Of a DNA stretch of 64,000 nucleotides, positions 1 through 64,000 are shown one piece after another. The stretch is from NCBI GenBank assembly GCA_002840435.1, contig PHAT01000004.1:186001-250000 (forward strand), in the 5' to 3' direction. Both the position numbers and the translations under genes were made by a program. The notes beneath the pieces were generated by a model that was not told where the DNA came from, did not search any database, and saw nothing but the letters and a program-made list of their open reading frames with translations. The DNA is from Deltaproteobacteria bacterium HGW-Deltaproteobacteria-6 (lineage in GTDB: Bacteria > Desulfobacterota > Syntrophia > Syntrophales > Smithellaceae). The stretch's first letter is position 1; every line of letters begins with the position of its first letter.

Positions 1-894
1 CGCCAGAAGTCCCACGGCTTCCATTTTCTGGGCTTGCTGAAATTGGGCGGTCAGCCGGAGATGATCCGTGATGTCCCGTTTGACCCCCACGTAGTTGACG
101 ATCCGGCCCTCCGTATTACGAATCGGTGAAATGGTCGTTTCCTCGGTGTAGAACGTCCCGTCCTTGCGCCGGTTGACCATGCGGCCCGCCCAGCTGCCGC
201 CGCCGGAAATGGTATCCCAGAGATTCCCATAAAAAAATTCATCCTGCCGGCCGCTTTTGAGGAAACGCGGATTCCGGCCTTCCACCTCTTCCCGGCTGTA
301 GCCTGTCGTCCGCTCGAAGGCCGGGTTTACATAGAGGATGATCCCTTGCGCATCCGTCATGATAATGACCTCTCCGACCTGCTCGATGGCCGCCATCAAC
401 CGCTTGCGCTCGGCGTCGGCCTGCTTGCGCTCGGTGATGTCGCGAATGTTGCACTGGATCACCTTGCAATGGTCCACGAGGTAAACGTTACTGACAAACT
501 CCACGGCTATGGGCCGCCTGTCGAGGGTTTCCAGCGGCAAATCATCATAACGGATGTATTCGTTATCCTGCAGCGTCTGGAAAGCGTCCTTGGATGCGGC
601 AATGTCTTTAAATACGCCGAGTTCCCAGATATATTGCCCGCAGATCGCGTCGTAAGAATAACCAAGTAATGTAAGCAGGAAGGGATTGACATCCACCACC
701 TTGCCCGTATCGGCATCAAGAATCAGGATGCCGTCTTTGGCTGATTCAAAGAGCCGTCGATAGCGTTTCTCGGAATCCCGCAGGGCCTCCTGATTATTCG
801 CCTTTTCCAGCAGCGCTGCTTCCAGCAACTGAATTCGCCGATTCAAGTCGGTGTCATCCGGGCAAAGCCGGTCCTTGATACCTGTGCCGGTCAT
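1..894 (-). CDS. PAS-PAS sensor protein, probably a histidine kinase (C-terminus outside window)
   Basis: An open frame of 298 codons runs from an ATG at 894 to the window edge with no stop. It starts after a GGGAGG ribosome site. The translation has a short coiled N-terminus, a first PAS domain (about residues 45-165, beginning RYRRLFESAKDGILILDA) closed by IRDITER, and a second PAS domain (about 175-285, with MTDAQGIILYVNPAFERTTG) closed by the PAC signature VKRDITDHLR. The last visible residues, QQAQKMEAVGLLA, are the usual linker just before a HisKA dimerisation domain, so a hybrid or simple histidine kinase is expected but not seen. It is the last gene of a minus-strand run that may start at the sigma-54 promoter at 3438. 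Confidence 0.85.
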   Translation of the reverse strand, partial: MTGTGIKDRLCPDDTDLNRRIQLLEAALLEKANNQEALRDSEKRYRRLFESAKDGILILDADTGKVVDVNPFLLTLLGYSYDAICGQYIWELGVFKDIAASKDAFQTLQDNEYIRYDDLPLETLDRRPIAVEFVSNVYLVDHCKVIQCNIRDITERKQADAERKRLMAAIEQVGEVIIMTDAQGIILYVNPAFERTTGYSREEVEGRNPRFLKSGRQDEFFYGNLWDTISGGGSWAGRMVNRRKDGTFYTEETTISPIRNTEGRIVNYVGVKRDITDHLRLTAQFQQAQKMEAVGLLA

Positions 895-928
895 ATCCTC
901 AACCTCCCTGAGCTCAGCAAAGGCCGGG

Positions 929-1078
929 TCAGGCAGCCCCCGGTGTCACAAAGATCGTCCACAGTGCGACAACAATCACGAATATGGCGGCGGGAATGGC
1001 TATAATCGCAAAAAATTTAGCAACAATGTCGGTTACGTCTTCGTCGTCTTCAATCTCACGGAACATGTTTTCAATCAT
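929..1078 (-). CDS. small single-helix membrane protein (49 aa)
   Basis: This 49-residue frame starts at ATG 1078 and is too short for most gene callers. An acidic N-terminus (MIENMFREIEDDEDVTD) is followed by one long hydrophobic helix (about residues 20-46) that ends near the stop codon. That predicts a tail-anchored or single-pass inner-membrane peptide. It lies 35 bp upstream of the PAS sensor gene on the same strand, so co-transcription is likely. No family is recognised and the function is unknown. Support is the clean amphipathic/hydrophobic layout and the tight spacing. Confidence 0.6.
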   Translation of the reverse strand: MIENMFREIEDDEDVTDIVAKFFAIIAIPAAIFVIVVALWTIFVTPGAA

Positions 1079-1136
1079 ACAGTATTATTCTCCATTCAGC
1101 ATACGCGACAGCCCTGCGCTGCCAATTGTCACCTAA

Positions 1137-1313
1137 TCATTCCGGAACCGGTTCCTGATCCAGCATCAATCTCACATAATGCTCTCCGGCTCCGGCGGGA
1201 TGATAAACGGGTCCGGTTCCGTTTGACGGATAGACCGGCGTGAATTGGTCAGCTTGTTTATTGTAAAGATAAGGCGTCTTCCCCGCTCCTTGGATAACCA
1301 CAGCCGGATTCAT
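1137..1313 (-). CDS. hypothetical small soluble or periplasmic protein (58 aa)
   Basis: The start is taken at ATG 1313, which overlaps the stop of the preceding gene as ATGA and suggests translational coupling. A TTG at 1328 is an alternative. The product is 58 residues, rich in Pro, Gly and Tyr (VVIQGAGKTPYLYNKQ, VYHPAGAGEHYVRL), with no transmembrane segment and no recognised family. Because it follows a membrane-anchored protein with a short exported tail, the two may form a small complex; that is inference. Confidence 0.5.
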   Translation of the reverse strand: MNPAVVIQGAGKTPYLYNKQADQFTPVYPSNGTGPVYHPAGAGEHYVRLMLDQEPVPE

Positions 1314-1504
1314 CTGATGTCTGTACAAACCTCTTCCAATACCTGCCGGTAAACATGGGTCGAAGTTGATTGCAGATACAGAAAAGATGTTGCGGTAAGA
1401 AATACAAAAATCAAGAACAGGGATATCATTATTATAATATTGAGGCTCATGGCCGGCAATCCGACGGCAAAGTTCTTATATGTATTTTGTTCCGTCTTTA
1501 CCAT
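1310..1504 (-). CDS. small membrane-anchored protein (64 aa)
   Basis: The start is ATG 1504, preceded by an AAGGAAG ribosome site. A longer reading from 1600 has no support. The 64 residues have a short polar N-terminus, one long hydrophobic segment (about 18-42, LNIIIMISLFLIFVFLTATSF) and a polar C-terminus of about 20 residues. No family is recognised. The gene overlaps the next one by ATGA, and it lies 40 bp downstream of the Lmo0937-type gene in the same minus-strand run. Confidence 0.55.
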   Translation of the reverse strand: MVKTEQNTYKNFAVGLPAMSLNIIIMISLFLIFVFLTATSFLYLQSTSTHVYRQVLEEVCTDIR

Positions 1505-1544
1505 GATCTGCTTCCTTGATATCTTTGAAAAACCGGACAGTGTG

Positions 1545-1694
1545 TTAAACGACTTTCCGCCCCTGAATGACCCTGACCAGCACAACGATGATGGCCACAA
1601 CCAGCAGGATATGAATAAAATTACCTATCGTGTAGCCGGTCACCAGTCCCAACCCCCACAAAATCAGCAGTACAACAGCAATAGTCCACAACAT
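1545..1694 (-). CDS. Lmo0937 family small membrane protein (49 aa)
   Basis: The frame starts at ATG 1694 after AGAAAGGAAG and gives 49 residues with two hydrophobic stretches. The sequence LWTIAVVLLILWGLGLVTGY followed by a second helix ending in VRVIQGRK is typical of the tiny Lmo0937-type (also called lmo0937 family) membrane proteins. Members are usually found beside stress genes such as CsbD, BON and YtxH, as here. The biochemical role is unknown. The family call is made by recognition of the two-helix signature, not by a search. Confidence 0.75.
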   Translation of the reverse strand: MLWTIAVVLLILWGLGLVTGYTIGNFIHILLVVAIIVVLVRVIQGRKVV

Positions 1695-1787
1695 CGGATC
1701 TTCCTTTCTGACTGTTCATTCCAACCGCCGGTTGCTTCATCACCTTGCCGGCAGTTGGAATGCTGTCCTTTCGGCATTGGGTCCGGA

Positions 1788-2543
1788 CTACTCAATGCTC
1801 ATCTTGTTATTAACGGCCTTCACGCCATTTACATTGCCGGCGAATTTTGCGGCCAAATCTTTTTCAGCTTCGCTTTTTGCTTTACCGGTCAAGGTGACGA
1901 CACCTTTTTTCGTGGCGACCGACGTGCTGATACCACTGGTTGAACGGTGATAGAGCAGCGTCATCTTCACCTGCGCGGTAATGGAAGCGTCATCAATCCT
2001 GGAGCCTGCCGTTTGCTTCTTTTTTGCGTCCTTCCCTACGGTCATCTCATTGACGACGTCTTTGACGCCTTCGACGTCCTTTGCGTATTCGGTTGTCAGA
2101 TCCTTTTGCGCGCTGTTTAATGCTTTGCCTTTCAGAGTGACAATACCGTCTTTGGTGTCAACCTCCGTCATAGCACTCACGTTTCGATGAAACAGAAACA
2201 TGGTTTTTACCTTCGCTGTGATCCACGCGTCCGATCTCTCTGCGGGGCTTTCTCCCTTGATTTCCAATTTATTGTCTACGCTCTTAACTCCCGGCAAGCC
2301 CGCCACGGTATCCCGGGCCAGTATTTTGTGGGATTCTTCCGCAACCGTTCCCGTTAAAGTCACAGCGCCATTCAAGGACTGGATTTTAACATCATCGCCC
2401 TGAAGATAGGTTTGGAACACATATGATTTTTTGGCGGATGATTCGATACGGTCATCCGTCCTGGACGCATACACGGGCACGCTGAGCGCCAGGAGTGCCA
2501 CCGTTGCGGCCACAATTACTGCCAGTCTGTTACTTGCTTTCAT
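1788..2543 (-). CDS. periplasmic protein with three BON domains
   Basis: The 251-residue protein has a cleavable Sec signal (MKASNRLAVIVAATVALLAL, cleavage after VYA about residue 26). Three BON repeats follow (about 32-100, 108-175 and 185-251). Each shows the family pattern of an amphipathic helix, then TLTGTV/TLKGKA/TLTGKA and a final VxGVK(S/D/A)VxN motif. BON domains are thought to bind membrane lipids or peptidoglycan and to support envelope integrity under osmotic stress (OsmY is the best-known member). The gene lies in the run downstream of the sigma-54 promoter at 3438. A decayed copy of a similar BON domain lies at 17938-18049. Confidence 0.9.
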   Translation of the reverse strand: MKASNRLAVIVAATVALLALSVPVYASRTDDRIESSAKKSYVFQTYLQGDDVKIQSLNGAVTLTGTVAEESHKILARDTVAGLPGVKSVDNKLEIKGESPAERSDAWITAKVKTMFLFHRNVSAMTEVDTKDGIVTLKGKALNSAQKDLTTEYAKDVEGVKDVVNEMTVGKDAKKKQTAGSRIDDASITAQVKMTLLYHRSTSGISTSVATKKGVVTLTGKAKSEAEKDLAAKFAGNVNGVKAVNNKMSIE

Positions 2544-2642
2544 TAATCCGTTCTCCTCTTAATTGCTGCTGTTGTTTTTTAGACTTATTGACTCCCGGGC
2601 TTAAAGCCCCGGGGAACTCCGGCCGTCCAGATGCGCGAACCA

Positions 2643-2750
2643 TCAGCGCAATAACGCCTGAATGCCTATCATCATAAGATAAATGGCAGCGATGTAATTC
2701 AATATCGGGACATGGTCTTTGCCGCCTGCCGGCATGCTTTTTAAATCCAT
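2643..2750 (-). CDS. tiny hydrophobic peptide (35 aa)
   Basis: The frame runs from ATG 2750, preceded by GAGAGGGAA, to TGA 2643. The 35 residues are a polar N-terminus (MDLKSMPAGGKDHVPILN) and one short hydrophobic helix. It sits 16 bp after the BON lipoprotein gene and on the same strand, so it is probably co-transcribed. A GC-rich hairpin around 2577-2600 follows it. No family is recognised. Confidence is limited by its size. Confidence 0.45.
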   Translation of the reverse strand: MDLKSMPAGGKDHVPILNYIAAIYLMMIGIQALLR

Positions 2751-2766
2751 GACATTCCCTCTCCAT

Positions 2767-3090
2767 CTATTTCACAATCAGATTATTCTTGACGGATTTG
2801 ACCCCTTTGACGCTCCTGGCGATTTCATCCGCTTTATCAACGGCCTTTTGAGAATTGACGAAGCCGCTCAGCTGAACGGTGCCCTGATAAGTTTCAACGC
2901 TGATTTGAAAAGACTTGAGTAAATCATCCGCTGCCAGCATGGATTTAATTTTGGTCGTGATGACTGAGTCGTCAACGTATTCTCCTGTGCTTTCACGCGT
3001 GCTTGTCGCTGCGCAGGCGGCAAAGGCGGCGATCACCACAAGCAGCAATAAGAACCTCAACAAATGCTTAACGATATTTTTCTTTTTCAT
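2767..3090 (-). CDS. BON-domain lipoprotein
   Basis: The 107-residue product has a lipoprotein signal: a basic start (MKKKNIVKHLL), a hydrophobic core and the lipobox AFAAC (Cys at about residue 26). A single BON domain follows (about 38-107), with a VQLSGFV strand and the ending VKGVKSVKNNLIVK. Its ATG overlaps the stop of the ABM gene as ATGA, so the two are translationally coupled. It should be membrane-anchored on the periplasmic side. It is the second gene after the sigma-54 promoter at 3438-3453. Confidence 0.9.
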   Translation of the reverse strand: MKKKNIVKHLLRFLLLLVVIAAFAACAATSTRESTGEYVDDSVITTKIKSMLAADDLLKSFQISVETYQGTVQLSGFVNSQKAVDKADEIARSVKGVKSVKNNLIVK

Positions 3091-3392
3091 GGCGCTTCTT
3101 CCTCTCTAATAAGTTTAATGGTGAAATATTTCCTTTCATACGGTTCCTGGAGAAGGTTCATGGCGCCCCGGATCACCCTGAAATGCTCCGATTTCAGATG
3201 GGTCAGAAGATTTTCCCGGGTATCCCATTCTTCAAGAAGAAAGAGACGATCTTCATCCTCGATGCTCCGGCAGCACTCACAGCGTTCGCATCCTTTCTCC
3301 TTCCTGATGGAAGCGGACAGGGAAGCAATCGTCTGTGACAGCTCTATTCGCTTCTCAGAGATGACGTTCATTCGTGTGACGGCAAGAATCAT
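3087..3392 (-). CDS. antibiotic biosynthesis monooxygenase (ABM) domain protein
   Basis: The start at ATG 3392 has GAAGG six bases upstream; the longer reading from 3428 lacks a ribosome site. The 101-residue product reads as a ferredoxin-like ABM fold: MILAVTRMNV, a helix with SLSASIRKEKGC, then LFLLEEWDTRENLLTHLKSE and an ending strand KYFTIKLI. ABM proteins are small dimeric oxygenases, haem-degrading enzymes or quinone-modifying enzymes. A Cys-rich insert (CERCECC, about residues 35-41) is unusual and could bind metal. It is the first gene after the sigma-54 promoter, with a predicted leader of about 35 nt. Confidence 0.8.
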   Translation of the reverse strand: MILAVTRMNVISEKRIELSQTIASLSASIRKEKGCERCECCRSIEDEDRLFLLEEWDTRENLLTHLKSEHFRVIRGAMNLLQEPYERKYFTIKLIREEEAP

Positions 3393-3437
3393 AAAGAACC
3401 TTCTTTCATGTAACGGACATGATGACATGAAGGTAAT

Positions 3438-3453
3438 TGCAAGGAGTCTGCCA
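3438..3453 (-). promoter_or_regulatory. sigma-54 promoter, regulon site A
   Basis: On the minus strand the box reads TGGCAGACTCCTTGCA, a full match to the -24/-12 consensus TGGCAC-N5-TTGCW apart from the sixth base. It lies 45 bp upstream of the ABM start codon. It is one of five such boxes in the window, all with the same upstream architecture. Confidence 0.9.
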
Positions 3454-3552
3454 AGTGCGGAAGGCGAATCGTAATCTTAAATTATCCTATTAACAACATC
3501 ATGTTGGATGAAACCGAGAGGACGGCGGCAAGGTTTGAAATAATTCGTTTGG

Positions 3553-3586
3553 CCTCAGTATTTGACGGGGCCTCAATATCTTGAGG
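3553..3586 (-). promoter_or_regulatory. tandem palindromic activator site (UAS), regulon site A
   Basis: In plus-strand reading there are two 16-bp sites separated by GG: CCTCAGTATTTGACGG and CCTCAATATCTTGAGG. The second is an almost perfect palindrome. Exactly 99 bases separate this block from the -24 box at 3453. The distance and pairing suit two dimers of a sigma-54 enhancer-binding protein. Confidence 0.85.
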
Positions 3587-3716
3587 GATGCTTTTTTCAG
3601 GCGCCGACGCATTGCAGGCAGAGGGCCGCTGAGGCGACGCGTATGCCCCGGCGCGTCGCCATCAGATGGATTTGCGACCATTGCCTTCCTGTTGAGAATT
3701 TCTTTTCCTCTGCCTC

Positions 3717-4052
3717 TTATTTTTCTGCGACACCGGCATCGGCATGTTTATTTTCACCATGGAACAGGATCTCTTTTGTCTTCTGACGTGTCTCTGCGAA
3801 ATGTCGACCGGCATCTTCCTTTAACGCCATCGTTTGATGCGCGGCCTCCTCAATGATCCGGCTTGCTTTCTCACCGGCATCGGCATAAATATCCTTTGCG
3901 TCCTTTAAAAGCGCGTTCCTTTTCGCCATGATCTCAGAGCGCAGTTCTCTGCCTGATTTCGGAGCGAAGAGAATTCCGGCCAATGTGCCCAAGGCGCTGC
4001 CGATCAATAGTCCAGCCAATAAATGCCCCAGCGGCTTTTCATTCAATGTCAT
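3717..4052 (-). CDS. YtxH domain protein
   Basis: The start is taken at ATG 4052, with GAAAGGAAAA upstream; a TTG at 4058 is an alternative. The 111-residue product has one glycine-rich hydrophobic segment (LAGLLIGSALGTLAGILFAP, about 12-31) followed directly by KSGRELR, the hallmark of YtxH proteins. A long charged helix (about 40-105) comes next. The family is membrane-anchored and stress-induced in Bacillus; its molecular role is unknown. It follows the Cys-repeat protein gene by 136 bp and may belong to the same sigma-54 unit (site B). Confidence 0.85.
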   Translation of the reverse strand: MTLNEKPLGHLLAGLLIGSALGTLAGILFAPKSGRELRSEIMAKRNALLKDAKDIYADAGEKASRIIEEAAHQTMALKEDAGRHFAETRQKTKEILFHGENKHADAGVAEK

Positions 4053-4188
4053 AATCAATTTTCCTTTCTTTCCGTTATTTATTTCTGTTTAAGATAAGTT
4101 TAACCGCCTTCTGAGAAATCACCTCAGTCGCCGTGCCGCAGAAATGATCGTTTTCCGGCAAGATGAAAATTCGCAGACCAGTTTTATT

Positions 4189-4530
4189 TTACTTGCCCGG
4201 CGTTGTGCATGATTTCAGATTGCCGTCCATGAAAAAGGAAATTAAACTATTTTGCCGGCATTCCGTCATGCCTACGCTGGTCGATTTAGCGAGCACACAG
4301 GATTCCAGGCTGTCGTTGTTATAAAAGCTGATCGGACGATTCCCTTTACACGGGATACGGTTCACATCATAATCGTCTTTGAGCTGGCAGCTTTGCAGGG
4401 ATCCATTGTTATAAAGTATAATTTTTGCACCGGAATGACAAATGGATTGGTCGGCGGCAAAGACATTAAAACCGGTTAATAGAAAGGTCAGCGCCAGGCC
4501 ATGGAAAAACAAATTTCTTATGCTCTTCAT
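4189..4530 (-). CDS. secreted protein with three Cys-flanked repeats
   Basis: The frame starts at ATG 4530 with AAGGAGGG upstream. The 113 residues have a Sec signal (cleavage after FAA, about residue 26) and then three tandem copies of a repeat of about 30 residues. Each is shaped C-x4-I-x-(L/F)-(Y/F)-x-(N/D)-(G/D)-x-L-x-SC: CHSGAKIILYNNGSLQSC, CKGNRPISFYNNDSLESC and CRQNSLISFFMDGNLKSC. The paired cysteines suggest one disulphide per repeat. No family is recognised. Its promoter is the sigma-54 site at 4585-4600, with a predicted leader of about 43 nt, so it is a first-in-unit regulon member. Confidence 0.75.
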   Translation of the reverse strand: MKSIRNLFFHGLALTFLLTGFNVFAADQSICHSGAKIILYNNGSLQSCQLKDDYDVNRIPCKGNRPISFYNNDSLESCVLAKSTSVGMTECRQNSLISFFMDGNLKSCTTPGK

Positions 4531-4584
4531 AAAATATTCCCTCCTTATGTCGTATTACAAGCAACAGCTTCTCCCATGCACAGT

Positions 4585-4600
4585 TGCAAGTGCTCTGCCA
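4585..4600 (-). promoter_or_regulatory. sigma-54 promoter, regulon site B
   Basis: On the minus strand the box reads TGGCAGAGCACTTGCA, matching TGGCAC-N5-TTGCW except at base six. It lies 54 bp upstream of the Cys-repeat gene at 4530. Confidence 0.9.
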
Positions 4601-4698
4601 ACTGCCGAAATAAAATCAGAAGATTATATTCATGTTATATTAACAGGGGGTTAGATCAGCAGAGCGCACAACATAGCCGCATGAAACCATTCATTGGA

Positions 4699-4732
4699 CC
4701 GCCATATTTGGTGGAACCTCAGCATATTGAGG
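4699..4732 (-). promoter_or_regulatory. tandem palindromic activator site (UAS), regulon site B
   Basis: There are two 16-bp sites separated by AA: CCGCCATATTTGGTGG and CCTCAGCATATTGAGG in plus-strand reading. The gap to the -24 box at 4600 is 98 bases. The block ends 16 bp before the stop codon of the glycosyltransferase gene upstream. Confidence 0.85.
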
Positions 4733-4748
4733 CCATGCGCTAATCCGA

Positions 4749-5489
4749 TCAATAGAATAAAGCAAACAACACCAGTAAAATAATCATGGCATGCGCGGCA
4801 TAAATGCCAAATTTGCGCCGATGGTAGAATTCATTTGCTTTTTGAATTCGTGTCAGCCCGCCCAACAAGCGCCGGATTTTCACAAGAAGGGGATATTTGT
4901 AATTATCCGAGGTAAAATCATTTTGAAATGCGCACATGGGATAAATCGCATAGAGATCATCCGTCAGCGGCCGGAAGAGGGTGTCGTTAACAATGCCCTG
5001 CCAGGGTTCATAGGCTAATGTTTCCGCATAAGGCCGGTTTAAAGCGTAGGCATGGGTCAAACTCTGGTAACGAACTTTCTGGATGCAGGGTTCAGCCGTT
5101 TTACAGCTGGAGCGAATTAAAGCGCCGAGCAGCAAAACTTTCCATTCCGGATGCCCGCTCAAAAATTCAGTGCAACGTCTTAATCGTTCCGGATCAAAGC
5201 GGTCAAACACGACATCATCTTCAAAAATAACGATATTCCTTGCGCCCGCCTCCAGGCCTTTACGCAGGCACATCATGTGAGACTCATACACTTGCTGCTC
5301 AAAGTCATAGGAAAGGCGTTCAACGATCACAAACTCAACCCGGCAAGCCAGCCCCACTTTCGAAAATTCCCTGAGCGCCGACTGGCGGCGATCTTCACGT
5401 TCTCTCAGGGAAATGCAGTATAGACGATCAAAATATTCCCAACCGGAGACCGGATGATTCATACCGGCATCCGTATGAAGATGATTCAT
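4749..5489 (-). CDS. glycosyltransferase family 25 (LPS-type) protein
   Basis: The start is taken at ATG 5489, where AAAGGGA precedes the codon; a reading from 5573 adds a basic tail of low plausibility. The 246-residue product begins with the GT25 signature FDRLYCISLREREDRRQSAL and carries the metal-binding acidic motif IVIFEDDVVF (about residues 90-99). The C-terminus has one hydrophobic anchor (AAHAMIILLVLFALFY). GT25 enzymes transfer sugars onto lipooligosaccharide or, in eukaryotes, collagen. No other LPS genes are adjacent, so the acceptor is unknown. Confidence 0.85.
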   Translation of the reverse strand: MNHLHTDAGMNHPVSGWEYFDRLYCISLREREDRRQSALREFSKVGLACRVEFVIVERLSYDFEQQVYESHMMCLRKGLEAGARNIVIFEDDVVFDRFDPERLRRCTEFLSGHPEWKVLLLGALIRSSCKTAEPCIQKVRYQSLTHAYALNRPYAETLAYEPWQGIVNDTLFRPLTDDLYAIYPMCAFQNDFTSDNYKYPLLVKIRRLLGGLTRIQKANEFYHRRKFGIYAAHAMIILLVLFALFY

Positions 5490-5907
5490 GATGTCCCTTT
5501 CTCGATCCGAGTCTTTCTTCTTTTGATTGCGGAAGCGAAAACGGCGTCTTCCGGTCATGTCGGCAGATATCATGCCTGTTTAGCAAAACTCAAGCTTTAA
5601 AACGGGAATGACTCGCAACTTTACCGGCATCGCCGCTGCTTTTCCAATCTTCTGCGGATCAGGCGCTTTTTTGATGCTGCAGCTGCATAGACCCGCAGAC
5701 TTTTTATCCGGTTTTTATTGAAGCTCTCCGCGGCAAGCCGCGTAGAATATTCGAAGCATAAGGCATGCGTCATTTCTCATTCGTCCGGTTGCCCGCTGCG
5801 ATCAGCGGAAATGCGGGAAAGGCGCCCCTTTTCCGGAAAAGATCCGTTTGAATCGTCTCACGGACCCCGCGTCCGCCTTCGATCTTTTGTATGCAATCGG
5901 CGATGTT
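5490..5907. other. intergenic region without a supported gene
   Basis: No frame on either strand has a convincing start and protein-like composition. A plus-strand open frame from 5718 merely extends antisense into the phospholipase gene. A short perfect hairpin, CGCGGC-AA-GCCGCG, lies at 5729-5742 and may help end transcription from the phospholipase gene, although no T-run follows. Confidence 0.5.
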
Positions 5908-7299
5908 TTACAGCCAGCGGGATAATAAGTGCGCGGCTTTTTCCTTTATTTTTTGCGATAAAGGTCTTCTTTCCCACTGATCTATTTGAATCTGGTCGGA
6001 TTGGGCAAGATCATCGGCAAACATGCGCTCCATTTCCATCGCAAACTCACGATTCAGGACAACGGCATTCACCTCATCATTGCTTAAGAGGCTCCAGTAG
6101 TCCAGATTGGTGGACCCAACCGTCGACCATATGCCGTCAATGACCGCTGTTTTCGCATGCAGCAGGACGGTCCGGCGTTCATAAATCTTCACCCCCGCCT
6201 TCAGAAGCCCGGAATAACTATGCCGCGCTGCGTTTATGACCAGCGTTGAGTCAGTCATTGAAGGAAGAATAATCTTGACATCAACACCGCGCTTTGCAGC
6301 ATCCTTGAAGGCGTCTAATATCTGGTCATCCGGGATAAAGTAAGCATTCGTCAGATGAATGGAATGCTCCGCATAAGTGATCGCAGCCGCATAAGCGATA
6401 AATGTAATCCGGTTGTCCGTGCCGGGTGTACTGCCGACGATGCCTACCAGGGCATTCCCTTTTTCTTTCTGATCGGCCAGATAGCTGCGTCCGGCAAGTG
6501 CCGGTCCCTGCTGCCTGGACCAGGTTTCCAAAAAGAGCTTCTGGACTTCCCCGACAGCAGGCCCTTCAATTTTAATATCCGTATCACGCCAGGCGAGGGG
6601 TTTTCCCTTTCCTTTTTTCCTTCTCGAAAAACTGCTTGAATAAACATTGCTGATATTGATGCCTCCGATAATGGCAACTTTGCCGTCGGCAACTAAAATC
6701 TTGCGGTGATCCTGGCGGACCAGAAACCAGCTTCCGGGCGCCTTGAACGGATTTTTTGGATTGAATTCGACGACCCGGATTCCTCCATCCCTCAACCGTT
6801 TGAAAAATGATTCCGGCGTTTTGATGCTTCCCACGCTGTCGTAAATGATGTTGACCTGAACACCCAGTGCCTGTTTGGCGAGCAGCAAGTCTGTAAATTT
6901 ACCGCCGATCTCATCATCCTCGATGATAAAGGTTTCCAGGTTGATATGGTCGCTGGCATTCCGTATTGCTTCGAACATCGCGGCATAGGTAGCCTTGCCG
7001 TCAATCAGTATGGTAACTTTGTTTCCCCTGGTCAGCGGACTTTCGGTGACCGACTCCACCACGGCAATGTAGCGTTCCAAAAGGTCCGTCGGGTTGACGG
7101 ATCGCTTGAGGCGTTCCATGATGGCCTTGCTTTTCTGGGGCGATAAGAGTCCTTTGGACGAAACAATCGGACGGGGTTTCTGCCCAACCGGCGCTTCATC
7201 CATCTTCTCCGAGACATTCGGCAAAGTCGCACACCCATTGCCAAAGCTCGAAAGGCACAGGAACAAAAAGAATAAAAAGATGTATTTAGCGGTTTTCAC
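5908..7299 (-). CDS. phospholipase D / cardiolipin synthase family lipoprotein
   Basis: The 463-residue product has a lipoprotein-like signal ending near SSFGNGC (about residues 17-23). Two PLD catalytic motifs follow: HRKILVADGKVAIIGG (about 200-215) and HAKTAVIDGIWSTVGSTNLD (about 373-392), both with intact HxK and downstream Asp/Asn residues. Two HKD motifs in one chain fit cardiolipin synthases and related phosphatidyl transferases, which join phospholipids by transesterification. Unlike ClsA it lacks N-terminal transmembrane helices and is tethered by a lipid. The divergent neighbour is an exonuclease/endonuclease/phosphatase-family gene. Confidence 0.9.
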   Translation of the reverse strand: MKTAKYIFLFFLFLCLSSFGNGCATLPNVSEKMDEAPVGQKPRPIVSSKGLLSPQKSKAIMERLKRSVNPTDLLERYIAVVESVTESPLTRGNKVTILIDGKATYAAMFEAIRNASDHINLETFIIEDDEIGGKFTDLLLAKQALGVQVNIIYDSVGSIKTPESFFKRLRDGGIRVVEFNPKNPFKAPGSWFLVRQDHRKILVADGKVAIIGGINISNVYSSSFSRRKKGKGKPLAWRDTDIKIEGPAVGEVQKLFLETWSRQQGPALAGRSYLADQKEKGNALVGIVGSTPGTDNRITFIAYAAAITYAEHSIHLTNAYFIPDDQILDAFKDAAKRGVDVKIILPSMTDSTLVINAARHSYSGLLKAGVKIYERRTVLLHAKTAVIDGIWSTVGSTNLDYWSLLSNDEVNAVVLNREFAMEMERMFADDLAQSDQIQIDQWERRPLSQKIKEKAAHLLSRWL

Positions 7300-7439
7300 A
7301 AGTCGATCCCATCAGAAAAAAACATTCACCGTCGTTTACGGGAAGATTTGCCTTTTTCAATTTCATGCTTAAACTACTTGAAAGATAAATCATTAATTCA
7401 ATATCATTCCGAACCGGTCAAATAAGGTAAATACCGAAG

Positions 7440-8426
7440 ATGAAACAAACGAAATTCTTTAAAAAAGGATTCAAGCCGGTTTCCCGGACCATAAAATGGC
7501 TGCAGCGGTTCAGTCCAAAACGCAGATATCACCAAACGGATCCGGATTCTTTTTCTAACCGGCTGCCCGATACCGGGATGAACATCAACATAATGAGTTT
7601 TAATATACGGCGCGGAACAAAACAGGATGGGAAAAATAACTGGGTATTCCGCCGGGATCTGGTGAATGAGATATTGCAGCATTATTCCCCGGATGTTCTG
7701 GGCCTGCAGGAAGCTCTGGATTTTCAAATTTCTGAAATCCGCGCCATGCTTCCCGGGTATGAGATGGTCAATATTATCAGTTCGGGTGACAATAACGTGT
7801 TGCACAATGCCATCTTTTATAAAGCAGCGCGATTCCTTCTTTCTGAAGAAGGCACCTTCTGGTATTCGGACACGCCCGACGATCCGGGATCGAAGGGCTG
7901 GGGGAACATCATGCCGCGAAACTGCACCTGGGCGCGGCTGATTGAAAAAGAATCCGGACGGGCTTTTTATTTTTATAATACCCATTTGAATCATCTTTCG
8001 GTGCGTTCGCGAAAAAAAGGCGTCATCCTCCTGACACGGCGGATTTCAGCGCGGTCTCATCCGGACGCTTTCGTCCTGACCGGCGATTTCAATGCCCGGG
8101 AAAAGAGTTTACCGATACAATATTTAAAAGGTAATGCACTGATCAATACCAAAGCCGAAGGTAAGGTACATAATCCCGATCCATTAACGGACACTTTCCG
8201 GGTAAAATATCCTGATTATCGCAATGCGGCTACCTTTCACGGCTACCGCCGATTCTTTTTCCGTTTCAAGCTTGATTATATTTTCGTCCCCTCGGCCGTC
8301 AGTGTCCATGATGCGCAAATCATTCAAATGCGGCAAAAGCGGCGCTACCCATCGGATCATTTCCCGCTTTTTTCTCATATAAATTTACCGGAAACATTGC
8401 CTCCGCCCGTTCATCGGCATGGATAG
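7440..8426 (+). CDS. endonuclease/exonuclease/phosphatase (EEP) family protein
   Basis: The 328-residue protein shows the full EEP (DNase I-like) motif set: MSFNIRRGT (about 52-60), LGLQEA with the metal-binding Glu (about 87), NTHLNH (about 180-185), TGDFNA (about 215-220), DYIF (about 279) and SDHFPL with the catalytic His (about 307). The N-terminal 45 residues are basic and show no clear signal peptide. Members cleave phosphodiesters in nucleic acids, inositol phosphates or sphingolipids. Similar short proteins act on small substrates, but the substrate here is not evident. It is divergent from the phospholipase D gene, with 140 bp between. Confidence 0.85.
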   Translation: MKQTKFFKKGFKPVSRTIKWLQRFSPKRRYHQTDPDSFSNRLPDTGMNINIMSFNIRRGTKQDGKNNWVFRRDLVNEILQHYSPDVLGLQEALDFQISEIRAMLPGYEMVNIISSGDNNVLHNAIFYKAARFLLSEEGTFWYSDTPDDPGSKGWGNIMPRNCTWARLIEKESGRAFYFYNTHLNHLSVRSRKKGVILLTRRISARSHPDAFVLTGDFNAREKSLPIQYLKGNALINTKAEGKVHNPDPLTDTFRVKYPDYRNAATFHGYRRFFFRFKLDYIFVPSAVSVHDAQIIQMRQKRRYPSDHFPLFSHINLPETLPPPVHRHG

Positions 8427-8485
8427 AGCCGCAATGAACGCGCGCAGCCGCAATCGTTCACACTTTTCCGATGATTCAATGGCTG

Positions 8486-8620
8486 TCATTTCCTGATGTC
8501 TTCTACCGCCTTATCGACTTTCTTGCCCGCCTGCTCCAGCGGGCCTTCTTTGCAGCTCAAACACCCGGTCAGAAGGGCGATGACGGCTAACAGGACGATG
8601 ATGCTCTTGCCAATATTCAT
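8486..8620 (-). CDS. small lipoprotein (44 aa)
   Basis: The frame runs from ATG 8620, preceded by AAAGGAGA, to TGA 8486. The 44 residues have a lipoprotein signal with the lipobox LLTGC (Cys20), then a second Cys and a short charged tail (KEGPLEQAGKKVDKAVEDIRK). The form resembles entericidin-like small lipoproteins, but no specific match is claimed. It is 116 bp downstream of the SYLF gene on the same strand. Confidence 0.65.
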   Translation of the reverse strand: MNIGKSIIVLLAVIALLTGCLSCKEGPLEQAGKKVDKAVEDIRK

Positions 8621-8736
8621 TATGGTATCTCCTTTCGCGAGTGGCTGATTTTGTTTCAGGAGACGGTTCTAATTACTTTACAAAAGGGAGGGCAAGATAA
8701 AATAAATAGAACCATCTCCCTCCATTTTTCCGCGGC

Positions 8737-9291
8737 TTACTTTTTCATTTTGGTAAATTTCGAGCCTTCTATGGTTGCGCCGACCATCAGCCCTTTCTGG
8801 CCAAAGACAAACCCCACAACAGGTTGCTTTATTTTCATCGTGTTGATGGATTCATCAACGCCGATATTAATCAGGGTTACCTTAGCGTCCACACCGGCTT
8901 TCCAGTTTTTGCTGTTGCGGAATTTCTTCAATGCTGTTTTATCCATGAAGACCAGGATGATGTCCTTGGTTTCGCCGCCGATCTGAGCTCCAAAAGATGC
9001 GGAAGCAATGTTATAATAGGCAACTGATTTTCCATCGATCCTTAAAGCGCCCTCGCCATACTCCGCACCAACCACAAGACCTCCCTGGATCACCTTGGGG
9101 ATAATGAGGACTCCCTTGGCGGCGTCCAGAAACTCCTGCGCCCCCTTGACCTGACTGACAAACCGCTCGAGCGATGCATTGACACTGGCATCAATTTCAC
9201 CCGCCGTGGCCGCGTAAGAGGCAACCGGAAGGCTGCCGATAATCAAAGCCATACATGCGACAAAAAAATATTTAACACTTGTTCTATTCAC
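8737..9291 (-). CDS. SYLF (Ysc84) lipid-binding domain protein
   Basis: The 184-residue product has a Sec signal (cleavage near SYA, about residue 27). A full SYLF domain follows, with AKGVLIIPKVIQGGLVVGAEYGEG (first 20 residues at about 58-77), SASFGAQIGGETKDIILVF and the ending GLMVGATIEG. SYLF domains bind phosphoinositides in eukaryotes; the bacterial secreted forms are poorly understood and are often induced by stress. The gene lies downstream of the YggT and DUF3309-like genes and probably of sigma-54 site C. Confidence 0.9.
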   Translation of the reverse strand: MNRTSVKYFFVACMALIIGSLPVASYAATAGEIDASVNASLERFVSQVKGAQEFLDAAKGVLIIPKVIQGGLVVGAEYGEGALRIDGKSVAYYNIASASFGAQIGGETKDIILVFMDKTALKKFRNSKNWKAGVDAKVTLINIGVDESINTMKIKQPVVGFVFGQKGLMVGATIEGSKFTKMKK

Positions 9292-9402
9292 TTTTTTCTC
9301 CTTTTATTGAGTGGGTTGTTAGTAAAAATTATTCAGGATGACGTCGTCTCATGGTCCAATGGCACAGAACTTTTTTGACGATCTTTTCCTGAACTCCGCC
9401 GC

Positions 9403-9638
9403 CTATCTTTTCACTGCTTTGTTCTGCCTCCATTTCCGGTTCACTATAATCTCTCTGCTTCCTGTAAGATCTCTCTGGCGCTGATGTTCAGATTCGTGCC
9501 GCGAAAACAGGATGGCCGGAATCAGAAGAACCAATCCAGCTCCACCGCTGGGATAGCATCCTCGTTTATACTATAAGGCCGGGCAGGCAACACGCCAACG
9601 AGGGCAAGAACTAAAATAACCATCAGGATCGTAACCAT
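9403..9638 (-). pseudogene. frameshifted DUF3309-type small membrane protein
   Basis: The frame from ATG 9638, with an AGGAT ribosome site, begins MVTILMVILVLALVGVLPAR and reads through PYS, as DUF3309 proteins do. It then goes out of frame and stops at 9522. In the shifted frame the continuation is RGCYPSGGAGLVLLIPAILF, which matches the second half of the family (normally YPSGG-GL-LLLL) and stays open to 9403. A one-base loss or two-base gain near 9576-9584 explains this. It is either a genuine decayed gene or a sequencing or assembly error. It lies between YggT and SYLF on the same strand. Confidence 0.7.
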
Positions 9639-9670
9639 TTTTTCTATCCTGAATGATGATGTGTTATTCT

Positions 9671-10027
9671 TTAATTGCCTTTGTCCAATTTAGCCGCGGC
9701 TTCCGTCGTCGATACGGTTTTGCTCATGAAAAAAAGTTTGACGATGCCCCAGGCAATCAATAAGAAGACAAACATAGCCAGCAAGGTGGTCCATTCAAAA
9801 ACGCCGCTTTCGACCTTCGATGCCTGAAAGACCTTGAGAAACGGCGCGGCAAAAGGATAACTAACCGTATAAATAAATCTGCTGAAACCGGCTTGCGGGT
9901 TGGCGCCAAGCAGCCTCAAGACAAATCGAAACGCCAGAAGCACTTCGATTATGCCCAGAAGATACCAGACAACCTGGGTGCCGCGGTATAGCGGTTTGGT
10001 GGTGGCTGAACTGTATGATGAGTCCAT
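9671..10027 (-). CDS. YggT family membrane protein
   Basis: The frame starts at ATG 10027 with GGAGATGAAAAG upstream. The 118 residues show the YggT arrangement: helix 1 (about 20-42, VVWYLLGIIEVLLAFRFVLR), the loop LLGANPQAGFSRFIYTVSYPF, which corresponds to the family motif of P and F residues, and a final helix (about 82-102). YggT proteins are small integral membrane proteins of unknown function, some linked to cell division or osmotic stress. It is the first gene after sigma-54 site C, with a predicted leader of about 95 nt. Confidence 0.85.
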   Translation of the reverse strand: MDSSYSSATTKPLYRGTQVVWYLLGIIEVLLAFRFVLRLLGANPQAGFSRFIYTVSYPFAAPFLKVFQASKVESGVFEWTTLLAMFVFLLIAWGIVKLFFMSKTVSTTEAAAKLDKGN

Positions 10028-10133
10028 ATCTTTTCATCTCCATTTTATTCGACTTGTTAAACATCTCCGGCAGCTCCATACCGTCCTGGAAAGGAGCATT
10101 ATTGCATGATAAAAATACTCATACCCTTGCAAT

Positions 10134-10149
10134 AGCAAGTAGCCTGCCA
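10134..10149 (-). promoter_or_regulatory. sigma-54 promoter, regulon site C
   Basis: On the minus strand the box reads TGGCAGGCTACTTGCT, a match to TGGCAC-N5-TTGCW except at base six. It lies 106 bp upstream of the YggT start codon. Confidence 0.9.
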
Positions 10150-10248
10150 GGAACCGCAGTTGAATCACAAGCTTGGATTGATCATTTAATATCAGGTTGT
10201 TAGATAAAAACCCGGGAGACTACCCGGTGCATAACATGATTTGTTTGG

Positions 10249-10282
10249 CCTCAATATATGGTGGAACCTCAGCATATTGAGG
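10249..10282 (-). promoter_or_regulatory. tandem palindromic activator site (UAS), regulon site C
   Basis: There are two 16-bp sites separated by AA: CCTCAATATATGGTGG and CCTCAGCATATTGAGG in plus-strand reading. The gap to the -24 box at 10149 is 99 bases. The block lies between divergent genes and could in principle also act on the plus-strand lipoprotein gene at 10660. Confidence 0.85.
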
Positions 10283-10659
10283 GATGGCCTGAAGGAGGGT
10301 GAGCCGATTTGTCTGAAAACGGCGGATACGATATATCCCCACAACGGACGTATTTAAGCCCCTTGATTATCCATGGCAGGCAGATACTTTTTCCCCACGT
10401 GGATACCCACATTGGATATTTCTGACTCAGAATTGCATTTTCAAAGTTCGCAGCATGCCTTCCGTAAAATTACAGTAGTGATATTAACTCCATATGTTGC
10501 AGTCTAAGATGTAAGTCAGGCATGCCCATTGCTTTAAATATTATCATGGATAGATTTAATACAATGGAAACGGGAAAGAATGATCATCAAAAGGGATGGA
10601 ACATGCATTTTTCTGATAATCATTTCTTTAATGTTTAACTGAGAAGGAGGATAAAATTT
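10283..10659. other. divergent intergenic region without a supported gene
   Basis: This AT-rich stretch separates site C from the plus-strand lipoprotein gene. No frame has both a ribosome site and plausible composition. No sigma-54 box faces right, and no sigma-70 promoter with good -35/-10 spacing could be assigned. The only clear signal is GAAGGAGG just before the ATG at 10660. Confidence 0.5.
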
Positions 10660-11271
10660 ATGGCATCAATCCGGAAGACAACGGTAAATAAACATAAGAC
10701 GAAGCGGCGGTTGTCAGGAGCATGTCTTTGGCTTTTGCTGCTAATATTAATTTTTGCTTTGACCGCATGTTATCCTGCGACTTATCGGGTAACCCCAAGC
10801 GCAAGTTCAGACGCCGGCCAGAATGCCGGCATGACCCAGGTCTACTTTTATCCGGCAAAAGGCCAGACACCGGAGCGGCAGTCGCGAGACCAATATGAAT
10901 GCTACAATTGGGCGATTCAAAAAACAGGCTTTGATCCCAGTCAGTCATCCATCCCGACCGAACGTCGCGTCAAAGTGGTGCCCATGCCTCCCCCCGGTCA
11001 TGATACAGCCGTCATGGCAATTGCCGGCGCCGTGCTGGGCGCCTTGATCGCCGGACCAAGGCATGCCGGAACCGGCGCATTAATCGGCGCCGGAAGCGGA
11101 GCGGTTATCGGTGCAACGTCGGATATCTCCCGTCAGCAGTATGCCCAGCAAATGGATGAAGCCTATAACCGGCCTAATCAGGCGCTTGACACCCGCTATG
11201 AGACAAAGGCGAATGACTTCCGACGCGCCATGGGCGCCTGTCTGGAAGGCCGCGGCTACAGCGTAAAGTAA
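10660..11271 (+). CDS. glycine-zipper lipoprotein with a conserved two-Cys C-terminal domain
   Basis: The start at 10660 is preceded by GAAGGAGG. The 203-residue product has a basic N-terminus, a hydrophobic core and the lipobox ALTAC (Cys at about 37). It has a glycine-zipper segment (about 122-152, AIAGAVLGALIAGPRHAGTG and on). Two blocks, QVYFYPAKGQTPERQSRDQY-ECYNWAIQKTGFDP (about 60-93) and RRAMGACLEGRGYSVK at the end, recur in the next gene. Glycine zippers in outer-membrane lipoproteins support helix packing. The function is unknown. The two genes are 41 bp apart and look like an operon of paralogous modules. Confidence 0.75.
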   Translation: MASIRKTTVNKHKTKRRLSGACLWLLLLILIFALTACYPATYRVTPSASSDAGQNAGMTQVYFYPAKGQTPERQSRDQYECYNWAIQKTGFDPSQSSIPTERRVKVVPMPPPGHDTAVMAIAGAVLGALIAGPRHAGTGALIGAGSGAVIGATSDISRQQYAQQMDEAYNRPNQALDTRYETKANDFRRAMGACLEGRGYSVK

Positions 11272-11312
11272 ACAAAACGAACATTGCTTTTGATGTTATG
11301 GAGGTAATAACC

Positions 11313-12002
11313 ATGATCCGCTCTCACAATAAAAACCGGTGCGTTATGATCGGGCTTATGCTGACGGTCTTATCGGGGGTCATCTTGTTGGGGTTTGCGC
11401 AGACGGCAAGCGCCGAACCTCGCGGCTCCGGTCATCGTCAATTCAGAGATTCGCGTCATGGCCATGACCATACCTACCCGGCGCGCGGTCAGTACACGGC
11501 CAGAATCCCGGGCGGCAACCGTACGGTGTTTTATGGAAAATCACGATATTATTTTCATGAAGGCGCCTGGTACCGCCCTTACGGAGGACGCTTCGTTGTC
11601 ATCGCACCGCCATTCGGCCTGATCGTTCCCTTTTTGCCTCCGTTTTACACGACCGTCTGGATAGGAGGCATCCCTTACTATTACGCCAATGACGTCTATT
11701 ATACCCAGGCCGCAGGCGGCTACGTCGTTGTCGAACCCCCGAAGGGTGAAGCCAGTCCGGCTTCGCCCCAGGGCGATCAAACATCGGCAAGCCAGGTATT
11801 CATCTATCCCCGCCAGGGTCAGAGCGAGAAGAAGCAGGCAGACGACCGTTATGATTGCCACCGCTGGGCGGTAGATCAGACCGGCTATGACCCGATTAAT
11901 CCGCCTGTTGATCTTTCCACAACGGAGATAACCCGGAAGCGCGACGGCTATCAGAGGGCGTCGGCCGCCTGCCTTGACGGACGAGGCTACACGGTGAAGT
12001 AA
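11313..12002 (+). CDS. secreted DUF6515-like protein with the same C-terminal two-Cys domain
   Basis: The start is taken at ATG 11313, eight bases after GGAGG; the frame could also begin at 11298. The 229-residue product has a signal peptide (cleavage near ASA, about residue 35) and a His/Arg-rich stretch. A Tyr/Pro-rich domain follows (YYFHEGAWYRPYGGRFVVIA, then a proline-rich hydrophobic patch and VWIGGIPYYYANDVYY), typical of DUF6515-type envelope proteins. The C-terminal 75 residues (QVFIYPRQGQSEKKQ, CHRWAVDQTGYDP, ASAACLDGRGYTVK) are homologous to the lipoprotein just upstream. The family role is unknown. Confidence 0.7.
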   Translation: MIRSHNKNRCVMIGLMLTVLSGVILLGFAQTASAEPRGSGHRQFRDSRHGHDHTYPARGQYTARIPGGNRTVFYGKSRYYFHEGAWYRPYGGRFVVIAPPFGLIVPFLPPFYTTVWIGGIPYYYANDVYYTQAAGGYVVVEPPKGEASPASPQGDQTSASQVFIYPRQGQSEKKQADDRYDCHRWAVDQTGYDPINPPVDLSTTEITRKRDGYQRASAACLDGRGYTVK

Positions 12003-12240
12003 TCGCCGCTCTGTTGCCTGATCAAGAGGCATCGCATCTGTGGTGATGTCTCTTGACGGCTTCCAACGGGAAATTGCGAAAGAATGTTCAAGAATGAAAA
12101 TGGATGAAAAAGCACGCGGCACAGCGCCTGCTCTCCCCGTAGGCGGGCATGCGTAAATCCTGCCGACGGATCTCACATTTTATTTCTCAACCCGGGAGTT
12201 CCGCGATGTTTTTTGCCTGCCCATAATCGACCTGCCCGCT

Positions 12241-12696
12241 TTAAGCTGCATCGCATGCTTCTTGTTTGACCAGAAATATTGAGCAGGGCATGGCTCTGAT
12301 GATTTCATCATTACTGCCGCCGACCAGCAGGCGTTCCAGGCGGCTTTCTTCATAACTGCGGAGGATAAGCAGGTCCATGTTTTCTTCTTCAATGAGTTTC
12401 AGGACGACTTCAGAGGGAATGCCTTCCCTGACAAATTCTTTAATGATCCTGTCCCGCTTATTTTCAGTGCTGATAATTTGGTGCAGATCTTCTCTGTTCT
12501 TTTCCATCTCCCGTTTACGTTCTTCTTCCATGGACACCATGGGGGTGTTCCACCCCTTAAGCCATGTTGTATCCATAACGTGAATCACGGAAAGTTCAGC
12601 CTGATATTTACCGGCCAGTGAAATTCCAAGCTGTATGGTTTTGCTGCATTTCGGGGTCAGCCAGCTGACAACCAGAATATGCCTGATGATATCCAT
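12241..12696 (-). CDS. universal stress protein (UspA family)
   Basis: The 151-residue product has the Usp fold pattern: IRHILVVSWLTPKCSKTIQL at the N-terminus, a central helix-rich part (EEERKREMEKNREDLHQII) and the C-terminal ILRSYEESRLERLLVGGSNDEIIR block. The nucleotide-binding motif G-2x-G-9x-G-(S/T) is only partly kept (GGSNDEI present, first glycines lacking), so ATP binding is doubtful. Usp proteins accumulate under starvation and stress. It is downstream of a 52-residue protein gene on the same strand. Confidence 0.85.
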   Translation of the reverse strand: MDIIRHILVVSWLTPKCSKTIQLGISLAGKYQAELSVIHVMDTTWLKGWNTPMVSMEEERKREMEKNREDLHQIISTENKRDRIIKEFVREGIPSEVVLKLIEEENMDLLILRSYEESRLERLLVGGSNDEIIRAMPCSIFLVKQEACDAA

Positions 12697-12738
12697 GATC
12701 CGTTTCCTTTAAAATAATGATTACTTCATTTTCCACCT

Positions 12739-12897
12739 CTACTTTACTTTGTCATACCGGCGATTCAAATCGAACTCTCTCGTATCGGTATGTTCATCCC
12801 TGCAGTATTGGTATTGAACCCGGTCGTAGGTAGCCCAGAGTCGCTCAACCGCTTTGTTAAATTCGACCATTTCGATGGTTCTTTGTTCCTGATTCAT
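12739..12897 (-). CDS. small charged hypothetical protein (52 aa)
   Basis: The frame runs from ATG 12897, preceded by AGGAAA, to TAG 12739. The 52 residues are soluble and helical in character, rich in Glu, Arg and aromatic residues (MNQEQRTIEMVEFNKAVERL, WATYDRVQYQYC, EFDLNRRYDK). It lies 42 bp upstream of the UspA gene on the same strand, so joint transcription is likely. No family is recognised. Confidence 0.6.
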   Translation of the reverse strand: MNQEQRTIEMVEFNKAVERLWATYDRVQYQYCRDEHTDTREFDLNRRYDKVK

Positions 12898-13023
12898 TTT
12901 CCTGTTTCCTTAAGACATTAATTATTTTATGGGTAACATTGCTGCGCCACCGAATGATTGGCGCGTCGTCGTTCGCATCTCGTAAATTGTAAAGCGCATC
13001 TCCCGTTCCGTATCCCGCGCGCG

Positions 13024-13043
13024 CATCCCCCGCAAGGGGGATG
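13024..13043. repeat. perfect hairpin in a GC-rich inverted-repeat region
   Basis: CATCCCCC, a GCAA tetraloop and GGGGGATG form a perfect 8-bp stem 57 bp beyond the stop codon of the vWA-OmpA gene. The surrounding 12970-13090 contains words such as TATCCCGCGC and GAGATACGCGCG that also occur near 14390-14450 on the other side of that gene. It could be a transcription end signal; no T-run is present. Confidence 0.55.
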
Positions 13044-13100
13044 ACGATAGTCCACCCATTCGGGCGGCAAAGCGAGATACGCGCGACAAGATACTTTTTT

Positions 13101-14306
13101 CTACTTCACGATGATTTCAAAAAGAACTCTCATGTTGGCTTTTGCTGCTTTGGAGTATATCTCCTTAGGCGCGGCTTCATACATGGCCGGGTCTGTTTCT
13201 CCATAGCCTATCGTGGAAAGCCTGTCCGGTGTAATGACGCCCTCATTAATGAGGTATTCCTGAACAGCCGCTGCCCTTCTTTCGCTTAACTTCTGATTAT
13301 AAACATCCGTTCCGGCGGCAGACGAATACCCGGCAACACGGACTTTAGCATTAGGATTATCCTTGAGCATCCGGATGCTTCTTTTCAGAATCGCCTGAGC
13401 TTCCGGCTTAAGGGTCGCCTTATCGAAATCAAAATGGATGTCCTCAAAAGCAAGAACAATGACCTTTTCCGCCGCGACAGCAGCGACGATTTTCTCCTGC
13501 ACAACCGGCTCATCGGCAACAAAAACGACCTTCTCCACCGGCTTGGCAGCAAACTGCTGATAACGGGAACAATTGCCGGAGATCACTTTTTCCACGAAAG
13601 AGGCCATGGCGGCAGGCGTCGCCAGTTTATCGGCATTGACATTATAACCGCCTGCCACATTCTGTACGATCTGCTCGGAAAGGTCCTTGCCGGTTTGCGT
13701 GTAGGCTAACTGGATGGCATAAACGCAGAGTCTGTCGCCATATTCCGCGTTAACTTTGGTAATGGCCGCCATCACGGCATCGTTGTTGATGTCATCGATG
13801 TTTTTAACGTCGCCCTTCATCGGACTTCCGGAAAAATCACTGACAATAATCAGCGCCGAATTACCCTGAGATCCTCTGAGATCATTGCCGGCTTCCATGA
13901 TAGCCCTTTCCAGAGGCGATCCACCGTTGACCATTTCGATAGAGTTGACGGCCCTTGTATAATCTGTCTTGTTAAGCTGCGTCATCCCGTAGATAAGATC
14001 CGTTTTCCCTGCCCAGAAGACTCTGAGTCCCGCGCCCATCTGAATATCCGGAAATGTTGTAATCATATTGATTGTCGTCTCTTTTCCATAGACCAGACGT
14101 GTTGGATTGTCCACAAACTGCGGCTTATGATGCTGATCATTCATGGAAGCTGATTTGTCAAAAAGGACGACGAAGTTGTTCGTTTTCTGAACGAGTTGTC
14201 CTGATTTGATCCCCGGATTAAGATCGACCGGCTTAAATGTCGCACAACCGATAAGCAACAGAAAAAACATCGACAAAAATATTAACCCCAAACCTGTTCT
14301 TTTCAT
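13101..14306 (-). CDS. vWA-domain lipoprotein with C-terminal OmpA peptidoglycan-binding domain
   Basis: The 401-residue product has a lipobox (LLLIGC, Cys at about 21). A von Willebrand A domain follows (about 45-245), with the MIDAS start VVLFDKSASM (DxSxS) and the later IIVSDFSG. A linker with repeated EKVVFVADEP-type segments and an OmpA C-terminal domain (about 285-401, FEDIHFDFDKATLKPEA, LSERRAAAVQEYL) complete it. The OmpA domain should hold peptidoglycan while the lipid anchors the outer membrane. The OmpA part is closely similar to that of the protein at 16464-17867, showing a recent duplication. Confidence 0.9.
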   Translation of the reverse strand: MKRTGLGLIFLSMFFLLLIGCATFKPVDLNPGIKSGQLVQKTNNFVVLFDKSASMNDQHHKPQFVDNPTRLVYGKETTINMITTFPDIQMGAGLRVFWAGKTDLIYGMTQLNKTDYTRAVNSIEMVNGGSPLERAIMEAGNDLRGSQGNSALIIVSDFSGSPMKGDVKNIDDINNDAVMAAITKVNAEYGDRLCVYAIQLAYTQTGKDLSEQIVQNVAGGYNVNADKLATPAAMASFVEKVISGNCSRYQQFAAKPVEKVVFVADEPVVQEKIVAAVAAEKVIVLAFEDIHFDFDKATLKPEAQAILKRSIRMLKDNPNAKVRVAGYSSAAGTDVYNQKLSERRAAAVQEYLINEGVITPDRLSTIGYGETDPAMYEAAPKEIYSKAAKANMRVLFEIIVK

Positions 14307-14394
14307 AATAACACCTCTGTTATATTTTATTTATTTAAGCTTCATTTATAACTTTTCACCTATCGTATCGCGCTGCGCCACCCGAACGGGTTGT

Positions 14395-14440
14395 ATCCCG
14401 TGTTCCCGTTATCTCCCGCACGGGAACACGAGCGCGGGAT
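14395..14440. repeat. long imperfect hairpin between envelope genes
   Basis: The inner arms TGTTCCCGT (14401-14409) and ACGGGAACA (14420-14428) pair perfectly. The outer words ATCCCG (14395-14400) and CGGGAT (14435-14440) extend the stem. GATACGA words near 14450 pair with TATCGTATCG near 14361. It lies between the start of the vWA-OmpA gene and the end of the gene at 14468, and may act as a terminator for the latter. Confidence 0.6.
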
Positions 14441-14467
14441 ACGAGATACGATTCCAGATACGTTTAC

Positions 14468-14791
14468 TCATGGATGAATAATGATGGGCGGGAAGAAGAT
14501 ACCGATGCCCGGAGGAGGCGGTGGTGCATAAACGACCGGCGGCGGCGGATAATATACCCGTTCTCTGTGGCCATAGTAACCATAAGGCCGGTAAACCGGT
14601 CTGGCATGCACCTGACGGTTGTATCCTTGTCCTCTGTGCTGGTAACGGCCGTTGTCATGTCTCCCATGAGATTTATCATTCTTGGCAATGGCCGGCGACG
14701 TGCCTGTACTGATGATCATGGCTGCCAGCGCAAGCCCCATCATCACTTTGCCTGCCATGGATTTGAAATTCCATTTCCGCGGTGTTTTCAT
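14468..14791 (-). CDS. secreted Pro/Tyr/His-rich protein
   Basis: The frame starts at ATG 14791 with TGGAG eight bases upstream. The 107 residues have a signal peptide (cleavage near AIA, about residue 36). A His/Arg/Tyr-rich segment (KNDKSHGRHDNGRYQHRGQG) is followed by proline-rich runs (VYYPPPPVVYAPPPPP) ending in IFFPPIIIHP. It resembles other low-complexity envelope proteins in this window (11313-12002 and 18039-18836). No enzymatic role is suggested. It follows the LTXXQ gene by 18 bp and probably shares its transcript. Confidence 0.65.
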   Translation of the reverse strand: MKTPRKWNFKSMAGKVMMGLALAAMIISTGTSPAIAKNDKSHGRHDNGRYQHRGQGYNRQVHARPVYRPYGYYGHRERVYYPPPPVVYAPPPPPGIGIFFPPIIIHP

Positions 14792-14809
14792 AAAGTCACT
14801 CCATTTCTG

Positions 14810-15301
14810 TTATTTCTTGTTTTGTCTCTTATGTTTTCCATATTTTCCTGTGCGGAATACAATATTGGTAATATTCTTCTGTTGATCCGACAGGCTTTCA
14901 TAAAATGCCTCAAAGGGCGGGATGAGTTTATTCATTTGAGTCAAATGAGATTGGGTAATCTGGCTGTGGAATTTCATATGCTCGACCGCGTTCATGGGTT
15001 CCGTATTTTCAACTCTTTCTTTCCTCATGGCATCCATGTCTTTTGCATTTTCCCTCATCACCTGCGTCAGGTTATTCCACAAAGGCGCCTGGCCTGCGGT
15101 GATATTCAACGTGTCCTGAAGCTGTTTGATCTGGGCCTCCGTGTACTCGGCGGCAGAAGTTTTGGCCATAGACTGCGATTTTTTTGTGCCTGAGGCGGCA
15201 AAAGAAGTGTTGGCATTGGCTAAAATAAAAGTGGATAGAAACGCCGCCATCACCAAAACGAATGTCATTCTGTAAACAACCGAACAAGTCCTTTTTTTCA
15301 T
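14810..15301 (-). CDS. LTXXQ-motif (Spy/CpxP-like) periplasmic protein
   Basis: The start is taken at ATG 15301, with AAAGGAG upstream. The 163-residue product has a signal peptide (cleavage near SFA, about residue 36) and an all-helical domain with LNITAGQAPLWNNLTQVMRE (about 87-106), RVENTEPMNAVEHMKFHSQI and a final FYESLSDQQKNITNIVF. These helices match LTXXQ-family proteins annotated as Spy/CpxP-like refolding chaperones of the periplasm. A periplasmic stress role is inferred from the family. Confidence 0.8.
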   Translation of the reverse strand: MKKRTCSVVYRMTFVLVMAAFLSTFILANANTSFAASGTKKSQSMAKTSAAEYTEAQIKQLQDTLNITAGQAPLWNNLTQVMRENAKDMDAMRKERVENTEPMNAVEHMKFHSQITQSHLTQMNKLIPPFEAFYESLSDQQKNITNIVFRTGKYGKHKRQNKK

Positions 15302-15642
15302 ATTAGTCTCCTTTAATTGGTTGAGGATCATTTAAACTATTCGCGTCGCGGCCGATCCCCCGCGGCCGCGGACTGCATGGTCCCCGAATGTGCACGGGGT
15401 TGTGTCATAGACTTTTTTCCCATCCTCCCTGTCGTCAGGACAGGTCAAACGGTCAAAAGCATGAAGGTGCGGGAGAAACACCGGGATTTCCAGAGCCTGG
15501 ATGAGACAGCTTTTGCCTTCGCCCGTTTTCCTGTTAAATTTTTTGTTTTCTCCCGCGGCTTTTCCGTGAACAATGTTTTATCATTTTTTGCGAAATCCGT
15601 GCCGCCCCCTCCCGGGCATACGCCCGGCCCGAAATGACCGCG
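15302..15642. other. intergenic region with GC-rich palindromes, no supported gene
   Basis: The left part carries GCGGCCGATCCCCCGCGGCC-type palindromic sequence around 15349-15368. A plus-strand open frame (15317-15637) has no ribosome site and an unlikely composition, and the minus strand offers only a 28-codon frame. The hairpin near 15604-15632 (GGGCATACGCCC) lies just downstream of the CsbD gene and may end that transcript. Confidence 0.45.
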
Positions 15643-15822
15643 CTATTTCCCCCAAACCTTCTTGACCTCGCCCATTTTTTCCTGAGTGCGGCCTGAAATC
15701 TTTTCAACGGCGCCTTCCGCTTGAAGTTTAGGATTATCGGTCAGGTCGCCCGCGACTTCCTTAATCTTGCCTTTCATCTGGTGAAACTTGCCTTCCGCCT
15801 TATCTCTTGTACTGGATTTCAT
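15643..15822 (-). CDS. CsbD family stress protein
   Basis: The start ATG 15822 has GGAGGAG upstream; longer readings run antisense to nothing and lack support. The 59 residues carry the family signature KAEGKFHQMKGKIKEVAGDL-TDNPKLQAEG (about 8-37), followed by EKISGRTQEKMGEVKK. CsbD proteins are small, highly charged proteins induced by general stress in many bacteria; their molecular function is unknown. It is 41 bp downstream of the DUF3185-like gene and probably part of the sigma-54 site D unit. Confidence 0.9.
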   Translation of the reverse strand: MKSSTRDKAEGKFHQMKGKIKEVAGDLTDNPKLQAEGAVEKISGRTQEKMGEVKKVWGK

Positions 15823-15863
15823 GTTCTCCTCCTTCAAGGATTCTGATTTGTTTTTTGATCTGT

Positions 15864-16085
15864 TCAACCTTTCCTGCTTCCCGTAACCAGCAGCACAATA
15901 CCGCCAATGAGCGCGATAGCCCCCACGATGGGCGGCAGAGGAATCGTCCTGGTTTTTTCGGCTGTCATCTGAATGGGGCCGATATCGACGACTTTCTCCC
16001 GAGTCGTGTAGGTGATTCCCTGATAAGCGAATGCCACGATTCCAACGGCAATCAAAGTAATCGCAATGATAATTCTTGGTTTCAT
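15864..16085 (-). CDS. DUF3185-like small membrane protein
   Basis: The start is placed at ATG 16085, right after GGAGGTTTG; TTG 16088 is possible. The 73 residues have an N-terminal helix (IIIAITLIAVGIVAFAYQGI), a polar middle with the family-typical YTTREKVVDIGPIQMTAEKT, and a second helix (VGAIALIGGIVLLVTG). This matches the DUF3185 layout, where the middle part faces the periplasm. Function is unknown. It is the first gene after sigma-54 site D, with a predicted leader of about 88 nt. Confidence 0.8.
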   Translation of the reverse strand: MKPRIIIAITLIAVGIVAFAYQGITYTTREKVVDIGPIQMTAEKTRTIPLPPIVGAIALIGGIVLLVTGSRKG

Positions 16086-16184
16086 CAAACCTCCATTTTG
16101 CCGGTTTTAATGTGGCAATCATTTTTAACCGAAGACCTTCATCCCCTTCGGAGTCCCTATTGCGGCGCTGATAGACTGTGTAAT

Positions 16185-16200
16185 AGCAAGGAGTCTGCCA
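16185..16200 (-). promoter_or_regulatory. sigma-54 promoter, regulon site D
   Basis: On the minus strand the box reads TGGCAGACTCCTTGCT, matching TGGCAC-N5-TTGCW except at base six. It lies 99 bp upstream of the DUF3185-like start codon and is followed downstream by CsbD. Confidence 0.9.
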
Positions 16201-16299
16201 ATAGCCGAAAAGGAATCGGAAGCAGGTTTTCATCCTTCAATAACGTGCGGTTGGATAAAGAAGTGTGCGCGGTTCGGAAAGATAGAAGAACTCTTTTGG

Positions 16300-16333
16300 C
16301 CTCAGCATTTGGTGGAGCCGCAATATGTTGAGG
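16300..16333 (-). promoter_or_regulatory. tandem palindromic activator site (UAS), regulon site D
   Basis: There are two 16-bp sites separated by AG: CCTCAGCATTTGGTGG and CCGCAATATGTTGAGG in plus-strand reading. The gap to the -24 box at 16200 is 99 bases. Confidence 0.85.
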
Positions 16334-16463
16334 GATAAGTTGGGAAGGGAAAGGGACAACAACAGATGCATCATTGTGTTGACGAAACGAGTCGGGACAG
16401 GTCTCGAAACCTGTCCCGACAAAACGTCACTCAACAATTTTCCGGGTGCAAAATCCGATGCTT

Positions 16464-17867
16464 TTATTGCACGATGATTTCAAAAATAACCCGCTCATTC
16501 GCCTTTGCCACTTTTGAGTAAATCTCTCTGGGAGCTGATTCATAGGCGGCCGGGTTCACCCCGCCATAGCCGACGGTGACAAGCCTCTCCCATGAAATAA
16601 TGCCCTCGCTGACAAGGTATTCCTGAACAGCCGTTGCTCGTCGTTCACTTAACTCATAGATATAAGCCTCGGTGCCGGTCACAGAAGTATACCCTGCAAT
16701 GCGGACTTTAGCTTTAGGGTTATCTTTCAGAAGCAGGATATTCCGCTTCAGGATCGTCTGTGCTTCCGGCGTAAGCGTCGCCTTATTCACGTCAAAATGG
16801 ATATCTTCAAAAGCAAGAATCACGATTTTCGGCACTGCTGCAGCGGCCAGAATTTCCTGCTCTAATTGCGGTTCTGTCGTTACGAAAACAACCTTTTCCA
16901 CAACCCGTGGAACGTACCTGATGCTGACTGCCGTCTCTGACGGAGCTTTGGCGATTGGTCCATAACCATAACGTGAAAAGGACCAGTTTATTCCGTCAGG
17001 CGACGTCAGTGCCGTGCCATCCGGAGCGATAGCGATAAACAGCTTACGGGCATAAATAATTGCCGCAAGCGAGCTTTGCGAACCGGAATCCATTCTGGAC
17101 CAGGTCAGTCCGTCAGGCGACGTTACAATCGCGCCGTATGAACCCACGGCCACAAATTGTTTATTGCCATAAGTGACGGCAGAGAGCGTCTCGGTCGTTC
17201 CTGAATAACGCTCAGTCCATGTCACCCCGTCATCGGCCGATATCATGATTTTTCCATTTGATCCGACGGCGACAAACTTATTCTGCGCGTACGTAAGGCC
17301 CAGCAGGTGGTCGGTATACTGGGCGGGCCTGCGTGTCCAGTTAATACCGTCTGTTGAATTGAAGATGAAGCCCATCTCGCCAATCGTAACAAAATTCTTT
17401 TTGCCATAGCTGATATTTTTAAGGGAATAGGGAGTCAATTTCTCCCTTTTGGTCCATGTGGCGCCGTCCGGCGACGTGGTGACAATACCGGCGGAACCGA
17501 CGGCCACAAAAATCCCGTGCGCATACTTGATGGCCCAGAGATCGCTTTGGACCCCGGACTCCCGGATGGTCCATGTTTTACCATCCTGTGTGCCCTGTAC
17601 AATCGTGCCGCGCGCGCCCGCTGTCACGAAGGATTGCTTACCGTATGCCATGCCGTAAAGAAACATGTCCGTACCGGAACGTCTCAGCGTCCAGACTTCG
17701 CCATCCGGCGAAGTCAGGATCATGCCCTTGCCATATGTGATCGCATACACGGGCCGCGTATCTTCAACGTCCCCTGCCGCGAGCTCCTGAGCCTGCACAA
17801 GGCCGGTGCCCGCGAACAGCATATAAAATGCAATAATAAACATTGATACAAAAACCTTTTTCATCTT
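16464..17867 (-). CDS. secreted beta-propeller (YCF48/BNR-like) protein with OmpA domain
   Basis: The start is taken at ATG 17867 with AAAGGAGAAGG upstream. The 467-residue product has a signal peptide (cleavage near VQA, about residue 26). About seven repeats of roughly 40 residues follow, built on (Y/F)VAVGSxGxIxTSPDGxTW, as in BNR/YCF48 propellers (about 35-300). A linker with EKVVFVTTEP and an OmpA C-terminal domain (about 350-467) end the protein. The OmpA domain should bind peptidoglycan and the propeller may bind a protein or glycan. The OmpA region is a close paralogue of that at 13101-14306. Confidence 0.85.
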   Translation of the reverse strand, partial: KMKKVFVSMFIIAFYMLFAGTGLVQAQELAAGDVEDTRPVYAITYGKGMILTSPDGEVWTLRRSGTDMFLYGMAYGKQSFVTAGARGTIVQGTQDGKTWTIRESGVQSDLWAIKYAHGIFVAVGSAGIVTTSPDGATWTKREKLTPYSLKNISYGKKNFVTIGEMGFIFNSTDGINWTRRPAQYTDHLLGLTYAQNKFVAVGSNGKIMISADDGVTWTERYSGTTETLSAVTYGNKQFVAVGSYGAIVTSPDGLTWSRMDSGSQSSLAAIIYARKLFIAIAPDGTALTSPDGINWSFSRYGYGPIAKAPSETAVSIRYVPRVVEKVVFVTTEPQLEQEILAAAAVPKIVILAFEDIHFDVNKATLTPEAQTILKRNILLLKDNPKAKVRIAGYTSVTGTEAYIYELSERRATAVQEYLVSEGIISWERLVTVGYGGVNPAAYESAPREIYSKVAKANERVIFEIIVQ

Positions 17868-17937
17868 ACCTTCTCCTTTATGGTTGTTCGTTTTCACGGA
17901 CAGGTTTGGCGTCACCCCGCCGCTTTCTTTGGTCCCG

Positions 17938-18049
17938 GATGTGGACGACTCGATGGTTATCCGGTTATTGATGATTCTTCACGCCGCTACGTCATTGGCA
18001 AATTTGCCCGCCAGATCCTTTTTCACAGCGTTTCCAGTTTACCTGTCAT
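17938..18049 (-). pseudogene. decayed BON-domain fragment
   Basis: In one minus-strand frame from 18049 the translation reads MTGKLETL, stop, KKDLAGKFANDVAA, stop, RIINNRITIES. This mirrors the end of the three-BON protein at 1788-2543 (TLTGKAKSEAEKDLAAKFAG followed by NVNGVKAVNNKMSIE). The two TGA codons and lack of a start region mark it as a remnant. It overlaps the end of the gene at 18039 in another frame and lies between two envelope genes. Confidence 0.6.
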
Positions 18050-18836
18050 GCTGCTTTCTATCCTGTTTTTCCTCCTGCCCTCTTTCCGGTTTTCCCTTTC
18101 GGAAATCAGATTGCTGCCCTCTTTGCTGCTGCGGTTGTGAGTGCTGTTGTCTTACGTCCTGTGGTTCCGGTCTTGACGGTTGAGGCCTGTTTGTCTCCCG
18201 CACTTCCGGTCTGGGTTGAGATTGCGGCCGGGGCTGTTGCGACTGGATATCCCGGGGTTGCGGCCGTGATTGCTGCTGTCTGGCCGGTTCGCGTACGTCC
18301 GGTTTCGACTGGGGCTGCAACCGGGATGGTTGCGGCCCAATCGCCTTCGGTGACGGTTTTGATTGCACTTGCGGCTTCAAACCCCGGACCCCCCAGGAAT
18401 TCTGCTTCTCCCAATGTTTGTTTTTTTCCCAGCCTCTCCAGTTTCGTTGAACCTGCTGATGAGGTATGGGTTGGTAGTCCCACTGATGACCTCTCCAGCG
18501 ATGCGCCCGATAGTCGTTTCTCCATTCCGATGGTATCCAGACATAAAAAGACGGAACACGCCGATAGTATCTCCAACCGGAATTATAATCCCGTGAACGA
18601 TACCAGCGCCCTTCCCACGGACGCCACCACCAGCCGCTGTAAAAAAAGATATCCACATCTGAATCCGGGACAACATAGACATAGGTCTCGGGCAGCACAA
18701 CCAACGCAGGCGGTGCGGCAAAGATGACAGGCGGCGGCAGAGCAATGTTAATGTCTACATTGACCCCGGCCATCGCCTGCGCGGGTAATAAAAATGTCAG
18801 CGCGATAAGTATTTTTCCTAAAACGAAGTTGCTCAT
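18039..18836 (-). CDS. secreted aromatic/Gln-Pro-rich protein
   Basis: The start is taken at ATG 18836 with GGAGG upstream. The 265-residue product has a signal peptide (cleavage near AMA, about residue 23). A Trp/Tyr-rich domain follows (YVYVVPDSDVDIFFYSGWWW, RSRDYNSGWRYYRRVPSFYV). The long C-terminal tail (about 140-265) is rich in Gln, Pro, Arg and Ser (RPQPRDIQSQQPRPQSQPRP and similar). The composition suggests an extended envelope protein. It probably follows the small lipoprotein gene at 18911 in the sigma-54 site E unit. No enzymatic motif is visible. Confidence 0.7.
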   Translation of the reverse strand: MSNFVLGKILIALTFLLPAQAMAGVNVDINIALPPPVIFAAPPALVVLPETYVYVVPDSDVDIFFYSGWWWRPWEGRWYRSRDYNSGWRYYRRVPSFYVWIPSEWRNDYRAHRWRGHQWDYQPIPHQQVQRNWRGWEKNKHWEKQNSWGVRGLKPQVQSKPSPKAIGPQPSRLQPQSKPDVREPARQQQSRPQPRDIQSQQPRPQSQPRPEVRETNRPQPSRPEPQDVRQQHSQPQQQRGQQSDFRKGKPERGQEEKQDRKQHDR

Positions 18837-18910
18837 TTTACAGCCTCCATTATCCAGCAATCATTCAGCATCATGCAAACCGGCATGGCCTTGATATTCG
18901 TCTTTCATTT

Positions 18911-19084
18911 CTAATGCCCTTTTCCATCCCTGTCATGCCCTCCGCCGTCCCGGTGATGACCTCCATCTCTTTCATGGCCTCCGCCGCGTCCACCCCGGCC
19001 GTCTCTATCCCACCCCACGAAACATCCGCCGATCGACACAAGCAGCATCACTAAAACCATTGCCGACATAATGACTCTCTTCAT
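18911..19084 (-). CDS. small Gly/His/Asp-rich lipoprotein (57 aa)
   Basis: The frame runs from ATG 19084, with AAAGGAGG upstream, to TAG 18911. The 57 residues have a lipobox (SIGGC, Cys21). A tail of repeated GGHxRDG units follows (WDRDGRGGRGGGHERDGGHH, RDGGGHDRDGKGH). The repeated His and Asp could bind divalent metals; that is inference from composition. It lies downstream of sigma-54 site E. Confidence 0.7.
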   Translation of the reverse strand: MKRVIMSAMVLVMLLVSIGGCFVGWDRDGRGGRGGGHERDGGHHRDGGGHDRDGKGH

Positions 19085-19108
19085 CGTATCCTCCTTTGAC
19101 AGGACCTG

Positions 19109-19240
19109 TTATTGCTTATACAACCGTGCGCGACCATCAGTATATCCATGATGCTTGCCGTTTACATTTGCCGGAGCGTATTGACGTACTCGTGCTCCGG
19201 TATCTTCATTTCCTTTTGCATTAAACATGATAACCATCAT
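19109..19240 (-). CDS. possible small leader protein (43 aa)
   Basis: A frame from ATG 19240 to TAA 19109 gives 43 residues (MMVIMFNAKGNEDTGARVRQ, then YAPANVNGKHHGYTDGRARL). No strong ribosome site precedes it. The argument for it is position: the predicted transcription start of sigma-54 site E would leave a leader of about 35 nt, as at sites A and B. Without it, site E would have an untranslated leader of about 190 nt. The same stretch holds a hairpin with arms CCGGAGC and GCTCCGG (19171-19177 and 19194-19200), so it may instead be a structured leader. Confidence 0.35.
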   Translation of the reverse strand: MMVIMFNAKGNEDTGARVRQYAPANVNGKHHGYTDGRARLYKQ

Positions 19241-19286
19241 TCGCTCAATTGTTTGCCCGCGGTGCGCTTCGGTTATTCAGTATAAA

Positions 19287-19302
19287 AGCAAATAGTCTGC
19301 CA
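19287..19302 (-). promoter_or_regulatory. sigma-54 promoter, regulon site E
   Basis: On the minus strand the box reads TGGCAGACTATTTGCT, matching TGGCAC-N5-TTGCW except at base six. It drives the small lipoprotein and Gln/Pro-rich protein genes, and perhaps the propeller-OmpA gene. Confidence 0.9.
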
Positions 19303-19400
19303 ACAGCCGAAGCGGCGGCAGCGATTTGAATTCGTCATTTAATAACGGGGGATTAGGTTAACGGGGCAAACAGCCGAAAATTGTGAAAACGTTAAACATC

Positions 19401-19434
19401 CCTCAGCATTTGGTGGAGCCGCAATATATTGAGG
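19401..19434 (-). promoter_or_regulatory. tandem palindromic activator site (UAS), regulon site E
   Basis: There are two 16-bp sites separated by AG: CCTCAGCATTTGGTGG and CCGCAATATATTGAGG in plus-strand reading. The gap to the -24 box at 19302 is 98 bases. It lies 180 bp from the end of the sigma-54 activator gene that closes the Kai locus. Confidence 0.85.
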
Positions 19435-19554
19435 GGGAACAAAAAATGGAAGCGAGAAGTCAGAATCCAGAAGTTAAGAAACGGAATGACGGACAAGTTG
19501 CGAATAGAATTTCAAAATCCTGCTGACCTCTTCAATCAAACGGTTGAATCCGGA

Positions 19555-19620
19555 AACATCCTTCTTTCTTCATCTGTCTTCTGTCTTCTGTATTCTGTAT
19601 TCTCTATTCTGTCTTTAATT
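19555..19620. repeat. degenerate TTCTGTC pyrimidine repeat
   Basis: Downstream of the activator gene the sequence repeats words such as CTTCTGTCTTCTGTATTCTG with few other bases. The same word family recurs near 21730-21830, 26240-26360, 28110-28220, 28570-28680 and 28880-28950, always in gaps or gene ends of the Kai locus. Confidence 0.6.
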
Positions 19621-21615
19621 CACTTTTTTAGTCTGCGGCCGGACGATCCTCAGCTTATGCATCCGTGCCCTGAGCGTGCTCGCGTTGAGGCCCAGAATGA
19701 GTGCAGCTCCGTCCTTTCCTTCGATGCGCCACTTTGTCTCGGAAAGGATTTTCAGCATTTGGTTGCGCTCCGTCTCTTCCAGGGTTCTTACGGCGGAGGA
19801 TATTTCAGGGGATGGCATTTCCAGTTTATCCGCCAGATGCAAAACCGGCCCCCGGCACAGGATCACAGCCCGTTCAATGATGCTTTCCAACTCCCGGACG
19901 TTGCCGGGCCACGGGTAATCCGAGAGCGCCTTCATCGTCTCCCTGGAGATCGTCGTGATTTGCTTTCCCATATTTCTGGAATACCTGTCGACAAAGGCCT
20001 GAACCATCAACGGAATATCTCCCTGCCTAAGCCTGAGCGGCGGGACCGTGATGGGGAAAACATTCAGCCGGTAGTAAAGGTCCTGCCGGAAGCGGCCCTG
20101 GCGGACTTCTTCTTCAAGGTTTCGATTGGTCGTCGCTACAATCCTGACGTCGACTTTGATGGTATTGGATGAACCCAGCCGTTCAAACTCGTGATGCTGA
20201 ATGACCCGCAGGAGTTTGATCTGCAACTCCAGCGGCAGCTCCCCGATTTCATCCAGACAAATAGTGGACCCATTGGCGACTTCAAACCGGCCCATCCGCC
20301 TGGTATCCGCCCCGGTAAAGGCGCCTTTTTCGCGGCCGAACAATTCACTCTCTATTAAATTGGCCGGCAGGGCGGCGCAGTTGACCGTGATCAACGGCCT
20401 TTCTTTGCGGGGACTCATCTCATGGATGGCTGCGGCGATCAGTTCCTTCCCCGTCCCGGTCTCACCCAGAATGAGGACCGTTGTGTCGGCGGGAGCCACT
20501 TGTTCGGCCCGATAAAGAACGTACTTGAGGCCATCACTTTCTCCGATAATGTTATCAAGATGATTTTTCATCTTGTCCACGTAGCGAAAGTAAATATTCT
20601 CGGCCTCCAGTTTATCTTTCATCGTCTCGATTTCCGCGAGAGCGGTCTGAAGGTCGCGCGTCCGTTCGCTGACCCGTTGCTCCAGTTCGTCTTTGGCTTT
20701 TTGCAGCGCCTGTTCCGCCTGTTTGCGCCCGGTAATTTCCTGCGCGTAGATTCGCGCCACTCTCAGATGAACAGGCACAATAATGCTTTCGATAAACGTC
20801 CTGCCGTTTATTTCCATCTCACGGAGCTCGTATCGCCCGTCGTTTCTTTTTTCCATCTCTTTTATTGTTTTGGCCAGGTCGCGCGGAAGCAGGAGGCGGA
20901 CATCATCGTCGGACATTTTTAACTTTTTTAACATGTTCGTGGTTGCGGCGTTGCAATAAATGACGTGCCCCTCCATATCCGTTTCGATAACCGGATGGGG
21001 ATTGAGTTCGGGGAAGGAAGCAAGATGCTCAATTTTTACCTCCGCCCTTTTGTGCTCAGTGACATCCATGATGGTGGTGTGGATATTTCCGGCTGTGCCC
21101 CCGATATTGTCCCTGGCGATGCTTTGGAGTTGTGCAGGAAATATCGAGCCGTCTTTTCTCTTCAATCGTATTTCACAGGCCGGGACATCCTGTTTTTGAA
21201 AAATATCTTCGCAGTGTTTTAAAAAAATATTTCTTTCCGCAGCGGTGGCGATAAAGTCACTGAACGGCTTCTTAATCAGTAATTTTCTTTCGTTCCCCAG
21301 CAGTTTCGCGCCCGTCAGATTGACTTCGCGGATCAGCGTCTGCGCATCAAAGGTGAAATAACCGACGGGAGCAAAGTCATAAAGATCGACATAATTGTTG
21401 TGCGATAACTCAAGCTCCTCCCGGGTTCGTCGAAGCTCTGCGTTCTGCATCTCCAGTTCGATCTGGTGAACCTCCAGTTCATGGACAAGACGCCGGGCAT
21501 CTTTCTCAGAACGGGGCGGACGCAATTCCGCATTTTTCATGCGCAACCGCGTTTCCGCCTGACCGCGCAGCTGAATGTCTGCTGTTGATTTGCTTCTGTC
21601 TTTGGTGGCACCCAT
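19615..21615 (-). CDS. PAS-PAS sigma-54-dependent transcriptional activator
   Basis: The 666-residue protein has a coiled N-terminus, a first PAS domain (about 70-190, [20 protein letters not shown]), a second PAS-like region (about 195-300), a coiled linker and a sigma-54 AAA+ domain (about 355-590). The AAA+ domain has Walker A GETGTGKE (384-391), the sigma-54-contacting loop GAFTGA (431-436), Walker [10 protein letters not shown] (about 452-460) and the arginine-finger region [15 protein letters not shown] Fis-type helix-turn-helix ends it (about 635-656, [16 protein letters not shown]). It should remodel RNA polymerase-sigma-54 in response to a PAS-sensed signal. It has no receiver domain, so control is by sensing or by a partner protein. 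It closes the Kai locus and faces regulon site E. Confidence 0.95.
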
Positions 21616-21796
21616 GGCAGCCCCTTTTTAAGGATGTGGCGCAATGGTTGCACGTTGAGGAAGATTTTTCAACCGGGTCAATTCCTTAAAATCTCCCTTC
21701 TTTTTGCCCTAATCATTTGATCACATGGAGATCAGAAGACGGAAGGCAGAATATGGGTGGTAAAATGCAGAATGGAAGATGGAGTACACAATGTTT
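21616..21796. repeat. gap with degenerate CAGAAG/CTTCTG repeat
   Basis: The gap between the last activator and the CheB-CheR gene contains CAGAAGACGGAAGGCAGAAT-type words on the left and CTTCTGACTTCTGACTTC on the right (extending to about 21833). They are partly complementary and could fold into a long imperfect hairpin. No gene is seen. Confidence 0.5.
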
Positions 21797-24547
21797 TTAT
21801 TTTGACTTCTGACTTCTGACTTCTTTTTTTAACTTTTCCATCTCTTCCCGCAGTTCGGCCTCCAGCTTCTTGGCTGCGGTGATATTGGAGAAAGTGATCA
21901 CCACGCCGCCGATGACATCTTCCATGGTGCGGTAGGGCATGATGCGCACTGAAAACCAGCGGCCGTCCGCCGTAGTGATTTGCTTTTCCGAAAAAACCAG
22001 CGTCCTCAGCACCTCGCGGGCTTCTTCCGTCATCGTGGGATAAAGGAGGTCGCTTGTGATATCGGAGAGCGGCCGTCCCACATCGCCCGGAATCAGCTTG
22101 AAGAGTTTATCCGCCCCGGTGGTGAAGCGCCGGACGTGGAGGTCGTTGTCCAGAAAGATGGTGATGATTTCCGTGCTGTTGAGCAGATTCCTCATGTCAT
22201 TGTTCATCCTGGCGAGTTCATCCATTTTGGACTGCTGCTCGGCATTTACTGTTTGCAACTCCTCATTCATGGATTGCATTTCTTCCCGGGAGGTGGTCAG
22301 TTCTTCATTGGTGGATTGCAGCTCTTCGTTGGTGGATTGCAACTCCTCGTTGGCGGATTTGAGCTCTTCTTGCGAGGACTGCATTTCTTCTCGGGTTGTC
22401 TGAAGTTCTTCGCGCAGCAGCCTCAGTTCCTGCTCCATTTCCAAAAACCTGGCGGGCCCGGCAGGCGTCTTCTTTTCACCGGTCTTCACTTTCTTTTCCG
22501 CAGGCACCGCCACATCGTTAAAGACAACCATGACCATTCCCTTAAGCGCCTCCGGCTCTTCGATGGCCGAGACAGTTATATCGACGGTGTAGGGGGCGCT
22601 CAATTCACCAACGGTAAGATTACGGACGGTGACCACGCCTTTTTGCCGCAGCGCCTTCTGAAACGCATGGCCGAGTTCAAAACGGAGTCCAGTGCGTGCC
22701 ATAGCAAAAATGTTCCAGTTGGCCTTGCCGGCGGCTGGCTCCAGGTACTTGCCCGTCCGACCGCTGATATACAGAATATCCCCTTTGTTATTGACCAGTA
22801 CGGCAGGGGGGGAAAAGCGCTGCAGGAGCAACTGGTCGGCAAATGACTGGAGATTGTTTGGAGGCTTCGACATGTTTAACTCCTTGGGGATACCCGGTAG
22901 GATGTGAGCAAAAAAAGCCGGAAACATCGCCGGTTCGACGCTGTGCACCGATTCAATCCTGCGGAAAAGCCGTAACTTGATGTCTAACGGAACGAAAAGA
23001 TCGGTGAATGCATTGATGGTTTCCGAATTTCCCAGAAACAAAATGCCGCCCGTATTCAGGCTGTAGTGAAAGAGCGGCAGTAGCTTTTTCTGAAGCTCCG
23101 GCATCAAATAGATTAAAAGGTTGCGGCAGATCAGGATATCCAGCTTGGTAAAGGGCGGGTCCATGATGACATTCTGCGTGGCGAAGGTCACCATCTCCCG
23201 GATCTCCCTGGCGATCCGGTAGCCGCCCTCTTCTTTGACAAAAAACCGCTTCAGTCGCTCGGGCGTCACATCCGCAGCGATGCCCGCCGAATAGAGCCCC
23301 TGCCGGGCCTTGTCGATGGTGTCCCGGTCCAGGTCGGTGGCGAAGATATGCAGTTTGAAATCCTGTATGGACTTGACCTGTTCGGCAGCCTCCTTGAAGA
23401 CCATGGCCAGCGAATAGGCTTCCTCTCCGGTCGAACAGCCGGCCGACCAGGCTCGCAGCGCTTTTCCTGCCGGGTAGTCAGCCAGCAGCGCCGGGATGGC
23501 TTTTTGCTGCAGATATTTCCATGCCGCCTCGTCTCGAAAAAAGCTGGTCACGCCAATCAGAAGTTCCTTGAAGAGCAGTTCCACTTCCTGGGAATTCTCC
23601 TGCAGATAACGGACGTATGCCGCGATCCGGCCGATCTGGTGAATGCTCATACGCCGTTCGATCCGGCGGTAAACGGTGTTCTTTTTATACATGGAAAAAT
23701 CGTGGCGGGTCTTATTCCGAAGCAGAATCAGGACTTTTTCCAGGGCGCTTTGGTCTCTCTCTTCCAGAGATGAATCCGTTTTGGCGATGACCAGGGCATG
23801 CCTTAAGTAATCGATAATTTTTCCGGGCAAATCCTCCGCCGGGGCGACGATATCGGCAAGGCCGGCCGCAATGGCGCTTCGGGGCATGCTGTCGAACTTG
23901 GCCGAGGCAGGGTCCTGCACGAGCGCCAAGCCCGCCTTTTCCTTGATGGCGCGAAGTCCCATCGTGCCGTCCGAGCCCATGCCGGACAGGATAACACCAA
24001 TACTGTGCATCTGCCGGTCGCAGGCCAGCGAGCGCAAAAAGAAGTCAATCGGGAGGCGCAGACCGCGGGGGATCGAAGGTTCGAACAAATGCAGCACGCC
24101 GTGCAAAATGGACATGTCCTTGTTGGGGGGAATAACATAGACTGAGTTCGGCTTGACCCGCATCCGGTCCCTGACCTGAAAAACTTCCATCGAAGTGGCG
24201 CGCCCAAGAAGTTCGTGCATGATCCCTTTGTGGGTCGGGTCCAGATGCTGGACGATGACAAAGGCCATACCGCTGTCCTGCGGCACTTTCCGCAGAAACT
24301 GTTCGAGAGCCTCCAGGCCCCCGGCGGAGGCTCCGATGCCGACAATCGGAAAAGGGAGGTTTTCCTGTCCGGGAGGGGCGTCTTTCAGCTCACTGGAAAT
24401 TGTTTTCTTCGCTTTTTTATCCCTCACGGGGGGACTCAAACGAGCGGCAGAAGATACCTTCGCTGACTTTGTCGGGGCCGCGGGAGATTTATCCTGGTTT
24501 TGATCGCTGTTCACTGGCTTTGTTTTTTCATTCATTGCGGCATCCAT
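21797..24547 (-). CDS. CheB-CheR fusion protein with coiled coil and PAS domain
   Basis: The 916-residue protein has a disordered N-terminus (about 1-60). A CheB methylesterase domain follows (about 65-245), with the catalytic triad motifs GASAGG (Ser), QHLDP (His) and GMGSDGTMG (Asp). A CheR methyltransferase domain (about 275-520) has HDFSMYKKNTVYRRIERRM and WSAGCSTGEEAYSLAM, the SAM-binding loop. A PAS-like part comes next, then a long coiled coil of repeated EELQSTNEEL units (about 690-755) and a final PAS domain (about 765-885). There is no CheB receiver. Such CheBR-PAS proteins usually act outside classical chemotaxis, often upstream of kinases; no chemoreceptor is in the window. It lies 27 bp after the upstream activator gene. 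Confidence 0.95.
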   Translation of the reverse strand: MDAAMNEKTKPVNSDQNQDKSPAAPTKSAKVSSAARLSPPVRDKKAKKTISSELKDAPPGQENLPFPIVGIGASAGGLEALEQFLRKVPQDSGMAFVIVQHLDPTHKGIMHELLGRATSMEVFQVRDRMRVKPNSVYVIPPNKDMSILHGVLHLFEPSIPRGLRLPIDFFLRSLACDRQMHSIGVILSGMGSDGTMGLRAIKEKAGLALVQDPASAKFDSMPRSAIAAGLADIVAPAEDLPGKIIDYLRHALVIAKTDSSLEERDQSALEKVLILLRNKTRHDFSMYKKNTVYRRIERRMSIHQIGRIAAYVRYLQENSQEVELLFKELLIGVTSFFRDEAAWKYLQQKAIPALLADYPAGKALRAWSAGCSTGEEAYSLAMVFKEAAEQVKSIQDFKLHIFATDLDRDTIDKARQGLYSAGIAADVTPERLKRFFVKEEGGYRIAREIREMVTFATQNVIMDPPFTKLDILICRNLLIYLMPELQKKLLPLFHYSLNTGGILFLGNSETINAFTDLFVPLDIKLRLFRRIESVHSVEPAMFPAFFAHILPGIPKELNMSKPPNNLQSFADQLLLQRFSPPAVLVNNKGDILYISGRTGKYLEPAAGKANWNIFAMARTGLRFELGHAFQKALRQKGVVTVRNLTVGELSAPYTVDITVSAIEEPEALKGMVMVVFNDVAVPAEKKVKTGEKKTPAGPARFLEMEQELRLLREELQTTREEMQSSQEELKSANEELQSTNEELQSTNEELTTSREEMQSMNEELQTVNAEQQSKMDELARMNNDMRNLLNSTEIITIFLDNDLHVRRFTTGADKLFKLIPGDVGRPLSDITSDLLYPTMTEEAREVLRTLVFSEKQITTADGRWFSVRIMPYRTMEDVIGGVVITFSNITAAKKLEAELREEMEKLKKEVRSQKSK

Positions 24548-24574
24548 ACCATAATTGCCTTAAACAGGCTACTC

Positions 24575-26203
24575 TCATTCGGTTGTCTCCGGCCTTGCAA
24601 TTCCGATCTTATGCATCCGTGCCCTGAGCGTACTCGCGTGAAGGCCCAGGATCGCGGCGGCACCGTCGTGGCCCTCAATGCGCCACCCCGTCTCTTCAAG
24701 GATCTTCATGATCTGGTTTCTTTCCGTCTCTTCCAGAGTTCTGACGGCGGATGAAATTTGCGGAGATGAAATCTTCAGCTTATCGACCAGCTGCAAAACA
24801 GGTCCGGGGCTTAAGATGACGGCCCGCTCAATAATACTTTCCAGCTCGCGAACGTTGCCGGGCCATGGATAATCCTGCAGAATCTTCATCGTTTCCTTGG
24901 AGATCGACGTGATCTGCTTGCCCAGTTTTCTGGAAAACCGTTCGATGAATGACTGGACCATCAGCGGGATATCATCTTTGCGCTGCCTGAGGGGCGGCAC
25001 CGTGATGGGGAAAACGTTAAGCCGGTAGAAAAGGTCCTGCCTGAACCGGCCCCGGCGGACTTCTTCATCAAGATCCCGGTTAGTCGTCGCCACGATCCGC
25101 ACGTCAATTTTGATCGTCTGGGACGAACCCAGTCGCTCAAACTCGTGATGCTGGATAACCCGGAGCAGCTTGGCCTGCAACTCCAGCGGCAGTTCCCCGA
25201 TCTCGTCCAAACAAAGGGTGGAACCATTGGCGACCTCGAACCGGCCGATCCGCCGGCTGTCGGCCCCGGTAAAGGCGCCCTTCTCGCGGCCGAACAATTC
25301 ACTTTCCATGAGGTTGGCCGGAAGCGCCGCACAATTGACCGTAAACAACAGCCGTTCCTTACGGGGACTCATGCTATGGATGGCGGCGGCAATCAACTCT
25401 TTTCCCGTACCGGTTTCCCCGAGAATAAGGATCGTTGCATTGGTCGGAGCCACCTGCTCGGCCCGGTAAAGAACATACTTGAGGCCGTCGCTTTGCCCGA
25501 TAATATTTTCATATTGATGTTTCATTTTGCTCTCGTGACGGAAGTAAATATTCTCGACCTCGAGCTGTTCTTTCATGGCTTGAATTTCGGAGAGAGCCGT
25601 CCGCAGTTCGGCCGTCCGTTCAGCAACCTGCGATTCGAGTTTATCATGGGCTTTTTGCAGGGCCTCCTCCTCTACCCGTATCGATTCATTACGCTTTTGC
25701 TCCGTCAGATCGGTCACCACCATGCACGTCGCGACTTGCCCGTCGGTATGCCCGAGCGTGCTGATGGATAACAAAACTGGCGTTGCATTGTTGTCTCCGG
25801 TCTTTAAGGCCAGTTCCAGCTTGCTGCTTTTCTTTAAGCCCTGCTCAAAAAGGTTTTTGAACAACGGAAGATCGGTTGATGAAAATAATTGATAGATTGA
25901 AGATCCCATTATATCGTCGAGAGATCCCCGGACAATGTCCGCAAAACGCCGGTTACAGAAAAGAATCGTGCCGTCGCTGGCCAGAGTGACAGCCCCCTCG
26001 TTCATGGCTTCAACCATGAGCCTGTACGGATGATCGGCGCCCGACAGCGTAAAGACGCGGTCACCTTCCGCTGTTTTGACAACCAGACCATCCGCACCAC
26101 CGCTCAGAATAGCGCGCAGCGTTTCTTCGGCTTCAATCATCCGTGGTGTGATTTCCTGCAAATTGTCCAGAAGCTGCCGGCGGGTTTTGTGTGAATTGTT
26201 CAT
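24575..26203 (-). CDS. PAS sigma-54-dependent transcriptional activator
   Basis: The 542-residue protein has an N-terminal sensory module (about 20-170) with [20 protein letters not shown] and a PAS fold ([20 protein letters not shown]). The adjacent histidine kinase shares this module almost word for word. A coiled linker leads to a sigma-54 AAA+ domain with GETGTGKE (262-269), GAFTGA (about 309-314) and LCLDEIGEL, and to a Fis-type helix-turn-helix ([16 protein letters not shown]). The AAA+ and DNA-binding parts are close paralogues of the activator at 19615, so the two may bind related sites. It has no receiver domain. Confidence 0.95.
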
Positions 26204-26247
26204 GGATCAGTTCTCATTTCAATAGAAGATAGAATCCGGAATTTTTT

Positions 26248-28095
26248 TTATTCTGTCTTCTGTCTTCTGTCTCCTGCCCTCTGCCTTCCGCCTCGCGCCT
26301 CTTGTCTTCTGACCCCTGTCTCCTGACGCCTGTCATCCGGGTTCTGCCTTCTGTCTTGCGCTCCATACAAGAGGTCGGCCTTCCGGATTGCCGGAAGCGT
26401 AAAATAAAATGAGGCCCCTTGGTCCAGCATACTCTCCGCCCACACGCGGCCGCCATGTCTGTGGATGATGCGCGAGACGATGGACAAACCAATGCCTGTC
26501 CCCTCAAACTCTTCTTCAGTATGCAAACGCTGGAAAACGCCGAAGAGTTTGTCGGCATAGTGCATATCGAAGCCCGCGCCGTTGTCTTTGACGCAGAAGA
26601 CAACCATGTTGCCGTCGGGACGGCAGGTCATTTCAATCACAGCCGGCATCCTGTGCCTTGAAAATTTGACGGCGTTCGAAAGAAGATTCGTAATGACATG
26701 ACTAAGGAGGGAGGGATCAGCTGAGACGGGGAGTAAATTATTTATTTTCATCACGGGTTGCCGACCTTTGGCGTCATTTACTATATCCGGCAAAATCTTC
26801 TGGATAAGAACCTGCATGTCGACTTCCGTCATTTTCAATGCCACGCGGCCAATCCGGGAAAAAGCCAGCAGATCATCAATGAGCTGCCCCATTTTTTTCG
26901 CATTCGTTCTGATGATCTTTAACCTTTGCAGACCGTCTGCGTCGAGCCGGCCTGCGTATTTCTGTTCCAGCATGCGGGAAAAACCGTCGATTGCCCGCAG
27001 CGGAGCCCGGAGGTCGTGTGAGACACTGTAACTGAAGCTTTCCAGCTCCTGGTTGGCGGCCGCCAGTTCGGCGGCTTTCTCTTCCAGCGCCTGCGTAGCC
27101 TGGGCATATTCCGTCACATCGATGAATGCACCGATCGCGCCGGTCGGTTCATTTTTTTCATCCTGCAGCGGAACGATGTTTCCGACGAGGTAGCGCACCG
27201 CACCGTTGTCGAAGACGAAACTCAAAGAATAATCCAGAAGCGGCTCGCCGGACAAAGCGACTCTTTGCATCGGCATATCTTTTACCTCCAACGGCAAACC
27301 GTCTTTGAAGACGCGGCAGTGCCGAAGAAGATCTTCAGGATGAGCGGTTATGGAAAGATCGGTCGGTTCTTCAAGATGCAGAAATTGATAGGCGGTACGA
27401 TTAGCGCTGATTTCCCGGCAGCGCCGGTCCTGTGTCATCCAGACAATGGCTGGTGTAGCGTCAAGAAGCCCCTGTACCTGCAGGGCATGCATCTGCGCGT
27501 GCGCCTCGCTCATCCGAAGCTCATGGGTTCTTTCTACAACCCGAAGCTCCATTTCACAAAGGGACTCTTCCAAAGCCTGCTGTGCATTCTGCAGCTCCGA
27601 AACATCGGTCACCAGCAGGCATGTCGAAACTGCGGTTTTACTGTGCAGATCGCTTTTAGAAAGAAAAACCGGCCGGAACGTTCCGTCGGCAACCGCAAGT
27701 GAAAAATCCTTTCTGCCGTCCTTTGCCGTCTGCCGGATAAACTCCTCAAACAACGTTTTATCCGCCGGGTTAATGAAACGGTAGATGGAAGTTCCCATTA
27801 TCTTTTCCAGAGGCGTTATGGTCATATCGGCAAAACGTTGATTACAGAATAAGATTGTGCCTGCTGCATCCAGAATAAGGGCCCCTTCGTTCATGGCTTC
27901 GACCATGATCCGGTAAGGATGATCGGCGCCCGACAGCGTAAAGACGCGGTCGCCTTCCGGAGTTTTGACAACCAGACCATCCACCTCGCCACTCAAAATG
28001 GCGCGGAGCGTTTCCTCGGATTCCTCCAGCCGACAGGTAAGTGACTGCAGATCGGCTAACAGTTGCTCGCGGGTTTTCTCCTTTTTTTTATTCAT
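26248..28095 (-). CDS. PAS-PAS histidine kinase
   Basis: The 615-residue protein has the same N-terminal module as the activator next to it (about 25-180). A second PAS domain (about 205-335), a HisKA domain with the phospho-acceptor motif SYSVSHDLRAPLRAIDGFSR (His at about 361) and an HATPase domain (about 450-570, with VKDNGAGFDM and FEGTGIGLSIVSRII) follow. No KaiB-like sensor domain of the SasA type is present. The last 35 residues (RRQNPDDRRQETGVRRQEAR and on) come from the degenerate CTTCTG repeat read in frame, so the repeat has invaded the gene end. A partner response regulator is not adjacent; the receiver protein at 32064 is a candidate. Confidence 0.95.
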   Translation of the reverse strand: MNKKKEKTREQLLADLQSLTCRLEESEETLRAILSGEVDGLVVKTPEGDRVFTLSGADHPYRIMVEAMNEGALILDAAGTILFCNQRFADMTITPLEKIMGTSIYRFINPADKTLFEEFIRQTAKDGRKDFSLAVADGTFRPVFLSKSDLHSKTAVSTCLLVTDVSELQNAQQALEESLCEMELRVVERTHELRMSEAHAQMHALQVQGLLDATPAIVWMTQDRRCREISANRTAYQFLHLEEPTDLSITAHPEDLLRHCRVFKDGLPLEVKDMPMQRVALSGEPLLDYSLSFVFDNGAVRYLVGNIVPLQDEKNEPTGAIGAFIDVTEYAQATQALEEKAAELAAANQELESFSYSVSHDLRAPLRAIDGFSRMLEQKYAGRLDADGLQRLKIIRTNAKKMGQLIDDLLAFSRIGRVALKMTEVDMQVLIQKILPDIVNDAKGRQPVMKINNLLPVSADPSLLSHVITNLLSNAVKFSRHRMPAVIEMTCRPDGNMVVFCVKDNGAGFDMHYADKLFGVFQRLHTEEEFEGTGIGLSIVSRIIHRHGGRVWAESMLDQGASFYFTLPAIRKADLLYGAQDRRQNPDDRRQETGVRRQEARGGRQRAGDRRQKTE

Positions 28096-28155
28096 TGATC
28101 AGCTCTCTCCAGTAGAAGACAGACTACAGAAGATGAAGATTATTTATTCTGCCTT

Positions 28156-28210
28156 CTGCACCGGCATGCGCCGGTCTCCGCGCTTTGCGCTTCGCTTCTA
28201 TCTTGTGTCT
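28156..28210. repeat. 55-bp direct repeat, copy 1 (after first kaiB in sequence order)
   Basis: This copy matches 28894-28948 at about 51 of 55 positions. It includes the perfect hairpin ACCGGC-GCAT-GCCGGT and the small hairpin GCGC-AAA-GCGC when read on the minus strand. It begins downstream of, and overlaps, the 3' end of the kaiB gene at 28198, giving that protein its final residues. Confidence 0.8.
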
Positions 28211-28557
28211 TCTGCCTTCTTTGTTTTTAAATCAATGCCGACAAGAAACTTTTCCGTATCCGACATGTCGCCAATGAGCTTCCGAAGCGGCAGGGGAAGC
28301 TGCTTGATAAGCGTTGGAGTGGCGATAATCTGCTCCCCTGCGGCCAGTTTGGGCTGCTGGTAAATGTCGATCACCTTGAGTTCATAGGCGCCTTTCAGGT
28401 ATTGTTCACAGAGTGTCCGGACATTGGCGATGGCCCGGGTTGACTTTGGAGTCATCCCCGTAACGTACAGCCGGAGCAAATGCTTTTCTGTTTTCCGCTT
28501 CGCTGCTGCCTTTTCGAATTCTTCAGTAGTATTTTTTTTTACTTTTTTACGATCCAT
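28198..28557 (-). CDS. kaiB: KaiB domain protein
   Basis: The 119-residue protein has a charged N-terminal extension (about 1-25). A KaiB domain follows (about 26-108): LLRLYVTGMTPKSTRAIANV, then ELKVIDIYQQPKLAAGEQII, ATPTLIKQLPLPLRKLIGDM and FLVGIDL. The thioredoxin-like KaiB family binds KaiC and, in cyanobacteria, switches fold during the clock cycle. Outside cyanobacteria, KaiB-KaiC pairs are linked to stress resistance (for example in Legionella). It is one of two kaiB genes in this locus; a gap of about 395 bp separates them. The last residues are encoded by the 55-bp repeat. Confidence 0.9.
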   Translation of the reverse strand: MDRKKVKKNTTEEFEKAAAKRKTEKHLLRLYVTGMTPKSTRAIANVRTLCEQYLKGAYELKVIDIYQQPKLAAGEQIIATPTLIKQLPLPLRKLIGDMSDTEKFLVGIDLKTKKAEDTR

Positions 28558-28952
28558 GCCAACTCCTTAATGCAGAATTCAGAAGCCAGAATACAGAATC
28601 CAGAATTCCGTCTCCGCCTTCTATCTCCTATTGCCCACCTTCTATCTTCTATTCTCTATCTCCTGCCTTCTTTGTTTGCGGAATTCCGAACAACTTGCGA
28701 ATAGGAGTCCAATAAACTGCTCGCTTCAATCAACTGCCGTATTAACTGTCTCCTAAAAAACTTCATTGAACGATTCCCCTCTTTTACTTGTGCCCTTCAG
28801 GGTATAAAGAGGGGGTAGGGGAGATTTTAAGGAATTACATTGCTTGAAAAATCCCGCTTAATCCCCTTTAGAAAAGGGGAAAACTTCTGTCTCCTGCACC
28901 GGCATGCGCCGGTCCCCGCGCTTTGCGCTGTGCTTCTATCTTCTGTCTCTTC
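28558..28952. repeat. repeat-filled gap between the two kaiB genes
   Basis: The gap holds CAGAAT/TTCTGT-type words (28567-28680), an imperfect hairpin CCCCTCTTT...AAAGAGGGG (about 28777-28816), a second hairpin CCCCTTT-AG-AAAAGGGG (about 28863-28880) and copy 2 of the 55-bp repeat (28894-28948). No gene was seen. It could weaken transcription or separate the expression of the two kaiB genes. Confidence 0.6.
28894..28948. repeat. 55-bp direct repeat, copy 2 (after the kaiB next to kaiC)
   Basis: This is the second copy of the repeat described at 28156, with the same two hairpins. It starts just beyond the stop codon of the kaiB gene at 28953. Each kaiB gene is therefore followed by one copy. 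Confidence 0.8.
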
Positions 28953-29279
28953 TCACACCACTCGTATATCCAGCCCCACCAGCACGCGTTCCGTGTTCGC
29001 CAGATCGCCGATAATCTTTTTTATCGGTTCAGGAAGCCTCCGGACCAGCGTCGGCAGGGCAATAATCTGGTCGCCTTTGGCCAGTTGGGGATTTTTTATC
29101 AGGTCGATCACTTCAATCCGGTATTTTCCCGCAAGGTGCTCGTCGCAGATCATCTTTAAGTTGGCAAAGGCCGTAATCGATTTTTGGGTCTGACCGGCTA
29201 CATATAACCTTAGATTCCAGATTTCTTCCGTTGCGTCAGTCTTTGCGTTCTTCCTCTTTACTGTTGAAACCGTTTTCAT
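28953..29279 (-). CDS. kaiB: KaiB domain protein
   Basis: The 108-residue product has a short basic N-terminus and a KaiB domain (about 21-108): [60 protein letters not shown] and the ending [11 protein letters not shown]. The start codon lies one base after the kaiC stop, so the pair is tightly co-translated. It shares about half of its residues with the second KaiB, pointing to an old duplication. It likely binds the KaiC encoded upstream. Confidence 0.93.
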
Positions 29280-29280
29280 C

Positions 29281-31026
29281 TCACTTTCCCTTCCTGTTCT
29301 TTTTAGAACCAGGCATCCGCTGATTTAAAGCTTTCCCCCTGCGCAGATGCGCCATTCTTAAACGGTCATCTGCCAATATAGCTTGCCTTATTTGCTCTTC
29401 CTGGGCCATCAGCTGCACCTCCTGAGTTTCCACATCAAACTCGGCGCGCAGCGCTGCGATCTTTGTTTCCAGGGCATTTCTCTTGCGCTCCTGCTCGCGG
29501 AGTCTGCGCTGGGCCTCACGTTGTGCCATAAGCTCATTGGCTTTTTCGGAGGCTTCCTGGACGGCTCGTGCGCTGCCGGTTAATACATCGCCCGCGCCGG
29601 TGTAAATGTCGATGAGGTCGATGCCCCGGTCCGTGAGCAGGAACTCCTGAATCTGGTTGGAGTGGGCCATGCCGCGGGACTTCAAAATGTAAAGACCCCG
29701 GTTGCGTTCCCCCTTGAGTTCAATATCCCGCAGCAGCAGCCAAGTATCGATCAAAGATGATATCTCCTCGTTGGTGTGCTCCAGGCTGCCTCCAAAATGG
29801 GTAAGGTCCGTGAGAAATGTTGTGATCTGTTTGAGTTTCAAATAATCGATCAGGCGGGTTAAAATAGATTTGACTTCGGATGCTGTTCCCGCGGCGCTCA
29901 GGTTGCTGATCGGATCGATGATGAATACCCTGGGTTTGAACTCATTAATCACTTTATGAAAAGTAACAAGATGCATTTCCAGGCCGTAAAGCGAAGGCCT
30001 CGCGGAATGGAATTTGAGCAGACCCTTCCTGACCCATTGAGCCAGATCAATGCCGATGGAAGCCATGTTCCGGATAATCTGGCTGGGCGATTCCTCAAAG
30101 GCGAAATAAAGGCAGCGCTCGCCCCGCCGGCAGGCGGCGTCGGCAAAGGTCGCCGACAAACTTGTTTTGCCGGTGCCCGCCGTACCGGAGGCGAGAATGG
30201 TGCTGCCCCGGTAAAACCCTTTCCCGTCAAGCATGGCATCCAGCCTGGGGACGCCCGTGGAAACGCGCCCGGAGGAAACGGCGTAGTCAAGTCCCAGGGA
30301 TGTGATGGGCAAAATAGAGAAGCCACCCTCGTCAATCAGGAACGGGTACTCGTCGGCGCCGTGGGATGAGCCGCGGTACTTGACAATACGCAGGCGGCGG
30401 GTGGAAATCTGCTCGTCGATACGGAAATCCAGCAGGATCACGCAATCGGCCACATATTCTTCAAGCCCGTAACGGGTAAGCATTTTCTCGCCGCTTTCCC
30501 CCGTAACAACGGCCGTCACCCCTCGTTCTTTCAACCAGTGAAAAAGGCGGCGAAGCTCCGCCCGGATGATGGCGGCATTGGACAACCCGGAGAAAAGCGC
30601 TTCGATGGTATCCAGAACAACCCGTTTGGCTCCGACAGAATCAATGGCACTGCCCAGACGGATGAACAATCCTTCCAGGTCGTACTCGCCTGTTTCCTCT
30701 ATCTCGCTGCGCTCGATGTAAACGTGATCCGTGGCGATGAGACCGCGTGAAACCATCAAAGGGAGATCAAAGCCCAGAGAGATGAAATTTTTCGCGAGAT
30801 CCTCGGGGGTCTCTTCAAAGGTCATGAAGACGCCGGGTTCTCCGTAATCCAGGGCGCCCCGCATGAGAAATTCCATGGCGAATAGTGTTTTACCGCACCC
30901 CGCGGATCCGCAAATCAGGGTTGGCCTGCCTTTGGGAAGCCCTCCCTTCGTGATCTCATCGAGCCCCTTGATGCCCGTCGGGCATTTTTCAAGAACAACA
31001 ACATCAGCATGCTTCTTCTTAGCCAT
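29281..31026 (-). CDS. kaiC: KaiC-like double RecA ATPase
   Basis: The 581-residue protein starts at ATG 31026 after GGGAGATAACC. The first RecA-like domain (about 15-245) has Walker A GSAGCGKT (40-47) and the catalytic Glu pair E71-E72. The second (about 255-485) has Walker A GTAGTGKT (281-288) and E311-E312. The autophosphorylation segment aligning with cyanobacterial S431-T432 reads EISSLIDT, so Ser423-Ser424 replace Ser-Thr. The C-terminus is not the KaiA-binding tail but a charged coiled coil (about 487-565) and a basic end. KaiA is not encoded nearby. It likely cycles phosphorylation or ATP state and signals through the KaiB proteins, kinase or activators of the locus. Confidence 0.95.
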
Positions 31027-31181
31027 GGTTATCTCCCGGAATATTTACACTCATTAAAAAGCGGAACACTTTCCAACAGCGCAAATCAGGTTGAAGTGAA
31101 TTAATACTTAACAGAATAAAAGACTATGAGGCCGCTTGCTTCGGTGCATTAAATCATCATCGGTAGAGCGGTGGTATGGAA

Positions 31182-31195
31182 AAATGACGTCATTT
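31182..31195. promoter_or_regulatory. 14-bp perfect palindrome upstream of kaiC
   Basis: AAATGACGTCATTT is fully self-complementary and lies 155 bp upstream of the kaiC start codon. A dimeric regulator could bind here. It does not resemble the regulon palindromes. Confidence 0.4.
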
Positions 31196-31529
31196 CATTT
31201 TTTTGCACCAAGCTAAGGTACCAAAAAACTTATTAATTTTCAATAGCTAAAATGCAAACGCCCAAAATACCGGGTCTGGATGACCGGCCGCCCCTGTTTG
31301 AAAATTAGATAATCAGCAAACCGGTATACTTAAAGGCTCAAAGGGCGGACTAATATTTATCCAACTGCCATTGATGCAAAGAGGGGGTGTACAAAGGTCT
31401 CTTGTTTATAACGATTATAAGTAACTTTGATGAACGATAAAAGCAGGATATTCAATACCGGCGGGGTGGCGGGGACGCCCTTCCATGCCTGAAACCGGGG
31501 GCGATTCCGTTCGGGGACGCCCGAATATC

Positions 31530-31565
31530 AAAAAAGGCAAACTGTTTTTCAGTTTGCCTTTTTTG
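31530..31565. terminator. bidirectional rho-independent terminator
   Basis: AAAAAAGGCAAACTG, a TTTTT loop and CAGTTTGCCTTTTTT form a long perfect stem with A-rich and T-rich flanks. It lies just beyond the stop codon of the minus-strand gene at 31576 and should end that transcript. Confidence 0.85.
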
Positions 31566-31575
31566 ACCGGAGAAA

Positions 31576-31971
31576 TTATTCCGCCGGGGCTTCTTCTTTC
31601 TTTTTGCGGGGCTTCTTGGGAGCTTCCCCTTCGGCCGGTTTCTTTTTGGGTTCTTTTTCCGCCGGCACCGCTTTCTTTTTCGCCTTGGCTTCCTTTTCCG
31701 GCGCGGCCTGCTCTTCTTTCGGCGCGGATTTTTCCGCCAGTTTCTTCTCTTTGGCCTGCTTCAATTCCTGGATTTTAACCGTGTTCTTATCAAAAGCGGC
31801 AATACGGACATTCGTTTCCCTGATTTGCGATTTCAGATTTTTCACAAGAGGATCACTCTTAGCTTTTTCACTTGCGACCCCAAGTCCTGCCAGCTTCGAG
31901 AGCCGCAGCTCCAGTTTCTTTTCCAATATCCGACGTTGCTCGATCCTGACGTCCTTGCTTTTTGATGCCAT
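31576..31971 (-). CDS. small Lys/Ala/Glu/Pro-rich protein
   Basis: The start is taken at ATG 31971 with AGGGGAGGA upstream; a longer reading from 32142 is not supported. The 131-residue product has a helical N-terminal half (MASKSKDVRIEQRRILEKKL and on, about 1-75) and a low-complexity tail (about 76-131) rich in KK, EE, AA and PAE. The tail resembles histone-H1-like or chaperone-like tails, and nucleic-acid binding is possible. No family is recognised. It is monocistronic and ends in a strong terminator. Confidence 0.7.
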   Translation of the reverse strand: MASKSKDVRIEQRRILEKKLELRLSKLAGLGVASEKAKSDPLVKNLKSQIRETNVRIAAFDKNTVKIQELKQAKEKKLAEKSAPKEEQAAPEKEAKAKKKAVPAEKEPKKKPAEGEAPKKPRKKKEEAPAE

Positions 31972-32063
31972 TTTATCCTCCCCTGAAATATAAAAATAAT
32001 TTGCCTTTCCGGGAAATAGCAATATTTTCATTGGAAAGCCATAAATATTTTTCAGAAATTGTA

Positions 32064-32588
32064 TTATGGTGAATCCAGGACTTCCCGGACTTTTACGGAC
32101 AGGTCTTCCAGGCGGAACGGTTTGGGCATAAACGCCCGGCACCCCTGTTCCATGACAGCGGCAATTTGCTTGTTCATGACATAGCCGCTGGCCAGAATAA
32201 CTCTGACTTCCGGATTGATCTTTTTTAAGGCTTGAAAAACATCGGCGCCGTTCATACCGGGCATAACCATGTCCTGAATGACCAGATCGATTTCATTTTT
32301 TTGCCGGGCATAAATATCCACCGCTTCCCGGCCCTGTTGCGTGACAATAACCCGATAGCCGAGAATTTCCAGCATATCCCGGGCAACATCAATTATAATC
32401 CGATCGTCATCGACCAGCAGGATTGTCTCATTCCCCGTAGCCAGACTTTCATCGGGATGGTCCGCACCGCCTTCAGGGTTTACGGTATATTTCATCGCAG
32501 ACGGATGCTCATCCGCCAGCTGCCAATCCTCAAAAAGATCGGATGATTTTTTGTCTTTATTAATATGACTGGTAAATGAACGGGGCAT
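32064..32588 (-). CDS. single-domain response regulator
   Basis: The 174-residue product has an N-terminal polar extension (about 1-50) and one receiver domain (about 53-172): ILLVDDDRIIIDVARDMLEI with the acidic pair, the phospho-acceptor in DLVIQDMVMPGMNGADVF (Asp at about 106), the conserved ILASGY and the Lys of FMPKPF. No output domain is present. It could take phosphate from the orphan histidine kinase at 26248; that is inference from proximity, about 4 kb away. Confidence 0.9.
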   Translation of the reverse strand: MPRSFTSHINKDKKSSDLFEDWQLADEHPSAMKYTVNPEGGADHPDESLATGNETILLVDDDRIIIDVARDMLEILGYRVIVTQQGREAVDIYARQKNEIDLVIQDMVMPGMNGADVFQALKKINPEVRVILASGYVMNKQIAAVMEQGCRAFMPKPFRLEDLSVKVREVLDSP

Positions 32589-32915
32589 TTTATGCTCCAG
32601 CTTGTGAAAAACATCTAAAACTGAACAATCTGACAGCTACTTTCGCTGCCGCCTCCATACGGTATGATCGTAAAGGCGGATAATAAATCAGGTGATCATT
32701 AAATGCTTTAACAGGTTCGCAGATACAGGAAAAAGATTGCCGGGAGCGCTCATAATATTTACCAATTGGATGATAAACCCTCATTTGCACTTTAACCTGC
32801 CGATATTTTGCCTATATCGATATTCTTTAAATGTCAATGAACTTATTGTGCCGCAAAAACAGGGCATTATTCAGGGCCGGTCTTTGCGGCGGTTGCCGCA
32901 TGGACACCTGCTTGT
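32589..32915. other. intergenic region, no supported gene
   Basis: The gap between the response regulator and the 23S rRNA methyltransferase gene is AT-rich. Open frames here lack ribosome sites and protein-like composition. No strong hairpin is seen. Confidence 0.5.
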
Positions 32916-34079
32916 TTACCTTCTTTGCAACAAACCGATGGTTTCGATGTGCTCTGTTTGAGCAAACATATCCAAAGGCTGAAGCTTCCGCAGGCTGTAG
33001 CCATGCCCGCTCAAAAACTTAACATCCCGCGCCTGTGTGGCCGGATTACAGGAAATATAGATAATATCCTCTGCATCCAATCCGGAAATTGCGGTGAGCG
33101 TTTCCGGACTCAAACCGGCGCGCGGCGGATCAAGAATGATTAAATCAACGGCATCTTTCTTCTGCATCCGGTCTCTCAAAACCGCCTCGACATCACCGCA
33201 AATGAATTCCGCGTTCCCTATCCCGTGTTTATCGGCATTTACGCGCGCATACTTAATTGATTTTTCATTAATTTCAACGCCAACCATCCGTTTTGCGTAA
33301 GGGGCCATAAATATTGAGAAAAGTCCTGAGCCACAGCAGGCGTCGATGATGGTTTCCCTCTTTTTTGGGCCGGGCAGACGACATACTTCCTCCACCATCC
33401 GGTCCGTCAGATGCAAATTGGCCTGAAAAAAACCTTCGCGCGGGACAAGAAATTCCCGGCCTTTCACGACCCGTACAATGGTTTCGTCGAATCGATCCGG
33501 ATGATCGGACCAAAACGTCAAATCGGCCTTGCCCGGGGAGACACTCGCTGCCGTTCTGGCCTGCCGGATCTGATCATTGATGGTTTCATCCATAATTTCA
33601 CATCGTTCGATATCAACAATTCTCCCCCCGGAAACATCCATAAAACCAAACTGGAGGCCTCCGGACGTTTTCACGGCATGAAGCGTTGCCTTGCCTCTGT
33701 ACGCATAAGGGTGAGGCGAAGGGATAACCTCGCAGACCTGCGGCTGCAATAGCCCCCCGATTTTTAAAAAAGCCTCTTCAATCTGTTTTTTCTTAATTTT
33801 CAATTGCTGATCGTAACGGATATGCTGATAAGCACAGCCGCCGCACCGGCCATAGTACCGGCAAAGCGGTTGGGTCCTTTGCGGCGAGGGCTCGATGATT
33901 TTCAACAGACGGCCCCGGGCAAATTTTTTCTTTCGTTCAACGATTTCAATTTCCACGATATCGTCGGGAGCGGTGAAAGGCACAAAAATAACAAACCCAT
34001 CGGCACGCCCGACGCCCTGGCCGCCAAACGCAACGGATTCAATTTTCAGAGTGAGACGATCTTTGATCTGCATAGGCAT
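32916..34079 (-). CDS. rlmD: 23S rRNA (uracil-C5)-methyltransferase, RlmD/TrmA family
   Basis: The 387-residue protein has an N-terminal TRAM domain (about 5-60). An iron-sulphur cysteine cluster follows (C-RYYGRCGGC, about 72-82, with a further Cys near 115). The SAM domain has IIDACCGSGLFSIFMAPYAK and the catalytic nucleophile in YISCNPATQARD (Cys at about 343). The family methylates uracil 1939 (RlmD) or related positions using SAM, and the iron-sulphur cluster is characteristic of RlmD. Family paralogues (RlmC and others) make the exact position less certain. Confidence 0.88.
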   Translation of the reverse strand: MPMQIKDRLTLKIESVAFGGQGVGRADGFVIFVPFTAPDDIVEIEIVERKKKFARGRLLKIIEPSPQRTQPLCRYYGRCGGCAYQHIRYDQQLKIKKKQIEEAFLKIGGLLQPQVCEVIPSPHPYAYRGKATLHAVKTSGGLQFGFMDVSGGRIVDIERCEIMDETINDQIRQARTAASVSPGKADLTFWSDHPDRFDETIVRVVKGREFLVPREGFFQANLHLTDRMVEEVCRLPGPKKRETIIDACCGSGLFSIFMAPYAKRMVGVEINEKSIKYARVNADKHGIGNAEFICGDVEAVLRDRMQKKDAVDLIILDPPRAGLSPETLTAISGLDAEDIIYISCNPATQARDVKFLSGHGYSLRKLQPLDMFAQTEHIETIGLLQRR

Positions 34080-34187
34080 TCTGTCTCATACAATAGACAC
34101 CCTAGTCAAGAAGGGACGTATTTTTCTTTACAACGCGATTTATTGTTGTTAATTAAATGCCCGACTAAAATCTACAAGGACTTCATA

Positions 34188-35027
34188 ATGAGCGCTGCCC
34201 GAAACTCGATCTTATGCCCCAATTGCCGAAAACTGATCAGTCTGGACGAACCGGCCTGCCCTTATTGCGGGTTGATCCGCCCCGGCCTGCATGCAAAAGC
34301 GGGGAAGCTTCGCAATATCCTTTTTGCGTTTGAACCGGTTACCGCCATTATCTATATCAATATTGCTTTTTTTGCTCTGTCGCTGCTGATCGATCCACGG
34401 GGAATTTTTACGGGAGGCAGCCCTTTCGGCTTCCTGTCACCCTCCAACCAGAGCCTTTTGAATCTGGGGGCAAGCGGCACCATGCCGGTGCTGGCGTATC
34501 ATAACTACTGGAGCCTCTTCTCCGCTTCATTCTTACACGGTGGAATTCTGCATATCGTTTTCAACATGATGGCCTTATATCAGCTCGGCCCTTTCGTGCT
34601 GCGCGAATTCGGCCTTCATCGCTTCGTCAACATTTACATCCTGACCGGCGTTGCCGGTTTTGCCGTTTCCGTGCTGGCGGGCGTTCCCTTTACAATCGGC
34701 GCATCGGCCTCCGTTTGCGGGCTGATCGGCGCGATCATTTATTTCGGGAAAAGCCGCGGCGGTTCTTACGGGGACGCTATCTTCAAACAGGCTCTGGGAT
34801 GGGTGGCAGGACTGATCATCTTTGGATTCATCTTCAGCGGCATCAACAACTGGGCCCACGGCGGCGGTCTTCTGTCGGGACTGCTGATTGCGTATCTGAT
34901 GGGCTACAATGACCGGAATCGCGAGAGCGCCTGGAGTAAAATACTGGCCTACGCCTGCGCCGTTATCACAACAGGGGTCTTAATCTGGGCGGTCGTTTCT
35001 TCACTGTTTGATAAATTCGCATCATAA
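34188..35027 (+). CDS. rhomboid family intramembrane serine protease with zinc ribbon
   Basis: The start is taken at ATG 34188 with AAGGA upstream; an open frame from 33804 runs antisense to the methyltransferase. The 279-residue product begins with a zinc ribbon (CPNCRKLISLDEPACPYCG, about 10-28). Rhomboid transmembrane helices follow, with the HGGILHIVFNMMALY motif, the catalytic Ser in IGASASVCGLIG (about 171) and the catalytic His in NNWAHGGGLLSGLL (about 224). It should cleave transmembrane substrates within the membrane. The zinc ribbon may regulate it or recruit substrate. Confidence 0.9.
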   Translation: MSAARNSILCPNCRKLISLDEPACPYCGLIRPGLHAKAGKLRNILFAFEPVTAIIYINIAFFALSLLIDPRGIFTGGSPFGFLSPSNQSLLNLGASGTMPVLAYHNYWSLFSASFLHGGILHIVFNMMALYQLGPFVLREFGLHRFVNIYILTGVAGFAVSVLAGVPFTIGASASVCGLIGAIIYFGKSRGGSYGDAIFKQALGWVAGLIIFGFIFSGINNWAHGGGLLSGLLIAYLMGYNDRNRESAWSKILAYACAVITTGVLIWAVVSSLFDKFAS

Positions 35028-35052
35028 AGGCTGACAGAGCAAAAAACCGGCA

Positions 35053-36243
35053 TTAATATTTTCTCACCAGCAGCCCTTTAAGATACCGGCCTTCGGGATG
35101 CCCCAGGGCCAGGGGATGATCCGGACCGGCCGAAAATCTATCCAGCAACTGCAAGTCGGCCTGCGCGTCTCGCGCCGCCCCCTGCACGATTTTGTAAAAC
35201 AAATCTTCCTCAATGAAATTGGAGCAGGAAAACGTTGCCAGCATCCCGCCCCGGTTCAGATGCTTCATGGCCTGCATATTGATTTCTTTATAGCCCCGGG
35301 ATGCCTTTGACACATCGCGTTTGGTTTTGGCAAACGCCGGTGGATCGAGAATGATCAGATCAAAACTCTCCCGCAAATCGCGCAAATACTGAAATACATC
35401 CGTTTCAATCACCGGATGATCATCAACCGGCAGGCCATTGAGACGTAAATGTTCGGAAACGGCGGCGCAGGCGGATTTGGAAATATCCAGAGAAACAACT
35501 TTTTTCGCCCCGCCTGCAACGGCGTAAACCGAAAACGCGCCGGTATAGCAAAAACAGTTTAAAACCGTCCTGCCGCACGACAGCGCGCCGATTTTTTCTC
35601 TGTTGCCGCGCTGATCCAGAAAAAAGCCTGTTTTCTGCCCGCCGATGAAATCGACATCAAACTGATAGCCGTTTTCCATAATCCGCACGGCGCTTCTCTG
35701 ATCGTCACCGTAGATAAATCCTCTGCTTTCCTGAAGCCCTTCCAGGCCTCGTGAACGACCGGCGCTCTGCTCGTAGATTCCTGCCGGTTTCAGATGGAAA
35801 ATCAAGGCATCCAGGATGTTTTGTTTCTGCCCTTCCATGCCGGCCGTGGTGATGGAGATAACCTGCGTATTGTTATAGACATCCACAATCAGGCCGGGAC
35901 ATCCGTCGCCTTCGGCATTAATCAGGCGATAGGCGTTGGTCTTTGCGTTCACAAGCCGCAGGCGCAGCTCCAGTGCCGCCTGCACGCGCTCATTCCAGAA
36001 AGCCGCGTCGACAACCTTTTCGCAATCCCGAGTTATTACACGAAAAGCGATATCCGTAAGGCTGTTAAAAAATCCCAAAGCCAGCATTTGGCCTCTGGAA
36101 TCCCTGGCCAGCACGACATCGCCGTCGGACGGTTGACCCTTTATCCCGGCAATCGCGCCGGAAAACACCCACGGGTGCCCGCGCAGGAGCGACGCTTCCC
36201 TGCCGTTTTTCAATATAATTTCAGGATAATTTATTTTCGCCAT
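35053..36243 (-). CDS. rlmI: 23S rRNA (cytosine-C5)-methyltransferase, RlmI family
   Basis: The 396-residue protein has an N-terminal PUA domain (about 1-75, LKNGREASLLRGHPWVFSGA). A central EEHEE-type domain and a C-terminal Rossmann methyltransferase domain follow, with NCFCYTGAFSVYAVAGGAKK, DPPAFAKTK (about 297-305) and the catalytic Cys in FSCSN (about 341). RlmI methylates C1962 of 23S rRNA with SAM. It is convergent with the rhomboid gene, with 25 bp between. Confidence 0.9.
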   Translation of the reverse strand: MAKINYPEIILKNGREASLLRGHPWVFSGAIAGIKGQPSDGDVVLARDSRGQMLALGFFNSLTDIAFRVITRDCEKVVDAAFWNERVQAALELRLRLVNAKTNAYRLINAEGDGCPGLIVDVYNNTQVISITTAGMEGQKQNILDALIFHLKPAGIYEQSAGRSRGLEGLQESRGFIYGDDQRSAVRIMENGYQFDVDFIGGQKTGFFLDQRGNREKIGALSCGRTVLNCFCYTGAFSVYAVAGGAKKVVSLDISKSACAAVSEHLRLNGLPVDDHPVIETDVFQYLRDLRESFDLIILDPPAFAKTKRDVSKASRGYKEINMQAMKHLNRGGMLATFSCSNFIEEDLFYKIVQGAARDAQADLQLLDRFSAGPDHPLALGHPEGRYLKGLLVRKY

Positions 36244-36376
36244 AATGGTTTATCTAGCTTTTCGGGCTTGAAATAGCAAGCCGGATTGTACTAAGTAGCA
36301 ACTGTAAAACCTGGAAATTTAAATGGCCCGTCAGGCAGGTCTCAGGCGGCTGAAATAACGGGGATGAGATTGATCA

Positions 36377-37345
36377 ATGCATAGAAATCAAATTGAGTTA
36401 TGGCAGCATCATCACACCTTCAATGCTGAAAAAAAAGCAATAGAAAAACGAACAGCCATTGTTGTCATCATTACTTTTGCCACAATGACGGCCGAAATAA
36501 TATTCGGCTGGATTTCAAATTCAATGGCGTTGCTGGCCGATGGCTGGCACATGGGAACGCATGCGTTTGCCCTGGGCATATCCCTGATGGCCTATATGAT
36601 GGCCAGAAAATATGCAAAAGATGAAACCTTCACATTTGGAACATGGAAAATTGAAATTCTGGGCGCTTATACCAGCGCCGTCGTGCTGGGCATCGTTGCC
36701 GTGATCATGATTTTTTCTTCTGTTGAAAGAATGATCAACCCTTTGAACATTTATTACAACCAGGCCTTGTTTGTGGCCATCGTGGGATTGTCGGTCAATC
36801 TTGTTTGTGCGGCAATACTGAACAACGGTAGTCATGCTCATGAACACGATCATCATAGTGATGATCATCAACATTCGCATCATCCGCACCATCATGAAGA
36901 TTTAAACTTAAAATCAGCCTATCTGCACGTGATGGCAGATGCTTTAACGTCCATCCTGGCTATTGCAGCATTGCTGGGCGCAAAATATTTCAAGCTGAAC
37001 TGGCTTGACCCGTTTATGGGTATTGTGGGCGCGGGCCTGATTATCCACTGGTCGTTTTTATTACTGAAGGATACCAGTGGCATTCTGCTGGAACGGGAAA
37101 TGGGTAATCCGATCGCTGATGAAATCAAAAGTGAGATTGAATCCGATGGAGATTCAAAAATAAGTGACCTGCATATCTGGAAAGTGGCGCAAAACCAGTA
37201 TGCCTGCATTGTGTCGCTGGTTACAGCTGAACAATACTCGCTTGAAGACTATAAAACACGATTACATAAAGTACATGAATTGGTTCATGTCACGATAGAA
37301 ATTAATGAATGCAAAAGTGACAAGCACCGACCGGCAATCCGGTAG
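36377..37345 (+). CDS. dmeF: CDF family cation efflux transporter, DmeF-like
   Basis: The 322-residue protein has six transmembrane helices. The CDF zinc-site residues appear in helix 2 (ALLADGWHMGTHAFALGISL) and in helix 5 (YLHVMADALTSILAIAALLG). A His-rich cytoplasmic loop (HEHDHHSDDHQHSHHPHHHE) sits between helices 4 and 5. The HxxxD pattern, the His loop and the opening HRNQIELWQHHHTF are typical of DmeF-like exporters of Co, Ni or Zn driven by protons. A regulator of the RcnR type is not adjacent. Confidence 0.9.
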   Translation: MHRNQIELWQHHHTFNAEKKAIEKRTAIVVIITFATMTAEIIFGWISNSMALLADGWHMGTHAFALGISLMAYMMARKYAKDETFTFGTWKIEILGAYTSAVVLGIVAVIMIFSSVERMINPLNIYYNQALFVAIVGLSVNLVCAAILNNGSHAHEHDHHSDDHQHSHHPHHHEDLNLKSAYLHVMADALTSILAIAALLGAKYFKLNWLDPFMGIVGAGLIIHWSFLLLKDTSGILLEREMGNPIADEIKSEIESDGDSKISDLHIWKVAQNQYACIVSLVTAEQYSLEDYKTRLHKVHELVHVTIEINECKSDKHRPAIR

Positions 37346-37430
37346 TTGACGATGTCCATGTTACATGGCACAGCCGGGCTCTGCATTTAGAACCCATGCT
37401 TTACAAAAATAAACAGACAGGAGAAAACAC

Positions 37431-38507
37431 ATGCATGCAGTCATCATGGCCGGAGGACGCGGCACACGATTCTGGCCCAGGAGCCGCGAAAGGAAACCGA
37501 AACACCTGCTGGACATCACGAGCGACCGGACAATCATTCAGGAAACCGTTGACCGGATCTCGCCGCTCGTCAAACCCGAAAACATTCTGATTGTGACAGG
37601 CAGCAAACATGCCAAGGAATTGATGAAGCAATTGCCGGAGGTTCCCGCTCAAAATATTCTGATTGAACCGGTGGGGCGGAACACGGCCCCCTGCATCGGC
37701 CTGGCCGCTGTCCACGTTCAGAAAAGATGCAAAGATGACGTCATGGTTGTTTTGCCTTCCGATCATGGCATCGCCGATCCTGCCCAATACCGGAAAGTTA
37801 TCGCCGCGGCGGCCAAGGCGGCCGAAAAAGGGAACGCACTCGTGACCGTCGGCCTGAAACCCACCAGTCCGCATACCGGCTTTGGTTACATGGAAGGCGG
37901 CGCATCCATAGGCCGGGTCGCAGGCCAGACGCTTTTGCGGGTGAAAGCCTTCCGCGAAAAACCGGACCGCAAAAAGGCCGAAGCCTTTGTGAAAAACGGG
38001 AATTTTTTCTGGAACAGCGGCATGTTTATCTGGAAAGCTTCGGCGATCTTAAGCGAAATAGAACATTTTTTGCCGGATTTGCATTCAGGACTGATGACCA
38101 TCAAGGCCTCGCTGGGAAAATCCTCCGAAGCCAGAACGCTGTCGGCGATTTACAAGGGACTGGCGTCGATCTCCATCGATTACGGCGTCATGGAAAAAGC
38201 CAAAGACGTGTTTATGATTCCGGCAAGTTTCGGCTGGAGCGACGTGGGAAGCTGGGATACCCTGTGGGAGATATCCGCCAGGGACAAAAACGGCAACGCC
38301 GCAACAGGCGGCTCCCAGGCCATCTTTGAGAACACCGAAAACGCTCTTGTTTACAGCCCGAAAAAGCTGGTGGCGTTGATCGGCATGAAGGATGTCATTG
38401 TCGTCGAGACAAAAGACGCTCTGCTCATCTGTAAAAAAGGTCAATCACAGGATGTCAAAAAAATTGTAGACCTGCTGGAAGCCGGCGGAGAAAATCAGTT
38501 GCTCTGA
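37431..38507 (+). CDS. manC: mannose-1-phosphate guanylyltransferase
   Basis: The 358-residue protein has the nucleotidyltransferase signature MAGGRGTRFWPRSRERKPKH (about 7-26). VLPSDHGIADPAQYRKVI and the active-site segment FREKPDRKKA (about 178-187) follow, then NSGMFIWKASAIL and VGSWDTLW near the end. It makes GDP-mannose from GTP and mannose 1-phosphate for surface polysaccharide. It lacks the C-terminal cupin isomerase domain of bifunctional enzymes. Its last 13 bases overlap the convergent selenoprotein candidate gene. Confidence 0.9.
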   Translation: MHAVIMAGGRGTRFWPRSRERKPKHLLDITSDRTIIQETVDRISPLVKPENILIVTGSKHAKELMKQLPEVPAQNILIEPVGRNTAPCIGLAAVHVQKRCKDDVMVVLPSDHGIADPAQYRKVIAAAAKAAEKGNALVTVGLKPTSPHTGFGYMEGGASIGRVAGQTLLRVKAFREKPDRKKAEAFVKNGNFFWNSGMFIWKASAILSEIEHFLPDLHSGLMTIKASLGKSSEARTLSAIYKGLASISIDYGVMEKAKDVFMIPASFGWSDVGSWDTLWEISARDKNGNAATGGSQAIFENTENALVYSPKKLVALIGMKDVIVVETKDALLICKKGQSQDVKKIVDLLEAGGENQLL

Positions 38508-38818
38508 GCCTCTTCCGGAAAATCTTTCAGATAAACCGGCTTGTCCTTTACGGGGAATTTTCCTTCGCTCAACGCCTTCGTCAGGACATCAAGGTTCGTC
38601 CGTTCGTCGTCAAAGACAACAAGCAGGATATCCGGCTGCCGTATCTGGTGTTTCTTAACGCCGTCAATTTTCTTCAGGATAGCCCCTATCCTGCTGCCGG
38701 CGCCTCATGAAAAACACCCGGGAACGGTCAACTGCACGATTTTTTCCGAAGCGAAGGCGGTAAAGGCCTGCGACATCAGGAAAACGAATACTAAAAAAAA
38801 GATCGCTGTTTTTTTCAT
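38495..38818 (-). CDS. probable selenoprotein: secreted MerP-like heavy-metal-associated (HMA) domain with CxxU
   Basis: From ATG 38818, with GGAG upstream, the frame gives a signal peptide (MKKTAIFFLVFVFLMSQAFT, cleavage near AFA) and EKIVQLTVPGCFS. An in-frame UGA follows at codon 38 (38705-38707), and then 69 codons continue to a UGA stop at 38495. The part after the UGA (GAGSRIGAILKKIDGVKKHQ, LLVVFDDERTNLDVLTKALS) is a normal HMA fold like that of MerP, whose metal site is CxxC. Reading UGA as selenocysteine gives CFSU, a CxxU in the right place. A perfect stem-loop follows at SECIS distance (38675-38693). The alternative is a nonsense pseudogene. It is convergent with manC and 1.1 kb from a CDF metal exporter. 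SelA, SelB, SelC and SelD are not in the window. Confidence 0.72.
38675..38693 (-). promoter_or_regulatory. candidate bacterial SECIS stem-loop
   Basis: On the minus strand CAGGATAG, GGG and CTATCCTG form a perfect 8-bp stem with a three-base G loop. Eleven bases separate the UGA from the stem and 19 from the apical loop. Bacterial SECIS elements usually carry a G among the first loop bases at about 16-37 bases from the UGA; this one fits. Confidence 0.72.
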
Positions 38819-38946
38819 CATCAGCTCCACATTTGCCATTTTAAATTTGATTACGCCAAGTCGCTGAAAGATGCAACGGCAATTTACAATTGACAGGGAA
38901 TGTTTTATTTGGAATAAAAACTCAAAACTGGAAATAGAAAGAAATA

Positions 38947-39543
38947 ATGATGACCATCTCCGTATCCTTCCCTTTTATTCTGGCCTCCGCTTCGCCGCGC
39001 CGCGAAGAGCTGTTGCGCTCCGTGGGACTGAAGTTTAAAATTATTCCCGCTGACGTTGATGAAACTTATCTCAAAGGCGAAAGCCCCCGCGCTCACGTCC
39101 GAAGGCTGTCCCATGATAAAGCGGGAGTGATCGCCGCAAAATACCCGAAGGCTCTGGTGCTGGGCGCAGACACCATCGTGGTAATTGACGGCCTGATTCT
39201 GGGCAAGCCCAAAAACAAGAAGCAGGCGCGCGAAATGCTTGAAAGACTCAGCGGGCGCAAACACACCGTATTCACGGGTTTTACCATCGCCTGCGCCGCT
39301 TCCGGAATATCAAAGACCAGAGTTGTCCAATCCGCCGTTCAGTTCAAAGAAATCAGCCCCGAAGAAATGGACTGGTACGTGGGCTGCGATGAGCCCTACG
39401 ACAAGGCCGGCGGCTATGCCGTGCAGGGCAAAGGCGCGTACTTTATCAAAGCGATCCGCGGCTCCTATACCAACGTCATCGGCTTGCCGCTTTGTGAAAC
39501 GCTGGAAGAACTTAAAATTTTCGGGGCCATTCATTTCAGGTGA
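38947..39543 (+). CDS. maf: Maf family nucleoside triphosphate pyrophosphatase
   Basis: The 198-residue protein begins ILASASPRREELLRSVGLKF, the Maf signature. The catalytic ADTIVVIDGLILGKPKNKKQ (about 75-94), SGRKHTVFTGF and YDKAGGYAVQGKGAYFI follow. Maf proteins hydrolyse non-canonical or canonical nucleoside triphosphates and slow septum formation. The frame could start at 38947 or 38950. It is seven bases ahead of the YggS gene. Confidence 0.92.
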   Translation: MMTISVSFPFILASASPRREELLRSVGLKFKIIPADVDETYLKGESPRAHVRRLSHDKAGVIAAKYPKALVLGADTIVVIDGLILGKPKNKKQAREMLERLSGRKHTVFTGFTIACAASGISKTRVVQSAVQFKEISPEEMDWYVGCDEPYDKAGGYAVQGKGAYFIKAIRGSYTNVIGLPLCETLEELKIFGAIHFR

Positions 39544-39549
39544 ATCCTT

Positions 39550-40254
39550 ATGGAAACAGCAATCGTCTCCAACATCCGCATGATCAGAGAGAGAATCGCC
39601 GCTGCCGCAACCCGGGCGGGCCGTGACCCCGGCGGCATTCAACTGATGGCGGTCAGCAAAACGGTCCCGCCCGAACGCATCCGTGACGCCATGGACGCGG
39701 GCATCACGCTGTTTGGTGAAAACTACGTTCAGGAAGCCCGTGAAAAAATTCCCGCCATCGGTCACACCGTCTCCTGGCACATGATCGGCCATCTGCAAAC
39801 CAACAAGGTCAAATACGTCATCAACCTTTTCGACTGGATTCATTCCGTTGACCGCCTGGAGCTGGCGCGCGAACTGGATAAGCGGGCGGGCCGGAACAAC
39901 CGCAAATTAAACGCCCTGATGGAAGTCAATGTCAGCGGCGAGGAATCAAAAAGCGGCGTGGAAGCTTCGCTGGCCCTCGATCTTGTCCGGCAGATTTCAG
40001 TCTTGCCCAATTTAAACGTGCGCGGATTGATGACCATGCCGCCCTATTCGGATGATCCCGAAACCTCACGTCCTTATTTTCAAGCCCTGCGCAGACTGCG
40101 CGATGAAATAAACAGCGCGGCTGTTCCCAACATCCGCATGGACGAACTTTCCATGGGCATGACCGACGATTTTGAAGTCGCCATCGAAGAGGGTGCAACC
40201 ATTATCCGCGTGGGACGGGCAATTTTCGGCGAAAGATCCTATCGGCACGTCTGA
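39550..40254 (+). CDS. yggS: YggS family pyridoxal phosphate homeostasis protein
   Basis: The 234-residue protein has the alanine-racemase N-terminal barrel fold, with AVSKTVPPERIRDAMDAGI (PLP Lys at about 37), FGENYVQEAREKI, WHMIGHLQTNKVKYVIN and the phosphate-binding LSMGMTDDFEVAIEEGATII ending with RVGRAIFGERSY. YggS proteins bind PLP without known enzyme activity and buffer vitamin B6 and amino-acid pools. It is six bases downstream of maf. Confidence 0.92.
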   Translation: METAIVSNIRMIRERIAAAATRAGRDPGGIQLMAVSKTVPPERIRDAMDAGITLFGENYVQEAREKIPAIGHTVSWHMIGHLQTNKVKYVINLFDWIHSVDRLELARELDKRAGRNNRKLNALMEVNVSGEESKSGVEASLALDLVRQISVLPNLNVRGLMTMPPYSDDPETSRPYFQALRRLRDEINSAAVPNIRMDELSMGMTDDFEVAIEEGATIIRVGRAIFGERSYRHV

Positions 40255-40320
40255 AAACGGTTTGCCGCATCGGTGGATTGGTTTTAACGGGAAACAGCAT
40301 CAAAAGGATTGCAGGCCGGG

Positions 40321-40767
40321 CTAATTGTTAATGTGCCCTTCTTTGGAAAAAGGAAAATCGTGGGATCCGAAGGCCGCTTTGATGACGGCCTTTCCCTCAA
40401 TCTTATAAGGCAATTTTTCACCGGTAATAATGATCTTCAGACTTTTGCCCCAGTCTTTAAACATTGCAACGACCGGCACCTGGACCCGCGTTGTGGCCGA
40501 CGCAGGAATCATGATTTCCTTTTCCAGATGCCCGTTCCCGATCTTTTCATTGTTCAGGTAAACCGTATATTCAAATGACCGGAGCGTCAGGTCAAAACGA
40601 TTCGGATTTTGCACATCAAGACCGAGAAAAAGATTTACCTCCGTCAGGGAGCGGGGTCTGAGGCTGATCTCGCTTACCACAATGGAAGGGTTTTCCATGA
40701 CCCAGCTCAGACAGGACACAAGCAGGACGGAAAGGGCAAAAAGACTGATCAGGCATTGTTTTTTCAT
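40321..40767 (-). CDS. LEA type 2 (WHy/LEA14-like) lipoprotein
   Basis: The start is taken at ATG 40767; the reading from 40824 lacks a signal. The 148-residue product has a lipobox (VLLVSC, Cys at about 18). A WHy/LEA14 fold follows: SEISLRPRSLTEVNLFLGLD, VQNPNRFDLTLRSFEYTVYL and NNEKIGNGHLEKEIMIPA. LEA type 2 proteins are desiccation- and stress-linked beta-sandwich proteins. It is convergent with yggS. Confidence 0.85.
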   Translation of the reverse strand: MKKQCLISLFALSVLLVSCLSWVMENPSIVVSEISLRPRSLTEVNLFLGLDVQNPNRFDLTLRSFEYTVYLNNEKIGNGHLEKEIMIPASATTRVQVPVVAMFKDWGKSLKIIITGEKLPYKIEGKAVIKAAFGSHDFPFSKEGHINN

Positions 40768-40897
40768 GTCGGCAATATACGAAGCGCGGCCTTTTGTGTC
40801 AATAGAATTCTGGGCGTAAAACATGGGGTGCGGCGCCGTTTGATGAACCGGAATAAACGCGGAGCAAAAATAATCGCCGATTGGATATTTCCTTAAG

Positions 40898-41443
40898 ATG
40901 ATATATATTCCAACGATGAATGAAGGCTATCCCGCAAAATATGAAAGCCGGCTTACGCTGAAAAATGGCAGAGCAGTATTGTTCAGGCCGATTTTGCAGA
41001 CAGACAAGCCCCTGATCGTGGATCTATTGAACAAACTGTCTCCTGATGCCGTCTATTTGCGTTTCTTGAGGCCCGTAACCGAACTTCCTGAAAAAATGCT
41101 CTTCCAGCTCACGCACATTAACTATGAAAGCAACTTTGCCCTGGTCGCGGTCATCGAAGAGCATGGAAAAGACTCCCTGATTGCCGTCGCGCGATATGGG
41201 TATGATACCGCCGAGAAGGCTACAGACTTTGCGATTGCGGTCCGTGACGACTGGCAGCATCTGGGCCTGGGCAAATACATGCTTGACAAAATCCTGAGCA
41301 TCGGCAGAGAGCATGGAATTTTCCGCTTCGTATCCGTCATTGATTCGACCAATCATAACATGAAGCGGCTGCTCAGGACGCTTGCTTATAAGGCAAACTA
41401 TTCTCATAAAGGCGGCGCCATTCAAGTTGAGGTTCTCGTTTAG
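40898..41443 (+). CDS. GNAT family N-acetyltransferase
   Basis: The 181-residue protein has an N-terminal strand (SRLTLKNGRAVLFRPILQTD), LSPDAVYLRFLRPV, and the acetyl-CoA-binding core with VRDDWQHLGLGKYMLDKILS (Q/R-x-x-G-x-G/A variant, about 116-135) and VIDSTNHNMKRLLRTLAYKA. This resembles the acetyltransferase domain found in Pat-type protein acetylation enzymes. The substrate is unknown. ATG 40916 is an alternative start. It precedes prmC by 20 bp. Confidence 0.85.
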   Translation: MIYIPTMNEGYPAKYESRLTLKNGRAVLFRPILQTDKPLIVDLLNKLSPDAVYLRFLRPVTELPEKMLFQLTHINYESNFALVAVIEEHGKDSLIAVARYGYDTAEKATDFAIAVRDDWQHLGLGKYMLDKILSIGREHGIFRFVSVIDSTNHNMKRLLRTLAYKANYSHKGGAIQVEVLV

Positions 41444-41463
41444 AGGAAAGAAAGTATATCGAA

Positions 41464-42318
41464 ATGACGATGCGAGACATTATTGCCAAAGCAACTCAAA
41501 AGCTGGACAGCGCGGGAATTCCTTCAGCCAGGCTGGATGCGGAAGTTCTGTTGGCTTTCTGTCTGGAATGCGACCGGATGGAGTTCATCAAAAATCCTGA
41601 CCGGATCATAGGCGGGACGCAGCTGAAAGCTTTTCATCAACTGATCGAACGGCGGCTGCGCTTCGAGCCGGTGGCCTACATTACCGGCCGCAAGGCTTTC
41701 TGGTCGCTGACGCTGGACGTTAATCCGGATGTCCTGATCCCGAGGCCTGATACGGAAGTGCTCGTCGAAGAGGCGCTGGCCGTCTTTCAGACAGAGGCTT
41801 TTCATCATCCGCGTATTCTGGATATCGGAACGGGCAGCGGAGCAATTGCGCTGGCCCTGGCCTGCGAAATTCCCGAAGCAAAAGTAACAGCCACCGACAT
41901 TTCAGAGGCGGCACTGGCCGCAGCGCAAAGAAACGCCGCCGCGCTCGGTCTGGCAAACTCAATCACCTTTCTTCCGGGTGATTTGTTCGAACCGGTTTGC
42001 GGCGAATTTGACATTATCGTTTCCAACCCGCCCTACATCGGAGCGACGGAGTATGAAACACTCGAAGCCGGCGTCAAAGATTTTGAGCCGAAGCTTGCGC
42101 TTTGGGCCGGACAAACAGGTCTGGAATTTTACAAAAAATTGATATATCAGGCACATAGCCACCTTGCGGAAAATGGCTGGCTTTTGTTGGAAATCGGCGC
42201 TAAACAAAGCGAAAGTGTGCGTGCCATCATGTCGGCAAATGCCGGTTTTTACGACCATATTGATGTACGCGCTGATTACGCGGGACTTTCTCGCGTTATC
42301 AAAGGAAGGAGAAAATAA
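41464..42318 (+). CDS. prmC: peptide chain release factor N5-glutamine methyltransferase
   Basis: The 284-residue protein has the PrmC N-terminal helical domain (about 1-75), the linker RRLRFEPVAYITGRKAFWSL, the SAM motif ILDIGTGSGAIALALACEIP (about 118-137) and the catalytic VSNPPYIG (about 187-194). It methylates the GGQ glutamine of release factors RF1 and RF2. The next gene, murA, begins with GTG directly after its stop codon. Confidence 0.93.
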   Translation: MTMRDIIAKATQKLDSAGIPSARLDAEVLLAFCLECDRMEFIKNPDRIIGGTQLKAFHQLIERRLRFEPVAYITGRKAFWSLTLDVNPDVLIPRPDTEVLVEEALAVFQTEAFHHPRILDIGTGSGAIALALACEIPEAKVTATDISEAALAAAQRNAAALGLANSITFLPGDLFEPVCGEFDIIVSNPPYIGATEYETLEAGVKDFEPKLALWAGQTGLEFYKKLIYQAHSHLAENGWLLLEIGAKQSESVRAIMSANAGFYDHIDVRADYAGLSRVIKGRRK

Positions 42319-43569
42319 GTGGATAAAATAGTCATTAACGGCGGCAAGCCGCTACAGGGAGATGTTCAGATCAGCGGCGCGAAAAACGCCGCCCTGCCGG
42401 TGCTGACGGCGGCGCTTTTGACGGAAGGAACCTGCACATTTTCCAATATTCCCGATCTGGTTGATATCAAAACCACCTATAAGCTTTTAAGAAATATGGG
42501 AGTGGAAATTGAAGGCGACAGCACGGTAAAAATCAGCGCTGAAAAAATCACCCATAGCGTCGCTCCTTATGATCTTGTCAAAACAATGCGGGCCTCGATT
42601 CTGGTGTTAGGGCCGCTGGTGGCGCGCATGGGCCATGCCCGCGTGTCTCTTCCCGGCGGCTGCGCCATCGGCGCGCGTCCGGTCAACCTGCACATCAAAG
42701 CGCTTCAGGACATGGGCGCCTCCGTGGAGTTGCACGGCGGCTATATCGAAGCGAAGGCGGACCGGCTTCGAGGCGCCAATATTTATTTTGATCTGCCGAC
42801 CGTTACCGGCACGGAAAATATCATGATGGCGGCAACCCTCGCGGAAGGCACGACGGTTCTCAACAACGCAGCCCGGGAACCGGAAATCGTCAACCTGGCG
42901 GACGTCCTCACCGGCATGGGCGCCAGAATCAAGGGAGCGGGAACGGACGTCATCACCATCACCGGCGTCACATCGCTTTCCGGAACGGAAGCCTCCATCA
43001 TCCCCGATCGCATCGAAGCCGGAACTTTCATGATCGCCGCCGGCATGACCCGCGGTGAAATCAATGTACTGGGCTGCAATCCTCAGCATCTGGAAGCGCT
43101 GATCAACAAACTGCGGGACACCGGCATGAAAATCACTCCCGTTGACGGAGGCCTGAATGTGAAAGCCGGCCCGAAAATCAACAGTGTGGACATCAAAACC
43201 CTTCCCCACCCGGGCTTCCCCACGGATCTGCAGGCGCAGATCATGGCTTACATGACCATCGGCAGCGGCCTTTCCGTCATTACGGAAACCGTATTTGAAA
43301 ACCGCTTTATGCATGTCAGCGAACTGATGCGCATGGGCGCGGATATCGTGATTCAGGGCGGCAGCGCCGTGGTTCGCGGCGTGCCCACCTTATTCGGAGC
43401 GCAAACCATGGCCACGGATTTGCGGGCTTCCGCCTCGCTGATTCTGGCGGCACTGGTCGCCGAGGGCGCAACGGAAATTTCCCGCGTCTATCATATCGAC
43501 CGCGGTTATGAGAATATTGAAAAGAAATTCTCCGCGCTGGGTGCGGATATTAAAAGGATGAAACAATAA
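42319..43569 (+). CDS. murA: UDP-N-acetylglucosamine 1-carboxyvinyltransferase
   Basis: The 416-residue protein starts at GTG 42319, with AAGGAGA inside the prmC end. It has [20 protein letters not shown], the catalytic-loop Cys in [19 protein letters not shown] (about 115), [20 protein letters not shown] and the ending [13 protein letters not shown]. It transfers enolpyruvate from PEP to UDP-GlcNAc, the first step of peptidoglycan synthesis, and the Cys makes it a fosfomycin target. It is one base from hisD. Confidence 0.95.
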
Positions 43570-43570
43570 A

Positions 43571-44872
43571 ATGAAAATCATTCGAGCCGACGCAATTGAA
43601 TTCCGGGATTTTTTTCAGGCCTTACGGGCCAGGGGCGGCGCCTTTACACCGGAGCTCTTGACCAATGTGGCCCAAATTATTCATGACGTGTCCCTGCGCG
43701 GCGATGAAGCGCTGTTTTACTATACAAAAAAGTTTGACGGCTGCGACCTGACAACGGCAACCATAGAAGCAACCGGTGCGGAAATAAAAAAAGCGGCGGC
43801 CCTTGTAAAATCTGAAGACCGGGATGTGATTGAACTTGCCGCTAGGCGGATTGAAAAATATCACCGCCATCAAACGGCATCCGGATACACGATGAGTGAG
43901 GAAGCCGGCGTGGAACTGGGTCAGCGGATACTGCCGCTCTCCAGGGCGGGCATTTACGCGCCCGGCGGCAAGGCTTTTTATCCTTCCACACTGCTCATGG
44001 CGGCCATTCCGGCGCGCATTGCGGGCGTCAAAGAAATCATCCTGACCAGTCCCGTAAAAGACGGCCGGCTCAATCCGCTCATTGCCGCGGCCGCCGAAGT
44101 TGCGGGCGTTGACCGCATCTTCAAGATCGGCGGCGCGCAGGCTGTGGCCGCTCTGGCTTACGGCACACAAACCGTCCCCCGCGTGGATAAGATTGTGGGA
44201 CCGGGCAACGCCTATGTCGCCGCGGCCAAAAAGCTCGTTTTCGGACAGGTCGCCATTGACATGATCGCCGGTCCCAGCGAGGTGGTGGTCATTGCCGATC
44301 AAACCGCCAATCCCGCTTTTGCGGCGGCGGACATGCTGGCGCAGGCCGAACATGATGAGATGGCGGCGGCGGTGCTCTTCACGCCTTACCCGGATCTGGC
44401 CGATCGCGTGTTAAAAGAAATTGACCGGCAGATGCAAACACTGCCCAAGAAGAGGATCATTGAAAAATCCCTGTCACAATACGGCGCGATCATCATTACA
44501 TCCGATATTGCTCAGGCAGTGGAACTGGCCAATTTCTTCGCGCCGGAACATCTGGAACTGATGGTGGAAAATCCCGCGGACCTTTTAGGCCAGGTTCGCA
44601 ACGCCGGCTCCGTATTCCTGGGTTCCTATACCCCGGAAGCGCTGGGCGACTACATCGCCGGAACCAACCATATTCTGCCGACGGAAGGCACGGCGCGGTT
44701 TTCCTCACCGCTCGGTGTCTATGATTTTTACAAACGAATGAGCGTATTGTCTTTCTCTCAAACGGCTTTCGAAAAACTATCCTCACAAACACAGCATTTT
44801 GCCCGGATGGAAGGACTTGACGCGCACGCCAACTCGGTGCTCGTGCGTTCTACAACCGGTAAAGACAAGTGA
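43571..44872 (+). CDS. hisD: histidinol dehydrogenase
   Basis: The 433-residue protein has LPLSRAGIYAPGGKAFYPST (about 119-138), the NAD and zinc-site segments KIVGPGNAYVAAAKKLVFGQ and DMIAGPSEVVVIADQTANPA, ADMLAQAEHDEMAAAVL (metal His) and FAPEHLELM. The ending TEGTARFSSPLGVYDFYKRM is also typical. It oxidises histidinol to histidine using two NAD and zinc. Other his genes are absent here; murA-hisD pairing is common in related groups. Confidence 0.95.
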   Translation: MKIIRADAIEFRDFFQALRARGGAFTPELLTNVAQIIHDVSLRGDEALFYYTKKFDGCDLTTATIEATGAEIKKAAALVKSEDRDVIELAARRIEKYHRHQTASGYTMSEEAGVELGQRILPLSRAGIYAPGGKAFYPSTLLMAAIPARIAGVKEIILTSPVKDGRLNPLIAAAAEVAGVDRIFKIGGAQAVAALAYGTQTVPRVDKIVGPGNAYVAAAKKLVFGQVAIDMIAGPSEVVVIADQTANPAFAAADMLAQAEHDEMAAAVLFTPYPDLADRVLKEIDRQMQTLPKKRIIEKSLSQYGAIIITSDIAQAVELANFFAPEHLELMVENPADLLGQVRNAGSVFLGSYTPEALGDYIAGTNHILPTEGTARFSSPLGVYDFYKRMSVLSFSQTAFEKLSSQTQHFARMEGLDAHANSVLVRSTTGKDK

Positions 44873-45017
44873 ACGGATAGCGTTTATTCTTCACCCGTCA
44901 AGCAACCTGCCTGCCACCCGACGCCCCGATAACCTGATGTTGAGGCAATTCAATATATACGGATTGCGGGAGATAACTGGAATTGCACCGGAGGGCAATG
45001 TATGAAACAGGACATTT

Positions 45018-45902
45018 ATGGAAAAAAGAAGACATAATGAAACACGGACTTTTCAGATCCTTGTCTGTTTGTTAACTCTTTTCCTGTTTGCGAATCACAC
45101 CCGGGCGGAAGACTGGATATTCTGTTCGGAATCCGCCATCGGGGCTGTGTATTACAGCAAACACAGCATTAAAAAAGTAAATGAAAACGTGATGAGTATC
45201 TGGACTCAAAACGTAGTGAATGAAAAAGCCAAGACAAAATATTTTTCAATTCTCCAAAGCGTCGGCAAAGCACCTGTTAATCCGCACTTAATCCATTATG
45301 TTTTTGAATTATCGGAAATAGACTGCGTAAAAGAAAAAACAAAAGATTTATCGACCATTATTTATGACGAGAAAGGCCATATGCTTTATTCATCACCGAA
45401 AGATGTGGCCGGTGGATGGAACAGCATCCTTCCCGATTCCGTTGCGGAAAAATTAAAAAATATCGTTTGCCGGGCTCCTGCGGCCTCTCAGAAGGTGGTT
45501 GCTGCCGAATCCGCGGTTACCGATAATAATCCGGATCAAGTTAACCTCCTGCACAATGACATGGCACAATCGGGTGAAAAAGCAGTGCGGAATCTGATTA
45601 CCAGATGGTTAAACGGCTGGCAATCAGGGGATATGAAAATTTACCGGAGTTGCTATGCCCCCGATTTTATATCGAGGGGAATGAACCGGAATGTCTGGAG
45701 CTCCCATAAAACCAGTGTGCACCGGAAAAGTAAAAACATCCGTATCAGGATTGAAGAATTGCAAATATCGGTGAAGGAGAATAATGCCACGGCAACCTTC
45801 ACACAATATTACCATTCCGACATCTTCAAAAATTCAGGCATCAAGAAATTAGAGTTAAGAAAAATAAACGATGAATGGAAAATATATCGAGAGATAATGT
45901 GA
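45018..45902 (+). CDS. secreted two-domain protein with C-terminal NTF2-like (Cds6/SnoaL-type) domain
   Basis: The 294-residue protein has a signal peptide (cleavage near TRA, about residue 30). The first domain (about 31-150, WIFCSESAIGAVYYSKHSIK, three further Cys) resembles surface-adhesin-like modules. The C-terminal part (about 185-294), with LITRWLNGWQSGDMKIYRSC, YAPDFISRGMNRNVWSSHKT and the ending RKINDEWKIYREIM, is an NTF2-like domain of the Cds6 type, which in other proteins follows L,D-transpeptidases. The role is unknown. A terminator follows. Confidence 0.72.
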   Translation: MEKRRHNETRTFQILVCLLTLFLFANHTRAEDWIFCSESAIGAVYYSKHSIKKVNENVMSIWTQNVVNEKAKTKYFSILQSVGKAPVNPHLIHYVFELSEIDCVKEKTKDLSTIIYDEKGHMLYSSPKDVAGGWNSILPDSVAEKLKNIVCRAPAASQKVVAAESAVTDNNPDQVNLLHNDMAQSGEKAVRNLITRWLNGWQSGDMKIYRSCYAPDFISRGMNRNVWSSHKTSVHRKSKNIRIRIEELQISVKENNATATFTQYYHSDIFKNSGIKKLELRKINDEWKIYREIM

Positions 45903-45929
45903 CGAGCATAAGTTTAGAGGATGCAAAAC

Positions 45930-45960
45930 AGCCCCATCGTCTGCAAGCGGCGATGGGGCT
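45930..45960 (+). terminator. hairpin terminator
   Basis: AGCCCCATCG and CGATGGGGCT form a perfect 10-bp stem around an 11-base loop, 27 bp after the stop codon of the gene at 45018. A clear T-run is missing. Confidence 0.7.
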
Positions 45961-46022
45961 CGGGTTTCATCGGGTTTTGGGAAATATTTTTCTCCGGCAA
46001 GCTCTTTCGATCGCAGGATTCA

Positions 46023-46733
46023 TTAGACGTAAAAGCGTCCGGACGCAATAATCGGCGGATCTTCATGATCGATCGCGTAAACGATCTCCTTGTTCATTTC
46101 CGCTTTAATGAGATCAACAACCGCGCGTCTCTTCGTCTGCTGTTTGGCGAAATTCATGACCTCGTCCATCAGCTGGTCAATGTGGCAGGCTTTGGTGATG
46201 ATATGATGCTCCTCGCATTCCTGCGCGGCAACCCGCTTTCCGGTTAAAACCATCTCATCGAGTTTGTAACGCGGAATGGCCTTCTTCATCGCCGCCATCA
46301 TGCCCGGCAGAAACGGAATGCCCAGATCAACTTCCGGGAAGCACATAAAGCCCCGGTCCGACCGCATGAAACGAAAATCAAAGTAGCAGCACATGATCGC
46401 GCCGCCGGCAAAGGCATGTCCGGTCATTGCGACAATCGTGGGCATGGGGTACAGTGTAATCTTCCTGAAAAGCACCATCATCGTTTCAATAAATTTTTTG
46501 GCCGTTGCCGCGTCATTTTTCTGCATGATCGGCATCAACCACTCCAGATCGATTCCATTGCTGAATATTTTTTCGTGAGCGCCGCGAACGACCAGCACAT
46601 TGGCATCCGTCTGTTTCTCAATATGATCCAGGGCGTCTATAAATTTATTCAGGAAATCCAGATTCAAACGGTTTTCCCCTTCATTCAACGTGACTACGGC
46701 CACCTGGCCCTCCATCTTAATCTCAATCGGCAT
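46023..46733 (-). CDS. enoyl-CoA hydratase/isomerase family protein
   Basis: The 236-residue protein has the crotonase fold: VVTLNEGENRLNLDFLNKFI, VVRGAHEKIFSNGIDLEWLM, the oxyanion hole in MTGHAFAGGAIMCCYFDFRF (about 104-123) and EVDLGIPFLPGMMAAMKKAI with the Glu at about 139. The layout is closest to delta3-delta2-enoyl-CoA isomerases of the PECI/ECI2 type, but hydratase activity cannot be excluded. It fits the acyl-CoA metabolism genes at 48.7-52.4 kb. Confidence 0.85.
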   Translation of the reverse strand: MPIEIKMEGQVAVVTLNEGENRLNLDFLNKFIDALDHIEKQTDANVLVVRGAHEKIFSNGIDLEWLMPIMQKNDAATAKKFIETMMVLFRKITLYPMPTIVAMTGHAFAGGAIMCCYFDFRFMRSDRGFMCFPEVDLGIPFLPGMMAAMKKAIPRYKLDEMVLTGKRVAAQECEEHHIITKACHIDQLMDEVMNFAKQQTKRRAVVDLIKAEMNKEIVYAIDHEDPPIIASGRFYV

Positions 46734-46944
46734 ATGTATCCTTCGCTTTCTCCATATTTTAGAAACCGCTCAAGGCAGTTTGCATGGCACCTTAGAGTTA
46801 AACCGGGATGATTTTTATCCTTTTCATGCTATATTTTCAACACTATTTTAAAGATAAAAATGACGGGGAAATTTTACGCAAACACATGTCCGGTAAAATA
46901 AACGAATTATCACCCAATTACATCGCCACCGGCACCGGTCTTGC

Positions 46945-47847
46945 TCATGCCTTAACGCCTTGCCGCAAGCCGGGACCGCGATCGCCATCCTCTTCATTTT
47001 TCAAGCTGGAAACCCTTTCATTCCCGGTAAACGGACAGCGCCAGGCAAGCTCGCAGGCGGTCAGCCTCAGCGGCTTTCCATCCTTGTTGCCGGCGCCATA
47101 ACGCGGATCACCCATCACCGGATGGCCGATGCACGCCAGATGACGACGGATCTGATGCAGCCGTCCTGTTTCAATTTCGACTTCCAGCGTGGATGTATCC
47201 GCTTCGGGATTTCTTGAAATGATCCGGTATCGGGTTACTGCCGTCTTTCCATCCAGAGGCTGGCTGATGGCGCCTTCATTGTTTTCCGGCATGCCCAGAA
47301 CCTCCACGCGGTAACGTTTGACAACCCTGTGTTCCGAGAAAAGTATGGAAAGCCGGCCCGCAGCTTTTTTGGAATGAGCAACCATCATGAGGCCTGCTGC
47401 CTCCCGGTCCAGCCTGTGCACCAGAAAGGCTTCGCGCCTCGGATTGAAATATGTCTCCGCCTGCCTGAGGAGCGATCCGTGGTCTCCAAAATCAGTCCCC
47501 TGGCTGAGGAGATTTGCCGGCTTGAACCAGACGCTGTAGTGTTTGTAATCCTGGAGACACGAGGCTATGGGTGGATCCATTGACAGGAGTTTCGGGTCAT
47601 AGTGCAGTTCAAGGATATCCTCTTTCCTGAGCCGGAAACTGGCTTTTCTCAGACGGATACGCCCGGAACCTTTTCGCTGAAGCCAGACCGCGCCTTTGTT
47701 CATGGCGTCTTTTACACGGCCCTTGGAAAGACCGGTGTAAAATGCAAGAAAGTCGCAGGCTCCGGGCGATGTGTCATCGGTTACGGCCCTTACGAAACTT
47801 AATTTCTCCGGCCATTGCGATGCCTGCATCAGGACTCCCTTTGTCAT
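46945..47847 (-). CDS. RluA family pseudouridine synthase
   Basis: The 300-residue protein has an S4-like N-terminus (LSKGRVKDAMNKGAVWLQRK), the KPANLLSQGTD entry, the catalytic VHRLDREAAGLMMVAHSKKA (Asp at about 147) and LEVEIETGRLHQIRRHLACI plus GHPVMGDPRYG. It isomerises specific uridines in RNA; the target site cannot be told. It is followed by the YdcF gene upstream by 9 bp on the same strand. Confidence 0.92.
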   Translation of the reverse strand: MTKGVLMQASQWPEKLSFVRAVTDDTSPGACDFLAFYTGLSKGRVKDAMNKGAVWLQRKGSGRIRLRKASFRLRKEDILELHYDPKLLSMDPPIASCLQDYKHYSVWFKPANLLSQGTDFGDHGSLLRQAETYFNPRREAFLVHRLDREAAGLMMVAHSKKAAGRLSILFSEHRVVKRYRVEVLGMPENNEGAISQPLDGKTAVTRYRIISRNPEADTSTLEVEIETGRLHQIRRHLACIGHPVMGDPRYGAGNKDGKPLRLTACELAWRCPFTGNERVSSLKNEEDGDRGPGLRQGVKA

Positions 47848-47856
47848 GAAAACCTT

Positions 47857-48624
47857 TTAGAAATCTTTGATGCTGTACCAGAACTGACCGACATACTCTC
47901 TGAAGATGACCGCGTTATTCGACAACCATTGCGCCTGCGGAATGTATCGGACGGCGGAAACGCCTGCGGGTGATCGGTAAAGATAACCTGCCGGCAGAGG
48001 CAGCACTTTTTTAAAATACTTTTGAAATTCTTTTTCGCTTCGTTTCATGTGATAGGCGGAGGTTACCAGCCCGATACGGATGTCTTTGTCGATAAACATT
48101 TTATTAAATTCTATCGCATGTTCATAAGTATTTCTTGATTTGGCTTCCATACGGATTCTCGCTTTGGGCACGCCGAACGCTACCGCCATCTGGGCCATCA
48201 GCTCCGCGCCGGATATTTTACTGTCATCATAGCCGGAACAAACAAGATATTTAGCGTCATATTCCTGATACATTCTGACGGCATGAACCAGCCGGCCGGT
48301 GGTGGTATCACTCGGAAATGTTTTGCCCAGGGCCTTGACAGAATAGACGCCCCCGCTCAATACGACAACCACATCAACCGCCGCTTTTTCTTCAGCCGGG
48401 GGGACCGCAATATAGTTCTTCTCCAGTCCGTAACTCAAATAGTTGGATACCGGCTCTATGCTGAAACCATAGAGCAGGACAATCATCAGCAATAAAAACA
48501 AAACACCGCCTTTTTTCCTGCTGGCATTAAGGCAGATGATAAAAGAAATGAGCAGAAGAATAAAAATGATAAAGACGGGGTCAACAAATGATTTGCATAT
48601 ACTGTAAACCTGTTCCATGGCCAA
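47857..48624 (-). CDS. YdcF/ElyC/SanA family DUF218 protein
   Basis: The 255-residue protein has two N-terminal transmembrane helices (about 15-35 and 42-60). A DUF218 domain follows (about 85-220) with DVVVVLSGGV, ARIRMEAKSRNTYEHAIEFN (conserved Arg, Asn, Thr, Glu) and IGLVTSAYHMKRSEKEFQKY. ElyC in E. coli affects undecaprenyl-phosphate lipid carrier metabolism and the envelope. The exact activity here is unknown. It could start at 48618. Confidence 0.85.
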   Translation of the reverse strand: MAMEQVYSICKSFVDPVFIIFILLLISFIICLNASRKKGGVLFLLLMIVLLYGFSIEPVSNYLSYGLEKNYIAVPPAEEKAAVDVVVVLSGGVYSVKALGKTFPSDTTTGRLVHAVRMYQEYDAKYLVCSGYDDSKISGAELMAQMAVAFGVPKARIRMEAKSRNTYEHAIEFNKMFIDKDIRIGLVTSAYHMKRSEKEFQKYFKKVLPLPAGYLYRSPAGVSAVRYIPQAQWLSNNAVIFREYVGQFWYSIKDF

Positions 48625-48750
48625 TCAACTCCCTGAATATTTCCGTTTTTTTGCCGAACAAACCCGAAAATCTTGTAACAGACCTGATCATACATTTCAA
48701 GTGTTTGCTGCCAGCAGCGCCGTTCATGAAACCATTCGGACAAGGTGCTG

Positions 48751-50265
48751 CTATTTGCCCGACTGGATGGGATCCCAGTCGTATCCCCAGATGGCGCTCC
48801 CCATGGGCATCTTGTAATGACGCCGCTCGTCATAAGACGGATAGCGCCGGTTGCCGCCTTCCGCAGGCAAAAAGTCGGCCGGAAATTTCGGCGGTATCAA
48901 ACCGTTTTCCCGGGCTTCCTTTGTAAGCCAGGGCCTGTCGTCCGGATGAGCAATCGAAATCAGCGCGGCGGCACGTTCATAACCATTGAGGCCGCGCAGG
49001 TTTACTATCCCGTATTCCGTGCAGACATACTGGGCAAACTGCGCCGGCACATCCACCGCCGTTCCGGGCGGCAGGAAAGGAACAATGCGTGACGTGTTGT
49101 GCTTGCTGCGCGACGTCATGGCGGCGACTGAGCGGCCGCCCCGGGCCTGAGCGGCGAAAATAATGAATTGAAAAAATCCACCCGTGCCGGAGATAGGACG
49201 CCTATCATAAAAAGAACAGGACATCTGGCCCAGCAGATCAACAGACACGGTGTTGTTGATAGCGACCATGTTGTCAATCCGGCGCAGAATATCCAGATTG
49301 TTGGTGTAGTCGATATCATAAACGGCCATGGCCTGGTTGCGATGGATCGTTTCGTAATACCACGCCACATCGACAGGAAAGGCAAACGTCCAGACACTTT
49401 TCCCATGGTCCAGATTCTTGTAGGCATTGGTCACCTGCCCCGACTCGATCATTTTAATGAGACCGTAGTTGAGCATTTCCGTATGAATGCCCAGATCCTT
49501 GAATCCCGCATCAGCCATGGCGGCGACGCATGCCGAGGGCAGCGATCCGATCCCCAGCTGGACCACATCGCGATCGCGCATGATGGTCATGATGTGGCTG
49601 GCAATTTCCTGCTCCACCGGCTTCGGAACAATGGCCTTTTCATTCATCTGCGGCCATTTATATTTTTCGCAGTCCACCTCCACCCAGTAGTCAATATCAT
49701 CGATGTGAATCGTGTTGAACCGCCCGCCTTCCGCCCAGGGATAATCGGCGCGCACTTCAAAGACGATTTTCCTGGCCGTCTGGCGAAAGACATTGCTGCT
49801 GTTGGTGCCGTAGGACATGTTGAAATAGCCGTGATTATCGGGCGCAGTGGCCGCGTTGAACCACCAGTCCATGCCGCGCTTCTGCCGGTCCGCATTGGCA
49901 AACCGGTAGTGATGCGCCCAGATGCCGCCCGCCCACCCCCAGGGCGTCCAGCTGGTAACACCGTTTTCTTCCCTGGCTTTGCGGTTCCAGGGAAAAAAGA
50001 AATGCTCGTGAACACAATGATACTGCTGACAGGGATCCATCTGCTGCAACTCCGGATGCGGATAAAAATTGCCGGCCAGCCAGAATTCGATATCTTTCAA
50101 CTGGCCCGGGCCGCCGCCCAGTCGTTGCGCGACAGCTTCCGTGCAGACGGTGGAATCACCGCCGACTGTCCCGTGGTTGATCCAATCGCCCGACTGGACC
50201 ATATCGGCGATCTGTTTGGCTGTTCTTTTCTTGTCCCTTATTTTCTGTTGTATCGGTGTTGTCAT
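48751..50265 (-). CDS. acetyl-CoA hydrolase/CoA-transferase family protein
   Basis: The 504-residue protein shows the acetyl-CoA hydrolase/transferase fold: IADMVQSGDWINHGTVGGDS, VQLGIGSLPSACVAAMADAG, LGIHTEMLNYGLIKMIESGQ (catalytic-region Glu in HTEML) and QMSCSFYDRRPISGTGGFFQ, then YVCTEYGIVNLRGLNGYERA. The family includes butyryl-CoA:acetate and 4-hydroxybutyrate CoA-transferases and acetyl-CoA hydrolases. With the two-subunit CoA-transferase next to it, a role in acyl-CoA exchange during fatty- or aromatic-acid metabolism is inferred. Confidence 0.9.
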   Translation of the reverse strand: MTTPIQQKIRDKKRTAKQIADMVQSGDWINHGTVGGDSTVCTEAVAQRLGGGPGQLKDIEFWLAGNFYPHPELQQMDPCQQYHCVHEHFFFPWNRKAREENGVTSWTPWGWAGGIWAHHYRFANADRQKRGMDWWFNAATAPDNHGYFNMSYGTNSSNVFRQTARKIVFEVRADYPWAEGGRFNTIHIDDIDYWVEVDCEKYKWPQMNEKAIVPKPVEQEIASHIMTIMRDRDVVQLGIGSLPSACVAAMADAGFKDLGIHTEMLNYGLIKMIESGQVTNAYKNLDHGKSVWTFAFPVDVAWYYETIHRNQAMAVYDIDYTNNLDILRRIDNMVAINNTVSVDLLGQMSCSFYDRRPISGTGGFFQFIIFAAQARGGRSVAAMTSRSKHNTSRIVPFLPPGTAVDVPAQFAQYVCTEYGIVNLRGLNGYERAAALISIAHPDDRPWLTKEARENGLIPPKFPADFLPAEGGNRRYPSYDERRHYKMPMGSAIWGYDWDPIQSGK

Positions 50266-50500
50266 ATTCTTCTCTCTTATTTTATTTTATAAATACACAA
50301 AACCCGGGAGGCATTTTTCTGATTCTGCAATGCCCCTTTCTCATGGTGCTTATTTGCTTTATTCAGGGTCGGGTTGCTATATCATAATATCGAAATGAGT
50401 CAATATTGTTCTGCAAAATTATTGAATGGATTTTAACTGAAGCCGGACGGCGATGGATGGATAAAATTTAAATCAGATGAGACATTGATGCATAAAAAAA

Positions 50501-50532
50501 GGGGTTGGGATATCGCTTTCTATCCCAACCCC
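50501..50532 (-). terminator. rho-independent terminator of the CoA-transferase operon
   Basis: GGGGTTGGGATA and TATCCCAACCCC form a perfect 12-bp stem with an 8-base loop. In minus-strand reading it is followed by a T-run (from AAAAAAA at 50494-50500). It lies 16 bp beyond the stop codon of the beta-subunit gene. Confidence 0.88.
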
Positions 50533-50547
50533 ACTGTGAAATCTTGA

Positions 50548-51336
50548 TCAGGTGGGCATAATCGTGAAAACGCCGCGCGGATCAACCTGGGTACGGATGA
50601 TCTCCAAGGCCTCGGGCGTGATCAGTTTGGTGTCCGGAATGTCTCCTTCAGGCCTGAGCAGCTCGAAGCCGGTGAGCTGCTGGGCGATCTCAAAAGTGAC
50701 GCCGGGGGTCAGGGTCTTGACCCGCATCCGCTTGCTTTCCGGATGAAAGTCATAAACGCCCCACGGGCTGATCACGGCGGATGGGCCTTTACCGATCAGG
50801 CCTGCCTCCTTACGCGAATTGCCGCCGGTCAGATGTCCAACGGAGGTAACGAAATCAACCTTCTCCAGAAATTTATCCGGAGACTGAAGTCCGACCAGCA
50901 CCATGTTCTCAGTTAAAGACGACAGGTCATTATTCCCGCCGCTGCCCGTCATGCGAACCGCGGGTTTGTGAAAGTCTTTGCCGATCATGTGAGTATTCAC
51001 GTTGCCGTACATATCCACCTGGGCAAACCCCAGGAATCCCATATCCACATATCCGTTGTAGCATTGGGCAAAAGAGTAGGACATTTCCATCGTGGTAGGG
51101 GATTTACGCCAGGTGAAGGGACAGCCGACCGACCAGGGCATGTCGCCTTCGATTGGATCCTGTCCGCCGGATTCATAGACAATTGTAATATTGGGGGCGT
51201 GGGTTTTCTTGGCCAGGATTCCGGCCACCATGGGGATCCCGGTACCGATATACACGACCGAATGATCGTGAATCTGCTGCGCAATAATATAGGCCAACGT
51301 TTCCAGAGGATTGGCCGGTGCATTTAAATCTCGCAT
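50548..51336 (-). CDS. CoA-transferase subunit B (glutaconate CoA-transferase-like)
   Basis: The 262-residue protein is a family I CoA-transferase beta subunit: VYIGTGIPMVAGILAKKTHA, the catalytic Glu in IVYESGGQDPIEGDMPWSVG (about 54), VDMYGNVNTHMIGKDF and VTSVGHLTGGNSRKEAGLIG. It forms a heteromer with the alpha subunit encoded 14 bp upstream. The pattern suits glutaconate CoA-transferase-like enzymes of dicarboxylic-acid or aromatic degradation; the true substrate is not determined. Confidence 0.9.
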   Translation of the reverse strand: MRDLNAPANPLETLAYIIAQQIHDHSVVYIGTGIPMVAGILAKKTHAPNITIVYESGGQDPIEGDMPWSVGCPFTWRKSPTTMEMSYSFAQCYNGYVDMGFLGFAQVDMYGNVNTHMIGKDFHKPAVRMTGSGGNNDLSSLTENMVLVGLQSPDKFLEKVDFVTSVGHLTGGNSRKEAGLIGKGPSAVISPWGVYDFHPESKRMRVKTLTPGVTFEIAQQLTGFELLRPEGDIPDTKLITPEALEIIRTQVDPRGVFTIMPT

Positions 51337-51350
51337 AACATACTCCTATC

Positions 51351-52442
51351 TTAATAATAGAGCCCTGAATCATGCTTCAGGGTATATTCTTCATAAGAAA
51401 AATCAATGTCTTCATTGTCGCCTTCGGCGGCCTTGGTCTGACGACGGGCCTCGGCGATCCACTTCGCACCTCCCAGCTTTTCGATGAACTCGAACTGGTC
51501 CTTGGTGCCCATGATCCACTCATTGAGGAGGATCATCATATTTTCGTCGGATACGCCGCCAAAACGCATGATTTTTTCCCACCACTGCCGCGACCAGTAG
51601 TAGCATCCGGGCATATTGCCGGGGACCGCTCCAAAGGGCAGCTCGACCACGGCATCGGCATAAAAGAACGGGATGATCTGCCCCTGCCTGTTGTAGCGGA
51701 TGTCATTCTCGGGAACGATTTCTTCGGCTGTGATGATGAGTTTGCGCGTTGCGGCTGCCACGGCGAGATCATTGACGGCCGGGCCATAGATATAACCGTT
51801 GCCGTACTTGTCCGCCACATGACAGTGGATAATGGCCACATCGGGATATAATGCCGGAACAAATACGACAGGATCCTTATCCTTCTTCAAGGGGTTCTGT
51901 ATCACCTTGAGGTAGGGATTATAGCGAACGATGTCGCTGCCGAGCATCTGTTTGCTGCAAACGCCCGGCGTGCCGAGCTGGGCCGCCTTGAACCCCTGAG
52001 CGACTCCGCCGTGGCTCCATTCGGAAAGAATCTTGATCCGGCCTGCCTTGAGCGCGCGGTCATAGCTTTTATCAATTCCGCGCATCTCCGCACCGGTGTA
52101 TGAATTATGGGAATAATCCACTAATCCATAAGAGATAAAGAAACTCTGATTGGTATTGGGCGCCCCGATCATCTGAAGATTCTTTTTACCCTGCCTGATG
52201 ACCTCGTGAAAAGCCTGGTGGGGTGTTCTGACATAAGAAAAACCGGCATCGGTCATGATGTCGCCATCCTGCACATAAGTCGCCACCGCCTCGGCAAGCG
52301 ACATCCGTTTGTCTTTCTTGGCATGTTCCTTTTTTAAATGCGCCGCGCGCGCAGACTCGAAATCAACCAACCGGTCCAGAACGGACGTATCGCTGAGTCT
52401 GAGATTTGCAACGGCCTCCTCGTTGTAGAGATATTTTGCCAT
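51351..52442 (-). CDS. CoA-transferase subunit A (glutaconate CoA-transferase-like)
   Basis: The start is taken at ATG 52442 with AGGAGG upstream. The 363-residue product is a family I alpha subunit: SLAEAVATYVQDGDIMTDAG, LQMIGAPNTNQSFFISYGLV, ARPATLYPDVAII-type core (VFVPALYPDVAIIHCHVADK) and YGPAVNDLAVAAATRKLIIT. It binds the CoA donor and pairs with the beta subunit. The longer size than typical GctA comes from an N-terminal extension of about 40 residues. Confidence 0.88.
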   Translation of the reverse strand: MAKYLYNEEAVANLRLSDTSVLDRLVDFESARAAHLKKEHAKKDKRMSLAEAVATYVQDGDIMTDAGFSYVRTPHQAFHEVIRQGKKNLQMIGAPNTNQSFFISYGLVDYSHNSYTGAEMRGIDKSYDRALKAGRIKILSEWSHGGVAQGFKAAQLGTPGVCSKQMLGSDIVRYNPYLKVIQNPLKKDKDPVVFVPALYPDVAIIHCHVADKYGNGYIYGPAVNDLAVAAATRKLIITAEEIVPENDIRYNRQGQIIPFFYADAVVELPFGAVPGNMPGCYYWSRQWWEKIMRFGGVSDENMMILLNEWIMGTKDQFEFIEKLGGAKWIAEARRQTKAAEGDNEDIDFSYEEYTLKHDSGLYY

Positions 52443-52687
52443 CTCTATTTCCTCCTGATTTGTATTTCCCCGATGTGTTTCCCGCACATTCTATTAAGAT
52501 TTTACTCTTATAATGACCAGCGGTCAAGTTATATTGAGAATGGAGACAACCCGGAGCACGTCGTCTTTCCGTACGGCGATCTCACCGGAAATACCTGCCC
52601 CGGATACTATACATGGCTGAAATAATGAACGGAATGGGTCGGAAGCAATCAGATTTTACTTGAAAAACACATCATTAAAAAATAGCA

Positions 52688-53962
52688 TCATTTGCCTTTT
52701 CTATTGTTGCCATCAGGTTTGTTATTATCCGCCTGGTCGTACTGAGCGATAATGTCCTTGAGTTCCATGTCATGATCCTCCAGAATGACATATTGCTGCC
52801 ATTCTTCGTCTTTAACCGTTACGGTTGGGCTCTTGAGCGCATCATCAACATTGGCCATATAAACAACATCCTGAACGGCATTGGGATCGATGAGCGTTGA
52901 AACATAATCCGCTTCTCGCGAGGATTCCGCTCCCATACCAAAGCTTTTATGGGGATGGTTAAACGAAGGCTGATTGTTGAGAAACTCCTTTTGATAAAGT
53001 TCCATGGTGAACATGCCTTCATTCCTGCTGGTAAGCATAATCGTTTCCAACTGGGCCAGTTTGTTTTCACGGATACTGCTCCTGACCGATGACGAGCCGC
53101 GCATTATCGATAACATCGGTACACGGAAACCTGCCTTTTCGATATAGGTCAGTTGTTGAATAATCAACCAGGAAAACGTGGAGGCAAACTGGTAGCGAAT
53201 GACTTCCTGATTATCTCCGGATACGCAATTGTTGATGCGGTAAACGGCATCCTCCGCATCGGTGGCATGCAAAGTTCCGAAAACCAGATGTCCGGATTCG
53301 GCCGCGGTAAGGGCCATTCGGATGGTATTCGGATCCCTCATTTCCCCGACAAAAATCACATCAGGATTTTCCCGCAAACTATCCAGCAGCCCCTGGTCAA
53401 AAGACGGCACATGAATACCGACTTCCCGCTGTTCAATAAATGCTTTCTTGGGTTTAAACCGGTATTCAATGGGATCTTCAATCGTAATAATATGGACAGG
53501 CCGGGTGCGATTAATCTCTTCAATCATTGCCGCGACCGTGGTCGATTTGCCTGAACCGGTGCTGCCGCAGACAAGAACCAACCCGGACCGGAGATCCTTG
53601 ATCTGGCTGAGAGAGGGATGCAGGTTAAGTGCAGCAAGATCGGGAATCATTTCGGGAAGAAGCCGTATCGCCAGACTCAATCCTCTGGTTGTGTAGAATG
53701 CATTGATTCTTACCCGTACGTGATTAAAAGATATTGCAAAATCGACGGACCATCTCTTTCTCAGCGTAAATAACTGGCGTTCGCTCAACATTTCTTTGAC
53801 AATCATATCAATATCCGCATGCGTCCATTTGACATTCTTATCAAAATGAATAACGCCGTCACTGCGGAAAATAAGGGGAAAGCCTCCGGTAATGTGGAGA
53901 TCGGAAATTCTCTGTTTGATGGCGGCAAGAATCAAATCCGTAAAACGCTTGTTCATATTCAT
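52688..53962 (-). CDS. PilT/PilU-type type IV pilus ATPase
   Basis: The 424-residue protein (possible start 53956) has a PAS-like N-terminal domain (about 1-110) and a RecA-like ATPase with Walker A LVCGSTGSGKSTTVAAMIEE (about 132-151), the Asp box IITIEDPIEYRFKPKKAFIE, Walker B DVIFVGEMRDPNTIRMALTA and the His box SGHLVFGTLHATDAED. The C-terminal tail of about 90 residues is longer than in PilT, as in PilU. These enzymes power pilus retraction. No other pilus genes are close, so it is an orphan. Confidence 0.9.
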   Translation of the reverse strand: MNMNKRFTDLILAAIKQRISDLHITGGFPLIFRSDGVIHFDKNVKWTHADIDMIVKEMLSERQLFTLRKRWSVDFAISFNHVRVRINAFYTTRGLSLAIRLLPEMIPDLAALNLHPSLSQIKDLRSGLVLVCGSTGSGKSTTVAAMIEEINRTRPVHIITIEDPIEYRFKPKKAFIEQREVGIHVPSFDQGLLDSLRENPDVIFVGEMRDPNTIRMALTAAESGHLVFGTLHATDAEDAVYRINNCVSGDNQEVIRYQFASTFSWLIIQQLTYIEKAGFRVPMLSIMRGSSSVRSSIRENKLAQLETIMLTSRNEGMFTMELYQKEFLNNQPSFNHPHKSFGMGAESSREADYVSTLIDPNAVQDVVYMANVDDALKSPTVTVKDEEWQQYVILEDHDMELKDIIAQYDQADNNKPDGNNRKGK

Positions 53963-54229
53963 ATCCTGAATTCAGTGTTGTGAGCCCGGTTAAGGCAGAG
54001 ACAAAATAATTTTTTAAAGCAGCATTTTCCCCCGGAACCTGTTCGCCCCGGTTTCCGCCTCTGCCGGAAATTACTTTCTTATGAATGATGAATAGGAGAA
54101 AAGCTGTCCGGCGTCAAGTGAAAAAGATTATAATGTATTGATATATTGATATAAGAAACAAATGAATGCGCATCGGATCGGCCCGCTGACTGATGCAGCT
54201 TTCATGATCAATTTCAGCAAAATTTTTTC
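53963..54229. other. intergenic region, no supported gene
   Basis: The gap between the divergent pilus ATPase gene and the secreted-protein gene shows no plausible frame. A sigma-70-like promoter for the right-hand gene is listed separately at 54230. Confidence 0.5.
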
Positions 54230-54258
54230 TTGACATTGGGGGGCACCAGTCTTACAAA
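54230..54258 (+). promoter_or_regulatory. sigma-70-type promoter
   Basis: TTGACA (54230-54235), a 17-base spacer and TACAAA (54253-54258) lie 41 bp upstream of the ATG at 54299. The -35 is perfect and the -10 matches four of six. Confidence 0.65.
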
Positions 54259-54298
54259 TTCATGAAACTTCATTTCATAAAAAACCAAGGGGAATAAT

Positions 54299-54886
54299 AT
54301 GAAATTTAAAAGACTTATGATTATTTCAGTAATTTCAGGACTCATGTTGTTTTCCCCGTTGCATTGCATTGCCGCCTTCGCCAATGAAAAAATGGTCGAT
54401 TTTATTCTCAAAACATATCCGGGCGGATCAGCCTCTTTAATTCCCGAAGATTTCTTCAAATCGGGCAGTGATGATGATTATGGGTATGCCTACGAGGGTT
54501 ATATAGACGGTTTTAAGATAATCTGCCGGACAAAGGGCGGCAAAATTAAATCCGTACACGCGCAAAAGCAGTTTAATACCGGTGATTTGAGCGCCGAGCA
54601 TACCTACTTTAATATTTTGGGGGGAGTGTTAAACAAGCTGATAAAAAAATATAATGGCACACTGGTCAACGAAAAGGGCCGGGGCGAAAATACCGATAAA
54701 GTGCCTTATGATTATGGAGAATATTGCTATTACACCGCTTTAAAAGGAGAAGGAAAGACCATTAAGTCCAAAGATTTCAAGCTGGGGTTCTGGTATGATC
54801 TGGGAATCTGGAAGCGATGCGACAACGATGGTTACAACAGCTCAAATCCAGGGAACGTCATCATAGAATTTCGCCCAGGCACCTGA
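54299..54886 (+). CDS. secreted hypothetical protein (195 aa)
   Basis: The start ATG 54299 follows AAGGGGA. The 195 residues have a signal peptide (cleavage near AFA, about residue 26) and a mixed alpha/beta soluble domain with acidic-aromatic patches (SDDDYGYAYEGYIDGFKIIC, DYGEYCYYTALKGEGKTIKS). Four cysteines are spread over the domain. No family is recognised. It has its own sigma-70-type promoter. Confidence 0.7.
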   Translation: MKFKRLMIISVISGLMLFSPLHCIAAFANEKMVDFILKTYPGGSASLIPEDFFKSGSDDDYGYAYEGYIDGFKIICRTKGGKIKSVHAQKQFNTGDLSAEHTYFNILGGVLNKLIKKYNGTLVNEKGRGENTDKVPYDYGEYCYYTALKGEGKTIKSKDFKLGFWYDLGIWKRCDNDGYNSSNPGNVIIEFRPGT

Positions 54887-55251
54887 TGGGCATTAACACT
54901 TATTGACTATTTTTGCCGTGTTTAACTATCTGATGAACATAACTAAAATAAGACGGTTTCTTCGGGAAAGATTTTACCATGCCTTTTCCTTTTCTTTAAT
55001 GGTTCAAAAAAGGCTTTAAATCAAAAAAACGCTCTGCCTGCTCTTCACTGACAAAATAGTTTATGTGCTGTTTTACGTTTTCAGGAGCCATGCTCTCAAA
55101 CCCATTTCATCTTGACAGTGATAAGCAATTTAAGTATATCTTTTCCATGTCGATTTAATGGAAAACCAAACGTTGAAACGGACTTAAACCGATACCGTAA
55201 AGGATCTTTTACAGAAAACAAATTCTCTTCACAATTTCAAGGGTATTTTTT
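54887..55251. other. intergenic region with one doubtful small frame
   Basis: A 31-codon minus-strand frame (55091 to 54996, beginning MAPENVKQHINYFVSEEQAE) has protein-like composition but only a weak ribosome site, and is not annotated as a gene. No hairpin or promoter of note is seen otherwise. Confidence 0.45.
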
Positions 55252-56364
55252 ATGAAAAAAACAATCCTCTGTCTCGTTTTTGCTTTTATAGCTGTTTCCA
55301 TTTTACCCGCTTACGCCCAGAAGAAAATTACGGCCAAAGGCATGGCAACCATTCAAAAAGAATTTGTTGATATCGCCCGCAGCAAAGCGCTGGATGAAGC
55401 GCAGCGCAATGCTGTGGAACAGGTCGCCGGCGTGATGATCACCAGCACAACCAATGTGGAAAATTTTCAGGTGAAGATGGACAGCATCCTTTCTGAATCA
55501 AGCGGGTTTATTGATAAATACGATATCATTTCAGAAAAACGATCCGGCAACTTGTATGAAGTTGTTATTAAAGCCACCGTCAGTGAGGGCAAATTACGCG
55601 ATAAGATGGCGGCTATCAAATTGATTATGGCGCGCAAATCAAACCCGCGGGTCATGTTGATTTTTAAAGATTCAGAATCAAAAGATGCCGTTGCTGAGGG
55701 CGCCATGGCCAAATATTTAAAGGATCATAATTTTAAGCTGGTTGACGCCCGGGCATTGAAAAAAAACAGGGATTATGAGCGCCTGCAGGAGGCTGAAGAT
55801 AAAAAGGCTATTTCCAGCATTGCCCATCGCTATGGGGCTGAAGTGATTATCTTCGGAACGGTCGAGGCCATCAGTAAATCCTCGACAATTTATAATGTTG
55901 AAATGAATAAAAACTCAGTAGTTGTCACCGGCAAGGTTGTTAACGGGGACACCGGCGAAATTGTTACAACGGAAAGCGAAACGGAGTCCGACAACAAAGG
56001 CAAAGGAGAGTTTAAAGTTTTAACGGAAAAGACATCAACCAAATTGATTGCTAAACTTGTCGATGACGTATTGGAAAGCTGGTCGAAAGAATTAGCCAAT
56101 ACCGCCACCATCAAGCTGGTTGTTTCAGGGCTTAATTCTTATGCTGCTTTACAGAAATTCAAATCGGTGATCGGCGAGGAAATCAAAGGTTTTAAAGGCA
56201 TGAACCAGCGGCACTATTCAAAGGGCAAGGCTGAATTCGATCTGGAAATCGAAGGCGACACACAAGCCGTAGCACACGATGTATCACAAATAACCATCGG
56301 CAAACGCAGCATCAAAATTGAGGAAATCAGTCAAAATCGAATTGAGGCAGTTCTGCTGCCTTAA
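55252..56364 (+). CDS. secreted FlgT-N-like protein with CsgG-like middle
   Basis: The 370-residue protein has a signal peptide (cleavage near AYA, about residue 22). An N-terminal part resembles the FlgT N domain (KGMATIQKEFVDIARSKALD, EAQRNAVEQVAGVMITSTTN, about 25-115). A middle part with RYGAEVIIFGTVEAISKSST and VTGKVVNGDTGEIV resembles the CsgG/FlgT-M fold. The C-terminus (about 275-370) repeats a small alpha/beta unit. Such proteins build or stabilise outer-membrane assemblies. It opens a three-gene cassette, 39 bp ahead of the next gene. Confidence 0.75.
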   Translation: MKKTILCLVFAFIAVSILPAYAQKKITAKGMATIQKEFVDIARSKALDEAQRNAVEQVAGVMITSTTNVENFQVKMDSILSESSGFIDKYDIISEKRSGNLYEVVIKATVSEGKLRDKMAAIKLIMARKSNPRVMLIFKDSESKDAVAEGAMAKYLKDHNFKLVDARALKKNRDYERLQEAEDKKAISSIAHRYGAEVIIFGTVEAISKSSTIYNVEMNKNSVVVTGKVVNGDTGEIVTTESETESDNKGKGEFKVLTEKTSTKLIAKLVDDVLESWSKELANTATIKLVVSGLNSYAALQKFKSVIGEEIKGFKGMNQRHYSKGKAEFDLEIEGDTQAVAHDVSQITIGKRSIKIEEISQNRIEAVLLP

Positions 56365-56403
56365 AGCAAAGATATCGGATATTTCAGGGGAGGGAATGAA
56401 AGA

Positions 56404-58389
56404 ATGAAAAGCAGAAAAACATACATGGTGGTTGCATCTGCAATGATTTTGTTTTTCCTTGCAGCTTGTGTAGGCACAAACGAGAGTTTTAAGCAGGGCC
56501 AGGATTTTACCAAAGCCAATCGCTGGGAAGAAGCTGTCATTTATTTTCAAAAAGCGGTGAGTGAAGAACCCGATAATCAGGAATTTAAAAATGAACTGGC
56601 CAGAGCCAAACAGCAGGCGGCGCAAGCCCGTCTGGCGAAGGCCAAGCAGGCCTATGCATCGGCCGGACAAAACCTCATGGTACTGGAAAGACTGTCCAAA
56701 GACGCCGATACAATGCTGGCCATGGATCCTGAAAATGCAGAGATCAAATCTTTTCACGCCAGGGTCAATGAACAAACCAATAGTTTGAAAGCAACTTTGA
56801 AAAGCCTCTACCAGCAGTCGGAAGCCGACATGCAGAGGGAAGACTGGATTGCAGCCTTGAACAAGCTGAAACAGGTCAATGCCATATTCCCCAATTATGA
56901 AGACACGGGCAACAGACTCAGGCGTTCCCAGTCTGAAGGGATAAGAGCGCTTTACCAGCAGGCGGTAAATTTCGGCAAGCAGGACGATTGGAAAGCTGCT
57001 GCAGAAAATTTTAAAGCAGCCATGGATGTTAATCCCAAGTATCTGGATGTTTCCAGGCAGTATCAGGAAGCGTTGAAAAAAGATAACCCCAGTTATTATG
57101 CAACAGAAGCCGCCAGAGCCGAGGCTGCCGACAAATATGACCGTGCCGTGTTTCTTTATGAGAAAGCAATGAGTTATCCTCAGGCGGATCCCGGCTTGAG
57201 CAAAAATCTGGAGGCATTAAAAGCAAAGGCCAGCCAGATCCATTTCAAAGAATCCGTCAAACTTTTAAAGCAGGATAAGCTTTGCGGCGCTTTTGATGAG
57301 ATCGAACTGGCCCGCAATTATGCACCTGCTCTGGTCGATGATGCCGATTTTCGACAGCATGCCACCCGCCTTTGCGCCGCCGCGATGAAAAGATCGGATA
57401 AATTCATAGGAAAAGAGATGTGGGGCAACGCGTTGGTCTGGCTGCAAAAAATTGAAGCGCTTATTCCGGATTACCCTGAATTATTCCAAAAGAAGAACGA
57501 CGTTAAAGATCCCATCACCAAACGCGTCCGCAAATCGATAGCCGTTTTTGACTTCGGTTCCCCCAGCACCGAGAAAGATGCCGGCAAAATAGCCGCCAAT
57601 AAGTTAATTGCTTTTTTACATAAAAACGCCAGCGTTGATCTGCGCATCATTGAAAGGGAAAACCTGCAGTCCATTTTAAGGGAAATGCAGCTCAGCCAGA
57701 CGGGACTGGTGGATATTAAAACAGCCCAGAGTGTCGGTAAAATGAGGGGCATCGATACTTTTATCATGGGAGACGTTTTACATTTTTCGGCCAAATTCAA
57801 GGACAATCCCAGCATTACTCAGGTGAGGGTATTGGTCAGTGAAGACGATGTTCCTAATCCTGACTGGTCTGACTGGCGCATGTTAAATCCCAAGCCGACC
57901 GAAGAAGATGTAAAAAATGCTCCGCCGCGAACGATCAAGAAAAAGAATTACCAGTTCATATCCAATAAAGAGGGTGTCGCCAGAATCAGCGCCATGATGG
58001 AACTGTCTTTTAAACTGGTTGATACACAGACGGGTGAAATTATTGCCAACACTGTTTCCGGTAAGATGGTTAAGGAAGATAAGTACCGGGACGGCCTGCC
58101 CATGGCCAATATAGCGCAGGATCCGCTCGAAATGCCCACGGAAGCCGAAGTGCTGGACGAACTGGCCAACGACAAAATTTCGGAAATGGGCCGCAACGTT
58201 CTGAAACATTTCCAGAGTCTGGAAGTGGAATATTTCAACAAAGCGCAGGACTTGCAGAAACGCCGCAATTATGAGGCCGCTGTAGAAAAATATATCGATG
58301 CCGTTTATGATGAAAAACTAAAAGGGATCACGACACCGATATCGCAGAAATCGCTGGAATTAATTGAAAAGATCATTAAAGATATTTAA
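56404..58389 (+). CDS. TPR-rich lipoprotein with CsgG-like domain
   Basis: The 661-residue protein has a lipobox (FFLAAC, Cys at about 21). A long helical repeat region of TPR type follows (about 25-330; FKQGQDFTKANRWEEAVIYF, AVNFGKQDDWKAAAENFKAA, EAADKYDRAVFLYEKAMSYP). A CsgG-like domain comes next (about 375-570), with SIAVFDFGSPSTEKDAGKIA, RIIERENLQSILREMQLSQT and IDTFIMGDVLHFSAKF. The last part has one more TPR-like helix pair. CsgG-fold proteins form outer-membrane pores or LpoB-like regulators. Its partners are probably the flanking genes. Confidence 0.82.
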   Translation: MKSRKTYMVVASAMILFFLAACVGTNESFKQGQDFTKANRWEEAVIYFQKAVSEEPDNQEFKNELARAKQQAAQARLAKAKQAYASAGQNLMVLERLSKDADTMLAMDPENAEIKSFHARVNEQTNSLKATLKSLYQQSEADMQREDWIAALNKLKQVNAIFPNYEDTGNRLRRSQSEGIRALYQQAVNFGKQDDWKAAAENFKAAMDVNPKYLDVSRQYQEALKKDNPSYYATEAARAEAADKYDRAVFLYEKAMSYPQADPGLSKNLEALKAKASQIHFKESVKLLKQDKLCGAFDEIELARNYAPALVDDADFRQHATRLCAAAMKRSDKFIGKEMWGNALVWLQKIEALIPDYPELFQKKNDVKDPITKRVRKSIAVFDFGSPSTEKDAGKIAANKLIAFLHKNASVDLRIIERENLQSILREMQLSQTGLVDIKTAQSVGKMRGIDTFIMGDVLHFSAKFKDNPSITQVRVLVSEDDVPNPDWSDWRMLNPKPTEEDVKNAPPRTIKKKNYQFISNKEGVARISAMMELSFKLVDTQTGEIIANTVSGKMVKEDKYRDGLPMANIAQDPLEMPTEAEVLDELANDKISEMGRNVLKHFQSLEVEYFNKAQDLQKRRNYEAAVEKYIDAVYDEKLKGITTPISQKSLELIEKIIKDI

Positions 58390-58416
58390 ATTATTTTACA
58401 TTCAATCTTTCCTGAC

Positions 58417-58465
58417 ATGACCTGCACCTGCGTCTCGCTTACATCCGACAAACGGTGCAGGTCAT
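58417..58465 (+). terminator. long-arm inverted repeat between cassette genes
   Basis: ATGACCTGCACC (58417-58428) and GGTGCAGGTCAT (58454-58465) pair perfectly over 12 bp around a 25-base loop. It may attenuate transcription between the second and third cassette genes. No T-run follows. Confidence 0.55.
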
Positions 58466-58539
58466 CATGAACCCAGTGGGATATTCAGGATGGTCTTCAT
58501 GCCGATATGATGACTTATCCATTGAGCCGGAGACTCATT

Positions 58540-60795
58540 ATGCTTAAGAAAACGATTCTTGGTGCAATTTTATTATTTCTGATCATTCTTGCGCAGACAG
58601 GGATGATCCATGCCAGCGAATACAAGCTGTCCGTCTTTAATTTCGGAGCGGTAAATTTTGAAGCCTCAGGATTGGGAACGAGCGTGACCAACGCGCTGAT
58701 CGGCACCCTGAAAACGAATTCCTCCCTTTCTATCTTTGACCGCAAAGACCTCGAAACTTTTCTCAACCTCAATGATCTTCAACAAAATGATCAAATTGAT
58801 AATGTTGTCAATATCGGTTCCCGTCTGGGGCTCGATTTTATCGTGGTCGGGTCCGTGGCAAAAAGAGGATCGGCAATCAACATCAAATGCAGCTTGATTC
58901 AAATCGACAAAAAAAAGGAAGTTTATACGACCCGGGTAACGGCGTTCGGCGAATCGGCACTGACCACGGAAGTCGGAAAACTCGGTTCTTCGCTCATCGC
59001 AGTGCTGACTAAAAACAGCTCTTCGGGAGAAAGGGCATCAGACACGGGAGGGGAAACAGCAGCCGGCTCTCCGGGTAATTGTCAAAGCATTCCGGGAAAC
59101 AAAAAAATAATCATCCGCTGGCAGAGCATTCCGGGTTTTGCCGCCGCCGGTTATGAAGTTTATCGTGGCCTTAATCAGAATGGGCCGTTCGCCATGCTGG
59201 GTCAGGCGGACAGAACGGAATACCACGATCAAAATGTGGAAAACAACATTGATTATTATTACAAAGTAAGAGCCTATGACAAGCTAAGCCGGTTGAGCGG
59301 TTTTACTCCCGTTGTTTCCGCCCGCACTGATTTCGCGCCCAACGCGCCCATCATCTTGAGGACGGAAGGGCGTTCAAAAAGCATTCTGATTGTCTGGACG
59401 CCCAGTCCGTCAAAAAGCCAGGACACATCCCAACTGGCCGGCTACAAGATATACCGCGCCGACCAGGAGGATGGCCAATATCAGGAAGTTAATAAATTGC
59501 TCATCAATGATCTTGCCGCCAACAGCGACGGAAAAATTCATTATCGGTCTACGGCATTACCGGATGGCCATACCTATTTTTATCGTCTTGCCGCTTTTAA
59601 TGAAAAGGGAATTGAAAGCGAATTATGTTATCCCGTGAAAGGAACGACTTTCCCCGGAATTGCTTCAGTCAATAGCGTCAGCGACTTGATTCGTGAAGTG
59701 AAGTTAAGCTGGACCGGTATTCAATCCCCTTTCCTCGCTGCTTATAATATCTATCGCAGTCCGAAAAGTGACGGCGGCTTTATTAAAATTAAGAAAATAA
59801 ACGCATCGGACTCCAACAACCAGTATGAGTATTCAGACGTTGAAGGGCTGGGCGATAAAATCCCGTATTATTATTATGTCACGGCAGAAGATGATTTAGG
59901 AGTGGAAACAAGCCCGTCGCCGGTTAAAGTTGCGGTCACCAGGGACATTCCTCCTCAACCTGAAAAGTTTGCCGCCCGCAGCGCCCTCGTCAAGAAAGTG
60001 GAACTGACCTGGCAGGCGGCTAAACAAGAAGAGGTTGAAGGCTACTTAATCTATTGGTCTTTGGAAAAGGACGGCCAGTATACGCTGCTCAAGAAAATCA
60101 GCGGCCGGGAAAACAACAGTTTCATGGATGATTCCCGCGGTTTTGACCAGCTGGCAGATGGCAGAACATATTATTACCGGCTCACCGCTTACAATAAAGT
60201 GAATGCGGAAAGCAAGCAGGCGCAGGCTTTTGCCACAACCAAACCCCGACCGCAAAAACCGGGCGGTTTAAAAGGGACATCTTCCAGGGTCAAGGAAGCC
60301 CCTTTGGAGTGGCAGGCCAATCCGGAAAAGGATATCAGTCTTTATTATATTTACCGGACAACCGGCGACAGTGATAGTTTCTCCAATATCGCCCAGGCCA
60401 ATATGTCACCTCATACGGATAAAAATCTGAAGGATGGCGCCACTTATCGTTACCGGATACAGGCTAAAGACAACGATGGACTGCTGTCTGATTTTTCTGA
60501 TACCATTTCCCTGACCACCAAACCAAAACCAAAATCTCCGGAAAATCTGCAGGGAAAATATGAAGCGGGCAAAGCGGAATTATCCTGGTCAGCCAACAAG
60601 GAAGCGGATATTTCCCATTATGTCGTTTATGAAAAAGTCTTTATGGGTGCGGAAAAAATCGCTGAAACAAAAACGGCTCATTATTCAGACGGTTCTATTG
60701 TTAAAGGTAAAAATAAAAACTATGTGGTTTCAGCTGTTGATAAAGATGGCCTGGAAAGTGACGTCAGTACGGAATTTACCGTTTCAGCGAAATGA
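58540..60795 (+). CDS. secreted CsgG-like protein with six fibronectin type III domains
   Basis: The start is taken at ATG 58540; the frame also opens at 58507. The 751-residue product has a signal peptide (cleavage near IHA, about residue 26). A CsgG-like domain follows (about 27-165; SVFNFGAVNFEASGLGTSVT, LSIFDRKDLETFLNL, RLGLDFIVVGSVAKRGSAIN). After a low-complexity linker come six FnIII repeats of about 95 residues. Each has a WxS/WQA strand and an ending such as YYYKVRAYDK, TYFYRLAAFNEKG, YYYYVTAEDDLG, TYYYRLTAYNK, TYRYRIQAKDNDG or YVVSAVDKDG. FnIII arrays usually mediate surface protein or glycan contact. Confidence 0.85.
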   Translation: MLKKTILGAILLFLIILAQTGMIHASEYKLSVFNFGAVNFEASGLGTSVTNALIGTLKTNSSLSIFDRKDLETFLNLNDLQQNDQIDNVVNIGSRLGLDFIVVGSVAKRGSAINIKCSLIQIDKKKEVYTTRVTAFGESALTTEVGKLGSSLIAVLTKNSSSGERASDTGGETAAGSPGNCQSIPGNKKIIIRWQSIPGFAAAGYEVYRGLNQNGPFAMLGQADRTEYHDQNVENNIDYYYKVRAYDKLSRLSGFTPVVSARTDFAPNAPIILRTEGRSKSILIVWTPSPSKSQDTSQLAGYKIYRADQEDGQYQEVNKLLINDLAANSDGKIHYRSTALPDGHTYFYRLAAFNEKGIESELCYPVKGTTFPGIASVNSVSDLIREVKLSWTGIQSPFLAAYNIYRSPKSDGGFIKIKKINASDSNNQYEYSDVEGLGDKIPYYYYVTAEDDLGVETSPSPVKVAVTRDIPPQPEKFAARSALVKKVELTWQAAKQEEVEGYLIYWSLEKDGQYTLLKKISGRENNSFMDDSRGFDQLADGRTYYYRLTAYNKVNAESKQAQAFATTKPRPQKPGGLKGTSSRVKEAPLEWQANPEKDISLYYIYRTTGDSDSFSNIAQANMSPHTDKNLKDGATYRYRIQAKDNDGLLSDFSDTISLTTKPKPKSPENLQGKYEAGKAELSWSANKEADISHYVVYEKVFMGAEKIAETKTAHYSDGSIVKGKNKNYVVSAVDKDGLESDVSTEFTVSAK

Positions 60796-60817
60796 TTTGA
60801 CATTGATCAATGAACAG

Positions 60818-60860
60818 AGAGGGCGTCCGCCGCAAGCACATTCAGCGCCGGACGCCCTCT
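60818..60860 (+). terminator. rho-independent terminator
   Basis: AGAGGGCGTCCG and CGGACGCCCTCT form a perfect 12-bp stem with a 19-base loop, followed by TTAGTTTTCTTTATT. It lies 23 bp after the stop codon of the FnIII gene. Confidence 0.88.
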
Positions 60861-60878
60861 TTAGTTTTCTTTATTGTG

Positions 60879-60907
60879 TTGACATGCCTTTTTTTTGACC
60901 CTATAGT
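60879..60907 (+). promoter_or_regulatory. sigma-70-type promoter
   Basis: TTGACA (60879-60884), a 17-base spacer and TATAGT (60902-60907) give an almost consensus housekeeping promoter just after the terminator. It leads to the SCP2 gene at 61029 with a leader of about 115 nt. Confidence 0.8.
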
Positions 60908-61028
60908 TTCAAACCGTGAAAGAAATTCATCGTTAATCCGCCTTTAAAGAGGAGACATAGCCTTTCACATAATATCAATCCGGACGGTATGCCCATGCCG
61001 GCCGACAAACAAGACAGGAGGAATCAAC

Positions 61029-61430
61029 ATGTCAGAGTTACTTGCATACCTGAGTCCGTCATGGCGGGATGAAGCGCTCAAAAGGCTTCAGGCCGAACTT
61101 CCACCCGAGAAAATGAATAATGTCACGACATCGATGTCCAACATTTATAAAAACTGTCCCGGCGGCGTGGAAATGTTTCTTTTTGTCGAATGCCGGGAAG
61201 GGAAAGTAACCCGCGTGGAAACGGGAGCAGGCGAACCGCCTCAGGGAGAGTTCAGAATCATCGGCGATTATGAAACTTTTGCCAGAATCTCCCGCGCGGA
61301 ACTGGGCGCGCAAAAGGCGCTGATGACCGGAAAACTTAAACTTAAAGGCAATCTGGCCAAAGCGCTTAAACTCGCCGCCGTGTCTGACCGCCTGAACAAG
61401 GTTCTGTCACGGATTCCAACTCAGTATTAA
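61029..61430 (+). CDS. SCP2 sterol-binding domain protein
   Basis: The start ATG 61029 follows ACAGGAGG. The 133-residue protein is a single SCP2 fold: a helix (SPSWRDEALKRLQAELPPEK), GGVEMFLFVECREGKVTRVE, FRIIGDYETFARISRAELGA and the ending MTGKLKLKGNLAKALKLAAV. SCP2 domains bind lipids or acyl-CoA. It is 14 bp ahead of the M24 peptidase gene and shares its promoter. Confidence 0.88.
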   Translation: MSELLAYLSPSWRDEALKRLQAELPPEKMNNVTTSMSNIYKNCPGGVEMFLFVECREGKVTRVETGAGEPPQGEFRIIGDYETFARISRAELGAQKALMTGKLKLKGNLAKALKLAAVSDRLNKVLSRIPTQY

Positions 61431-61444
61431 AGGGAGACAAAAAT

Positions 61445-62668
61445 ATGACCAGAATATTAGACCCTCAGGACAAGTATTATATCGACAATCCCGGACGCGT
61501 GAAGGCGATTCAGACCGAAATGCACAAGCGCGGCATTGACGTGTATCTTGGTTCGCGTATCCGTACCATGAGTTTTGTGATGGATACCTTCTGCCCGTGG
61601 AGAAGTTATCTGATCATTCCCGCCGAAGGACAGCCCACCTATTTTACATTTGTGGTCGACGCGCTGCGCGTGGGCGACGAAACCTGGCTTGACGCCGATC
61701 ATGTTCGCGCCTACGGGCCGATGGGCGGCATGGATCAGGTTTCCGCCATTACGGATTTTATCAAAGATGAGCTGAGGCTCCGGAAGGGGCGGCTGGGCTA
61801 CGAGGACGGAATTTCCACCTACACGGCCGAAGGAAATCTGTCCCACTGGGAATATACCCATTTTAAAGACGCGCTTCCCGGCTTTGAGTGGGTCAACTCA
61901 CACGATATTATCGACGCCCTGTCGCTGATCAAAGACCAGGGCACCATTGAGCGTTTCCGCACCGCCTCGCTGATTGTTGATGAAGGACACAAAGCGGCGC
62001 GAGCGGCGCTTGCAAACGGCGGCTACAAAGGCATGACGGAAACCGTGATTGCCGGCATCGCCGCGCTGGCCATGCGCAAGGCGGGCAGCGTGTCGGAGTG
62101 GAATTTCGCGGGGCTCAATGAAATTTCCAGCGGATTCCGCACGGGACTGGGCGCGTGCACGCCCCCCACCACCAAGGAGATCATGGCGGGCGAGCCGCTG
62201 ATGCTGGATTTCCACGCCATGTTCAAACTGGCGCTGGGCGACCACTCGCACAATTATCTGATCGGACCGGCGACCAAGCGCCAGCGCTGGCACGCGGATA
62301 ATTTTGTCGCGATTATTCAAAAAGTTATTGATCATTACCGCGCCGGGACTACACCCGGGACGCTGGCCGCAACGATGATGGACTTTGCCGAATCGCGCGG
62401 CTGCGGTGATTTTATCCAGCCGGCCTGCGAACACGGAATCGGTCTTTTCGGCGATGAGTGGCGCATCGGTTCCGTCGTCAATTCCGAACTTCCTTACTGG
62501 ACGGACCAGGATCACGTTTATCAGGAAAACGAAATGGTCGTCTGCGCGATGCAGTATGCCGCACCCGATGAGAACATCGGCTTCCGCTATGAAAATGATA
62601 TCGTCATCACCAGAGACGGCTGTGAGGTCCTGTCCAAATATCCGCTCGGCATTGAAGAAATTTCCTGA
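61445..62668 (+). CDS. M24 family metallopeptidase (Xaa-Pro aminopeptidase/creatinase type)
   Basis: The 407-residue protein has the creatinase N-terminal domain (about 10-160) and the pita-bread catalytic domain (about 165-400). Metal ligands appear in LMLDFHAMFKLALGDHSHNY (two Asp), EHGIGLFGDEW (His at about 333), YQENEMVVCAMQYA (Glu) and RYENDIVITRDGCEVLSKYP (Glu). The substrate could be a proline-containing peptide or a creatine-like amidine. Pairing with an SCP2 lipid-binding protein is unusual. Confidence 0.9.
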   Translation: MTRILDPQDKYYIDNPGRVKAIQTEMHKRGIDVYLGSRIRTMSFVMDTFCPWRSYLIIPAEGQPTYFTFVVDALRVGDETWLDADHVRAYGPMGGMDQVSAITDFIKDELRLRKGRLGYEDGISTYTAEGNLSHWEYTHFKDALPGFEWVNSHDIIDALSLIKDQGTIERFRTASLIVDEGHKAARAALANGGYKGMTETVIAGIAALAMRKAGSVSEWNFAGLNEISSGFRTGLGACTPPTTKEIMAGEPLMLDFHAMFKLALGDHSHNYLIGPATKRQRWHADNFVAIIQKVIDHYRAGTTPGTLAATMMDFAESRGCGDFIQPACEHGIGLFGDEWRIGSVVNSELPYWTDQDHVYQENEMVVCAMQYAAPDENIGFRYENDIVITRDGCEVLSKYPLGIEEIS

Positions 62669-62717
62669 ACCCGGATTACCGGGGCATCCAGTTTAATTGG
62701 AGAAGCAGCGCCCCCGA

Positions 62718-62748
62718 ATTCTCCCCCCTTTAAAAAAGAGGGGAGAAT
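62718..62748 (+). terminator. rho-independent terminator
   Basis: ATTCTCCCC and GGGGAGAAT pair perfectly around a 13-base loop, followed by CTTTTCTCG. It is 49 bp after the M24 stop codon. Confidence 0.7.
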
Positions 62749-62805
62749 CTTTTCTCGCGGGCAGCAGGTTGGGGATAATGCTGTCATGAAAAAAAGAAAT
62801 AAAAA

Positions 62806-63726
62806 ATGAAAAACGCACCTCTTCCCTGGCCTCTGGACCTGCCGCGGTTTTTCTGGCAGCGAAAAATATTCGGCCGCAAAATCCCTCTGTTGGCGAGTTT
62901 CAAAGTTACCTATCGCTGCAATCTGGCCTGTCTGGCCTGCCCTTTTCATCTGCGCGCCGATGATGAAGATGCTCACATGTCCCGGAGCATTGCCGTTCGC
63001 GCTCTGGAAGCCCTCCACCGTCTCGGAACCCGCATGGTCGTTTTTGAAGGAGGAGAGCCTCTCTTGTGGCGGGACGGGGCATACCGTCTTCATGATCTTG
63101 TCCGCTATGCCCGGAAACGATTCCTGCGCGTCGCCGTAACGACCAATGGAACACTGCCACTGGACGTCCCCGCCCATACCCTCTGGGTAAGTCTGGACGG
63201 CATGAAGGAGATACAGGATGACCTGCGCAGCCATTCCTTTGACCGTATCCGTACAAACCTCAAAGCAACAAAGCACCCCCGTGTGTTTGTTCATTGCACG
63301 CTCAATCGCCGCAACTTACGGGATCTGGAGCCGCTGTCCCGGTGGTTGAAGGAAATACCCCATATTCAAGGGATGACCGTCCAGTTTTTTTACCCCTACC
63401 ATCAGGGAGAAGATGACCTTGCCCTCTCAAAGGACGAACGCCGCGAGGCTATTTTGAAACTGCTGGAGCTGAAAAGGCGGGGATTCCCCATTTTGAACTC
63501 GGCGGGCAGGCTTCGGGCAATGATGGACAATTGCTGGCGCTGCCATGACGATATTTTGATCAACGTTGATCCGGACGGAACCATTACGAAAGGCTGCTAT
63601 GTGAAAAACCGCGGAGAAATCAACTGCGATGCCTGTGGCTTCACACCGGTTGCCGAAGCATCCGGCGCGCTGGACTTCAATCCGGGATCACTGTGGGCGG
63701 GATGGAAGTTGTTTTTGAAAACATGA
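62806..63726 (+). CDS. radical SAM protein with SPASM-like C-terminal cysteines
   Basis: The 306-residue protein has the iron-sulphur motif in KVTYRCNLACLACPFHLRAD (CxxxCxxC, about 38-45). The SAM-binding VVFEGGEPLLWRDG (GGEP), VAVTTNGTLPLDVPAHTLWV and LWVSLDGMKE follow. C-terminal Cys motifs (CWRC, GCY and CDAC, about 250-285) suggest an auxiliary SPASM/twitch iron-sulphur cluster. Such enzymes modify peptides or small metabolites. No precursor peptide or partner is obvious next to it in the window, so the substrate is unknown. Confidence 0.85.
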   Translation: MKNAPLPWPLDLPRFFWQRKIFGRKIPLLASFKVTYRCNLACLACPFHLRADDEDAHMSRSIAVRALEALHRLGTRMVVFEGGEPLLWRDGAYRLHDLVRYARKRFLRVAVTTNGTLPLDVPAHTLWVSLDGMKEIQDDLRSHSFDRIRTNLKATKHPRVFVHCTLNRRNLRDLEPLSRWLKEIPHIQGMTVQFFYPYHQGEDDLALSKDERREAILKLLELKRRGFPILNSAGRLRAMMDNCWRCHDDILINVDPDGTITKGCYVKNRGEINCDACGFTPVAEASGALDFNPGSLWAGWKLFLKT

Positions 63727-64000
63727 TTCCATTTCTAAAGGAAGTATTTGCCATTTCGGCAAATATTCTCGGTAATGTAGCTTTTATTTATTATGCGCGC
63801 CCCTGCGGGAATGCACCACCGATCAAGCGCTGTCTTTGTTGGCGTCGCTTGCCCCCAGACGTGGGGGTCGTGGCTTTCTCAACGGATAGACCATACGGCT
63901 GGTCTCCTCCCACCTTGCCGCCGCGATATCATCATTGACGCGTGCCCTCGTGTGGCCTTTAGGCCATTAGGGTATTTAGAAATGGAATAAGTGGAAGTCA
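63727..64000. other. right edge of window, no supported gene
   Basis: Open frames here are short and lack ribosome sites. A hairpin CCCCCAGACGTGGGGG occurs around 63851-63866. A gene may start beyond the edge. Confidence 0.4.

Follow-up and report, generated by a model that had tools for sequence, protein, structure and literature searches.

On the minus strand of the window (the 64,000-nt stretch of DNA analyzed here), a gene at 38818..38495 probably encodes a secreted, periplasmic selenoprotein of HMA fold that binds soft metals; we put the probability of this reading as a whole at about 0.83. Insertion of selenocysteine (Sec) at the in-frame UGA of this gene is next to certain, because the UGA is kept in relatives, the hairpin downstream of it covaries and exceeds what coding constraint would produce, and the Sec machinery is present in the genome.

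Reading frame and conservation of the UGA codon

The gene comprises 107 codons, namely a signal peptide, the motif PGCFSU and 69 further codons. In translation of the minus strand, ATG 38818 is the start, a TGA at 38497-38495 is the stop, and UGA 38707-38705 is the sole internal stop, which bears out the earlier description of a signal-peptide-bearing frame interrupted by a single UGA. The initial annotation placed this frame at 38495-38818; these coordinates are right, but the strand was omitted, and the plus-strand reading of the same coordinates, 38495-38818, gives no such protein. The choice of ATG 38818 is based on the MKK or MRK start common to most relatives and on a Shine-Dalgarno-like GGAG, read from the sequence at 38825..38828 (minus strand), 6 nt upstream; Sec is residue 38 counted from this codon, or residue 39 if counted from ATG 38821. 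The predicted signal peptide MKKTAIFFLVFVFLMSQAFTAFA (38750..38818, minus strand) would be cleaved after AFA, as judged by eye. Its hydrophobic N-terminus is conserved family-wide, the Ala ending it is nearly invariant, and the mature protein would begin with SEKIVQLTVPGCFSUGAG, in which the CxxU motif Cys-Phe-Ser-Sec is encoded at 38705..38716 (minus strand).

Homologues were searched for, reading through stop codons, in 99 genomes, comprising the own genome of the window and 98 relatives from the order Syntrophales. Hits came from 73 of the 99 genomes, representing 25 of the 42 genera, own genome included. All 81 homologous stretches were read: the Sec site is filled by UGA (TGA) in 78 and by TGT (Cys) in three, and no other codon was seen there. 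The TGA codons include 76 placed by script and two read by eye on contig-end pieces (L025 and L065), which come from one genome, possibly represent one gene, and were left out of the 79 script-placed sites and of the synonymous-codon redraw described below. Two of the Cys homologues have CxxC (L062, G030:C161, and L068, G022:C94) and one has CxC (L085, G098:C149); each of their genomes also has a Sec copy, giving natural Sec/Cys pairs.

The median dN/dS in the region 3' of the UGA is 0.20 and the highest value is 0.68 (69 usable of 171 pairs, 19 close sequences), which points to purifying selection on the downstream frame. Homologues thus have Sec or Cys at the site rather than unrelated residues, and their frame is maintained rather than decayed, in line with the 69 codons that had been described after the UGA. 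The protein is missing from 26 of the 99 genomes, 24 of which have selA.

All 30 named loci are titled as metagenome-assembled genomes (MAG). Nineteen are labelled Smithella, Smithellaceae or Syntrophaceae, nine only Deltaproteobacteria, one Desulfobacterales, and one Patescibacteria. The homologue L152 (JAHIYH010000063.1) lies on a contig binned as Patescibacteria, for which a binning error is more likely than transfer. Two alignments were used: A3, consisting of 28 of the 30 named loci and the window gene, with the contig-end pieces L132 and L153 left out, and A1, consisting of 31 sequences chosen for diversity.

A phylum-wide search gave matches in 85 of 395 genomes at E <= 1e-5 (L105 of this set duplicates L088). 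Twenty of these loci (L106-L125) were translated; seven (L106-L111 and L114) have an in-frame UGA at the site, and the other 13 are CxxC HMA proteins or other CxxC proteins. Many weaker matches sit in open frames of 700-950 aa and were taken for metal ATPases.

Downstream hairpin and selenocysteine machinery

A candidate SECIS hairpin, CAGGAUAG-GGG-CUAUCCUG, lies within the coding sequence at 38693-38675 of the minus strand and was characterized by folding, covariation and codon redraw. It has a stem of eight perfect base pairs and a 3-nt loop, and it begins 11 nt after the UGA, exactly as the initial annotation had reported in speaking of a perfect 8-bp hairpin with a G-rich loop; the distance from UGA to loop is 19 nt. 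Folded alone it has an energy of -9.0 kcal/mol, and in a 67-nt context the energy is -21.1 kcal/mol (z -2.81), equaled by one of 200 shuffles. The bacterial SECIS model in section 5 of PMC13188914 specifies a loop of 3-9 nt with G in the first two loop positions, a spacing of 16-37 nt and an MFE <= -7.5. The window values fit the model as given in that section, so the hairpin does lie inside bacterial SECIS limits, as had been proposed.

Covariation was analyzed in the 58 distinct hairpins among 69, in which the 39 columns from the UGA onward align without gaps. Pairing is formed in 93.3% of the 464 cells, and both-side changes occur in seven of the eight pairs; when the partner is slid by 1-3 columns, 32-47% of the cells are paired vs. 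the 93.3% in register. Cells with changes on both sides number 27, compared to 6.6 in shuffles, and none of 500 shuffles reaches 27. Pairing is lost at the innermost position in 13 of the 58 sequences and at the outermost in 15. With synonymous codons redrawn, the mean number of pairs formed is 5.47 of 8 (highest of 1000 draws, 5.86) vs. 7.47 in the real sequences; the requirements of the protein sequence fall far short of explaining how often the hairpin forms. At the first Ile codon of the stem, ATA is used by all 52 of the 69 CxxU genes that have Ile there; in the rest of these genes, ATA accounts for 104 of 550 Ile codons.

The median energy of the 19-nt hairpin in the 69 CxxU genes is -7.6 kcal/mol, and, when cut to 19 nt, hairpins weaker than -7.5 kcal/mol are found in 24 of the 69 CxxU-type genes (22 of the 58 distinct sequences) and in three of the seven CxU-type genes. 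In the three Cys homologues, a small sample, the corresponding 19 nt yield only -0.2 to -0.8 kcal/mol; by simple pair count, 6, 4 and 5 of the 8 pairs are still formed, and within 45 nt the CxC homologue can fold an alternative hairpin of -10.6 kcal/mol. None of these three sequences has preserved the hairpin in register.

The selenocysteine system presupposed by the initial annotation is complete in the own genome, which contains selA (E 4.8e-181), selB (E 5.6e-109), selD (E 1.4e-111, itself with an in-frame TGA) and two tRNA-Sec (selC) genes with a TCA anticodon called by ARAGORN. Among the 99 genomes, selA is present in 91; the six protein-bearing genomes in which it was not detected are draft assemblies of 67-94% completeness. 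Both tRNA-Sec genes are located on one contig outside the window (L001, G000:C5:317473-317566; L002, G000:C5:815483-815577). They differ from each other, and in each of them the first base pairs of the acceptor stem include, by eye, one or two mismatches. L001 scores 62.5 bits; the best match in 19 other genomes of the genus scores 72-78 bits in 15 and only 47-50 bits in four (G002, G003, G004 and G017). The Rfam tRNA-Sec cut-off on its own is unselective here, as a gene called tRNA-Ser by ARAGORN passes it too.

In the proposed mechanism, SelB and tRNA-Sec would read the hairpin at 38693-38675, and ribosomes would then insert Sec at UGA 38707-38705. If the UGA were instead a true stop, the product would be a short secreted peptide, or a single nonsense mutation would have left the gene decayed, and UGA does act as a terminator here, ending both this gene itself and the neighboring manC. 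Such a reading is at odds with the retention of UGA in 78 of 81 stretches with TGT as the sole alternative, with selection on the 3' part, with the covarying hairpin and with the complete Sec machinery. We consider it extremely improbable, and an ordinary stop or decay was rejected on the grounds of UGA conservation, dN/dS and hairpin covariation. Genome-wide reassignment of UGA is disfavored as well, since manC and the selenoprotein gene end in TGA and the genome has the whole Sec system.

Protein fold, genomic context and possible function

The window protein alone matched none of the Pfam families. Among the 31 aligned members, 17 match the HMA family PF00403 at E <= 1 (best 1.1e-9), and a search of the PDB with the family profile gave CopA (2.5e-15) and MerP (4e-10). 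An AlphaFold2 model in which Cys replaces Sec has a mean pLDDT of 83.8 and strands at 26-32, 55-61, 65-71 and 92-98 with helices at 41-50 and 77-86, that is, the order beta-alpha-beta-beta-alpha-beta. Foldseek ranked MerP first among PDB structures (1osd, E 2.8e-5), and in VIA-align HMA domains occupy the top ranks, with Z reaching 11.6. On the model and the profiles together, an HMA (MerP/CopZ) fold is very probable for the window protein.

In the model, Cys and Sec fall within the loop and short turn that connect strand 1 to helix 1, the region in which HMA proteins bind soft metal ions. The metal motif of HMA proteins is GMxCxxC; PGCFSU departs from it in that Sec replaces one Cys and the register is offset by two residues. 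With the close-family profile, CxxU is aligned to the CxxC of MerP with a two-residue offset on each side, and the broader profile gives a gap-free alignment to CopA in which the motif lies two residues N-terminal of CxxC. The earlier assignment of the UGA to the second Cys of CxxC is alignment-dependent, the two profiles differing by two residues.

The residue at position -3 from Sec is Cys in 68 of the 69 CxxU-type genes and Tyr in one. Seven further genes are of the CxU type, in which Cys is one residue closer to Sec and the spacing between UGA and hairpin is 3 nt longer. Three loci outside the order, from other families of the phylum (L109, L110 and L111), have PGVVU with an in-frame UGA and no Cys nearby; the conserved AGGATAGG hairpin is not evident in them. 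Within the sequences sampled, Sec is thus retained where Cys is not, and, because the upstream Cys varies (replaced by Tyr, shifted in CxU, or absent in L109-L111), a fixed two-ligand site does not suit the family as a whole.

The gene overlaps by 13 nt at its end with the end of a convergent gene for a manC-type mannose-1-phosphate guanylyltransferase (37431..38507, plus strand; Pfam NTP_transferase and ManC_GMP_beta-helix), and a divergent gene on the other side encodes a Maf family protein (38947..39543, plus strand; Pfam Maf). A convergent manC neighbor was found in 26 of the 31 loci compared, and an upstream, divergent ORF of the maf cluster in 23 of 31. A gene for a cation diffusion facilitator that contains a His-rich segment (36377..37345, plus strand; Pfam Cation_efflux) sits between a methyltransferase gene and manC; no match to it was found at the other 30 loci, with flanks of up to 5 kb. 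A metal-gene neighborhood was rejected, as this transporter is peculiar to the window among the 31 loci. No mer genes were recognized among the neighbors (maf, yggS-like and manC), and conserved genetic context across the 31 loci lends no support to any function.

The signal peptide would direct export to the periplasm, where the mature domain of ~84 residues, predicted from the model and profiles to adopt the HMA topology, would present Cys and Sec between strand 1 and helix 1 as its metal site. The selenolate, with or without the thiolate, may bind Hg(II), Cu(I) or Ag(I), and the protein could serve as a periplasmic scavenger or shuttle acting without MerT. We infer soft-metal binding as the function with moderate confidence.

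Several other roles were weighed against it. A true MerP would bind periplasmic Hg(II) and hand it to MerT for import and reduction; MerP works with MerT. Among NCBIfam models, the window protein matches MerP (TIGR02052) best, at E 6e-11, and each of the 31 aligned members hits this model at E <= 0.01. However, the score of the window protein is 42.6 bits vs. a cut-off of 92.55, the own genome gave no match to MerT (PF02411), which is present in one of the 99 genomes, and the neighborhood is one of maf and manC. A place in a mer system was rejected, neither MerT nor mer neighbors having been found, and we regard a MerP role as very unlikely; the label 'MerP-like' of the initial annotation stands for the fold and the sequence family, but not for the role. 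Partnership with mercury methylation, in which the protein would control periplasmic Hg(II) in hgcA-bearing syntrophs, seems improbable, if less so. The hgcA gene is above cut-off in 49 of the 99 genomes, own included, and co-occurs with the protein: it was detected in 44 of the 73 genomes with the protein vs. five of the 26 without it (Fisher p 0.0005). In the own genome it lies on the same contig outside the window (G000:C4:309918-310904, E 3e-137), yet ~85 kb away from the selenoprotein gene. Outside the own family the respective numbers are 9 of 23 vs. 5 of 25 (p 0.21, not significant), and because the association is weak there, shared ancestry may explain the co-occurrence.

The main rival to metal binding is a redox role, in which Cys and Sec would form a selenylsulfide and the protein would be a periplasmic thiol/selenol oxidoreductase or a peroxide scavenger on an HMA scaffold. 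The CxxU motif occurs in many selenoproteins of Table 1 in PMC13188914, which according to that review are mostly redox proteins; in addition, the best Foldseek match, 1osd, is oxidised MerP, and metal-system neighbors are not conserved. On the other hand, the profile and fold matches go to metal-binding HMA domains, and some members have no nearby Cys of the kind needed for an in-motif selenylsulfide. We consider a redox role rather unlikely, although less so than either mercury-specific role, and retain soft-metal binding as the preferred function.

Comparison with known HMA proteins and selenoproteins

Although 73 of the 99 genomes sampled from the order retain the family, the window protein remains below every NCBIfam cut-off, and annotation pipelines therefore probably truncate the gene at the UGA. 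It seems to be a further case of selenium used for metal binding rather than catalysis. The natural Cys homologues beside the Sec form offer a small protein in which the effect of Sec on soft-metal affinity could be gauged, and the set of 58 covarying SECIS sequences is a resource for predictors. As a tentative generalization, to which we attach rather low confidence, these proteins may represent a broad family of periplasmic HMA selenoproteins that no model covers as yet, passed on vertically within the order of Smithella and Syntrophaceae and scattered elsewhere in the phylum. Its metal site would be defined by the selenolate and not by a CxxC pair, with a Cys partner that slides or is lost (to Tyr or Val), and its members would act as stand-alone soft-metal sinks, partly in mercury-methylating syntrophs without MerT.

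In kind, the window protein is not without precedent. HMA selenoproteins are already known, since PMC13188914, the GOS survey, NF041115 and NF045683 all list similar selenoproteins, and the window protein adds another member. Table 2 of the 2008 GOS ocean survey (PMC2398784) includes a Sec-containing 'Mercuric transport protein MerP' with two sequences and zero Cys homologues in the samples surveyed; in name and in Sec it resembles the window family, and the absence of Cys homologues there fits the few close Cys homologues seen here. Table 1 of the 2026 catalogue PMC13188914 contains a UxxU metal-binding protein with two Sec and a Sec-containing 'Putative mercuric transport protein' with C/SxxU (ABB16073); the word MerP is absent from the text of PMC13188914.

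The NCBIfam model NF041115, a UxxU metal-binding (seleno)protein, likewise describes a metal-binding selenoprotein and is weakly matched by 15 of the 31 members at E <= 0.01 (best E 8e-5). It differs in having UxxU in place of the CxxU of the window protein, which gives no match to it up to E 10; its cut-off is 95 bits, and two relatives score 20.5 and 25.4. The heavy-metal selenoprotein model NF045683 (MerT/CopZ fusion-like heavy metal transport selenoprotein), which we infer to be the same family as the 'Putative mercuric transport protein' of PMC13188914, is matched by five of the 31 members at E <= 0.01 (best E 1.9e-7). By its name it is fused to a MerT-type part, whereas the window protein consists of a signal peptide and this one domain, and its genome gave no MerT match. 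Finally, the HMA domains of MerP (1afi, 1osd), CopZ and CopA resemble the window protein in fold and sequence profile but have CxxC, whereas the window protein has CxxU with a two-residue offset around the motif.
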